NCBI GenBank assembly: GCA_017471825.1
Contig: JAFURQ010000016.1
Coordinates: 1 to 39,552, forward strand
Direction: 5' to 3'
DNA length: 39,552 nucleotides
Origin: Clostridia bacterium
GTDB taxonomy: Bacteria; Bacillota; Clostridia; Oscillospirales; CAG-272
Positions 1 to 39,552 of the stretch are shown here, in pieces. Each line of letters begins with the position of its first letter. The first letter of the stretch is position 1. The translations under genes were made by a program, and so were the position numbers. A model generated the notes under the pieces. It made no database searches, was not told the origin of the DNA, and saw nothing but the letters and a program-made list of their open reading frames with translations.

Positions 1-83
1 CCGAAGAGGCAATATTTGTATATGCGTTTCGGCTCGGCGCGAGTATGATGCTCGATATTTTGCGCAAAGAAAACGAACTATAA
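1..83 (+). CDS. C-terminal end of a DUF6809-like small protein (partial)
   Basis: Only the last 26 codons are in the window (reading from base 3 to a TAA at 81-83). The visible tail contains FVYAFRLGASMMLDIL, which resembles the C-terminal helix (FIYGFRLGxxMMxEV) I associate with the DUF6809 family of small Clostridial proteins of unknown function. A strong hairpin terminator follows about 55 bases later, which supports this being a real gene end. A similar tail, GARMMLNVMLPTAED, ends a gene on the other strand at the far edge of the window. The family call rests on a short stretch and memory of the motif, so it is tentative. No function can be inferred. Confidence 0.45.
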   Translation, partial: EEAIFVYAFRLGASMMLDILRKENEL

Positions 84-139
84 AATGCACCATTTTTGCT
101 ATAAGCGGTGCAATGTATTAACGAGTGAGTTATTACACA

Positions 140-181
140 AACAAAAGGAACAGGCGCGAAGTGTCTTGTTCCTTTTTGTTT
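140..181 (+). terminator. Rho-independent terminator after the partial DUF6809-like gene
   Basis: A long hairpin pairs AACAAAAGGAACA (140-152) with TGTTCCTTTTTGTT (167-180), one base bulged. The inner GGCGC/GTGTC also pairs with G-U wobbles around a GAA loop. The right arm is T-rich and acts as the U-tract. It sits 56 bases after the stop of the partial gene. Confidence 0.75.
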
Positions 182-183
182 TA

Positions 184-342
184 CGGGCGGTTGACCGAAC
201 CCATCGCGAGATAATTGAAAGAAAAATATATGAAAAGGCTATATCGAGCGAGGACGTTTGCCGCAATGCGAGCAAACTCCATGCGCCGACCAATGAAAAG
301 GGGAATGTCGGCGCCGTTTGAAGTCCTTCCGCCCCTGCCAAA
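184..342. other. Gene-free stretch between two terminator-like hairpins
   Basis: No convincing gene is seen. A 78-codon open frame (85-321, +) starts before the first terminator and runs straight through it, has no good ribosome-binding site, and is rich in Arg and Cys. The stretch has mixed composition and ends in the hairpin at 343-367. It could be a non-coding RNA, a decayed gene, or part of a recurrent intergenic element. The sequence alone does not decide. Confidence 0.3.
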
Positions 343-371
343 AATCTGAGAGCAAGGCTCTCGGATTTTTT
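343..371 (+). terminator. Terminator-like hairpin with T-tract
   Basis: AATCTGAGAGC (343-353) and GCTCTCGGATT (357-367) form an 11-bp stem with one G-T pair and an AAG loop, followed by a run of T residues to 371. No protein gene ends just before it, so it may terminate an unannotated transcript from the 184-342 stretch. Confidence 0.6.
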
Positions 372-373
372 AT

Positions 374-494
374 CCAAGCCGCAGGCTTGGTATGGAATCA
401 CGCGTTAGCGTGTATGGCATCACCGAAGGTGCATTTCTCTGCGCCTTGGTGATATACAAAACTTCGTTTTGATGATATCCACGGCTCTGCCGTG
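374..494. repeat. Array of five short palindromes in a gene-free region
   Basis: Five small perfect or near-perfect hairpins follow each other: 374-390 (CCAAGCC/GGCTTGG), 399-412 (CACGC/GCGTG), 419-453 (longer, ATCACC and AAGGTGCA arms with a bulged G), 457-471 (CAAAAC/GTTTTG) and 480-494 (CACGGC/GCCGTG). They are separated by similar spacers such as TATGGAAT, TATGGCAT, GATATA and GATGATAT. The stems differ in sequence but share loop and spacer style. This looks like a repetitive intergenic element rather than a terminator series. Its function is unknown, and no other copy was noticed in this window. Confidence 0.6.
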
Positions 495-556
495 ATTAAG
501 ACACATAAGTTCAGTCAGCATCAAAATAGCGGTGAATATTTAGTCAACCCAAAAGC

Positions 557-581
557 AAAAGCACCCGGAAGGGTGCTTTTT
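557..581 (-). terminator. Terminator of the XRE regulator gene (works on both strands)
   Basis: AAAAGCACCC (557-566) pairs with GGGTGCTTTT (571-580) around a GGAA loop. T-tracts are present in both orientations. It lies 14 bases beyond the stop codon of the leftward XRE-family gene. Confidence 0.75.
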
Positions 582-594
582 ATGTTGATATTAG

Positions 595-828
595 TTATTC
601 TTCAATATCGTTAAAATAATCTCTATCAAAAAATTCGCACAGGGTAATACCCGCGCCCTCGCAAAAACGTTTAACGGTGATTACTTTTGAGCATTTCGTT
701 CTTCCTTTTATAAGGTCGTATATGGCAGATGGTGACATCCCGCCTTTAAGCGAAGCGTCGCAGACGTTCAACCCCTTCTCATCGCATATTTCTCTTATTC
801 GCATTACAATAGCATCATTCATTCGCAT
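595..828 (-). CDS. XRE-family helix-turn-helix transcriptional regulator
   Basis: A protein of 77 aa that is a single small helix-turn-helix domain: IREICDEKGLNV is helix 1, MSPSAIYDLIKG is the recognition region, and VITVKRFCEGAGITLCEFFD is the typical XRE ending. It should bind DNA as a dimer. The frame stays open to a TTG at 873. I prefer the ATG at 828 because GAGGAG lies 12 bases upstream of it, while the TTG would sit on top of the operator-like repeat. It is divergently transcribed from a small AbrB-like gene, and three copies of a GGAGTTCCAC-type site lie between and in the leaders of the two genes. Autoregulation is the likely mode. The cellular target beyond this pair is unknown. 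Confidence 0.8.
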   Translation of the reverse strand: MRMNDAIVMRIREICDEKGLNVCDASLKGGMSPSAIYDLIKGRTKCSKVITVKRFCEGAGITLCEFFDRDYFNDIEE

Positions 829-875
829 ATAATAATTCAACTCCTCACGGAATCCCTTTACGGAGTTCCACAATT

Positions 876-881
876 ATTATA
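876..881 (-). promoter_or_regulatory. -10 element for the XRE gene
   Basis: On the leftward strand a perfect TATAAT lies about 45 bases upstream of the preferred ATG. No clear -35 hexamer is present at 17 bases. The operator dyad at 903-918 occupies that area. Confidence 0.5.
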
Positions 882-920
882 CGTTCTTTTTTATTTTTTC
901 TCTCGTGGAGTTCCACGATA

Positions 921-948
921 TTTACAAATTTTAAATTATGTGTATAAT
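921..948 (+). promoter_or_regulatory. Sigma-A-type promoter of the AbrB-like gene
   Basis: TTTACA (921-926), a 16-base spacer and TATAAT (943-948). Operator-like repeats flank it on both sides (903-918 and 957-970). Confidence 0.65.
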
Positions 949-1000
949 AAAAAATATCGGTGTTCCACGATTTTGACAAAATTGTAATGGGGGAGCAGAA

Positions 1001-1171
1001 ATGAATTTTAAAGTTAAAAAAACATTAGATAGGCTTGCGAGGATAGTTATACCTAAAAATATGCGTGATTATTACGGAATAGATTTGGGTGACGAATTGC
1101 TGTTAATTGCAACAAAGGACGGAATACTTGTTACAAAACTCAAAGAGGATGGTGCAGAGAGTTCTCGTTAA
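1001..1171 (+). CDS. Small AbrB/MazE/SpoVT-type DNA-binding protein
   Basis: A 56-aa protein starting at an ATG 6 bases after GGGGGAG. The core LDRLARIVIPKNMRDYYGID followed by GDELLLIATKDGILVTK is the swapped-hairpin AbrB fold: R-[IL]-V-I-P-K, then a G-x-x-x-G-D turn and two strands. Such proteins bind DNA as dimers and act as transition-state regulators or as antitoxins. No toxin gene follows; the next gene is an esterase behind its own promoter. With the divergent XRE regulator and shared operators, it forms a two-regulator module of unknown target. The C-terminal tail (KEDGAESSR) is short and polar. Confidence 0.8.
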   Translation: MNFKVKKTLDRLARIVIPKNMRDYYGIDLGDELLLIATKDGILVTKLKEDGAESSR

Positions 1172-1206
1172 ACTATTATTGCACTATTCGCGGAGCTCTC
1201 TTTTTT
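1157..1206 (+). terminator. Terminator of the AbrB-like gene
   Basis: GAGAGTTCT (1157-1165, overlapping the last codons) pairs with GGAGCTCTC (1192-1200), followed by TTTTTT (1201-1206). The loop is long (26 bases), so efficiency is uncertain. Confidence 0.5.
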
Positions 1207-1254
1207 CGCAAAAGGGTTTTATTCATATCTTCATACCAATTTCCCCAAAATTGC

Positions 1255-1283
1255 TTGACAATCTTTCCATTTTTTATTAGAAT
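1255..1283 (+). promoter_or_regulatory. Sigma-A promoter of the SGNH hydrolase gene
   Basis: Perfect TTGACA (1255-1260), a 17-base spacer and TAGAAT (1278-1283), 31 bases before the start codon. Confidence 0.75.
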
Positions 1284-1314
1284 ATAGGTGTAATTCATAT
1301 GTGAGGAATTGAAT

Positions 1315-2355
1315 ATGAGAAATATCTCCGAAATAGACAAAAATTTTAAGATTGAAACCAATATTGACAAGGCGGATATAAAGTTTTATAACGCGCGTGA
1401 GCTTCCGTTCAGGATATACGGTGTGTTTTATGAGGACGGCAAATTCAGAAGGCTACCAGAAGCGGTTGCAAAAACAGTAAGCGAGGGGGTCTACTCCTTG
1501 CACGCGAACACGGCGGGCGGCAGAGTCCGTTTCAGAACGAATTCCTCGTACGTAGCGATAAGCGCAAAAATGGAGAACGTCGGAAAAATGTCGCATTTCG
1601 CGCTTTGCGGCTCGTCGGGCTTCGATTTGTATGCGAACGGTAAATACGTCAAGACCTACATACCGCCGTTCAATATTATCGACGGCTACGAGGGGGTTAT
1701 CGAGCTCGGCGCCTCTGAGGAGGCGGATATAACGATAAACTTTCCCTTATATAGCGACGTTTGCGAGCTCTATATAGGACTCGAAGACAAAGCCACGGTT
1801 TCCGAGCCGACACCGTACAGGATAGAAAAGCCCATTGTTTATTACGGCTCCTCGATTACGCAGGGCGGCTGTGCCTCGCGCCCCGGCAGCTCATATCAGA
1901 GCATAATTTCCCGACGCTTCGATGCGGATTATATAAATCTCGGCTTCTCCGGGAATGCAAAGGGAGAGGACGAAATAGCCGATTATATCAAAAATCTCGA
2001 TATGTCGCTTTTCGTTTACGACTACGATTTTAATGCACCCGACCTTGCACATCTTGTGGCAACGCACGAGAGAATGTTTTTGAAAATTCGCGAAGCGAAT
2101 CCCGAGCTGCCGATAGTAATTATGTCGAAGCCGAAATACGAGCTTACACCGTCAGATTACGCCCGTCGCGAAGCGATAATAAAAACGTATGAAAACGCTC
2201 TTGCACGCGGCGATAAGAACGTGTATTTCATTCCCGGTTCGCAGCTTATGGAGCTGGCAAAATTGGAGGGAACGGTTGACAGCACTCACCCGACCGATTT
2301 GGGCTTCTACTCTATGGCGATGACGCTGTCCGATATGCTTGCCAAAATTCTGTAA
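1315..2355 (+). CDS. SGNH/GDSL hydrolase with N-terminal SsfX3-like beta-sandwich
   Basis: A 346-aa cytoplasmic esterase (no signal peptide). The N-terminal ~165 residues form a beta-rich domain of the kind that precedes the catalytic part in SsfX3-like esterases. The SGNH core begins at YYGSSITQG (about residues 176-184), where the catalytic Ser is the second Ser and the usual Asp of GDS is Ser. GFSGNAKG supplies the block II Gly/Asn. YDYDFNAP is in the block III position. DSTHPTDLGF near residue 325 supplies the catalytic Asp/His pair. The family removes acyl groups from sugars or small molecules; the substrate here is unknown. The ATG at 1315 was chosen over a TTG at 1309 because GAGG lies 8 bases upstream. 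It has its own promoter, so it is a single-gene unit. Confidence 0.85.
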   Translation: MRNISEIDKNFKIETNIDKADIKFYNARELPFRIYGVFYEDGKFRRLPEAVAKTVSEGVYSLHANTAGGRVRFRTNSSYVAISAKMENVGKMSHFALCGSSGFDLYANGKYVKTYIPPFNIIDGYEGVIELGASEEADITINFPLYSDVCELYIGLEDKATVSEPTPYRIEKPIVYYGSSITQGGCASRPGSSYQSIISRRFDADYINLGFSGNAKGEDEIADYIKNLDMSLFVYDYDFNAPDLAHLVATHERMFLKIREANPELPIVIMSKPKYELTPSDYARREAIIKTYENALARGDKNVYFIPGSQLMELAKLEGTVDSTHPTDLGFYSMAMTLSDMLAKIL

Positions 2356-2439
2356 TCAAAGCACTAACTGTTACGCCACACGCGAGCACAAAAATACGAT
2401 ATTTCTTTACTCAAATGCCGTAGGGCGACGGCACTACTG

Positions 2440-2468
2440 TTGACATTTGTACGCTAATGCTATATAAT
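2440..2468 (+). promoter_or_regulatory. Sigma-A promoter of the acidic orphan gene
   Basis: Perfect TTGACA (2440-2445), a 17-base spacer and perfect TATAAT (2463-2468). This is a strong promoter for a small unknown protein. Confidence 0.8.
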
Positions 2469-2515
2469 GGTCTTAGCGAGGTCGAAAATCGCGTTAAGAA
2501 AGGACGGGCACGAAT

Positions 2516-2827
2516 ATGAAAACGTTAGACGAATTAAGAGAAGGCGTTGATCCGGCACTCGAGGATGACGATTGGTGTGAGATAGAGGACACTATTCTCG
2601 AGGCACTTCGCCATCTTCCCAGCTTTGCATTCGGTGACTACGAGCCGTGGGAACAGGATGACGTCGAGGAGCTTTGTCACGAGATTGGCGACAAGGTTTA
2701 TGACAAATGGGGAATGAAGGAGCTCAAGGCAATACATAACACTGTTTATTGTGAGCTTGGCGGCGTTGCGGCAAGACTTCTGGAGTTTTTCTGGAATGGT
2801 TGCGGCGGCGGAGCCTGGCGTGCATAA
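2516..2827 (+). CDS. Small acidic hypothetical protein
   Basis: A 103-aa protein that I do not recognise. It is strongly acidic (many Asp/Glu in the first 60 residues, e.g. EDDDWCEIEDTILEAL), predicted mostly helical, and ends in a Gly/Cys-rich, Trp-containing tail (FFWNGCGGGAWRA). No signal peptide or membrane segment is visible. A consensus promoter, an AAAGGA ribosome-binding site and a following terminator make it a real single-gene unit, probably well expressed. Its lone position between an esterase gene and ohrR gives no functional hint. Confidence 0.75.
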   Translation: MKTLDELREGVDPALEDDDWCEIEDTILEALRHLPSFAFGDYEPWEQDDVEELCHEIGDKVYDKWGMKELKAIHNTVYCELGGVAARLLEFFWNGCGGGAWRA

Positions 2828-2872
2828 GCAAAAACAGTGATGCTCTCGCGCCTTGCTTGAGAACGTAAAAAT

Positions 2873-2915
2873 AACGGTAGAGGAACCGATTTAACGGATG
2901 CCTTTACCGTTTTTT
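2873..2915 (+). terminator. Terminator of the acidic orphan gene
   Basis: AACGGTAGAGG (2873-2883) pairs with CCTTTACCGTT (2901-2911), one G-T wobble, with an additional small pairing in the loop, followed by a run of T residues to 2915. Confidence 0.75.
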
Positions 2916-2941
2916 GTTTGCTTGCGCATAAAATGCGCGTC

Positions 2942-3367
2942 TTAATTCAAGATTTTATACAGAAGCCGATATAGCGTTGAAAGCTCATCGTCATCAAGGT
3001 TTAATGAGCCGCTGATGGAATAGGGAAGCGTCCATGCCGATTTTTTCAAGGCTCTGCCCGCATCGGTAAGCGACACGTCGAGCAATCTTTCGTCAACCTG
3101 CGAGCGAGAACGGCTGACGTAGCCCTTGCGCTCAAGCGATTTCAGCACGGGGGTCAGAGTGCCGGAATCAAGAAAAAGACGCTCGCCAAGCTCTCTTGAA
3201 CTTATTTTTTCGTGTTCCCAAAGCAAGAGCAAAGTAATATATTGTGTATAGGTAAGATTAAGCGCATCAAGCAAGGGGCGGTATTTTTTAACAACCTCCT
3301 TTGCCGCCGCATAAAGCGGAAAGCATATCTGATTTTCAAGCCGCAGAGCAGAATACTTTTTGTTCAA
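2942..3367 (-). CDS. ohrR: OhrR, MarR-family organic-hydroperoxide sensor and repressor
   Basis: The sequence closely follows Bacillus OhrR: LENQICFPLYAAAKEV, then LTYTQYITLLLLWEHE, the winged helix LDSGTLTPVLKSLERKGYVSR and RSQVDERLL. The single reactive Cys of 1-Cys OhrR proteins is in LENQIC. An ATG opens the frame at 3391, but it has no ribosome-binding site. GGAGG is positioned 8 bases before a TTG at 3367. With that start, the sensing Cys becomes residue 15, exactly as in B. subtilis OhrR, so I use the TTG. Family knowledge: oxidation of this Cys by organic peroxides releases DNA and derepresses ohr. No ohr peroxidase gene is adjacent here, so its target is elsewhere, or it mainly regulates itself through the dyad at 3404-3427. 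Confidence 0.88.
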   Translation of the reverse strand: MNKKYSALRLENQICFPLYAAAKEVVKKYRPLLDALNLTYTQYITLLLLWEHEKISSRELGERLFLDSGTLTPVLKSLERKGYVSRSRSQVDERLLDVSLTDAGRALKKSAWTLPYSISGSLNLDDDELSTLYRLLYKILN

Positions 3368-3403
3368 CCGTCCAACCTCCGTTGTAATCATTTCATTTTG
3401 CGA

Positions 3404-3427
3404 AATTCAATTGTGCACAATCGAATT
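3404..3427. promoter_or_regulatory. OhrR operator (24-bp dyad)
   Basis: AATTC-A-ATTGTG and CACAAT-C-GAATT form a nearly perfect inverted repeat centred at 3415/3416. It overlaps the -10 box and start point of the leftward ohrR promoter. This is the expected arrangement for MarR/OhrR autorepression. The core ATTGTGCACAAT resembles the AATTG-rich OhrR sites of Bacillus. Confidence 0.7.
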
Positions 3428-3453
3428 ATACCATAATTCGCCGAAAAAATCAA
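3425..3453 (-). promoter_or_regulatory. Sigma-A promoter of ohrR
   Basis: On the leftward strand, TTGATT (3453-3448), a 17-base spacer and TATAAT (3430-3425). The -10 box overlaps the operator dyad. Confidence 0.75.
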
Positions 3454-3534
3454 GTCTTTTTTTGTCCAAAAAGTCATAAAATTCCTAACTTTTTAGTGCA
3501 TTATGGTAAAAAGATGTTAATTTTAAAAAATGTA

Positions 3535-3563
3535 TTGACAAGAGCGACAAATGTCGTTATAAT
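3535..3563 (+). promoter_or_regulatory. Promoter of the serC-serA-PHP operon, with an internal dyad
   Basis: Perfect TTGACA (3535-3540), a 17-base spacer and perfect TATAAT (3558-3563). The spacer contains the 12-bp palindrome CGACAAATGTCG (3545-3556). Any protein bound there would block RNA polymerase, so the dyad looks like an operator. Its ACA-NN-TGT core resembles BlaI/CopY-type sites, but the regulator is not in the window. Confidence 0.75.
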
Positions 3564-3599
3564 AGCAACATATTTATTTTTTTAAAAAGGAGAAAAATT

Positions 3600-4682
3600 A
3601 TGGCAAGAGTGTATAACTTCAGCGCCGGTCCATCTATGCTTCCCGAGGAGGTTTTAAGGACTGCGGCGGCAGAAATGCTTGAATACGGACAGACCGGACA
3701 GTCGGTAATGGAGATGTCCCACCGTTCAAAGGAGTATCAGGCCATAATCGACTCAGCAGAAGCCGACCTGCGCGAGATAATGGGCATACCCGACGATTAC
3801 ACCGTGCTGTTTTTGCAGGGCGGCGCTTCAACGCAGTTTGCGATGGTGCCGTTTAACCTTATGAACAAAAACGGAAAGGCGGATTATATAATCACAGGTC
3901 AGTGGGCGAAAAAGGCGTATAAGGAGGCGGCGCGCTACGGCAACGCCCGTGCGATTGCATCAAGCGAGGATAAAACCTTTTCCTATATTCCGAAAATCAC
4001 CCCCGATATGATTGACCCCGAGGCCGATTACATTCATATATGTATGAACAACACCATATACGGAACGAAGTGGCAAACGCTTCCCGATACGCAGGGGGTG
4101 CCGCTCGTGGCGGATATATCGAGCTGTATTCTTTCCGAGCCCATCGACGTTTCGAAATTCGGCCTTCTGTATGCAGGAGCGCAGAAGAACGTTGCCCCCG
4201 CGGGACTCACTATCGTTATCGTAAAAAACGACCTTATCGGCAACGCGCAGGAAATGACTCCCACAATGCTGAATTATAAGACTCACGCCGATAACGGATC
4301 TATGTTTAATACGCCCCCGTGTTACACTATTTACATCGCGGGACTCGTTTTCAAGTGGATAAAGAAGCTTGGCGGACTTGAAAAAATGAAGCAGATAAAT
4401 GAGCAAAAGGCAAAGCTTCTGTACGATTTTCTCGATAACAGCAAGCTCTTCCGCGGAACAGTGGTTCCCGAGGACCGCTCGCTTATGAACGTTCCCTTCG
4501 TCACAGGAAGCGACGAGCTTGATGCAAAATTCGTCACCGAGGCTAAGGCGGCAGGCTTCATCAATATCAAGGGTCACCGCTCGGTCGGCGGAATGAGAGC
4601 ATCAATATACAACGCCATGCCCGTGGAGGGTGTCGTGGCGCTCGTTGAATTTATGAAAGAATTTGAAAGGAAAAATATTTAA
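3600..4682 (+). CDS. serC: Phosphoserine aminotransferase
   Basis: A 360-aa PLP enzyme of full family length. It converts 3-phosphohydroxypyruvate and glutamate to 3-phosphoserine and 2-oxoglutarate, step 2 of serine synthesis. Visible marks are the N-terminal YNFSAGPSMLP, FLQGGAST (residues 72-78, phosphate binding), and GAQKNVAP with Lys196 as the PLP Schiff-base lysine. A good ribosome-binding site (AAGGAG) precedes the ATG. It is the first gene of an operon driven by a consensus promoter. Its stop codon overlaps the serA start (TAATG), indicating translational coupling. Confidence 0.96.
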   Translation: MARVYNFSAGPSMLPEEVLRTAAAEMLEYGQTGQSVMEMSHRSKEYQAIIDSAEADLREIMGIPDDYTVLFLQGGASTQFAMVPFNLMNKNGKADYIITGQWAKKAYKEAARYGNARAIASSEDKTFSYIPKITPDMIDPEADYIHICMNNTIYGTKWQTLPDTQGVPLVADISSCILSEPIDVSKFGLLYAGAQKNVAPAGLTIVIVKNDLIGNAQEMTPTMLNYKTHADNGSMFNTPPCYTIYIAGLVFKWIKKLGGLEKMKQINEQKAKLLYDFLDNSKLFRGTVVPEDRSLMNVPFVTGSDELDAKFVTEAKAAGFINIKGHRSVGGMRASIYNAMPVEGVVALVEFMKEFERKNI

Positions 4683-5845
4683 TGTACGGCATAAAAACAT
4701 ATAATAAAATTTCCCCTGTCGGAACAAAAATGTTTGACAGCGCGTTATACGAAATCTCTGCGGAGCATCCCGCGCCCGTCGGTGCCATAGTCCGCTCCGC
4801 CTCGCTTCACGAGGAGGTCTTTCCCGAAAGCCTGCTTGCGATAGCGAGAGCAGGTGCCGGCACCAATAATATACCGATCGACCGCCTCAGTGATGACGGT
4901 ATCGTGGTTTTCAATACTCCGAGCGCTAATGCCAACGCCGTAAAGGAGCTTGTTCTGGCAGGTCTGTTTATGAGCTCGCGCAAAATAATCCCCGCAATCG
5001 AATGGGCGAAAACCCTAAAGGGAAACGGTGCCGAGGTCGGCAAAATGGTTGAAAAGGGCAAGGGCGCCTTCGCGGGCCCCGAAATCCGCGGAAAAACGCT
5101 TGGCGTTGTCGGTCTTGGCGCAATAGGCGTCCTCGTTGCCAATGCGGCGAGCGAGCTTGGTATGACGGTTTACGGCTACGACCCCTATCTTTCGCTTCAA
5201 AACGCGTGGAATCTGTCGCATAATATCAAGCGCGCTACCGAGCTGAAGGAAATATACGAGGCGTGCGATTACATCTCGCTCCACATTCCGTTAAATGCAC
5301 AGACGAAGGGCACAGTGAACAAGGCGGCGATAGACGCTATGAAGGACGGCGTCCGCATTCTCAATTTCGCGCGCGACGGTCTTGTGAACAGTGCGGATAT
5401 GCTTGCCGCGCTTGAATCGGGCAAGGTCGCATCCTACGTTGTGGATTTCCCGACGGACGAAATGATCGGCGTTGAGGGGGTTATCTGTATCCCCCATCTT
5501 GGCGCTTCGACTCCGGAATCGGAGGACAACTGCGCGGTTATGGCGGCAAAGGAGCTTATCGACTACATTGAGAACGGAAATATCACCAACTCGGTTAATA
5601 TGCCGTCGATTTCTATGGCGAAAAGCGGAAAATACCGTATATGCATCATTCATAAAAACATTCCGAACACACTCTCGGCAATCACCGCGATAGTGGCAGA
5701 GGACGACGTCAATATCGAAAATATGCTTAATAAATCCAAGGGCGAGATGGCTTATACCATGCTCGACGTCAACAAATGCGATACCGAGGCGGTTGCCGCA
5801 CACCTCTACAAAATCGACGGAGTGGTAAGAGTGCGCATTATCTGA
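4682..5845 (+). CDS. serA: D-3-phosphoglycerate dehydrogenase with C-terminal ACT domain
   Basis: A 387-aa enzyme that oxidises 3-phosphoglycerate with NAD+ to 3-phosphohydroxypyruvate, step 1 of serine synthesis. The NAD site is GVVGLGAIG (residues 141-149). The catalytic Arg is in NFARDGLVN (Arg231) and the catalytic His in IPHLGAST (His272). The substrate domain contains RAGAGTNNIP. Residues about 318-387 form a single ACT domain, usually the serine-sensing part, so feedback inhibition by serine is likely. This is the short form, lacking the extra ASB domain of long PGDHs. The ATG overlaps the serC stop by one base, and the serC-serA order is common in Clostridia. Confidence 0.95.
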   Translation: MYGIKTYNKISPVGTKMFDSALYEISAEHPAPVGAIVRSASLHEEVFPESLLAIARAGAGTNNIPIDRLSDDGIVVFNTPSANANAVKELVLAGLFMSSRKIIPAIEWAKTLKGNGAEVGKMVEKGKGAFAGPEIRGKTLGVVGLGAIGVLVANAASELGMTVYGYDPYLSLQNAWNLSHNIKRATELKEIYEACDYISLHIPLNAQTKGTVNKAAIDAMKDGVRILNFARDGLVNSADMLAALESGKVASYVVDFPTDEMIGVEGVICIPHLGASTPESEDNCAVMAAKELIDYIENGNITNSVNMPSISMAKSGKYRICIIHKNIPNTLSAITAIVAEDDVNIENMLNKSKGEMAYTMLDVNKCDTEAVAAHLYKIDGVVRVRII

Positions 5846-5862
5846 GGCTTTTAGGAGAGAAT

Positions 5863-6663
5863 ATGAGATTTTCAAATCTGCACACCCACACCACCTTTTC
5901 GGACGGAAAGGGAACGGTGAAGGAGAATGTTGAGTCCGCAATAGCAAAAAATATGCTTTCTCTCGGCTTTTCCGACCATAGCTTCACCGCCTGCGATACA
6001 AGCTACTGTATGAAGCTTGAGGACTACGGCGCGTATGCGGACGAGGTTCTTCGCGCAAGGGAGGAATACCGCGGGCAAATCCCGATTTTCCTCGGCATTG
6101 AAAAGGATTATTACTCCGACGTAGACCGCTCGACGTTCGACTACGTGATAGCCTCGGTGCATTATATTGTGCGCGGCGGCATCTGCTACCCGATAGACCA
6201 CTCGGCACGTCAGCAAGAGGAGTGCATACGCGATGCCTTCGGCGGAAGCGTTATGGATATGGCGAGGTGCTATTACGATATGGTAATCGAGCACGCCCAA
6301 TCCTCAAAGCCCACGCTCATAGGGCACTTCGACGTACTGAATAAATTCAGCATAATGCCTGAGCGCGACGAGCGGTATATAAGCCTTACCGTTGATGCTA
6401 TGACTGAGGTGGCGAAATATTGTAAATATTTCGAAATAAATACGGGCGGAATTTCTCGCGGCTGGAGAACCGTGCCGTATCCGAGCGATTACCTGTTGCG
6501 ACATCTTCTGTCGCTTGGCGGCGAGGTCGTCATAAACAGTGATTCTCACCACCCCGACAATCTTGATTTTCATTTCAACGAATCGGTACAGCTTTTGCGC
6601 GAGGTCGGCTACGACCACTTCTGTGTTTTTAACGGCACAGGCTTCGACAAGGTAAAACTATAA
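5863..6663 (+). CDS. PHP-domain phosphatase (histidinol-phosphatase-like)
   Basis: A 266-aa PHP superfamily metal-dependent phosphoesterase. Metal ligands are visible in NLHTHTTFSDG (His7, His9, Asp14), GFSDHS (His39), FLGIEKD (Glu80), SVHY (His100), LIGHFD, and NSDSHHP near the C-terminus. Length and order match HisK/HisJ-type histidinol-phosphatases. The ATG at 5863 has AGGAGAG in front. The frame is open further upstream into serA, but that extension lacks a start signal. It lies 17 bases after serA in the same operon and no his genes are nearby. A role as the otherwise missing phosphoserine phosphatase (step 3 of serine synthesis) is therefore a reasonable inference from context; by sequence alone it would be called histidinol-phosphatase. 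Confidence 0.85.
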   Translation: MRFSNLHTHTTFSDGKGTVKENVESAIAKNMLSLGFSDHSFTACDTSYCMKLEDYGAYADEVLRAREEYRGQIPIFLGIEKDYYSDVDRSTFDYVIASVHYIVRGGICYPIDHSARQQEECIRDAFGGSVMDMARCYYDMVIEHAQSSKPTLIGHFDVLNKFSIMPERDERYISLTVDAMTEVAKYCKYFEINTGGISRGWRTVPYPSDYLLRHLLSLGGEVVINSDSHHPDNLDFHFNESVQLLREVGYDHFCVFNGTGFDKVKL

Positions 6664-6666
6664 TAA

Positions 6667-6697
6667 AAAGGAGATGCGGTTAGCATCTCCTTTCTAT
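6667..6697. terminator. Bidirectional terminator between the ser operon and the galM-MBL operon
   Basis: AAAGGAGATGC (6667-6677) and GCATCTCCTTT (6683-6693) form a perfect 11-bp stem with a GGTTA loop. The leftward strand ends in TTTTT, so it serves the convergent metallo-beta-lactamase-fold gene best, and also closes the ser operon. Confidence 0.8.
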
Positions 6698-7458
6698 ATT
6701 CTCGCAAAATATCCGTCGTAGGAAAGGGTAAAGCCGTATTTCGCGGCAATGGGTGATAGCTCGTCGTGAATCGAGCGGCGCTTGTCGGTTGGGATATGCG
6801 AGAGAATAATCCTCGTCTTTTCGTGAATCATTCCACAGCTTTCAAATATAGCCTTGACGGTTGCAAGGGTGTATATACCGTTGTGGTAAAGGCTCTTTTC
6901 CGACGGTGCCGCCGCCTCAAGAGCGGTGTCAAATATTATTGCATCGAGCCGCGCGTGGCGCAAAACGTTAAAGGCGCGCCCGTTTATCCAGCCGCCGTCA
7001 AGGGCGTAGAGCAGGGAGCTGTCGCCTATGAACAGGAAATTGAAGCACTCCTCGGAAAGATTCTCGGTCGAATGATTTGAGGGCAGGGCGGTAACGCTGT
7101 ATTTGCCGACTGCAAACTGTGAAAAGGCGTTAATTTCGTATTTTACTATATTAGGGTTGTCGGAAAGCTGAACAAGAACCTCGCGCGAGGCGTAAACGCG
7201 CACCTTGCGGCGCTTGGCAATGAAATCTATCGCCGCCGAGGAAAAATGCCCCTCGTGTGAGTGCGAAATAAGCACGTCGGTGATTCCCGTCAGTGTGTCC
7301 GTAAGTCCGAGACCGTCCGCGGTGTCCTTTATATCGGCAGGCGCGTCGAGAAGAATCGTATCGTCAATCAATACGCCGCCGCGCCCTCTGTAATCCTTTG
7401 AAACGGTGCGCTTGATTTTACACTCACCGTAGCCCGTTCCAATCATACGAATTTTCAT
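6694..7458 (-). CDS. Metallo-beta-lactamase-fold hydrolase (PhnP-like), altered metal motif
   Basis: A 254-aa cytoplasmic MBL-fold protein of the PhnP/cyclic-phosphodiesterase-like group. Strand/loop features include the N-terminal IRMIGTGYGE, the metal loop LISHSHEGHF (residues 63-72), PSNHSTE, FIGDSSLLYALDGG and the late ILSHIPTDK. The canonical HxHxDH reads H66-S-H68-E-G70-H71, so the metal-binding Asp is Gly. The other ligands appear intact. This should weaken or change the second metal site, and a shifted ligand (the neighbouring Glu69) is possible. ACGGAG precedes the ATG. It lies 31 bases downstream of galM on the same strand, so the two are probably co-transcribed. Substrate unknown. 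Confidence 0.8.
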   Translation of the reverse strand: MKIRMIGTGYGECKIKRTVSKDYRGRGGVLIDDTILLDAPADIKDTADGLGLTDTLTGITDVLISHSHEGHFSSAAIDFIAKRRKVRVYASREVLVQLSDNPNIVKYEINAFSQFAVGKYSVTALPSNHSTENLSEECFNFLFIGDSSLLYALDGGWINGRAFNVLRHARLDAIIFDTALEAAAPSEKSLYHNGIYTLATVKAIFESCGMIHEKTRIILSHIPTDKRRSIHDELSPIAAKYGFTLSYDGYFARI

Positions 7459-7489
7459 TTTTATTACTCCGTAGGAATTAATTTAGAAG

Positions 7490-8494
7490 TTATTTTTTGA
7501 GCGAAATTTCATAAACGGTGGTATGCGTGTAACGTTTTCCGCCCTCGTAGAAGCCCTCGCCGCGATTTATGCAGTTAGGCTCCGTCTGTGTTTCGAGGCA
7601 AAATGCGCCGTGCTTTTTGCGCTGTGCGCCGCCCTTGAACGGAATACCGCCGCCGAGGAAATTACCGATATAGAACTGAATGCCCGGCTGGTCGGTGTAA
7701 ACCGACATTGAAAGGCGCTCACCCGATACGCGCGCGGCAAGTCCGAGGCTCTTATCTCCGAATTGACCGAAAGTGTCGGGGGTGAGCAAATAATTGTGGT
7801 CGTAGCCGAGAAAATCACCGCCAACGCGTTCGCCTATCGCGTGCGGCTCTCTGAAATCAAAAGCGGTGCCCACAACGCTCGGACGGTTGCCGTTTGGTAT
7901 CAGGTCGTCACCCACCTCGGTATATTTGTCGGCGAAAATTTCCGCCACGTGTGAAAGAATAGTGCCACCGAGGCCGTCAAGATTGAAATACGCGTGATTT
8001 GTCAGCGCAATCGGGGTCTTGGAGTAGGGTATGGCATCGTAGCTGATCATAAGCGCCGTGCCCGTAAGAGTGTACGTAACGGATACGGAAAGCTCACCGG
8101 GGAATCCCTCCTCACCGTCGGGTGAGGTGTAGGAGAGGGTAATGCTTGTCCCATCGTATTTATCGACGACCCAGCACCTTCGGTCAAAGCCGACTCCGCC
8201 GTGCAGGCAATTCTCGCCGTCGTTTTTCGGCAGATAGTAGCGCACGCCATCCATAACGAAGCTCGCATCGGCAATTCTGTTTGCAACCCTGCCGATGACT
8301 GCGCCCTGATGGGAGTCGTCGAGCAAATAATCCGAAAGGGTATCAAAGCCACCGACTATATCTGTGCCGTATATGACGAATTTTCTTATTGCCGCGCCGT
8401 AAGTAATAATGCTTACCTCTGCGCACTCATTTTTTAGGATATATTCAAAAACATCGGTACCCGTGTCAATTTTTCCGAATAGCTTAGTGGTCAT
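7490..8494 (-). CDS. galM: Aldose 1-epimerase (galactose mutarotase)
   Basis: A 334-aa beta-sandwich mutarotase of full family length. It interconverts alpha and beta anomers of galactose or glucose. Key residues are His98 in CLHGG, the catalytic acid His167 in TNHAYFNL, the substrate-binding Asp in GYDHNY, and the catalytic base Glu301 in CLETQTEPN. GRVANRI is also typical. A strong ribosome-binding site (GGAGGGG) and a good promoter precede it. No other galactose genes are close; the only operon partner is the MBL-fold hydrolase downstream. Confidence 0.93.
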   Translation of the reverse strand: MTTKLFGKIDTGTDVFEYILKNECAEVSIITYGAAIRKFVIYGTDIVGGFDTLSDYLLDDSHQGAVIGRVANRIADASFVMDGVRYYLPKNDGENCLHGGVGFDRRCWVVDKYDGTSITLSYTSPDGEEGFPGELSVSVTYTLTGTALMISYDAIPYSKTPIALTNHAYFNLDGLGGTILSHVAEIFADKYTEVGDDLIPNGNRPSVVGTAFDFREPHAIGERVGGDFLGYDHNYLLTPDTFGQFGDKSLGLAARVSGERLSMSVYTDQPGIQFYIGNFLGGGIPFKGGAQRKKHGAFCLETQTEPNCINRGEGFYEGGKRYTHTTVYEISLKK

Positions 8495-8559
8495 AGCCCC
8501 TCCGATTTATGTAAATAAAACGTTACAAATGCAGGTATTTCTGCCTTTTCTTCAGTAAT

Positions 8560-8588
8560 ATTATACCAAATTATTCCCGGCTTGTAAA
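8560..8588 (-). promoter_or_regulatory. Sigma-A promoter of galM
   Basis: On the leftward strand, TTTACA (8588-8583), a 17-base spacer and TATAAT (8565-8560). Confidence 0.75.
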
Positions 8589-8697
8589 GGGGATATTTTT
8601 GTAAAATACCGCGAAAATTTTTTCGTTTTTTCGCTATGATTTCGCGCCTTGCTTTGTTAACAAAATTAAAATAAATATTTAATATTAGAGTTTTCTA

Positions 8698-8726
8698 TTG
8701 ATTTTTGCGTCGTTTTATGGTATCAT
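8698..8726 (+). promoter_or_regulatory. Promoter of the lipoprotein cluster
   Basis: TTGATT (8698-8703), a 17-base spacer and TATCAT (8721-8726), 61 bases before the first lipoprotein start. It probably drives all three lipoproteins, since no terminator with a T-tract separates them. Confidence 0.65.
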
Positions 8727-8787
8727 TACATCGAATGCTTATTTTTGTGTATACATGCGTACATAGAAATTGATTAAGGAGATTACT

Positions 8788-11700
8788 ATGAAAAAATTCA
8801 GCAAGCTGCTTGCGCTTTTTCTTGCGCTTGCAATGCTCTTTGCCGTAGCTCTTCCTCTCACCTCCTGCGGCGGTGACGACGAGTGTACGGAGCACGTAGA
8901 TGCCGACACAAACGGCAAATGCGATAAATGTGACGCGGAGGTTTCGGTTACGCCTACCCCCGGTCCTAACGGTAAGGCTACCTACACCGTAGTTGTTCAA
9001 TCGGCCGGCGGATACGCCCTCAAGGACGTTATCGTTACGGTTATTGATACCGCAACCGGCTCTATGATTGATTGGCAGAAAACCGACGAAACGGGTACCG
9101 CAACCTTCAACATTCCCGTTTCCACTACATACGCCGCACGGCTCAGTCAGGATGACCTCCCCGCAGGCTACGTTGCCCGCGAGCAGTATCCCTTTGCCGC
9201 AACCGGCACAACTGTTATAAAGCTCTCCACACAGCTTGTTGAGGATACGGGACTTGCAGGCGTTTCCTATCAGCTCGGTGACATAATGCACGACTTTACC
9301 CTCACCGATCCCGACGGAAACTCCCATACGCTCTCCGATATTTTTGAATCGGGCAAAAAGGCGGTTGTTCTTAACGTCTGGTACACCACCTGTACCTACT
9401 GTCTGCAGGAATTCCCCAGCATTCAGGAGGCATACGAGCTTTATAAGGACGAGATAGAAATCCTCGCTATTAACGATTACGCAGCGGACAGCGCTCTCTC
9501 CGTCAAGAACTTCAAGGCTGACTACGAATATACCTTCCCGATGATGAAGGATACCGTCGGTCTTAACGATGCCTTCGGCTTTACTGCCGCACCCTGCTCG
9601 GTGGTTATCGACCGCTACGGTATGATAAGCATAATCGAGGTTGGTGCCGTAATCGGCACGGGCTATTGGACAAAGGCGTTTGCTCACTACACGAGCGACG
9701 AGTACGTTCAGTCTACCTACGCATCCCTCTACGAGCTTTCCCCGCAGGAGAAGCCCGACAAGGAAATGCCCTCGAGCGATGAGCTTGCCGCCGCCTTCAA
9801 CGGCTCGGATCTCACCGTTACCTATAAGCCCGAAACCGACCCCACCGACGCGGAATTTTCCTGGCCCTTTGAAATCGTCGAATTCGACAAGGAGGGAATG
9901 GATAAGGTAACCTGCATCCGTCCCACCAACTACGGCAAGGATAATTCATACGCAACCCTCTATGCCGAGGTTTATCTCGAGGAGGGCGAGGCGCTCCTGT
10001 TCGACTATTTTTCGTCAACTCACAACGACAACACCACGGGCTCTTATGACGTTATGTACGTCCTCGTAGACGACAAGGATATCTACTCCATCGCCGGCGT
10101 GGAAAAGGACGGCTGGCAGACTGCATGCGCCTTCGTAGCCAATGAAAGCCGCACCTATGAGGTCGCCTTTTGCTACATAAAGGACTCCGCTAACAGCGCA
10201 GGCGACGACACCGTTTACCTCAAGAGCCTTCGCGCTATTCCCAAGGAGGATATAGAGCTTGAGGAGGTATACATCTTCCGTCAGGCTGCAACCGAGCCCA
10301 AGGCCGATAACACCGGCTATAACGATTACGTAAGCGTTGTTCTCGGTGAGGACGGCTACTATCACGTTGGCACCGCAGACGGACCTATCCTTCTTGCCAA
10401 CCTTATCGGATATACCAATTTTGACCCCGACAGCACCGTTACAATCAAGCTTTACGAGGCTGATAACAACTATCAGTTTATGATAAACGGTGAGAACAAA
10501 TTCAATCAGTTTGAAATGTACTGCAACTACGCCTCAAACTCACAGCTCTACGGCTACGCAAGCGTTACCGAGGAGCTTGCAGGCTACCTTAAGGCGTTCG
10601 TTCAGAAGTACGCTCTTTCGGTAGGTAAGATTCCCGGCGAAAACACATGGCTCGAGCTTTGTGTTTATTACGATTCTTACGGAACTAACGGTGAGCAGCT
10701 TGAGGACCCTATCAAGGGACTTGCATCCTTCAGCTCCTATGAGGCACTCGAAACCCTCGATGCAGAGAACCCCGTTTACAATTCCGTTGAGTACAACCGC
10801 GTGATTATGCCCCGCGGACTCCTCTACAAGTTCGTTCCCACCAAGTCGGGCGTATATCGCGTTGTTTCGCAGAGCAAGCAGGAGGTTGTCGGCTGGATAT
10901 TCCAGGGCAACCACGACGAGTGGGCATCTGTCGGTGACAGAAAATTCGTTGCCGATTCTAACGCAGGCGAGCGCCTTAACCTCGACCTTCTTGTAGAGAA
11001 CGAGAATGGCGTTGTGGAGCGCGACCTCACCAACTGCTCGGTTGTGGCATATCTCGAGGAGGGCGTTGAGTATTATATCGCAATAGCTCTCTACGAAACC
11101 ACAGGCACGGGTAAATTCACCTTCACCGTAAGATACGCCGCAGAGGAGTTTGACTATTTCCGTGAGGCAAGCCCCGGATACTTCACCTATGAGGAGGGAA
11201 CCGACGGAAGCGTTGGCAATATGCTCGCAGGCGGTATCGACGTTGTTCTCGGTAACGACGGATATTACTACCACAAGATAATCACCGACTCCGCAACGGG
11301 TGCGTGGGAATACGGCTCTCCCGTATATGCGGATTTTATCTGGACAACCAACACCTTCCCCACGAAAACCCTGACGGAGCTTATAGAAACCTACGCCTTC
11401 GACTTCTCGAAGACCGCAGGCGATATTGAGGCAATAGCCTACTATAACACCTATGCAAAGCTCGGCTTCTCCGACTACTGGAAGAAGGAAACCGACTTTG
11501 AATCCAGATGGACAAACGAATACGAGGCAGAGGCGAAGCTCAACGAGCCCGCGTGGCGCGAGGCGTTTGAGAAGGAGTGGCTCGCCGCTAACGAGGCTGT
11601 CCTGGATAACTATACCGAAGAGGATATAACCAAGTATAAGAACAAGGCTTGGGAAAGCTACTATGAAGAGAAGCTCGAGGAGGCAAAGGATGACCTCTGG

Positions 11701-12123
11701 GCTGCTGAATTTGAGCTGATCCTTGCCGAAAACCCCGAAATTGAGCAGATTGCCGCGGACCTTTATCTCGGCATATCTCACGACACCGAGCTCGCACAGC
11801 AGTATCACGAGTATGCTGTCGCAGGTCTTAAAACCCTTTGGGGCGATGACTTTGACGGTAACTGGAGCTTCTATGCGTACGACGACGTCCTCGACGGAAT
11901 TTTCCACGGCACAGGCACCGACTACACAGCCGCTATAAGAGAATATCTCGATGACGTGCTTGACGAGGCGGGCTTCCCCGAAAGACAGGGATGCGTTCAG
12001 GTAGACGAGGAGCTTGCACAGATTCTTCAGATGCTTATGGACAAATATACGTTCAGAAACGTTGAGAACTCCTGGACCAAGCTTTGCTACTACTACGAGC
12101 ACCTCGGTCCTGCCGCAGAGTGA
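8788..12123 (+). CDS. Large lipoprotein with Cys-tag, SpaA/Cna-B-like domain and TlpA-like thioredoxin domain
   Basis: An 1111-aa lipoprotein (lipobox ending LTSC, Cys27). Domain order: a metal-site-like tag, C33-x11-C45-D-K-C48 with HVDADTNG inside; a beta-sandwich like Cna-B/SpaA or carboxypeptidase-regulatory domains (about 64-145); a TlpA/AhpC-type thioredoxin domain (about 163-300) with active site C202-T-Y-C205 and a Pro269 at the cis-Pro position; a region with PPC-like character (about 640-810); and two copies of a module marked by DGYYH and a later ENxWxxLCxYY (about 512-634 and 817-1108). The second copy is interrupted by a charged, Trp- and Glu-rich helical insert of roughly 180 residues. 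The ATG at 8788 follows AAGGAG; an in-frame TTG upstream is less likely. The thioredoxin domain should act in thiol-disulfide exchange outside the membrane. The rest is unrecognised. Confidence 0.85.
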   Translation: MKKFSKLLALFLALAMLFAVALPLTSCGGDDECTEHVDADTNGKCDKCDAEVSVTPTPGPNGKATYTVVVQSAGGYALKDVIVTVIDTATGSMIDWQKTDETGTATFNIPVSTTYAARLSQDDLPAGYVAREQYPFAATGTTVIKLSTQLVEDTGLAGVSYQLGDIMHDFTLTDPDGNSHTLSDIFESGKKAVVLNVWYTTCTYCLQEFPSIQEAYELYKDEIEILAINDYAADSALSVKNFKADYEYTFPMMKDTVGLNDAFGFTAAPCSVVIDRYGMISIIEVGAVIGTGYWTKAFAHYTSDEYVQSTYASLYELSPQEKPDKEMPSSDELAAAFNGSDLTVTYKPETDPTDAEFSWPFEIVEFDKEGMDKVTCIRPTNYGKDNSYATLYAEVYLEEGEALLFDYFSSTHNDNTTGSYDVMYVLVDDKDIYSIAGVEKDGWQTACAFVANESRTYEVAFCYIKDSANSAGDDTVYLKSLRAIPKEDIELEEVYIFRQAATEPKADNTGYNDYVSVVLGEDGYYHVGTADGPILLANLIGYTNFDPDSTVTIKLYEADNNYQFMINGENKFNQFEMYCNYASNSQLYGYASVTEELAGYLKAFVQKYALSVGKIPGENTWLELCVYYDSYGTNGEQLEDPIKGLASFSSYEALETLDAENPVYNSVEYNRVIMPRGLLYKFVPTKSGVYRVVSQSKQEVVGWIFQGNHDEWASVGDRKFVADSNAGERLNLDLLVENENGVVERDLTNCSVVAYLEEGVEYYIAIALYETTGTGKFTFTVRYAAEEFDYFREASPGYFTYEEGTDGSVGNMLAGGIDVVLGNDGYYYHKIITDSATGAWEYGSPVYADFIWTTNTFPTKTLTELIETYAFDFSKTAGDIEAIAYYNTYAKLGFSDYWKKETDFESRWTNEYEAEAKLNEPAWREAFEKEWLAANEAVLDNYTEEDITKYKNKAWESYYEEKLEEAKDDLWAAEFELILAENPEIEQIAADLYLGISHDTELAQQYHEYAVAGLKTLWGDDFDGNWSFYAYDDVLDGIFHGTGTDYTAAIREYLDDVLDEAGFPERQGCVQVDEELAQILQMLMDKYTFRNVENSWTKLCYYYEHLGPAAE

Positions 12124-12135
12124 TATAAATATGGC

Positions 12136-12165
12136 TTATGCGGCGCGGTGATCCGCGCCGCATAA
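12136..12165 (+). promoter_or_regulatory. Perfect intercistronic hairpin without T-tract
   Basis: TTATGCGGCGCGG (12136-12148) and CCGCGCCGCATAA (12153-12165) form a perfect 13-bp GC-rich stem with a TGAT loop, between the first and second lipoprotein genes. No T-run follows, so it is not a standard terminator. An mRNA-stabilising or processing hairpin that sets different expression levels is more likely. Confidence 0.6.
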
Positions 12166-12185
12166 TGCTTCACAAAGGAGAAACC

Positions 12186-14471
12186 ATGAACAAATATACG
12201 AAAATTATCTCCCTTCTTCTCGCCGCCGTAATGGTTTTCGGCTCCGCGCTTGCGCTTTTTTCCTGCGGCGATAACGGTGATGATAATCCCCCCACCCCCA
12301 CGCCCACACCCGTTACGTATAAGGTAAACGTAACCGATGCTTTCGGCGCGGCACCCGAGGGCTTTACGGTTGTAGAGCTTTACAAAAACGGTGAATACGT
12401 TGAGCAGCAGCGTACCGACAGTAACGGTACTGCCACCTTCTCAAAGGTGCCCCACAGCTATACCTTCAAAATAATCTTTGCAAAAGAAAACAGATATACC
12501 TACGACGAGTCGCTTGCAACCCTTTCGGCGACAGCCACCGAGGCGAATATCACGGTATATAACTTCGCAGGCAATAAAACGCAGATAAGCGTACCCTGTA
12601 TCAATCACGCGGATGCGGACGGCGATTACCGCTGTGACTATTGCTTTATGGATACGCATTGTCCCGGCTTTGTCGATGAAAACGGCGACGCGCGCTGTGA
12701 TATATGTCTTACCAAGGTTCCGTGCTCGGTATTTGCCGATGCGGACGCCGACGGAATTTGCGATAAGTGCGGAGTAGCAGACCACTGCGTAGCCTTCGTT
12801 GACGAAAACGGCGACGCGCGCTGTGACAACTGCGACGAGCCCGTGCCATGCTGTGCATACGTTGACGAGGACGAGAACGGAAAATGTGACGTTTGTATGA
12901 TAGCAAACCACTGCGCCGTGCACGTCAAGGAGGAGGGCGAGAAAAGATGCTCTGCCTGCCGTATGCTCATACCATGTACCTATTACGTTGACGAAAACGG
13001 CGATGCTACCTGTGACGATTGCGGTGCAACCGTTCACTGCCTCGAGCTTGCCGATACCGACCTCAACGGCAAATGCGATAACTGTAACGGCACCGTTCAC
13101 TGTACCGTTCACCGCAACCCCAGTGTCAGCGATGACGTAGACGACAGACTCTGCGATATTTGCGGAACGATAGTTCCTTGCGACAGCTACGTTGACGAAA
13201 ACGGCGACAACAAGTGCGATACCTGCGGTGCGCAGGCGCATTGTCCGGGCTATACGGACGAAAACGGTGACAGACTCTGCGATATTTGCGCCGAGCCGGA
13301 TTATGAAACGAACGGCAGAGTCGATTACAACGCCACCGAGCTCTCCGAGGGCGCAACAAGGGTTGAAATAGACCGCCCCGAGCTCACCTACTTCATATTT
13401 ACACCCACCCGTGCAGGCACGTATAAGTTTTCATACGAGATTGACGGCGAGGCAGTGTTCGGCAATTTCGGAATGCCCAATTTCGTTCAGAAGGACACTC
13501 TTACCGACGTGACCGACGGCGTATTTACCGCTAACGTTACCGCAGGAAGCATAGGCAACGATCTCGGCGGCACGCTCAAAATGGTTATCGGTATTGCATC
13601 GCCCACCGCCAAAACCGCTATAATCAAGATTGAGAGAATAGGCGATGCGGTTGAGGCTATTCCCGACGTCGAAATTCAGCCCGACCCCGATATTCAGAAA
13701 TATCACAGCCCTCTCAACAGCTCGTACGTCGATATAGACCTCACAAATCCCGACGTTAAGGTTGTCTTTAACGAAAACGACGGCTACTACCACTACGGAA
13801 CCGCAAACGGTCCCCTCGTGCTTGTGAAAATCAGCGTCGGCGGCAATTCGAGCGTTCCCGGTCTTATCCTTCCGTCCTTTACTACTATTTGTGAAAACGA
13901 CAGAATGGGTAAATATTTCTACGAGGGCGACACTCTCGTATCAAAGGAAACTTACAACTACCTTATTTCAGTATATGACGAGCTCTCCGGCTCCAACGGT
14001 ATGCGTCCTCTCGATAAGAAGATGGAGATGGTAATTAAAAATACCGGTGACCAGAAGGGCTGGTGGATGCTTGAGGGCGGCCTCAGCATATTCGGCGATG
14101 ATGCCGACAGAGTAGTTGCGGAAAACGCGTGGCTCTTTGCCTGCTGCTACGAGGTGAAGAACACCTACGGCACAGAGAGCTCACCCGTGGAAATTGAATC
14201 GACGAGAGAGGCAGAGCCTACGCCGAGCACCGATGCGGTTGTTGCTCCCGTCCTCGCCGTAAACGTTAACGGTACGGTTTACGCATTCCTCGGCGGCGAG
14301 GATGCAGAGCTCACCTTCACCGATGCGAGCGGAGTGACGGTTGTCTACAAGGGCACCGAGTATACCGCGAACGCAAACGGAGTGATTACCCTGACCGTAT
14401 CCGCGGGCGATACGCTCACTATTACTGCGGATAGCGAAAGACTCGTTACCCTGACCGCAAAGGCAGTTTGA
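12186..14471 (+). CDS. Lipoprotein with eleven tandem Cys-rich (C-x11-C-D-x-C) repeats
   Basis: A 761-aa lipoprotein (lipobox ending LFSC). After a Thr/Pro linker there is a Cna-B/SpaA-like beta domain (about 43-135). Residues about 138-373 are eleven tandem units, ten of 21 aa and one of 26 aa, each with three cysteines in the pattern C-x11-C-D-x-C around a V-D-E-N-G-D-like core. Most units end alternately in His or Pro just before the next Cys. The pattern is not CxxCH, so it is not a multihaem cytochrome. The Asp/Asn spacing recalls Ca-binding DxDxDG loops (Excalibur or thrombospondin type 3), and the Cys pairs could bind metal or carry disulfides. Further on are a PPC-like beta domain (about 380-500), one DGYYH...ENAWLFACCY module (about 523-664) shared with the upstream lipoprotein, and a C-terminal beta domain. 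AAAGGAG precedes the ATG; an upstream in-frame start falls within the hairpin and is rejected. Confidence 0.85.
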   Translation: MNKYTKIISLLLAAVMVFGSALALFSCGDNGDDNPPTPTPTPVTYKVNVTDAFGAAPEGFTVVELYKNGEYVEQQRTDSNGTATFSKVPHSYTFKIIFAKENRYTYDESLATLSATATEANITVYNFAGNKTQISVPCINHADADGDYRCDYCFMDTHCPGFVDENGDARCDICLTKVPCSVFADADADGICDKCGVADHCVAFVDENGDARCDNCDEPVPCCAYVDEDENGKCDVCMIANHCAVHVKEEGEKRCSACRMLIPCTYYVDENGDATCDDCGATVHCLELADTDLNGKCDNCNGTVHCTVHRNPSVSDDVDDRLCDICGTIVPCDSYVDENGDNKCDTCGAQAHCPGYTDENGDRLCDICAEPDYETNGRVDYNATELSEGATRVEIDRPELTYFIFTPTRAGTYKFSYEIDGEAVFGNFGMPNFVQKDTLTDVTDGVFTANVTAGSIGNDLGGTLKMVIGIASPTAKTAIIKIERIGDAVEAIPDVEIQPDPDIQKYHSPLNSSYVDIDLTNPDVKVVFNENDGYYHYGTANGPLVLVKISVGGNSSVPGLILPSFTTICENDRMGKYFYEGDTLVSKETYNYLISVYDELSGSNGMRPLDKKMEMVIKNTGDQKGWWMLEGGLSIFGDDADRVVAENAWLFACCYEVKNTYGTESSPVEIESTREAEPTPSTDAVVAPVLAVNVNGTVYAFLGGEDAELTFTDASGVTVVYKGTEYTANANGVITLTVSAGDTLTITADSERLVTLTAKAV
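12597..13303 (+). repeat. Coding tandem repeat: eleven ~63-base units
   Basis: Eleven in-frame units encode the Cys-rich repeat. Nucleotide conservation is patchy but high in places: the run encoding ENGDARCD is identical near 12677 and 12800. One unit (the ninth, near 13100) carries a 15-base insertion. The pattern indicates repeat growth by duplication followed by divergence under selection for Cys, Asp and Gly positions. Confidence 0.85.
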
Positions 14472-14529
14472 TAAAAGAGTCGAAAATTGTAAAAAACAAA
14501 CATTAAAGACTATACCATGGAGGAAAAAT

Positions 14530-15234
14530 ATGAGAAATTTTAAGAGAATACTCACTCTCCTGCTTGCTCTCGCGCTCACGCTTTCTCTCGCTCTTGCCAT
14601 CACCTCATGCGGTGGCGACCCCGACTGCACATCTCACGTTGATGCAAACGAGGACGGAAAGTGCGATAATTGCACGGCAGACGTTGAGCTCCCGACAAGC
14701 AAGACCGAGTACACCGTAACCGTTAAGGACGAAAACGGAGCAAAGGTACCGGGCGTTCAGCTTACCATCAGCAACCTCTCGGGCAAGACCGAGGTGCTTA
14801 CCACCGATGCAAACGGCGTTGCCAAAGGCGAGCTTATTGATGACAAAACCGTTGTGCGCGTAACCTACGTTTCGGTTCCCGACGGATATTACCTTCCCAC
14901 GACGAAGCCCATGTTTGACAAGGACGCAACCTCCTGCACGGTTACTATCAAGGTTGACGAAAGAATAACTCACACCGTTAAGGTTGTTGACGAGGCAGGC
15001 AATGCGGTTGCCGGACTTTCTATGATGATTTGTCAGCAGGCGTGCCAGAATCCCGTAACCACAGGTGAGGACGGAATCGCGATATTCAAATTCATTCCCA
15101 TTGAATACGACGTTAAGGTAAAGATTGCCGACAGCGCCGCCACCTACGAAATTGTAGGCGAGCTTGACGAAGAGGGATACGTTCATTTCCCCGAGGGAAC
15201 AACCGAGTTTGAGATTGTAGTAAAAGCAAAATAA
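14530..15234 (+). CDS. Small lipoprotein with Cys-tag and two Cna-B-like domains
   Basis: A 234-aa lipoprotein (lipobox ending AITSC). Immediately after the lipid anchor lies one copy of the C-x11-C-D-N-C tag (CTSHVDANEDGKCDNC). Two beta-sandwich domains of the SpaA/Cna-B or carboxypeptidase-regulatory type follow: about residues 60-140, starting TEYTVTVKDENGAKVPGV, and about 143-232, starting THTVKVVDEAGNAVAGL. The second contains an extra CQQAC pair. This is the short version of the N-terminal architecture of the two upstream lipoproteins. GGAGG precedes the ATG and a strong terminator follows, so it is the last gene of the cluster. It could be a lipid-anchored partner or substrate of the redox proteins. 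No enzymatic motif is seen. Confidence 0.8.
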   Translation: MRNFKRILTLLLALALTLSLALAITSCGGDPDCTSHVDANEDGKCDNCTADVELPTSKTEYTVTVKDENGAKVPGVQLTISNLSGKTEVLTTDANGVAKGELIDDKTVVRVTYVSVPDGYYLPTTKPMFDKDATSCTVTIKVDERITHTVKVVDEAGNAVAGLSMMICQQACQNPVTTGEDGIAIFKFIPIEYDVKVKIADSAATYEIVGELDEEGYVHFPEGTTEFEIVVKAK

Positions 15235-15247
15235 TCCCAACCGACAA

Positions 15248-15283
15248 AAAAGCGATGCGCCACAGCGCATCGCTTTTCCTTTT
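15248..15283. terminator. Bidirectional terminator between the lipoprotein cluster and the Fe-S/TlpA operon
   Basis: AAAAGCGATGCGC (15248-15260) and GCGCATCGCTTTT (15265-15277) form a perfect 13-bp stem with a CACA loop, flanked by A- and T-rich tracts on both sides. It sits between the convergent ends. Confidence 0.85.
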
Positions 15284-15287
15284 ATAT

Positions 15288-16871
15288 TCAGTTTAATTCA
15301 CCTTCAACGACAGCGCGAAGCTCCTCGTAGGTTACCTCGTGCATAAACTTTTCAATGATTATACCGTCACCGTCAAGGATAATTGTAATCGGGTAGGCGC
15401 CCGTGCCGCCGAGCATTGTGTAATACTCGTCAGCCGTTGCCGAGGGGTGAGTCTCGTCCTTACCAAAGAGCATCTCGGAATCGGGGTAATGCTCGCGAAT
15501 ATAATCGTCTGCACCCATAGCGGAGTCGAAGTCGAGAACAGTATGCACGGCAAACACCGTAACGCTGTCCGAATACTCGCTCGCTATTCTGTCGAAATAG
15601 GGAAGCTCCTTCAGACATCCGGAGCACCAAACGCCCCAGAAATTGATGATAGTTATTTTATCGCGGTTGTTCGCGGGATTGAAGGTCTCGCCCGTGAGTC
15701 CGTTTTCGTCAACGAGCTTAATATCGTAGCCGTAGCAGGGATATCCGACCTCGTTGCCTATAAGAGTGCGGCACTCGTCACAGTAATCGTCGCCGTTTTC
15801 GTCAACGTGTATCGTGTGCGGCTCCTCGTATATGAAATTGTAGTAAACGAGAGCGGACGCAAGCAGTGCCGCCGCAAGAACAGCGGCGGTTATCTGAAGC
15901 ACGAGATTGCGCTTCTTAACCTTCGTACGCTTTACCTCAAGCTCCGCCTTTTCCACATCATCAAGCGGCGCGCCCTTTTCCTTCGCGGCGTCGATTTCGT
16001 TAGGGGGAAGGAATATCTTCGAGCCGCTCCAGCGAATAGCGTTGGTCGGGCAAACGTCAAGGCATTCTCCGCAGTTGACACACTCGTGGTCGCCGACGTG
16101 GCTTATATCGACCTTACATTTGTTGATACAGCGTCCGCAGTCAACGCACGCCGATTTTTCAAGCTTGATTCCGAGAATGGAGAACTTGTTGAAAAGACCG
16201 TAAAGAGCGCCGAGCGGGCAGAAGAAACGGCAGAAAAATCTGTATATGAATATAGAACCGACAATAAATGCAACGAGCAGGGCGAATTTCCAGGTGAAAA
16301 GCGGACCGAGCATACCAAGGCTGCTTTCATTGACCTTGTTATAAAGAAGTCCGATTGCACCCTCAAGGGTTCCTGCGGGGCATATGTATTTACAAAATGC
16401 AGGAAGCGGAACGTTCCTGATTCCGTAGAGTATAGGAACAATAACGACCAGAAATACGAGAATAACGTATTTCAAGTAGGAAAGAACCTTCGTAAACTTG
16501 TTCTTTTTAAGCTTAGGCGTGGGAATCTTGTGCAAAAGCTCCTGTATAAGACCGAAGGGACAGAGAAATCCGCATATCGTGCGTCCGAGGATAATTCCGT
16601 AAAGAAGAATTATACCTATAACGTAATACGGAGTGCGCTTTCCCGAATTTGCAAATGCATTCTGAAGCGAGCCGAGCGGACACGCGCCCGATGCGCCGGG
16701 GCAGGAATAGCAGTTAAGTCCGGGGGCGCAGGCGTTTTTCAAGGGACCCTTGTAAATCTGACCGCTTATAAAGCCCTTGATATTCGCGTTAAAGAGCAGA
16801 GCGGTGTAGAGCTGAATGAGCCTTCTTTTCGTAGGGATAAGTGATTTTAATTTGGTAAAAAGCTTCGTCAT
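15288..16871 (-). CDS. Membrane 4Fe-4S protein (NapH-like) fused to an extracytoplasmic TlpA thioredoxin
   Basis: A 527-aa fusion. Residues about 20-230 form a polytopic Fer4_5/NapH-type membrane part with repeated CxxCP-type motifs: CYSCPG (54-59), CGFLCPFG (100-107), CKYICPAG (160-167) and CRFFCPLG (214-221). Residues 242-274 hold two classical [4Fe-4S] ferredoxin motifs, CVDCGRCINKC and CVNCGECLDVC followed by P. A further membrane helix spans about 323-347. Just after it, outside the membrane, comes a copy of the locus-wide tag with His in place of the first Cys (H352-x11-C364-D-E-C367). The C-terminal domain (about 380-527) is TlpA-like with active site WC416-S-G-C419 and GAYP as the cis-Pro loop. 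Inferred role: carry electrons through Fe-S clusters to reduce an outward-facing thioredoxin, in place of CcdA/DsbD. It follows the upstream operon gene by 5 bases. Confidence 0.9.
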   Translation of the reverse strand: MTKLFTKLKSLIPTKRRLIQLYTALLFNANIKGFISGQIYKGPLKNACAPGLNCYSCPGASGACPLGSLQNAFANSGKRTPYYVIGIILLYGIILGRTICGFLCPFGLIQELLHKIPTPKLKKNKFTKVLSYLKYVILVFLVVIVPILYGIRNVPLPAFCKYICPAGTLEGAIGLLYNKVNESSLGMLGPLFTWKFALLVAFIVGSIFIYRFFCRFFCPLGALYGLFNKFSILGIKLEKSACVDCGRCINKCKVDISHVGDHECVNCGECLDVCPTNAIRWSGSKIFLPPNEIDAAKEKGAPLDDVEKAELEVKRTKVKKRNLVLQITAAVLAAALLASALVYYNFIYEEPHTIHVDENGDDYCDECRTLIGNEVGYPCYGYDIKLVDENGLTGETFNPANNRDKITIINFWGVWCSGCLKELPYFDRIASEYSDSVTVFAVHTVLDFDSAMGADDYIREHYPDSEMLFGKDETHPSATADEYYTMLGGTGAYPITIILDGDGIIIEKFMHEVTYEELRAVVEGELN

Positions 16872-16876
16872 TCAAA

Positions 16877-17695
16877 TCACCCCAATCCTATACATTCGGT
16901 GCAAATCTTGACCGCCTTGGCGAGCACGTCTGCCATACCGCCGTTGCTTATGCCGAGTATGACGAATACGACACCCACTACTACCACCGTACATTTAGCG
17001 GAAATCGAAATAACCCGTCCGTGCTTTTCAAAAAACGAGGAGAGCGCGGATTTTTTATTTTCTTCCGCTTCCCTTGCCGCGTTTGCGGTATTACTTGTAA
17101 GCGCCGCTCTGATAAGCTCGCATTCGCGCTTCATACTGCTCTCGGCAACAAACAGTGCCGCAACAGAGTACGCGGTGGGCAGGGCAAGCGACGCACCGAG
17201 AATTATCATAGCATCGGCAACCGAGGCATTTGCGGTATTCACGTTGTCGGCAGGGAAGGTAGCAGGCGAGAAAATGAAAATCAACGGATAAATCAACGAA
17301 AGAGCAAGAAGGACCGCGGCACCAATCCAAATGAGGCGGCGGCAGAGCTCCTCGCGCTTGATTTTTTGCGCACTCTCGGGCGCCGCTTCTACGCTGGCAA
17401 GCCTTTTTTTGAGTATCGCAAGAGTATCCTTGACTCTCGGCTTGTTCTTTTTCTTTTCATCGGTATCGAGCCAGATCTTGCCGATACCGCCGATAACCAC
17501 CGCCGCAATCGCTATGTAAACGGGAACCGCGATTTTCGAGAATGCAGAGGATATATTTTCTCTCGTAAACGGGCGGTCGCCGAGATTGTATATATTAACG
17601 CAGGAAACGACAAAAAGTACGCCAACGGCAATCAGAAGTATGCCGAGCGCGCACGTATATATCAATAGGATGCGTTTTTTCGTGCTTTCACTCAT
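16877..17695 (-). CDS. Polytopic membrane protein with C-terminal CD1871A-like CxxC segment
   Basis: A 272-aa protein with five predicted membrane segments (about 9-31, 54-74, 121-142, 162-183, 234-253) and a charged cytoplasmic-looking region (76-120). The last ~45 residues (CTVVVVGVVFVILGI, then NGGMADVLAKAVKICTECIG) strongly resemble the free-standing ~45-aa CD1871A-family CxxC membrane peptides of Clostridia. Here that element is fused to a four-helix domain I do not recognise. The CxxC is C265-T-E-C268. It is the first gene of the operon with the Fe-S/TlpA fusion, 5 bases apart, so it is probably a redox or assembly partner. The only AAAGGA upstream is about 19 bases from the ATG, an unusually long spacing, so start or expression level is uncertain. 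Confidence 0.75.
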   Translation of the reverse strand: MSESTKKRILLIYTCALGILLIAVGVLFVVSCVNIYNLGDRPFTRENISSAFSKIAVPVYIAIAAVVIGGIGKIWLDTDEKKKNKPRVKDTLAILKKRLASVEAAPESAQKIKREELCRRLIWIGAAVLLALSLIYPLIFIFSPATFPADNVNTANASVADAMIILGASLALPTAYSVAALFVAESSMKRECELIRAALTSNTANAAREAEENKKSALSSFFEKHGRVISISAKCTVVVVGVVFVILGISNGGMADVLAKAVKICTECIGLG

Positions 17696-17747
17696 AAAAT
17701 GTAAAAATACGTTCCTTTCTGAAAATATATGCTTTGTTAACCTAATA

Positions 17748-17776
17748 AGTATATCATAGCATCTTCAGAAAGTCAA
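17748..17776 (-). promoter_or_regulatory. Sigma-A promoter of the CxxC membrane protein / Fe-S-TlpA operon
   Basis: On the leftward strand, TTGACT (17776-17771), a 17-base spacer and TATACT (17753-17748), about 53 bases before the start codon. Confidence 0.7.
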
Positions 17777-18023
17777 GAGCATTGCAAAAGTCACACAGGC
17801 TTAAAATGATTTTTTGCTCCGATAAAACTGTCAAAAATAAAAAATAAATTGACACGGATAGGGAGTAATACCGCAAAAATGACTTATTTTCTGTCATTTT
17901 CTTGCAAAAATCGAATAAAAAATAAAAAATGTTGCCAAATTGTGACAAGCTCGTATTTTGTCAGAAAAAGCAAGGGTAAAATGTAAACAATTTTCTAATG
18001 GCTCGTATAAAAGCAAAAAAGAC
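17777..18023. other. AT-rich divergent intergenic region with inverted repeats
   Basis: No gene is seen. The region separates the leftward redox operon from the rightward subtilase-opp unit. It holds three inverted repeats built on TGTCA/TGAC elements: TGTCAA-N14-TTGACA (17829-17854), AAAATGAC-N9-GTCATTTT (17876-17900) and TGACAA-N9-TTGTCA (17943-17963). These could be sites for one or more regulators of either operon. Confidence 0.45.
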
Positions 18024-18052
18024 TTGAATTTTTCGCGCGAATGTGATATAAT
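18024..18052 (+). promoter_or_regulatory. Sigma-A promoter of the subtilase-opp unit
   Basis: TTGAAT (18024-18029), a 17-base spacer and TATAAT (18047-18052), leaving a leader of roughly 65 bases before the start codon. Confidence 0.75.
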
Positions 18053-18126
18053 AACAAACGCGTGTTATATCTTTTTAATTAAATCAAATAAAATTATCAT
18101 ATAAAAAGAAAGGTCATTTCAAACCA

Positions 18127-21100
18127 ATGAAGAAAAGAACCCTAACAAGAGTAGCCTCTTCGCTTCTCGTTCTTCTTTTGGCGGTTGTGCTTCTCGTATC
18201 GGCGGTTATGCCGGCGTTCGCAGAGCAGGCTTACGAGGCGGCTTACATAAAGCAGCTCGACTCCGTCAACACGAATTACGAGCAGTACCTCGATGGCTCC
18301 GTGGTGCAAAAGCTCCCGGATACCGTCAAGGACACCGATGAAATTTCGGTAATCGTTCAGCTTGACGGTAGCGTCACCATCCTTGATGCTTATCAGGGCA
18401 CGGACAAGACTATGTCCCTTCCGGAATATGCGCTATCCGAGGAAGCGATGGACATCAGAAAGAATATTAACGCCGAAAGGAAAAGAATTCTCGCCGCGCT
18501 CGACGAGGAGGGAATATCCTATACCGCAGGCGCTAACTATAATACCGTCCTTGCAGGCTTTGAAATCGTGATTGTTGCAAAGGACTTTGAGGATACCTGC
18601 GATATTCTCGGCGACAGCGCAACCGCGATAGTGGGCGAGGTCTACGAGCCCTGCGAAACCCAGCTTGTTGAAAACGAGGTGGACTACTACGAGGACACGG
18701 GTATTTTCGATACCTCCGACTACGCATACGACGGCTCGGGCATGGTTGTTGCGGTTCTTGATACCGGTCTTGACTATACTCACTCGGCATTTGACGTATC
18801 TCGCTTCACCTCATCCTCGCTCGGACTTACCAAGGAGCAGGTTGCCGCAATTCTTGCGGACACAGAGGCAGCGGCGCGCGTAGAGGGACTCACCGCCGAT
18901 GACGTATATCTCAACGACAAGGTTCCTTTTTCGTTCGACTACGCCGATTCCGACCCCGACGTATATTCCATACATAACAACCACGGTACTCACGTTTCGG
19001 GCGTTATAGTCGGTAAGGATGACGTAATCACGGGTGTTGCTCCCAACGCACAGCTCGTGTCTATGAAAATATTCTCCGATACCTACGACAGCGCACGTAC
19101 ATCATGGATTCTCGCGGCACTTGACGACTGCGTAGCCCTTGGCGTCGACGTTATCAATATGTCGCTCGGTACCGCCTGCGGCTTCAGCCGTGAGATGGAC
19201 AAGGAGGCGGTCGGCGGAGTTTACGACAAGATTCGCGCGGCAGGAATCAGTATGGTAGTCGCCGCATCGAACAGCTATAACTCCACCTACGGCTCGGAGA
19301 AAAACGGTAACCTCGGACTTACCTCCAACCCCGATTCCGCTACGGTAGGCTCTCCCTCCACTTACGACGGTGCGCTCTCGGTTGCATCCATAATGGGTGA
19401 AAAGACTCCCTACCTCCTCTACGGCGATACCATTATGTATTTCGTTGAGGCGAGCAACAGCGCACAGGACGAGAAGAACTTCTTCAATGAAATTCTCCCT
19501 GCGGGCACCGATTCGATGAAGGTCGAATACGTTGTAATTCCCGGCTCGGGACGCCCCGCAGATTACACAGGTCTTGATATGACGGGCAAAATCGCCCTTG
19601 TACGCCGTGGCTCCACAACCTTCGAGGAGAAGGCAAACGCGGCACAGAAGGCGGGCGCACTCGGTATCATCGTCTACAACAACGTTGCAGGTGATATTAA
19701 GATGAACTCGGGTACCACCACCATTCCGATCTGCTCGATAGGTCAGGACGACGGTGAGCTTCTTGCGGCGGCAGGCGGCGGAACTCTCAGCATAAGCCGC
19801 GATCAGAAATCCGGTCCCTTCATCTCCGATTTCTCCTCTTGGGGTCCCACCCCCGACCTCGGCATTAAGCCGGAGATCACCGCACACGGCGGTAATATCC
19901 TCTCCGCAGTAACGGGCGGTACCTACGACCGTCTTTCCGGCACCTCGATGGCTTGTCCCAATATGGCAGGCTTCGTGGCTCTTCTCCGTCAGTACGTTAC
20001 CGACGCATTCCCCGAGATCGCAAACGATCCCGTTGAGGTTGCGGCACTCGTAAACCGTCTCTTTATGTCCACTGCGGACATTATGTTTAACAAAAACGGT
20101 CTTCCTTACGCTGTAAGAAAGCAGGGCGCAGGTCTTGCAAACCTCACCAGCGCAACCGAAACCACCGCTTATATAATGACCTACGACCGCCTTGACGGCT
20201 CGCTTATGGATAAAACCAAAATCGAGCTCGGCGACGACCCCGATAAGACGGGCGTTTACACACTCACCTTCTCGGTGAATAACTTCGGCACCTACGACCT
20301 TACCTACGACCTCAACGCATACGTTATGACCGAGGGCGTCAGCGATACCAGAACCCATAAGGGCGAAACCACCGTTACCGAGGAGGGCTACATACTCGGC
20401 GGCGCAACCGTAACGGTTATCTCTGTCGACGGTGAGGCAGGCAACGGCAAGAGAATCACCGTGCCCGCAGGCTCGATAGTAGACCTCACCGTGCAGATTA
20501 CCCTCAGCAACGAGGACAAAAAATACCTTGACGAATCCTTTGAAAACGGTATGTACGTCGAGGGCTTCATCACCCTTGATGCCGTTTCGGGCACAGAGGT
20601 TGACCTCGTTACCCCCTATCTCGCATTCTACGGCGACTGGAGTGAGGCTCCCATATTCGACCTTGATTACTTCGAAACCAACAAGGACGAGCTCGACGAC
20701 TCCATCGCAACCCTTGACAAGACTCTCCCTGATGCATACGCGACCCGTCCCATCGGCGGTATCGAGCTTGACTACGTAAACTATCTCGGCTCCTACTACT
20801 TCCTTCAGGATCCAAAGAATCAGACCATATCCGCGAACCGCGAGTACGTGTCGCTCTCTAACGTTGAGGGAACGATAAAATCCTTCCGCTACGTCTGGGC
20901 AGGTATGCTTCGTAACGCGGCGCGCATCGTTATCACCGTAACCGACTCGTCCACGGGTGAGGTCGTATTTGAAAGAACCGAATACGACGTCAGAAAATCC
21001 TACGGCGACGGCGGCTCAATCTATCCTGCAAACGTTGACGTTGAATTTGATGCGGCAGAGCATAATCTCAAAAACAACACCAAATACGACGTAAAGCTTC

Positions 21101-24100
21101 AGGCTTACCTCGACTACGATAACGATGGACTTGAAACCAACAAGAGCAATACCTTCGAGTTCCCGCTCTACGCCGATTTTCAGGCTCCCGCTATTACCGA
21201 CTGTGAGTTCTATACCGAGTACGATAAGGCGAACTATAAAATGCGCCTCTATGCAAAAATGGCAGTCTACGACAACCACTATGCAATGGCGATGCAGGTA
21301 GGCTATATCACGCTTGAGCAATTGGACGGTCAGCTCTCGCCCACTCTTAAGGGCTTTGACAGATATCCCGTTCCCGTTTACTCCAACCGCAACGATACCA
21401 CCTACGTTACCTACGAGCTCACCGATTACATCTATGATATCAAGGCTAACGCATACAACAAGAATACCTTTACGGTTGCCTGCTACGACTATGCTCTTAA
21501 CGAGGCAACCTACGAGATTCCGCTCCCCGACGAGTTCATCGACTTCTATTTTGAAGCCGACGATGAGCTTACCTACGATGCGGAAACCGACTCCTACGCG
21601 CTTACCCTCAGTCCCAATCAGGTCTATTCGCTCAACCCCCTCGCATATCCCACGACCGAATGGGCTGACCTTCTCGAATACAGCTGTGCAAACACTAAGG
21701 TTGCAAAGGTTGTGAATAACCGTGTAATAGCTGTTGGCTCGGGCGTCGCAACGATAATCGTAAAAAGCCCGAACACAGACGACTACACAACAGTAAGGCT
21801 TACCGTTCTGTCCGAGGATGACCCGAATTACAGATGGTTCGATAAGCCCGTAGCCGACGTCTTTAAGCTCACAGGCTACGAAACCCTCAAGGCATACTAC
21901 TTCCTCTCCAATACGGACAGAGATATAGGTGCTACGGGTGATGAGGTAATCTTCAATACCACCTCTTACTCGCTCGCAATGTTCCCCTCGGAGTCGGTAT
22001 GGCTCAAATATAAGCTCGATGCTTACTTCCCCGAGGCAACAGAGGTAATCTTCGAGTCCTCGAACGATAAAATAGTTACCATAGACCAAAACGGAGTTAT
22101 CACCGCACAGGCTGAGGGCTTCTCGTCTGTAAGCGTTCGCGTGCTCCTTGACGGCAACTCGACCTTCTACTCCGAAACGGTTGAAATCGAGGTCAAGGAT
22201 CCCTTCGTAACCAATAACGGCCCCGTTCTTAACAACTACTTCGGTCTCGGCGGCACCGTAACAATCCCCGAGGACCTTATGATCACCTCGATAGGCAACT
22301 ATGCCTTCTCCAATTACGACTATATAGCAAAAGGGGAGGGTGACGAGATCTCCGACGAGGATCCCACCACAACGAAAATCACCTTCCTTGGCGACTCCAC
22401 CATCAAGAAGGTAATAATTCCCGAGGGCGTTGAGTCCATCGGCGCATACGCCTTTGCAAACCTTACCGCACTTGAGGAGGTCGTTATCCCCTCAACCCTT
22501 ATGTCGATTGAATACGGCGCGTTCTACGGCTGTACAAATCTTAAAAAGGTGACCGGCATCGAGCACGTCAAGCTCTTCAATAAGGAGGCCTTCTTTGGCT
22601 GTAACCTTTCGGGAACCATCTCGCTTGACAACGCTCACGCAATCTCCGATTACGCCTTCGCAGGCAACAAGAATCTCAAGCAGGTAATCCTTCCTGAAAC
22701 CGTAAGCTCGATAGGCGCGTACGCGTTTGCCGCGGATACCTCGCTCTCCAAGGTGACGGTAAAGGCTGAAAGCCCCAAATACGGTCAGTACGTGTTCACG
22801 GGCTGTACCGCTCTTACGGAATTTGAGGCAAACACTGCCGTAATTCCCGCAGGCGCCTTCGCAGGCTGTACCGCACTTACTAAAATCACAATAGGCAAGG
22901 ACGTAAACGTTATCGGCGAATTTGCCTTCTACGACACAGGCGTAGCATCCTTTACCGTTGCCGCAGGCAATACGGTGTTCAAATCGCAGGAGAACGGCTC
23001 CTACCTCACCTCCGCGGACGGAACGACGCTTCTTCTCGTTTCTCCCACCGTGAGCGGAACCTTCACCCTTAACGATTCTGCAATCACCACCGTTGGCAGT
23101 GGAGCATTCTCCGCCAACTCAAAGATTAAAGAGGTTGTTATGCCTCACATAACGAGTGTCAGAGATTACGCATTTTATTCCTGTGTACGACTTGCTACTG
23201 TAACCCTCGGCGAGCTTTCCTTCATCGGAGACTACGCCTTTGCAAGCACATCTCTTACCGAGCTTCCGAGCTTTGCCGATGACCTTTCGGAAATAGGCAA
23301 ATACGCCTTCTCCTTCACCTCTCTTACCGAGGTTGAAATTCCTTCGGGAATGCACGTCGGCGAGGGTGCCTTTGCCGAGTGTAATAAAATAACGAAAATC
23401 GTAATAAACGACGGTGTCACCGTCGGTGAGGGTGCATTTATGCTTGACCGCAATATGAACCTCATCGATCCCGAGGAGGAGAGCACGCTCGACGAGTTCT
23501 CCTACGTCGATCCCGACACCGGCAAGCGCATCTATTTCTACGTATTCAAATCCGCACTTACCACCCTTGAAATAGGAAACGACGTAGTAATCGGCGACGC
23601 GGCATTCTTCGGTGCAAGCGCTCTTACCTCGGTTACTCTCGGCGACAACGTAAGCATCGGTGACCGCGCGTTCTATAACGCAAGCTCTCTTACCGACATA
23701 GATCTCTCCAGGGTTAAGTATATCGGCGAGCTTGCCTTCTCCGGTGACGTTCACTATACCTTCACCGACCAGTATTTCACAAGCTACTACATCAAGGGCA
23801 ATTCCTACGTTTACAGATACTATTCACCCAAGCTCAGAACGGTTGACCTCTCCTCGCTCGAGTACATAGGCAACCAGGCATTCCAGTACTGCCGCGAGCT
23901 CGAATCGGTAACTCTCGGCGAAAACCTCACCACCGTTTCGGCTAACGCCTTCGGCGCGTGCGAGAAGCTCTCCGACGTTAACCTTGAGCACGTAGTGTAC
24001 GTAAAGGAAAACGCATTCTCCGAAACCGCAATTACAAAGGCGGATCTCTCCGGAGCAATTTCGGTAGACGAATACGCGTTCATTTACGTTGAGGAGCTCA

Positions 24101-25491
24101 CAGAGCTCATCCTCAGCCCCGACGGAACAAGCATAGGTGAGGGCGCGTTTGGCGAGTGTGCCGCCCTCGGTACAGCCACCCCCGTCATCAACCTTGAATT
24201 TTCTGAGTATATCGGCGAGTATGCCTTCGCTTATACGGGCATAACCGAAGCAAATCTTTCAGCCGCAAAATCCATCGGTGATTTCGCGTTTATGAAGGAT
24301 CTTCGCGCCGACGGTACACGCACCCCCTTTGCAGTAACTCTTGGCGAGGCGGTTGAGTACATAGGCGATAACCCCTTCGCAATGTGCGCTCTCGAGCCCT
24401 TCACCTCTTCGGTTGTTGAGAAGGTTAACGGTGTAGAGTACATCCGCGAAATCAGCACCTTTGATATAAGCGATAACGTCAAGGTTATCGACGGCTCGCT
24501 CTACTGCGTTGTGCCCTACGGCCTTGAGCTCACAGTCTATACAGGCACGGGCGAGAGCGCTACCGTAGCAGACGGTACAGTACGACTTACCGCACTCTCC
24601 TTCGCAGGAAGCGACGTAGTAAACGTTCATCTTCCTCATACCCTCAACTCCGTAGGCGACAAGGCGTTCTACAAGTGTGACAGCCTCTCGCTCGTCGAGT
24701 TCAAGAGCTACTACGCTCCCATACTTGAGGAGGAGTTTGACCAGAATTACCACGACTCCTACGACAATATCCCCGCAACGGGCGAATACGAATTTAACCG
24801 TACCGTAGACTCCTCGAATACCGAGACGGTTTATAAGCAGGGCCTTGGCATCGTTCCGTACTATATGTGGAACGTTGCGACAGGCACCAAGTACAGCAAC
24901 GTCTATTACGGTGCAAACTTTGTTGACCGCATAGGCTACTACGATGCAGACCTCATAATGATAAGCCCCTCAAACGGTGAATCCTATGAAACCTTCATCT
25001 ACGGTCAGTACTTCAAGACGGTTATTAACGGCGCGCTTGCGGCAGATGACGTAACCCTCGCGGCAATCAAGGCAATAAACGCACTGCCAAATCCCGTTCT
25101 GCTTGAGCACGAGGCGCTCGTTATTGCGGCGCGTGAGGCGTACGACAGAATCGGTAGCCCCGAGCAGAGAGCTCTCATTACCGATCTCTACGCGGCACTC
25201 CAGACCGCAGAGAAGAGAATCTCGGTATTCAAGCAGGAGCAGAATCAGGAAAACACCCCTGACGAAGCCCCCGATACACAGACCCCCGTAACCGACGGTG
25301 ATAAAGGCAACGATACCGTTGTAGCGATAATCGTTACCGCCGTTCTCATCGCCGTTGCCACAGCGGCAATCCTTGTCAGATATTTTGCCGACAGGAAAAA
25401 TAAAGCAGCCCCCTCTCCGAGTGTCCAATCGGAGAATGAGGCGCCCATCGCCGCACAGGAAGAAAACGGCAACGACTCAACCAACAATTAA
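18127..25491 (+). CDS. Giant cell-surface subtilase (S8) with PA domain, Ig-like domains and BspA-type LRR repeats
   Basis: A 2454-aa exported protease. The signal peptide ends near AFA-EQ (about residue 32), followed by a pro-region. The S8 triad is Asp212 (VAVLDTGLDYTH), His286 (NNHGTHVSG) and Ser607 (SGTSMACPNMAG). A PA domain (about 461-545, GKIALVRRGSTTFEEKA) is inserted between His and Ser, as in lactocepin/C5a-peptidase proteases. Downstream come fibronectin-like beta domains, two Big_2-like Ig domains (about 1145-1228 and 1278-1358) and about 27 BspA-type LRR_5 repeats marked by IGxYAF (about 1385-2185). A three-helix segment of the AYDxL type (about 2310-2365), an acidic linker, one membrane helix (about 2397-2417) and a short charged tail end the protein. 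No LPXTG was seen, so it is anchored by the helix. Likely role: degrade proteins at the surface, with LRRs for binding host or matrix proteins. The ribosome-binding site AAAGG is about 13 bases from the ATG. Confidence 0.92.
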   Translation: MKKRTLTRVASSLLVLLLAVVLLVSAVMPAFAEQAYEAAYIKQLDSVNTNYEQYLDGSVVQKLPDTVKDTDEISVIVQLDGSVTILDAYQGTDKTMSLPEYALSEEAMDIRKNINAERKRILAALDEEGISYTAGANYNTVLAGFEIVIVAKDFEDTCDILGDSATAIVGEVYEPCETQLVENEVDYYEDTGIFDTSDYAYDGSGMVVAVLDTGLDYTHSAFDVSRFTSSSLGLTKEQVAAILADTEAAARVEGLTADDVYLNDKVPFSFDYADSDPDVYSIHNNHGTHVSGVIVGKDDVITGVAPNAQLVSMKIFSDTYDSARTSWILAALDDCVALGVDVINMSLGTACGFSREMDKEAVGGVYDKIRAAGISMVVAASNSYNSTYGSEKNGNLGLTSNPDSATVGSPSTYDGALSVASIMGEKTPYLLYGDTIMYFVEASNSAQDEKNFFNEILPAGTDSMKVEYVVIPGSGRPADYTGLDMTGKIALVRRGSTTFEEKANAAQKAGALGIIVYNNVAGDIKMNSGTTTIPICSIGQDDGELLAAAGGGTLSISRDQKSGPFISDFSSWGPTPDLGIKPEITAHGGNILSAVTGGTYDRLSGTSMACPNMAGFVALLRQYVTDAFPEIANDPVEVAALVNRLFMSTADIMFNKNGLPYAVRKQGAGLANLTSATETTAYIMTYDRLDGSLMDKTKIELGDDPDKTGVYTLTFSVNNFGTYDLTYDLNAYVMTEGVSDTRTHKGETTVTEEGYILGGATVTVISVDGEAGNGKRITVPAGSIVDLTVQITLSNEDKKYLDESFENGMYVEGFITLDAVSGTEVDLVTPYLAFYGDWSEAPIFDLDYFETNKDELDDSIATLDKTLPDAYATRPIGGIELDYVNYLGSYYFLQDPKNQTISANREYVSLSNVEGTIKSFRYVWAGMLRNAARIVITVTDSSTGEVVFERTEYDVRKSYGDGGSIYPANVDVEFDAAEHNLKNNTKYDVKLQAYLDYDNDGLETNKSNTFEFPLYADFQAPAITDCEFYTEYDKANYKMRLYAKMAVYDNHYAMAMQVGYITLEQLDGQLSPTLKGFDRYPVPVYSNRNDTTYVTYELTDYIYDIKANAYNKNTFTVACYDYALNEATYEIPLPDEFIDFYFEADDELTYDAETDSYALTLSPNQVYSLNPLAYPTTEWADLLEYSCANTKVAKVVNNRVIAVGSGVATIIVKSPNTDDYTTVRLTVLSEDDPNYRWFDKPVADVFKLTGYETLKAYYFLSNTDRDIGATGDEVIFNTTSYSLAMFPSESVWLKYKLDAYFPEATEVIFESSNDKIVTIDQNGVITAQAEGFSSVSVRVLLDGNSTFYSETVEIEVKDPFVTNNGPVLNNYFGLGGTVTIPEDLMITSIGNYAFSNYDYIAKGEGDEISDEDPTTTKITFLGDSTIKKVIIPEGVESIGAYAFANLTALEEVVIPSTLMSIEYGAFYGCTNLKKVTGIEHVKLFNKEAFFGCNLSGTISLDNAHAISDYAFAGNKNLKQVILPETVSSIGAYAFAADTSLSKVTVKAESPKYGQYVFTGCTALTEFEANTAVIPAGAFAGCTALTKITIGKDVNVIGEFAFYDTGVASFTVAAGNTVFKSQENGSYLTSADGTTLLLVSPTVSGTFTLNDSAITTVGSGAFSANSKIKEVVMPHITSVRDYAFYSCVRLATVTLGELSFIGDYAFASTSLTELPSFADDLSEIGKYAFSFTSLTEVEIPSGMHVGEGAFAECNKITKIVINDGVTVGEGAFMLDRNMNLIDPEEESTLDEFSYVDPDTGKRIYFYVFKSALTTLEIGNDVVIGDAAFFGASALTSVTLGDNVSIGDRAFYNASSLTDIDLSRVKYIGELAFSGDVHYTFTDQYFTSYYIKGNSYVYRYYSPKLRTVDLSSLEYIGNQAFQYCRELESVTLGENLTTVSANAFGACEKLSDVNLEHVVYVKENAFSETAITKADLSGAISVDEYAFIYVEELTELILSPDGTSIGEGAFGECAALGTATPVINLEFSEYIGEYAFAYTGITEANLSAAKSIGDFAFMKDLRADGTRTPFAVTLGEAVEYIGDNPFAMCALEPFTSSVVEKVNGVEYIREISTFDISDNVKVIDGSLYCVVPYGLELTVYTGTGESATVADGTVRLTALSFAGSDVVNVHLPHTLNSVGDKAFYKCDSLSLVEFKSYYAPILEEEFDQNYHDSYDNIPATGEYEFNRTVDSSNTETVYKQGLGIVPYYMWNVATGTKYSNVYYGANFVDRIGYYDADLIMISPSNGESYETFIYGQYFKTVINGALAADDVTLAAIKAINALPNPVLLEHEALVIAAREAYDRIGSPEQRALITDLYAALQTAEKRISVFKQEQNQENTPDEAPDTQTPVTDGDKGNDTVVAIIVTAVLIAVATAAILVRYFADRKNKAAPSPSVQSENEAPIAAQEENGNDSTNN
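22280..24690 (+). repeat. Coding region of about 27 BspA-like LRR_5 repeats
   Basis: Repeats of variable length (about 22-60 aa) each carry an IG-x-x-AF-type signature (for example IGAYAF, IGDYAF, VGEGAF, IGEYAF) followed by C/L-rich strand residues such as LTEVEIP or LKQVILP. The nucleotide sequence is diverged, so these are old protein-level repeats rather than recent DNA duplications. Confidence 0.85.
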
Positions 25492-25508
25492 AGGATGCTG
25501 ACAGAGAT

Positions 25509-26876
25509 ATGAAGAAAATTAGAATATTGCTTTCAGTGCTTTTTCTGCTCGTAGCCGCCGTGCTGATGGTGTCCTGCTCATCCGACACCTCCCCCTACGC
25601 CGATTACGACAAAGAAGGCTACAATGTGAGCGTCAAATATGATGCCAACGGCGGCACCTTCTCAACAAACACCGCCGTCATTGTGGATTCCTACGATATT
25701 TCAAAGCTTCCCGCAAATTCAAGCGGTAAAAAGGAAATAACCCTCGTTTCTCCCGATAACGAGGTAAGAGATCCTCAGAACACCTTTATCGCTTCGCGCA
25801 CAGGATATTTCCTTGCAGGCTGGTATACCGAAAAGCTCCCCGTCACCGACGGGGAGGGTAACCACCTCGATTCAGACGGCAATATCGCCGCCGTATCGGG
25901 CAAGGAGGGCGCATATACCTATTCGGGAAGATGGGATTTTGAAAACGGCACCTTCGCCGTCGATCCCTCAAAGGAATACACCTCACACACCCCCGTGCTC
26001 ACCCTCTATGCGGCGTGGGTACCTCAATTCTCCTTCGAATTCTACGATATAGACACGGGCGAGCTTCTTGATACCTATCAGTTCGACCCGATGTATATAC
26101 AGAGCCTCAAGGTTCCCGTATGGAATACCGAAACGGGTGAGCTCCGTATGAACGAGTTCCCCGAGGTTGAGAACAAAACCTTCAACGGCGTTTACCTCGA
26201 TCCCGCAGGCGAAACCCCCGTAACAGATAGCGAAATAGCGCACACAGGTGTTTTCAACCCTGCAAACGCTACTGCCACAGGCAACGCTATGAAGCTCTAC
26301 CTTGACCTTCTCGACGGCAGATGGTACAACATCTACACCGCCGACCAGTTTATCAAAAATTCGAGCCCCTCGGGCAATTACAATATTCTTGCAGACCTTG
26401 ATTTCACAGACAAGATTTGGAGCACCACCCTTATGCACGGCAACTTCACCGGCACGATAAAGGGCAACGGCTACACCTTCAAGAATATTAACCTCTATCA
26501 GACCGAAACCTCGCAGATTAACACGGGACTTTTCGGCTCTGTTGCAGACTCTGCGGTTATTGAAAACGTTACGTTTGAGAACGTTACTCTCGCAATACAG
26601 ACAGGCTCCAGACTTCCCACCGCAAGCTTCGGACTCTTCGCGGGTACTCTTTACGATGCTACCCTCACGAACGTTGCAATAAGCGGTAAAATCGTGATAA
26701 CCCCCACTCCTCTTATTGATGAAAGCACCACCATAGGTCTGCTTTGCGGTATGGGCGAGCTGCACGGAATAGATATCACGGGTATTCGCCTTGAGGCTCT
26801 CGCGCCCGAGGATGAATACACAGATCCCATCACAGTGACAGCAGACGGCAATACCGTTGTTATCACGGTTGGCTAA
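25509..26876 (+). CDS. Surface lipoprotein with InlB-type (Flg_new-like) repeat and beta-helix/GLUG-like domain
   Basis: A 455-aa lipoprotein (lipobox ending LMVSC). Residues about 40-175 contain an InlB B-repeat-like (Flg_new) fold, with VKYDANGGTF at the start, RTGYFLAGWYTE in the middle and LTLYAAWVP at the end. The C-terminal half (about 300-400) has GLUG/right-handed beta-helix character: GNFTGTIKGNGYTFKNINL, then TGLFGSVADSAVIENVTFEN. Such domains usually bind surfaces or polysaccharides. The gene starts 17 bases after the giant protease stop and 39 bases before oppA, so it belongs to the same transcription unit. It may help position the protease or importer at the cell surface. No catalytic motif is seen. 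Confidence 0.8.
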   Translation: MKKIRILLSVLFLLVAAVLMVSCSSDTSPYADYDKEGYNVSVKYDANGGTFSTNTAVIVDSYDISKLPANSSGKKEITLVSPDNEVRDPQNTFIASRTGYFLAGWYTEKLPVTDGEGNHLDSDGNIAAVSGKEGAYTYSGRWDFENGTFAVDPSKEYTSHTPVLTLYAAWVPQFSFEFYDIDTGELLDTYQFDPMYIQSLKVPVWNTETGELRMNEFPEVENKTFNGVYLDPAGETPVTDSEIAHTGVFNPANATATGNAMKLYLDLLDGRWYNIYTADQFIKNSSPSGNYNILADLDFTDKIWSTTLMHGNFTGTIKGNGYTFKNINLYQTETSQINTGLFGSVADSAVIENVTFENVTLAIQTGSRLPTASFGLFAGTLYDATLTNVAISGKIVITPTPLIDESTTIGLLCGMGELHGIDITGIRLEALAPEDEYTDPITVTADGNTVVITVG

Positions 26877-26915
26877 ACGGTTTTAAATTCAGAATTATTA
26901 TATAGGAGAAAGAAA

Positions 26916-29516
26916 ATGAAGAAAATCATCGCTATGATACTCTGTCTTGTTATGTGCATGAGTATGGCGCTCGTTTTCGCCGGATGCGGTAAGGACGAAA
27001 AGCCCGATGCCTTCGTTATAATGAGTGACGAGCTCGACGGACTTTTCAACCCCTTCTACTCAACCACGGCGGCTGACGGTACCATCGTGTCAATGACGCA
27101 GATAGGTATGCTTACGTCAAAATACACCGGCACCGACGTTGTCGTTGGCTTCGGTGACGACGAAGCGGTTGTAACCAAGGACTACGAGTCCAAGTACAAC
27201 CCGACAACAAAGGAAACCACATACACATTCGTAATCAAGAACGGAATCAAGTATTCCGACGGACAGCCCCTCACCATCGAGGACGTCCTCTTTAACCTCT
27301 ACGTTTATCTTGACCCCGTTTACACGGGCTCATCCACTATGTACTCCACGGATATTAAGGGACTCGCGGCATACAGAACTCAGACCCGCGGCGCAGATTC
27401 CTCCAGCAACAGCGACGAGAGAATCACCAAGGAGTCAAACTCTATGGCAGGGACCCGTATCAACGAGCTTAAAAACCTCTTCCAGAGCATCCGTAAGAGC
27501 AATCCCAACGACCCCGCAACCTACGCTATAATGGCTGCCGCTATCGGCAATCACAGCGTGTCCTCGGGATATAAAAACGCTATTTCAAACAACCCCTCAA
27601 GCGTAACCTCCGAGCAGCTTCTTGCCGACTACGACAAGACCCTTAAGCTCTTCCGTGAGGAGCTTGAATCCGACTACACCGGTGCAAAGGATTCCTACAC
27701 CGAATCTCCCTACAAGGAGCACTCCGAGTTCTCGGACGAGATCTTCTGCTTTATGTTCACCGAGGGCTACGTAGCCGTTGAATATTACAAGGATCCCGCC
27801 AACAACTACAAGGAGGATAAGTCCAAAATAACCAAGCTCACTCCTATGTATAACACCGCTGTATGCAATACCAAGGAGGCGGCAATCAACTTCGTTTACG
27901 AGGATAAGATTTCCACCGAGCTTAATATGATTCTTGACTACTGGGCAACCGCTCAGGAGCTCCGCACCGACTATGCCGCACAGGCAAAGGAGGTTCTCCT
28001 TCACAAGAACATTAAGGACGGCGACCTCGTCGTTGACTCTATCGAGGGTATCGTTTCTCTCGGTCACACCAAGGAGGGCGCAGGCTCCACCATCACCGTA
28101 AACGGCACCGAATATAAGGTAGCGTCCGAACACAACGCAGACGGTACTCCCACCTCGGCTGACGAGTACGACGTTCTTCAGATTACCATCGACGGCATCG
28201 ACCCCAAGGCAGTATGGAACTTCGCCTTCTCGGTCGCACCTCAGCACTACTACGGCGAGGGCTCGTCTGTTGGCGTTGATATTGCAAACAACAAGTTCGG
28301 CGTTGAATTTGCAAGCTTCAGCTTTATGACCGACATCGTTCAGTCGGTTCGTAATATCAAGGTTCCTATGGGCGCAGGCGCTTATAAGGCAACCAACTCC
28401 GCAAACGAGGATAACCCCGACGGCAACCAGTTTTACAGAGATAACGTTGTTTACTTCAAGGCAAACAACTATTTTGAAACCGTCGGCGCCTCTCTTCACA
28501 ATGCAAAAATCGAAAAGGTTCGTTATCAGGTAGTAAGCTCCAACAACGCGCTTAACGCACTTGAAAACGGCTCTGTTCACTACGTAACACCCCAGCTCAC
28601 AGAGAACAACTATGCGCAGATAGACAGACTCGAGGAGGAGGGAATGGTTTCCCTCACCACCGACCAGCTCGGCTACGGTTATATCGGTATCAACGCAAGC
28701 AAGGTTACCGACCTCAATATCCGTAAGGCAATTATGTGCGCTATGAACACCGCCTCCGCTATCGACTACTACCGTACCGGTACCGCGAGCCAGATATATT
28801 GGCCTATGTCCACGGTAAGCTGGGCATATCCCCTCGATGCAAGCGGCAAGCCCAGTGAGGATAACGGCGGACGCGACTATCCTATGATGGGTGAGTTCAG
28901 CAAGGAGGACGCAAAGGCGAACGTTCTTAAATATATGGAGCTTGCAGGCGTCAGCGCAGGCGACGACAAGCTTGATATAACCTTCACCATCGCCGGCTCC
29001 AATCTTCAGGATCACCCCACCTACTCGGTATTCCGTGACGCCGCGGCTCTGCTTAACGAGCTCGGCTGGGAGATCGACGTAGTTCCCGACACTCAGGCTC
29101 TTACCAAGCTTTCCACAGGCTCTCTTGAGGTCTGGGCAGCAGCCTGGGGCTCCACAATCGACCCCGATATGTATCAGGTATATCACAAGAACTCCACCGC
29201 AACAAGCACACTCGCTTGGGGCTATCCCACAATCAAGGCAAACACCAACAGCCAGGAATACCGTATTCTTAACGAGCTCAGCGACCTCATAGATGCGGCG
29301 CGCGAAACCGACGATAAGGTAGAGCGTACCAGACTCTATAAGGAAGCAATGGGTAAGGTTCTCGACCTCGCAGTTGAGCTTCCAGTATATCAGCGCTCAA
29401 CCGTTTACGTTTACAACAGCAACATCATAAGCGCTGACTCTCTCCCCTCGGCAAACGAGCTTAATCCTTATTCCTCGCCCCTTGACAAAATCTGGGAAAT
29501 TGAATTCGTTGACTAA
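26916..29516 (+). CDS. oppA: Oligopeptide ABC transporter substrate-binding lipoprotein (OppA-like, enlarged)
   Basis: An 866-aa lipoprotein (lipobox ending VFAGC, Cys24) of the SBP_bac_5 family. Typical features are LFNPFYSTTAADG near the N-terminus, YTFVIKNGIKYSDGQPLTIEDVLF (about 98-121), the peptide-site strand LGYGYIGINASK with NIRKAIMCAMN, and the C-terminal ARETDD...RTRLYKEAMG and LPVYQRSTVYVY. Usual OppA proteins are about 540-600 aa. The surplus lies mainly between about residues 150 and 430 and contains a helical, charged part (for example YDKTLKLFREELESDYTG). It captures peptides outside the cell for the permease encoded next. AGGAG precedes the ATG. Confidence 0.92.
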   Translation: MKKIIAMILCLVMCMSMALVFAGCGKDEKPDAFVIMSDELDGLFNPFYSTTAADGTIVSMTQIGMLTSKYTGTDVVVGFGDDEAVVTKDYESKYNPTTKETTYTFVIKNGIKYSDGQPLTIEDVLFNLYVYLDPVYTGSSTMYSTDIKGLAAYRTQTRGADSSSNSDERITKESNSMAGTRINELKNLFQSIRKSNPNDPATYAIMAAAIGNHSVSSGYKNAISNNPSSVTSEQLLADYDKTLKLFREELESDYTGAKDSYTESPYKEHSEFSDEIFCFMFTEGYVAVEYYKDPANNYKEDKSKITKLTPMYNTAVCNTKEAAINFVYEDKISTELNMILDYWATAQELRTDYAAQAKEVLLHKNIKDGDLVVDSIEGIVSLGHTKEGAGSTITVNGTEYKVASEHNADGTPTSADEYDVLQITIDGIDPKAVWNFAFSVAPQHYYGEGSSVGVDIANNKFGVEFASFSFMTDIVQSVRNIKVPMGAGAYKATNSANEDNPDGNQFYRDNVVYFKANNYFETVGASLHNAKIEKVRYQVVSSNNALNALENGSVHYVTPQLTENNYAQIDRLEEEGMVSLTTDQLGYGYIGINASKVTDLNIRKAIMCAMNTASAIDYYRTGTASQIYWPMSTVSWAYPLDASGKPSEDNGGRDYPMMGEFSKEDAKANVLKYMELAGVSAGDDKLDITFTIAGSNLQDHPTYSVFRDAAALLNELGWEIDVVPDTQALTKLSTGSLEVWAAAWGSTIDPDMYQVYHKNSTATSTLAWGYPTIKANTNSQEYRILNELSDLIDAARETDDKVERTRLYKEAMGKVLDLAVELPVYQRSTVYVYNSNIISADSLPSANELNPYSSPLDKIWEIEFVD

Positions 29517-29591
29517 TTCATAAAATCATTCACCGTGCCGTAGGGGCAGGGGACACACTCTTCCCCCGCGGTACCGAAATTGGAGTTAAAT

Positions 29592-30587
29592 ATGCTGAAA
29601 TATATACTTAAAAGATTGGGACTGTCCATCCTGATTCTTATCGGTGTATCCATAATCATATACTTCCTCATAAGACTTATGCCCGTTGATTTCATTCAGT
29701 CAAAGGTTGACGCAATGAACCAGGGCGGAGCAACAGTTGACCAGGCGACCGTAGATGCAATGTACAAGATGTACGGCCTCGGTGACGACAGCTTCTGGGG
29801 AATTATGTCAGGATACTTCACGTGGCTGATAGCGCTGTTTCAGTTTGACCTCGGCACCAGCTTTATTCACGCAATACCCGTTTCTCAGGTTATCGTAGAG
29901 CATATGGGCGTTTCCTTCGCGGTTGCCTTTATCGCAACGATATTTGAGTTCCTTATTGCTATCCCCCTTGGTATAACTGCCGCAACTCATCAGTATTCCA
30001 TACGTGACTACATTGTAACAATTCTCGTAATGATAGGCATTTCCTTGCCGTCCTTCTTCTTTGGACAGATGCTGAAGGACGTTCTTGCCATCAAGCTTGG
30101 CTGGTTCCCCGTTTCGGGACTTGTCAACGCTACACAGACCCCCTCGTCCTTCATCGGACTCCTCGGCGACTACCTCTACCATATGGTAATTCCGATTCTC
30201 ACCGTCGTAATACTCAGTATCGGCGGCCGTATGAGAATGACCAGAACCAATATGCTCGAGGTTCTTAACGCCGACTATATCCGTACCGCGAGAGCGAAGG
30301 GTCTTAAGGAGAGCAAGGTAATATATAAGCACGCATTCCGCAATACCCTCATTCCCGTAGTGACCTCTCTTGCAGGACTTCTCCCCTCGCTCTTCTCGGG
30401 TGCTATCATCACCGAGCAGGTATTTGACCTGCCGGGTATCGGTAACGTAGCACTGCAGGCGATGAATAAGGGTGATATTCCGTTCATAATGGGATACAAT
30501 ATGTTCCTCGCAATACTCAGCGTCGTGGGCGTGCTTCTTGCAGACCTCGCATATGCGTTGGTTGACCCCCGTGTAAAATTACAGTAA
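29592..30587 (+). CDS. oppB: Oligopeptide ABC transporter permease (OppB/DppB)
   Basis: A 331-aa inner-membrane permease with about six helices. It begins MLKYILKRLGLSILILIGVS, typical of the DppB family. The EAA loop that contacts the ATPase is TARAKGLKESKVIYKHAFRN. The C-terminus DLAYALVDPRVKLQ is also standard. The ATG at 29592 has GGAG 6 bases upstream; a TTG at 29580 in the same frame would include the ribosome-binding site itself and is rejected. It pairs with OppC to form the channel. Confidence 0.93.
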   Translation: MLKYILKRLGLSILILIGVSIIIYFLIRLMPVDFIQSKVDAMNQGGATVDQATVDAMYKMYGLGDDSFWGIMSGYFTWLIALFQFDLGTSFIHAIPVSQVIVEHMGVSFAVAFIATIFEFLIAIPLGITAATHQYSIRDYIVTILVMIGISLPSFFFGQMLKDVLAIKLGWFPVSGLVNATQTPSSFIGLLGDYLYHMVIPILTVVILSIGGRMRMTRTNMLEVLNADYIRTARAKGLKESKVIYKHAFRNTLIPVVTSLAGLLPSLFSGAIITEQVFDLPGIGNVALQAMNKGDIPFIMGYNMFLAILSVVGVLLADLAYALVDPRVKLQ

Positions 30588-30603
30588 AGGAGGACGTGTC
30601 AGA

Positions 30604-31686
30604 ATGGAAGAAAATAAAGACCTTATTAACGAAACCGACCTGTCCTCAAATGAGGTAGAGGGTATCGCGCCCACCTCGGCAGACACCGAGGCACCTCTTG
30701 ACAAAAATGTAAAGCTTATGTCGCCGACTCGTATGGTCGTGCGCCGCTTCTTCCGCTCAAAGCTCAGTATCATCGGTCTTATAATGGTCATCGGACTTTT
30801 CGTATTCAGCTTCCTCGGCCCCGTGTTCTACAACACCTGGGGTGAGATTGAGCTCGACGAAACGGGTAAAACCCAGTATGCAACCTCGGATTTTGAAATC
30901 GTGGATGCAAACGGCAACACCGTTGAAATCAAGCAGACCATAGAAAAGGAGCTTGCCATCAACTCCCTCGCTCCCCCCTCGCTCGAGCATCCGCTCGGCA
31001 CGGATAAGCAGGGCTACGACGTCTTCGTCCGTCTTATGTACGGCGGCAGAATCTCGCTCATCGTAAGCTTCCTTGCCGTATTCGTTATAACCATACTCGG
31101 CGTCGTCCTCGGCGGTATCGCAGGATACTTCGGCGGCGTTGTCGATAACGTAATAATGCGTATATGCGACGTCCTTATGTGTCTGCCGGGTATTCCGATT
31201 CTGCTTATTATAAGTATGATTCTCGATTCGGCAGAGGTTGACGGAAGATATAAGATTTACCTTCTGATGATTTATCTGACCCTCTTCTCATGGCCCGGCA
31301 CCGCTCGACTTGTAAGAGGACAGATTCTCTCCCTTCGCGAGCAGGAGTATATGGTTGCCGCAGAGGCAATGGGCTACTCCGTTCCGAGAAAAATATTCAA
31401 GCACCTCGTTCCTAACGTTATGCCACAGCTTATAGTACAGATGAGCTTGAGCCTTGGTAGCATGATACTCTACGAGTCAACTCTCTCGTACCTTAACCTC
31501 GGTGTAAAGGCACCCTACGCCGCGTGGGGAACGATGATAAGCATAATATCCAGTGATATGGATATTCTCCAGAACTACTTCAACGTATGGGGCCCTGCGG
31601 GCATCTGTATCGTTATTGCGGTTCTCGGCTTTAACTTCGTCGGCGACGGCCTGCGTGATGCGCTCGACCCGAAGATGAGGAGGTAA
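30604..31686 (+). CDS. oppC: Oligopeptide ABC transporter permease (OppC/DppC)
   Basis: A 360-aa permease. An acidic N-terminal tail of about 40 residues precedes the first helix (LSIIGLIMVIGLFVFSFLGP). An extracellular loop ends in HPLGTDKQGYDVFVRLMYGG, a DppC hallmark. The EAA loop is AAEAMGYSVPRKIFKHLVPN, and the end GDGLRDALDPKMRR is typical. AAAGGAGG lies 10 bases before the ATG. The gene is 16 bases after oppB and 4 bases before oppD. Confidence 0.93.
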   Translation: MEENKDLINETDLSSNEVEGIAPTSADTEAPLDKNVKLMSPTRMVVRRFFRSKLSIIGLIMVIGLFVFSFLGPVFYNTWGEIELDETGKTQYATSDFEIVDANGNTVEIKQTIEKELAINSLAPPSLEHPLGTDKQGYDVFVRLMYGGRISLIVSFLAVFVITILGVVLGGIAGYFGGVVDNVIMRICDVLMCLPGIPILLIISMILDSAEVDGRYKIYLLMIYLTLFSWPGTARLVRGQILSLREQEYMVAAEAMGYSVPRKIFKHLVPNVMPQLIVQMSLSLGSMILYESTLSYLNLGVKAPYAAWGTMISIISSDMDILQNYFNVWGPAGICIVIAVLGFNFVGDGLRDALDPKMRR

Positions 31687-31690
31687 TGAC

Positions 31691-33028
31691 GTGAAAAAAG
31701 ACAATAAGCTCGAAATAAAAACAAGCTCGAAAAGCAGTCATTACCTTACAGGTAAGGAAATCCGCGAAATATCCAAGGCAAATGCCAAGGTTATGAACGC
31801 GCTTGAAAAGTATAAGCACAGAAAAGCCTCCGAGTCCGAATTCCTCGCGGAAATGAAGGACGAGAAGAACATCCTTGAAATCGAGGACCTTCACACCTAT
31901 TTCTTCACCGACCAGGGCGTTGTAAAGGCTGTAAACGGCGTTTCGTTCAACATTCCCAAGAATGCCACCGTCGGTATAGTAGGTGAGTCAGGCTGCGGTA
32001 AATCGGTAACGAGTATGTCCGTTATGCGTCTGCTTCAGGGCCCGCAGGGACAGATCTATTCGGGCAGCATTCGTTTCAAGGCGTACGACTACGTCCTCGA
32101 CTCCAAGGGAAATCCGAAGCCCATATACGAAACCGATGCAGAGGGTAACGTGGTTTACGAGGAAATCACCGACAAAAAGGGTAGAACCGTAAGCCGCCCC
32201 AAGCACAAAACCGACGCACAGGGCGTTTTGCAGTATGAAACCGAGGAGAAAATCTACGATATCGCAAAAATGCCCATAAAGGAAATTCACCGTATCCGCG
32301 GTAAGCAGATTGCAATGATTTTCCAGGAGCCCATGACCTCGCTCAACCCCGTTTTCACAATAGGTCAGCAGCTCGATGAGGTAACCTTTATTCACGTGCC
32401 CGGCGCCACCGCTGAAATGGCAAAGGCAAAATCGCTTGAAATGCTCAATCTCGTCGGTATAGCAATGCCTGAGAGAGTATATCGTTCCTTCCCACACGAG
32501 CTTTCGGGCGGTATGCGCCAGCGTGTAATGATCGCTATGGCACTCGCCTGCAACCCCCGTCTTATCATTGCTGACGAGCCCACCACGGCTCTTGACGTTA
32601 CGATTCAGGCGCAGATTCTCGACCTGCTTCGCGACCTGAAGGAGAAGATGGACGGCTCGATAATGCTCATAACCCACGACCTCGGTATCATCGCCGAAAT
32701 GGCGGATTACGTCGTTGTTATGTACGCAGGCAGAGTAATAGAGCAGGGTACCGTTCGTGAGATTTTCCACAACCCCATGCACCCATATACCATCGGACTT
32801 CAGAAATCCAAGCCTACGCTTGACTCCGATTCCGATACGCTCTTCAATATCCCCGGCAACGTGCCTAACCCCATCAATATGCCTAACTACTGCTTCTTTA
32901 AGGAAAGATGCTCGCAGTGCATAGGCAAATGCTCGGGTGACTATCCCTGTATGGTTCAGGTGAGCCCCACGCATTACGTGGCTTGCCACCTTTACAACGA
33001 CACAAAGGAGGAAAACGCAAATGGCTGA
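31691..33028 (+). CDS. oppD: Oligopeptide ABC transporter ATPase (OppD) with ~60-aa insertion
   Basis: A 445-aa ATPase with a GTG start after GAGGAGG. Walker A GESGCGKS (98-105), Q-loop FQEPMTSLNP (211-220), signature LSGGMRQR (271-278), Walker B LIIADEPTTALD (291-302). The C-terminal oligopeptide-transporter region has clustered cysteines (RCSQCIGKC, then YPC and ACHLY), which in some OppD proteins coordinate an Fe-S cluster. Two features are odd: a charged N-terminal extension of about 60 residues, and an insertion of about 60 residues (131-191) between Walker A and the Q-loop that is rich in Lys, Asp and Tyr and contains two TDAxG turns. Typical OppD proteins are about 330-360 aa. The last codons overlap oppF. 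Confidence 0.92.
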   Translation: MKKDNKLEIKTSSKSSHYLTGKEIREISKANAKVMNALEKYKHRKASESEFLAEMKDEKNILEIEDLHTYFFTDQGVVKAVNGVSFNIPKNATVGIVGESGCGKSVTSMSVMRLLQGPQGQIYSGSIRFKAYDYVLDSKGNPKPIYETDAEGNVVYEEITDKKGRTVSRPKHKTDAQGVLQYETEEKIYDIAKMPIKEIHRIRGKQIAMIFQEPMTSLNPVFTIGQQLDEVTFIHVPGATAEMAKAKSLEMLNLVGIAMPERVYRSFPHELSGGMRQRVMIAMALACNPRLIIADEPTTALDVTIQAQILDLLRDLKEKMDGSIMLITHDLGIIAEMADYVVVMYAGRVIEQGTVREIFHNPMHPYTIGLQKSKPTLDSDSDTLFNIPGNVPNPINMPNYCFFKERCSQCIGKCSGDYPCMVQVSPTHYVACHLYNDTKEENANG

Positions 33029-34172
33029 TGAAATAATTACCCAAGCTCCCGAAGCGACGGAAGAAGCGCCTGAAGCGGCAGCCTCCGACGTAGCAATCGA
33101 AAAGAAGGATGCACCGGAGCAGGTATGGGACGACGCGGCAGAGGAGGCAAAATTCCTCGCTCAAAGGCAACAGCAGATAGCGGAGGACCTTGCCAAGCCC
33201 TTCGACCCCGAGGCACTCCTCGAGGTGCGCCACCTTCGTAAATGCTTCCCGATTAAGAAAACCATAACGGGTAAGGTAACACAGGAGCTCGTTGCAGTTG
33301 ACGACATCTCCTTTAAGCTCAAGCCGGGTGAAACCCTCGGTATCGTTGGTGAGTCTGGCTGCGGCAAAACCACAATGGGTAGAACGATTCTTAAGCTCCA
33401 CCCCTCAAACGGCGGTCAGATAATCTTCGACGGCAAGGATATCACGAATGCGAAATCCTCCGAAATGCGCGAGATTCGCCAAAGAATGCAGATAATTTTC
33501 CAGGACCCCTACTCATCACTTCCTCCGCGTAGCACGGTCGGCGGTATCCTCTCGGAGCCCGTTGCCGTACATAAAATCGTTCCCAAAAGCGAAATCAAGG
33601 ACTACGTTATGGATCTGATGGAGAAGTGCGGACTTCGCGACTACTATTACGAGAGATATCCTCACGAGTTCTCGGGCGGTCAGCGTCAGCGTATCTGTAT
33701 AGCCCGCGCCCTTTCCGTAAATCCTAAGCTCGTAGTATGTGACGAGCCTGTTTCCGCGCTTGACGTTTCGATTCAGGCACAGATTATCAACCTGCTCAAA
33801 GAGCTTCAGCTCTCTATGGGGCTCACCTATCTTTTCATCTCGCACGACCTCTCCGTAGTTAAATTTATCTCTGATAAAATCGGAGTTATGTATCTTGGCT
33901 CGATGGTTGAGTTTGGTGCAAAGCGCGATATCTTTGCCAACCCACTGCACCCCTATACCAAGGCGCTTTTCTCGGCGATTCCGAACCCGAATCCCGATAT
34001 AAAGATGAACCGTATAGCCCTCGCAGGAGATATCCCCTCGCCCGCAAATCCCCCCAAGGGCTGCCGCTTCCATACCCGCTGCCCCTACGCAACGGAAATA
34101 TGTAAGCACGTAACTCCCGAATATAAGGAATATGAGCCGGGTCACTTTGCATCCTGCCATCTTCTCGGTTGA
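33021..34172 (+). CDS. oppF: Oligopeptide ABC transporter ATPase (OppF)
   Basis: A 383-aa ATPase. It has Walker A GESGCGKTT, Q-loop region FQDPYSSLPPR (usually SLNPR), signature FSGGQRQR, Walker B LVVCDEPVSALD, and the C-terminal RFHTRCPYATEIC with GHFASCH. An Ala/Glu-rich N-terminal extension of about 65 residues precedes the ATPase domain and may be disordered. The ATG overlaps the 3' end of oppD by 8 bases and has AAAGGAGG upstream, indicating coupling. It works with OppD to power peptide import. Confidence 0.93.
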   Translation: MADEIITQAPEATEEAPEAAASDVAIEKKDAPEQVWDDAAEEAKFLAQRQQQIAEDLAKPFDPEALLEVRHLRKCFPIKKTITGKVTQELVAVDDISFKLKPGETLGIVGESGCGKTTMGRTILKLHPSNGGQIIFDGKDITNAKSSEMREIRQRMQIIFQDPYSSLPPRSTVGGILSEPVAVHKIVPKSEIKDYVMDLMEKCGLRDYYYERYPHEFSGGQRQRICIARALSVNPKLVVCDEPVSALDVSIQAQIINLLKELQLSMGLTYLFISHDLSVVKFISDKIGVMYLGSMVEFGAKRDIFANPLHPYTKALFSAIPNPNPDIKMNRIALAGDIPSPANPPKGCRFHTRCPYATEICKHVTPEYKEYEPGHFASCHLLG

Positions 34173-34179
34173 GGAACAA

Positions 34180-34443
34180 ATGAGTAAAAATAAAAAGAAG
34201 AAAAAAGAGAAGGTAACCTATATAGACGACGGCAGAACCATCGCCGATATGTCGGGCACGGGTAAAATCAACCCCCTCATAGGCGGCACGTCAAAATCCT
34301 CGGAGCGCGGCAAGCGCCGCGCTACCGTGAGGGAGCAGTGGAAAACCTATACCGAAGCGGTGAAAATGATGTTTTTCCCAATGCTCGTGGTTCTCGGCAT
34401 TCTCACGGTTGCTTTCCTCATTATGTATTTGATTTATAAGTAA
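34180..34443 (+). CDS. Small basic single-pass membrane protein
   Basis: An 87-aa protein starting at an ATG 7 bases after the oppF stop, with GAGG in between. The N-terminal ~60 residues are Lys/Arg-rich (SKNKKKKKEKV). One membrane helix is near the C-terminus (about 62-84, MFFPMLVVLGILTVAFLIMY). I do not recognise a family. The position inside the opp unit suggests an accessory membrane protein, but no function can be assigned. The frame is open to 34132, overlapping oppF, but that start lacks support. Confidence 0.75.
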   Translation: MSKNKKKKKEKVTYIDDGRTIADMSGTGKINPLIGGTSKSSERGKRRATVREQWKTYTEAVKMMFFPMLVVLGILTVAFLIMYLIYK

Positions 34444-34453
34444 GGTAGTCATT

Positions 34454-34960
34454 ATGAAAAAAGTCGCTATTGTAATTAACGGTGCGGGCGGTGTAGGCAA
34501 GGATACTCTTTGCGACCTCGCCGCAGAACACTTCGCTGTAATGAATATTTCTACAATAACTCCTATAAAGGACATCGCAAGGCAGTGTGGCTGGGACGGA
34601 CGAAAGGACGACCGCTCCCGTCGCTTCCTCTCTGACCTGAAGCGTCTTTGCGTGGACTATAACGACTTCCCAACCGTATGGGCAATGGAGAAATATCGCG
34701 AATTTCTCGCATCGGAGCTCGAGATACTCTTTGTACATATAAGAGAGGCGGGAGAAATCCGGAAATTCGTTGACGCAACGGGCGGCGAGGCAAAAACTCT
34801 CCTTATCCGCGGCGGCGACAGAATGAAAAAGGGCAACTACGGCAACGTTTCCGACGACGAGGTTGAGAACTATTCCTACGATTATTATTTCACCAACGAC
34901 AAAACTCTTGCCGAGGCAGAGGCCGACTTTGTAAGCCTCCTCTCCGACGTCCTGAAATAA
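34454..34960 (+). CDS. P-loop kinase, deoxynucleoside-monophosphate-kinase-like
   Basis: A 168-aa cytoplasmic protein with a clear nucleotide-binding P-loop in INGAGGVGKDTLCD (residues 8-21; GxxGxGKDT is typical of dNMP and phosphomevalonate-type kinases). Later come ILFVHIREAGEI (Walker B-like strand plus an Arg/Glu pair) and LIRGGDRMKK, a possible lid region. The exact substrate cannot be told. It is the last gene of the subtilase-opp unit, 10 bases after the small membrane protein and 22 bases before a strong terminator. Confidence 0.7.
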   Translation: MKKVAIVINGAGGVGKDTLCDLAAEHFAVMNISTITPIKDIARQCGWDGRKDDRSRRFLSDLKRLCVDYNDFPTVWAMEKYREFLASELEILFVHIREAGEIRKFVDATGGEAKTLLIRGGDRMKKGNYGNVSDDEVENYSYDYYFTNDKTLAEAEADFVSLLSDVLK

Positions 34961-34982
34961 TATACCCCCACACCCGTGTAAC

Positions 34983-35021
34983 AAAAAAGAGATGGCAACT
35001 GCGTTTGCCATCTCTTTTTTT
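34983..35021. terminator. Strong bidirectional terminator closing the opp unit and spoIVA
   Basis: AGAGATGGCAA and TTGCCATCTCT form a perfect stem (34988-34998 with 35005-35015) around CTGCGT, flanked by A6 and T7 tracts. It separates the rightward kinase gene from the leftward spoIVA gene. Confidence 0.9.
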
Positions 35022-35026
35022 GTATG

Positions 35027-36487
35027 TTAAAGCAAAATACAAACCAAACCGTTTGCGCCCTCATTAACTATGCGTTCCAGCGTTTCGGAGAGCTTTTCCC
35101 GCGATTCGTCGGGGATATTCATCAGCTTCGCGTTCAGTCCGTCACTTACTAGGTCGTACAGCGATTTTCCGAACATATTGGATTCCCAAACCCGACTCGC
35201 GCCCTCCTCGATTTCTCCGATAAGGTAGCTCACAACCTGCTCGCTTTGCTCCTCTGTGCCGACCACGGGGCAGAGCTCGGTTTTGATGCCCGCCTTAATC
35301 ATATGTATCGAGTTTGCGTGCGCGCTTACCTTGACGCCCCAGCCGCCCGATTGCTTCGTCAGCTTCGGCTCGTCAAGCACCAGCTCGTCTGGCGAGGGCA
35401 TAACTATGCCGTAACCCTTCTCCTCAACGTCGCGGAGCGCCGCCTCAACCTTCTTATATTTTCTTTCGGTTTCGGTGAGTGCAATAACCGTCGACAGAAG
35501 CTCGCGGTCATCCGATACCTCAACGCCTGCAAGGTCGCTCATAACCTCGAAAAACACCTCTTTGCCGATAGGAACGTCGAATTTTCCCGTGCCGTCCCTC
35601 GCAGAAAGCGAAACGGTGCTGATTCCCTCGAACCGCGACAGCTCGCGCTCAACGTCGCCGAGGGTGGTTACAGAATCGGTAAAGGCGCCGATTTTTTCTA
35701 TTATTGAAGAATAGAGCGGATGGTCGGTGGGCAAAAGCTCGCACCACTCTGGAAGAGAGAAGGTAAGCGTGGAAACGGGGAATTCCGCAAGCACAAGCTT
35801 CAGAATCTCCTTTATATCCTCAGCCGAGAGATTCAGACAGTTGACGAGCGCAACAGGGGCGGAATATTTCTTCTCCAGCTCCATAGCAAGCGCCCGCGCC
35901 TCCTCGCTTTCAGGTACCCGTGAGTTCAGGACTATGGCAAAGGGCTTTTTCGCCTCGATAAGCTCACGCGCAACGCGCTCCTCCGCCGCAATATAGCTCT
36001 CGCGCGGAATCTCACCGAACGAGCCGTCACTCGTCACAAGAATCGCAATAGTCGAATGCTCGCCTATAACTCTCTCGGTGCCGAGCTCCGCCGCCTCGGC
36101 AAAGGGCATAGCCTCCTCGCTCCACGGTGTCATAACCATACGGTATTCGCCGTTTTCCTCACCGCCGAGCGCACCGTCAACTAGATATCCGACACAGTCT
36201 ATCAGCTTCACGTTCAGCTCCGTGCCGTCCTGCATCTTGATTTTCACCGATTCATCGGGAATAAATTTCGGCTCCGTAGTCATAACCGTCCGTCCCGATG
36301 CGCTCTGCGGCATAACGTCGGTTGCGCGCTCTCTGTCATAGTCGTTTTCAATGTTTGGAATTACCAAATTTTCAAGCAGCCTTTGTATAAAGGTTGATTT
36401 TCCCGTCCTTACAGGTCCGACAACGCCGATGTAAATATCCCCACCGCACCTCGTTGCTATGTCCTGATATATATTGCTGTCAGTCAT
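35027..36487 (-). CDS. spoIVA: Stage IV sporulation protein A (spore coat morphogenetic ATPase)
   Basis: A 486-aa protein, close to the usual ~490. It is the ATPase that polymerises on the forespore outer membrane to form the coat basement layer. The N-terminus is a TRAFAC-type P-loop domain: GPVRTGKST Walker A (residues 24-32), MPQSASGRTVMTTEPKFIP switch region, and VKLIDCVGY Walker B. The C-terminal end NGLVCILL fits the membrane/SpoVM-facing tail of the family. GGAGG precedes the ATG. A sigma-E-like promoter lies upstream, consistent with mother-cell expression. It shows the organism can sporulate, or recently could. Confidence 0.96.
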   Translation of the reverse strand: MTDSNIYQDIATRCGGDIYIGVVGPVRTGKSTFIQRLLENLVIPNIENDYDRERATDVMPQSASGRTVMTTEPKFIPDESVKIKMQDGTELNVKLIDCVGYLVDGALGGEENGEYRMVMTPWSEEAMPFAEAAELGTERVIGEHSTIAILVTSDGSFGEIPRESYIAAEERVARELIEAKKPFAIVLNSRVPESEEARALAMELEKKYSAPVALVNCLNLSAEDIKEILKLVLAEFPVSTLTFSLPEWCELLPTDHPLYSSIIEKIGAFTDSVTTLGDVERELSRFEGISTVSLSARDGTGKFDVPIGKEVFFEVMSDLAGVEVSDDRELLSTVIALTETERKYKKVEAALRDVEEKGYGIVMPSPDELVLDEPKLTKQSGGWGVKVSAHANSIHMIKAGIKTELCPVVGTEEQSEQVVSYLIGEIEEGASRVWESNMFGKSLYDLVSDGLNAKLMNIPDESREKLSETLERIVNEGANGLVCILL

Positions 36488-36518
36488 AATTTATCCTCCG
36501 ATATTTTTCTTTCAAAAC

Positions 36519-36545
36519 AATCTATGCACGCGTCGCCGTAAATAT
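36519..36545 (-). promoter_or_regulatory. Sigma-E-like promoter of spoIVA
   Basis: On the leftward strand, ATA (36545-36543), a 16-base spacer and CATAGATT (36526-36519). This fits the sigma-E pattern ATA-N16-18-CATAnnnT, about 32 bases before the start codon. No good sigma-A promoter is seen in the same stretch. Confidence 0.6.
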
Positions 36546-36604
36546 TCCGCCGCCTGAATAAATCGCACCCCAAAGGGAATAATCACTAAAAAAGGAGAAG
36601 AACT

Positions 36605-37000
36605 ATGGACAGAAAAAGCAATTTTTTCGTTTGCAAGCGCTGTAAAAACCTCGTCGCAATGATAACCTCATCGGGCGTACCGCTTCATTGCTGTGGCAAC
36701 GAGATGACAAATATGGAGCCAACCTATACCAAGGAGGGAGCAGAGAAGCATCAGCCCATCGTAAAAAGAGATGGCGACCTCATAACCGTAGACGTCGGCT
36801 CGGTAACGCACCCGATGGCAGAGGACCACGCAATATCCTGGATAGCCCTCGTCACCAACCGCGGAATGTACAGAAAATTTCTGATACCAAACGCATCGCC
36901 GAGCGTGCGCTTCCGTATCACCGACGAGCTCCCCATCTGCGTCTATTCCTACTGCAATCTTCACGGTCTCTGGAAAACGCAAATACAGGAAAACGTGTAA
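36605..37000 (+). CDS. dfx: Desulfoferrodoxin (two-iron superoxide reductase)
   Basis: A 131-aa protein that reduces superoxide to hydrogen peroxide in the cytoplasm of anaerobes. Centre I (desulforedoxin-like) has all four Cys ligands: C10-x2-C13 and C29-C30. Centre II (neelaredoxin) has His49, His69 (THPM), His75 (DHAISW), Cys117 and His120 (YCNLHGLW). Both sites are complete, so it is a class I enzyme. AAGGAG precedes the ATG. It is transcribed alone, divergent from spoIVA; no clear promoter hexamers were found in the 117-base gap. With OhrR it adds to the oxidative-stress functions of the window. Confidence 0.95.
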   Translation: MDRKSNFFVCKRCKNLVAMITSSGVPLHCCGNEMTNMEPTYTKEGAEKHQPIVKRDGDLITVDVGSVTHPMAEDHAISWIALVTNRGMYRKFLIPNASPSVRFRITDELPICVYSYCNLHGLWKTQIQENV

Positions 37001-37007
37001 AATAAAA

Positions 37008-37037
37008 AAACGGGCACTTCAAATCAAGTGTCCGTTT
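37008..37037. terminator. Bidirectional terminator between dfx and the BirA-like gene
   Basis: AAACGGGCACTT (37008-37019) and AAGTGTCCGTTT (37026-37037) pair over 12 bp with one G-T wobble and a CAAATC loop, with A/T tracts on both sides. Confidence 0.85.
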
Positions 37038-37038
37038 C

Positions 37039-37806
37039 TTATTTATTTTTCGGCAATTTTATGCTTTTCGGCATTATCAGGCTCGTAGGAGAGGAAATCC
37101 TTCTTCTCGTCCTGTCGGAAAATTCAATGGTAAGCTCACAGCTCGCAGGGTCGAGCTCGACAATTCTGCACGCGCGCTTTCTTCCGTCCTCGATATATTT
37201 CGCCCGCACTCCCAGAAGCAAAAACCTCTGCTTGTAAATCTTCATAAATTTGTTCGAGGTTTTCATAGTAGAGTAGAAGGGCAGGAATTTATTCAGCACG
37301 GTTTTGGCGATTATCGTCGTTACCGAATCGTTGTCGCTCTCAAACACCTTTTTAATAAGGTCCGCAATTCTCGGGGGGAAGTTTTTCTCCGACAGTCTTA
37401 CCGCGAAGCTTACGATAATATATTCGTAAGAGGTAAAGTTGTCGAGCTTGCCCTCGATTGAAACGCCGCCGATATATTTTCCCTCGCAGTAGATGTTGCT
37501 GACCCAGCCTATGCCGAGTCTGTCAGTGGTATGCTCCTCAAGCGCCGTGAGTAGTGCAACCGTGGCAAGAGAGGACAAAAGCCCCGCTTGCGAGGGGAAG
37601 ATGGACGGACGCAGTATAACCGACATATAAATGCCGCGGCCGTCGCTCTCGTGGTCGCCGTCATACTCCGAAATAACCGCATATCTGTCCGCATAGCCTG
37701 CCTTCGCATATTCTCTGGCAAGCCCAACCGTCGAGTCAAGGCGGTCATAGCATTCCATTTTTACTATCGAATCGTCAACAGCACGCATGCTTATCAGATT
37801 TTTCAT
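37039..37806 (-). CDS. Divergent BirA-like biotin/lipoate-protein ligase family protein
   Basis: A 255-aa protein. The N-terminal ~160 residues follow the biotin-protein ligase fold: YDRLDSTVGLAREYA (DSTN motif), SDGRGIYMSVILRP (end of the GRGRxGRxW...RP motif), then IGWVSNIYCEGKYIGGVSIEG, matching the KWPNDI...KxxGIL region. Family residues are partly lost: the Arg-rich biotin loop is reduced to DGRG and KWPND reads GWVSN, while the Lys of GKYIGG remains. The C-terminal part resembles the BirA SH3-like domain (CRIVELDPASCELTIEFSDRTRRRISS). There is no N-terminal HTH. GGAGGAGG precedes the ATG at 37806; an upstream start at 37839 is less likely. It could be a weakened or re-purposed ligase. 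Confidence 0.65.
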   Translation of the reverse strand: MKNLISMRAVDDSIVKMECYDRLDSTVGLAREYAKAGYADRYAVISEYDGDHESDGRGIYMSVILRPSIFPSQAGLLSSLATVALLTALEEHTTDRLGIGWVSNIYCEGKYIGGVSIEGKLDNFTSYEYIIVSFAVRLSEKNFPPRIADLIKKVFESDNDSVTTIIAKTVLNKFLPFYSTMKTSNKFMKIYKQRFLLLGVRAKYIEDGRKRACRIVELDPASCELTIEFSDRTRRRISSPTSLIMPKSIKLPKNK

Positions 37807-37837
37807 TATACCTCCTCCTCTCAAATCCGATTTTGTC

Positions 37838-37877
37838 AATACGTATTAGTTTATACAAAAATTCAGTATAAATTATA
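37838..37877. promoter_or_regulatory. Operator-like palindromes in the BirA-like gene leader
   Basis: Two dyads lie downstream of the -10 box of the leftward promoter: TTATAC-N9-GTATAA (37851-37871) and the perfect 10-mer AATACGTATT (37838-37847). Their placement over the transcription start and leader suggests repressor sites. Confidence 0.5.
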
Positions 37878-37900
37878 TACTAAAAAACATATTTTGTCAA
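37872..37900 (-). promoter_or_regulatory. Consensus sigma-A promoter of the BirA-like gene
   Basis: On the leftward strand, TTGACA (37900-37895), a 17-base spacer and TATAAT (37877-37872). Both hexamers are perfect. Confidence 0.85.
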
Positions 37901-37939
37901 GTATAAAAGCGCACAACCCGAGTCGTGCGCCTTTAATTA

Positions 37940-39214
37940 TTATTTTGAAAGCTTCTCAAGCGAAGCAAGCTTTACCGCAACTACAAGTATCTCGCAGGCA
38001 AGCTTCAGCTCCTCATCGGTCGGGTAGGTCGGAGCGATTCGGAGATTTCTGTCCTCGGGGTCAATTCCGTAGGGGAAGGTAGCGCCAACGGGCGTCAGCG
38101 TAACTCCGGCAGCCACCATAAGCTCAAACACGCGCTTCGCACATCCGGGCATCAGGTCGAGGGAGATGAAATAACCGCCGTTTGGCTTGGTCCATTCCGC
38201 GATTCCGAGGCCGGAAAACTCGTCAAAGGCATCGAGAGTAATCTCGAACTTCTTGCCTATAAGGGCCGCGAGCCTCATCATATGCTTGTGAGTGTTTTTG
38301 CTGTCCTTCAGATATTTTACGTGTCTTATCTGATTGATTTTGTCGTAGCCTATCGTTTGCGCGCCGATGTATTTCTTCATATCGGTAAGATTCTCAACGC
38401 TCGCCGCCATCATCGCAACACCCGCACCGGGGAAGGTTATCTTCGAGGTCGATGAGAAATAAAGCACGCGGTTTTCGTTGCCGCACGCTCTCGCCTCGGC
38501 GAAAATATCAAGAAGCGGGTCGGTTTTCTCGGTAAGGTCGTGTATGGCGTAAGCATTGTCCCACATAATGCGGAAATCGGGCGCCGCACACTCCATTCTC
38601 GCAAGGCGGCGCACCACCTCGTCGGAATAGGTATTTCCCGTGGGGTTGGAGTATTTAGGCACGCACCAGATGCCCTTAACCTTCGGGTCGGCGACAAGGC
38701 GCTCAACCTCGTCCATATCGGGTCCCTCGGGCGTCATTCTGACAGTCAGAAGCTCAAAGCCGAGTAGCTCGGTTATTCTGAAATGACGGTCGTATCCGGG
38801 TGCTACGCATATCCATTTCAGCCCTTCCTCGCGGCACCAGGGGCGCTCCGAGCCGACAACGCCAAACTGCATTGCCCTCATAAGCGCATCGTACATAAGC
38901 TGAAGGGAGGAGTTTCCGCCGACAAAAATACATTTTTCGTCAATTCCCAAAAGCTCCGCGAAAAAGCGCTTCATCTCGGGAATACCGTCAAGCAGACCGT
39001 AATTTCTACAGTCAACACCGCCCTCACCGCGCGTGTCCTCGGGTGTGATGGGGAAGGACAAGAGAGCCTGACTCACGTCAAGCTGCTCGGCATTCGGCTT
39101 TCCTCTCGAGAGGTCGAGCTTGAGCCCTCTTTTACAGTATTCGCTATATTTTTCGTTAAGCGAGGCATAAAGCGCATAGCGCTCCGCCTTCGTAAGATTC
39201 TTAAATTCCTTCAT
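37940..39214 (-). CDS. Class I aminotransferase, aspartate aminotransferase type (MocR-like subgroup)
   Basis: A 424-aa PLP enzyme of the Asp_aminotransf/Aminotran_MocR group (AspAT subgroup Ic). Marks: LDLSRGKPN near the N-terminus, NYGLLDGIPEMKRFFAELLG, GGNSSLQLMYDAL (phosphate loop), VPKYSNPTGNTYS (PLP-pyridine region with conserved Asn), MWDNAYAIHDL (Asp/Tyr pair), SSTSKITFPGAGVAMM with the Schiff-base Lys at about 258, and NLRIAPTYP with the carboxylate-binding Arg. It probably interconverts aspartate and oxaloacetate with glutamate/2-oxoglutarate. The ATG at 39214 follows AAGGAAG; an ATG at 39232 would overlap that ribosome-binding site. It is a single-gene unit with its own promoter. 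Confidence 0.9.
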   Translation of the reverse strand: MKEFKNLTKAERYALYASLNEKYSEYCKRGLKLDLSRGKPNAEQLDVSQALLSFPITPEDTRGEGGVDCRNYGLLDGIPEMKRFFAELLGIDEKCIFVGGNSSLQLMYDALMRAMQFGVVGSERPWCREEGLKWICVAPGYDRHFRITELLGFELLTVRMTPEGPDMDEVERLVADPKVKGIWCVPKYSNPTGNTYSDEVVRRLARMECAAPDFRIMWDNAYAIHDLTEKTDPLLDIFAEARACGNENRVLYFSSTSKITFPGAGVAMMAASVENLTDMKKYIGAQTIGYDKINQIRHVKYLKDSKNTHKHMMRLAALIGKKFEITLDAFDEFSGLGIAEWTKPNGGYFISLDLMPGCAKRVFELMVAAGVTLTPVGATFPYGIDPEDRNLRIAPTYPTDEELKLACEILVVAVKLASLEKLSK

Positions 39215-39248
39215 TTTTCTTCCTTTTTGCATTTTTTGAACCTCGAAA

Positions 39249-39278
39249 ATTCAAAAATTGACTTAAATATTCAAAAAT
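39249..39278. repeat. Pair of 10-base direct repeats in the aminotransferase leader
   Basis: ATTCAAAAAT occurs at 39249-39258 and 39269-39278, exactly 20 bases (about two helical turns) apart, between the promoter and the start codon. It could be a regulator site, or chance in AT-rich DNA. Confidence 0.35.
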
Positions 39279-39286
39279 ACCTCTCT

Positions 39287-39315
39287 ATTATAGTATATTC
39301 TGAAAGTTTTTTCAA
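39287..39315 (-). promoter_or_regulatory. Sigma-A promoter of the aminotransferase gene
   Basis: On the leftward strand, TTGAAA (39315-39310), a 17-base spacer and TATAAT (39292-39287). Confidence 0.75.
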
Positions 39316-39454
39316 GTGATTTTGCAAAAATAATTTAAAAAATGCACTAATTCTGCATTATAGACAAAAAACGCACACCGAAAGATGGTGCAACTTAGGG
39401 ATTTACGAAAAACAGTAAATTTTTGAGCGACACCTTCAAGCGGGGCAAACAAGT

Positions 39455-39500
39455 AAAGACCACACATAAGGATAAAACCTTGTGTGTGGTCTTTCTTTTT
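39455..39500. terminator. Long hairpin terminator after the right-edge partial gene
   Basis: AAAGACCACACA-T-AAGG (39455-39471) pairs with CCTT-G-TGTGTGGTCTTT (39478-39494) over 17 bp with one wobble. A CTTTTT tract follows on the plus strand and a weaker T-rich stretch on the minus strand. It lies 5-10 bases beyond the stop codon of the leftward partial gene. The DNA between 39316 and 39454 holds no recognisable gene. Confidence 0.65.
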
Positions 39501-39504
39501 GCGT

Positions 39505-39552
39505 TTAATCTTCTGCCGTGGGCAACATCACGTTAAGCATCATTCTTGCCCC
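39505..39552 (-). CDS. C-terminal end of a second DUF6809-like protein (partial)
   Basis: Only the last 15 codons are present, reading GARMMLNVMLPTAED and ending at a TAA (39507-39505 on the plus strand numbering). The GA-x-MMLxVxL tail matches the tail of the partial gene at the left edge (GASMMLDIL). A hairpin terminator follows. The DUF6809 assignment is tentative because so little is visible. Confidence 0.4.
   Translation of the reverse strand, partial: GARMMLNVMLPTAED

What the first reader, a model, noticed from the sequence alone, without database searches (positions are those of the whole stretch)
8788..17695. Candidate extracytoplasmic redox system tied together by a shared Cys motif
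Seen: four proteins from two convergent operons share one short motif, C(or H)-x11-C-D-x-C with an inner V-D-x-x-x-G-like core. It occurs once in the 1111-aa lipoprotein, eleven times in the 761-aa one, once in the 234-aa one, and once (first Cys replaced by His) in the Fe-S/TlpA membrane protein right after its last helix. Two of the proteins also have TlpA-type CxxC domains (C202/C205 and C416/C419), and a fifth protein ends in a CD1871A-like CxxC. Inference: cytoplasmic or quinone electrons pass through Fe-S clusters to an outward thioredoxin and then to lipid-anchored partners, with the tag acting as a metal site, redox site or docking mark. I know of CD1871A/TlpA/Fer4_5 neighbours in Clostridia, but not of a described system containing these tagged lipoproteins.
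Basis: partly seen in the sequence, partly recalled or inferred. Interest (0 to 1): 0.8.

Follow-up and report, generated by a model that had tools for sequence, protein, structure and literature searches.

The report
Surface redox genes; tag is incidental
Gut bacteria related to this one share a gene cluster that probably carries electrons through the cell membrane to thiol proteins on the surface, and the short cysteine motif that drew attention looks like a decoration of many surface proteins rather than what holds the cluster together.

Summary
The motif is real: once in the 1111-aa lipoprotein, nine strict plus two degenerate copies in the 761-aa one, once each in the 234-aa lipoprotein and the Fe-S/TlpA protein. 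It does not tie the system together. Twelve other proteins of the same genome carry it, among them a nuclease and a phosphoesterase, usually within 15 residues of a lipidated Cys. Only 2 of 21 Fe-S/TlpA orthologues and 4 of 70 relatives of the 1111-aa lipoprotein have it. Its genus-level link with the Fe-S gene (p=0.0025) is explained by an rpoB tree: it marks one clade, with or without the Fe-S gene. The redox cluster is real. CD1871A (CxEC) lies beside a Fer4_5 Fe-S membrane protein at 44 of 46 places in a class sample. In the window's relatives the Fe-S protein is usually fused to TlpA, with TlpA lipoproteins often nearby. CcdA/DsbD was not found in 35 of 36 genus genomes, nor MsrB in any of these. 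One CD1871A gene has TGA exactly at its first redox Cys. Best reading: a CcdA-independent Fe-S route to surface thiols. Donor, direction and clients are unproven.

The parts
8788..12123 (+). LP1: 1111-aa lipoprotein (lipobox Cys27, tag, Ig-like region, ResA/TlpA-type thioredoxin domain with C202/C205, ~800-aa tail without a Pfam match over cut-off or a PDB relative by sequence)
8884..8931 (+). single tag in LP1, 6 residues after the lipobox Cys
12186..14471 (+). LP2: 761-aa lipoprotein (ORF open from 12138) with the tag array and a tail that shares a DGYYHxGTAxGP stretch with the LP1 tail
12597..13289 (+). tag array in LP2: nine strict and two degenerate copies, usual period 21 aa
14530..15234 (+). 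LP3: 234-aa lipoprotein with Big_1/CarboxypepD_reg-like Ig domains
14626..14673 (+). single tag in LP3, 6 residues after the lipobox Cys
15288..16871 (-). FeS-TlpA: 527-aa Fer4_5 membrane protein with two 4Fe-4S motifs predicted on the inner side, last helix 324-342, outward TlpA domain with C416/C419
15771..15818 (-). tag (His in first position) in the FeS-TlpA linker; found only here and, as a variant, in G023 among 21 orthologues
16877..17695 (-). M5: 272-aa protein with five predicted helices and a C-terminal CD1871A domain (CTECIGLG)
16892..16903 (-). CxEC of M5 (C265/C268), predicted on the outer face
18127..25491 (+). neighbour: 2454-aa subtilase (S8) with PA, Fn3-like and BspA-type LRR regions; a relative is present in 44 of 80 LP1 loci

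Best explanation
The window holds a lineage-specific form of a clostridial transmembrane thiol-reducing module. Electrons from a cytoplasmic donor (ferredoxin or quinol, inferred) enter the two 4Fe-4S clusters of the Fer4_5 protein. They cross the membrane by its Cys pairs together with the CxEC of the CD1871A domain (inferred), reach the fused outward TlpA domain, and pass on to the lipid-anchored TlpA protein LP1 and its partners, keeping surface thiols or disulfides in the right state where CcdA/DsbD is missing. The conserved gene linkage, the CxxC and Fe-S motifs, the fusion and a predicted topology are shown; electron flow, direction and clients are inferred. The C-x2-H-x-D-x-[ND]-x-[DN]-x-x-C-D-x-C-G tag is a separate, clade-specific module next to lipid anchors or in linkers of many unrelated surface proteins. 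It most likely binds a metal (Zn through Cys/His, or Ca through the acidic loop) as a small stalk element, and is not the basis of the linkage.
For: CD1871A and Fer4_5 within 300 bp at 44 of 46 places; 44 genomes hold both, 1 CD1871A only, 2 Fer4_5 only, of 291. M5-FeS adjacent on one strand in 32 of 32 LP1 loci that hold both. FeS in 35 of 80 LP1 loci, 26 of 43 with full flanks. LP1, M5 and FeS co-directional in L256, L258, L261 and, with LP2/LP3, in L209 and L222. FeS and TlpA are split adjacent genes in L249 and L253 but fused in the other 33 LP1 loci with FeS. All Fe-S and TlpA cysteines are invariant in 34 FeS rows (the two split ones left out), tag cysteines are not. PF02683 in 1 of 36 genus genomes, 10 of 14 controls positive. 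TGA exactly at the first CxEC Cys in G191. Tag: of 42 tagged genes with a credible lipobox call, 31 have the first tag 3-15 residues after the lipid Cys; a protein with 15 tag matches has no Pfam match at E<=1 and no NCBIfam match at E<=0.01; the tag is a clade trait.
Against: No biochemistry; donor, direction and clients unknown. 39 of 60 genus genomes have no FeS match although CcdA was found in only 1 of the 36 searched, so the module is no universal replacement; several are incomplete assemblies. 17 of 43 LP1 loci with full flanks show no FeS nearby. The FeS protein is far under the NapH/MauN cut-off, 81.7 against 213. The TGA case is one of 46 places, its hairpin is no better than shuffles (z -0.28), there is no Rfam match, and Sec machinery was not searched. 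LP1's CTYC and the CSxC consensus of its relatives lack the usual Pro, so an isomerase or oxidase role is open. Metal binding by the tag is inference from residue pattern alone; no family or PDB match supports it.
Confidence: 0.6

Rival explanations
1. One reading: the tag is a dedicated redox site, metal site or docking mark by which the outward TlpA recognises its lipoprotein partners.
For: Four tagged genes in one cluster. In L249 four and in L253 three neighbouring lipoproteins are tagged beside FeS/TlpA, and all 4 motif matches of the L249 genome are there. Genus-level association p=0.0025.
Against: No strict tag in 66 of 70 LP1, 54 of 57 LP2, 25 of 26 LP3 and 34 of 35 FeS relatives (the gene caller missed the LP3 of L187, which has a weak profile match, and looser matches exist in an LP2-like protein of G036 and in a 1319-aa neighbour of M5 in G046). 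Present in 12 other proteins of the own genome. Inside the tag clade 14 of 15 FeS+ and 7 of 8 FeS- genomes are tagged, p=1. Class sample: 2 of 10 tagged genomes have CD1871A against 42 of 280 others, p=0.65.
Confidence: 0.08
2. Electrons run inward: the module is an oxidising, disulfide-forming or thiol-oxidising path in which TlpA passes electrons from surface thiols through the Fe-S clusters to a cytoplasmic or quinone acceptor.
For: LP1 has CTYC and its relatives mostly CSxC; NapH-like proteins exchange electrons with quinones (recalled); no direction is visible in sequence.
Against: ResA-type domains are the nearest solved relatives, and ResA is a reductant (recalled). Two 4Fe-4S motifs on the predicted inner side and the lack of CcdA fit reduction better.
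Confidence: 0.2
3. The cluster serves one client, such as maturation of the neighbouring giant subtilase/LRR protein or of cytochromes, rather than general surface thiol homeostasis.
For: Subtilase/LRR gene in 44 of 80 LP1 loci, in 25 of them together with FeS; ResA in Bacillus serves cytochrome c (recalled).
Against: 36 of 80 LP1 loci show no subtilase in the DNA held, though some loci are short. Cytochrome c genes were not searched. MsrB, the Streptococcus client, was not found in any of 36 genus genomes, so it is not that client.
Confidence: 0.2
4. The tag spread inside the locus by recent DNA copying and has no function.
For: Neighbouring genes share it; the L249 copies are near-identical at DNA level; orthologues have low-complexity linkers at its place.
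Against: In the own genome, identical residues use the same codon in 179 of 307 within-locus and 2990 of 5280 between-locus comparisons (0.58 against 0.57), so no sign of recent copying there; C, D, N and H positions stay nearly fixed over 78 copies, though the search itself asked for some of them.
Confidence: 0.12

Closest known systems
CD1871A (NCBIfam NF040920) with '4Fe-4S binding protein' and 'TlpA disulfide reductase family protein' as annotated in Peptoclostridium acidaminophilum DSM 3953 (NZ_CP007453.1)
   Same: CxEC ending, Fer4_5-type membrane protein next door, TlpA nearby
   Different: In the window CD1871A is the tail of a five-helix protein, Fer4_5 is fused to TlpA, and large TlpA lipoproteins are added
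CcdA-Etrx-MsrAB2 pathways of Streptococcus pneumoniae (PMC3914529, abstract and section 14 read)
   Same: Transmembrane carrier feeding surface thioredoxin-fold lipoproteins
   Different: Carrier is CcdA fed by cytoplasmic thioredoxin; here Fer4_5/CD1871A, with no CcdA or MsrB found in the own genome
NapH/MauN ferredoxin-type membrane proteins (TIGR02163)
   Same: Membrane Cys motifs and two 4Fe-4S motifs
   Different: Far below the family cut-off; fused to TlpA; nap or mau neighbours were not searched for
ResA/StoA thiol-disulfide oxidoreductases
   Same: Fold and CxxC of both thioredoxin domains
   Different: Below the NCBIfam cut-offs; embedded in larger proteins
Excalibur and thrombospondin type 3 motifs (recalled; for Excalibur only a search listing with abstract starts seen)
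   Same: Short acidic DxDxDG-like loop with nearby Cys in surface proteins
   Different: Neither appears among the Pfam matches at E<=1; the tag adds CxxH and CDxC

Membership tests
CD1871A family (NF040920) | domain score over the curated cut-off | tested here: met
   38.9 bits against 32
CD1871A family (NF040920) | next to a Fer4_5 4Fe-4S membrane protein (seen here, not part of the family definition) | tested here: met
   5 bp between M5 and FeS in the window; 44 of 46 places in the class sample within 300 bp
TlpA/ResA-like thiol-disulfide oxidoreductases | AhpC-TSA/thioredoxin-fold match with a CxxC | tested here: met
   LP1 62.0 and FeS 27.6 bits against 26; C202/C205 invariant in 67 rows, C416/C419 in 34
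ResA (PRK03147) | score over the cut-off of 170 | tested here: not met
   75.5 and 37.9 bits
NapH/MauN (TIGR02163) | score over the cut-off of 213 | tested here: not met
   81.7 bits
Fer4_5 (PF12801) | score over the cut-off of 22 | tested here: met
   70.7 bits
CcdA/DsbD (PF02683) | DsbD_TM domain | tested here: not met
   not among the Pfam matches of the window proteins; no match in the own genome or 34 of 35 other genus genomes
Excalibur, EF-hand, TSP type 3 or zinc finger families, for the tag | Pfam profile match over cut-off | tested here: not met
   none over cut-off on a tag; weak hits only, such as zf-Di19 at E 0.027 over the tag of L047; PDB profile search best E 1.2
Metal-binding peptide, for the tag | binds Zn, Ca or Fe | not testable with these tools
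   needs metal analysis
Selenoprotein, for CD1871A of G191 | TGA in place of a conserved Cys plus SECIS and Sec machinery | tested here: inconclusive
   TGA at the first CxEC Cys; hairpin z -0.28; machinery not searched

The most novel reading that the evidence does not exclude
The CD1871A-Fer4_5 pair is a previously undescribed class of transmembrane thiol reductase: 4Fe-4S clusters drive a membrane CxEC (in one genome apparently UxEC) dithiol that reduces outward TlpA proteins, replacing CcdA/DsbD in anaerobic Clostridia. The anchor-proximal C-x2-H...C-D-x-C tag is an independent, unnamed metal-binding module of lipoproteins.
Probability: 0.35. Interest if true: 0.75.

Novelty: new variant of a known kind. 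Interest (0 to 1): 0.45.

Why it matters
How strict anaerobes without CcdA/DsbD send reducing power to surface thiols is unclear to me from what I read. A tight CD1871A-Fer4_5 pair, its fusion to TlpA and a possible selenocysteine at the CxEC give a concrete, testable candidate. Separating the tag from the redox system also keeps a motif shared by descent within a clade from being read as function.

Tried and rejected
Tag as tie: rejected after orthologue, genome-wide, class and tree tests. Msr as client: MsrB not found in 36 of 36 genus genomes at E<=1e-10. Recent within-locus copying of the tag: no excess of shared codons in the own genome. PADLOC: no match for the five proteins. Known fold for the tag: no meaningful PDB match. 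Known fold for the LP1 tail: in the 60 PDB matches shown of 89, only the TlpA part matches. SECIS by fold and Rfam: inconclusive. No tRNA gene in the 19 kb around the G191 site. M5 has no plasmid match. Literature: CD1871A gives 0 papers; 'TlpA family', '4Fe-4S binding protein', 'CXXC motif' (two of three) gives one paper, on Bacteroidetes iron deficiency, not opened; some searches gave listings with no paper on this system by title, one search gave none. PMC13188914 was seen by term passages only: no CD1871A and no NF040920. Scripts with errors: repeated with fixes. One search failed on frame, repeated. Counts were recomputed; of the 51 ORFs, L257 and L278 are one gene and the lipobox call in FeS is false, so 42 of the 44 calls are used.
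Full report
What is there. The window is contig C8 of a 1.63-Mb, 33-contig assembly, 89.8% complete. Three lipoprotein genes on the plus strand (LP1 8788-12123, LP2 12186-14471, LP3 14530-15234) face two minus-strand genes (FeS-TlpA 15288-16871, M5 16877-17695). Over 78 sixteen-residue copies collected with a loose pattern, position 4 is His in 64, position 6 Asp in 77, position 8 Asn or Asp in 76, position 10 Asp or Asn in 77, position 14 Asp in 73; Gly follows 58 of the 119 copies of all lengths. The full motif is thus C-x2-H-x-D-x-[ND]-x-[DN]-x-x-C-D-x-C-G. The pattern itself favours some of these residues, but not the His.

The tag is generic. A profile of twelve window copies has 50 matches at E<=1 in the own genome. 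Reading the regions shows 12 tagged ORFs outside the window. Pfam was run on all 12: it finds a DNA/RNA endonuclease, a calcineurin-like phosphoesterase with purple acid phosphatase N-terminus, Ig-like proteins and an LRR protein, and nothing clear for several. From the window, ten own-genome regions and 55 loci around tag matches in other genomes (29 genus, 10 class, 12 cluster-genome, 4 LP1 loci), a stricter pattern gave 51 tagged ORFs (50 genes; two own-genome ones and the L187 genes escape it). Of 42 with a credible lipobox call, 31 have the first tag 3-15 residues after the lipid Cys. A 396-aa protein with 15 pattern matches and 52 Cys matches no Pfam family at E<=1 and no NCBIfam family at E<=0.01.

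The tag is not a conserved part of the redox proteins. In 21 FeS-TlpA orthologues (own plus 20) the linker holds a tag only in the own genome and, as a variant, in G023. In an LP1 alignment of eight, only the same two have it; the rest have mostly Gly/Asp-rich linkers there. In 80 loci found with the LP1 alignment (191 stretches encoded a relative, the best 80 were kept; L187 is the G023 locus), a script called LP1 in 70, LP2 in 57, LP3 in 26 and FeS in 35; tags were in 4, 3, 1 and 1 of them. The gene caller missed an LP3 in L187 that has a weak profile match; a looser pattern also finds tags in an LP2-like protein of G036 and in a 1319-aa neighbour of M5 in G046.

Association test. But on an rpoB tree of 45 genomes (42 genus, 3 outside; 17 genus genomes, the own included, had no match and one, G059, too short a one, so 11 tagged genomes are not in the tree), all 21 tagged genomes fall in one branch of 23 with support 100/99. 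Inside it 14 of 15 FeS+ and 7 of 8 FeS- are tagged (p=1). Outside it 0 of 19 genus genomes are tagged although 3 have FeS. Independent pairs give no signal, but too few pairs differ for that test to reach significance. In the class sample 2 of 10 tagged genomes have CD1871A against 42 of 280 others (p=0.65, own left out). Against this, tags are clumped: in the L249 genome all 4 matches and in the L253 genome 3 of 5 lie in the cluster. Of 32 genomes chosen for their LP1 loci, 17 have tag matches at E<=1e-3, and 13 of these show no strict tag in LP1, LP2, LP3 or FeS of the locus held.

The redox module is wider than the tag. Of 291 class genomes, 45 have CD1871A and 46 the Fer4_5 protein, 44 both; 44 of 46 CD1871A places lie within 300 bp of Fer4_5. 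Of 19 CD1871A neighbourhoods fetched (a 20th region was fetched for a tag), 9 show a separate gene matching the LP1 TlpA part, and in 2 more, G284 and G326, Fer4_5 is fused to it; G284 also has an LP1-like gene facing FeS. In the named record NZ_CP007453.1 the order is TlpA protein, MFS transporter on the other strand, CD1871A, 4Fe-4S binding protein. In the window's genus Fer4_5 is fused to TlpA and CD1871A is mostly the tail of a longer protein. L249 and L253 carry Fer4_5 and a TlpA protein with its own N-terminal helix as separate neighbours, so the fusion joins parts that also occur apart. M5 lies directly beside FeS in 19 of 20 genus loci and in 32 of 32 LP1 loci with both. LP1-type genes lie near FeS in 8 of 20 genus loci, some on short contigs, and FeS lies in 35 of 80 LP1 loci, 26 of 43 with full flanks. 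Five loci have LP1, M5 and FeS on one strand in a row.

How it may work. Hydropathy and charge put the 4Fe-4S region (K/R-rich loop 215-323) inside, and the TlpA domain after helix 324-342 outside; M5 has five helices with its CxEC outside (simple rule). All Fe-S and TlpA cysteines are invariant in 34 fused FeS rows. Both thioredoxin domains match ResA best among solved structures. CcdA/DsbD was not found in the own genome nor in 34 of 35 other genus genomes searched; MsrB in none of the 36. I infer that electrons pass from a cytoplasmic donor through Fe-S clusters and the CxEC to TlpA and on to LP1. A hint is G191, where the CD1871A frame has TGA exactly at the first Cys of CxEC, next to an intact Fer4_5 frame. 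Sec there would mark that position as redox-active; a plain nonsense mutation or sequencing error is not excluded, the hairpin is no better than shuffles, and this is 1 of 46 places.

Known or new. The pieces are named in databases, but the term CD1871A occurs in no paper of the library searched, and a 2026 review of prokaryotic selenoproteins, searched by terms, names neither CD1871A nor NF040920 in its main text. The nearest worked-out system I read is CcdA-Etrx-MsrAB2, which it may resemble in role but not in carrier. I call it a new variant of a known kind.

Noticed in passing
L165:1501-1611 (G191:C17:29424-29534): CD1871A gene with in-frame TGA exactly at the first Cys of CxEC, beside an intact Fer4_5 frame: selenoprotein candidate
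   Followed up: partly
L039:4788-5978 (G000:C13): 396-aa protein made mostly of tags (15 pattern matches, 52 Cys), with no Pfam match at E<=1 and no NCBIfam match at E<=0.01
   Followed up: partly
window 18127-25491: Giant subtilase with BspA-type LRR; a relative lies in 44 of 80 LP1 loci
   Followed up: partly
window 9688-12123 and 13308-14471: LP1 and LP2 tails share a DGYYHxGTAxGP stretch (E 2e-5); no known family found
   Followed up: partly
L168, L174, L175, L177, L178: Genes that look like a response regulator and sensor kinase by their first residues lie near the CD1871A/Fer4_5 region; not tested with profiles
   Followed up: no
L175:435-1616: 393-aa ORF with MsrA- and MsrB-like motifs (regex only) about 3.4 kb from the CD1871A gene
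   Followed up: no
L040 (G000:C2) and G383:C20, C13: Neighbouring tagged ORFs, so tagged genes clump elsewhere too
   Followed up: no
G000: No rpoB (PF00562) match in the own assembly, probably an assembly gap
   Followed up: no
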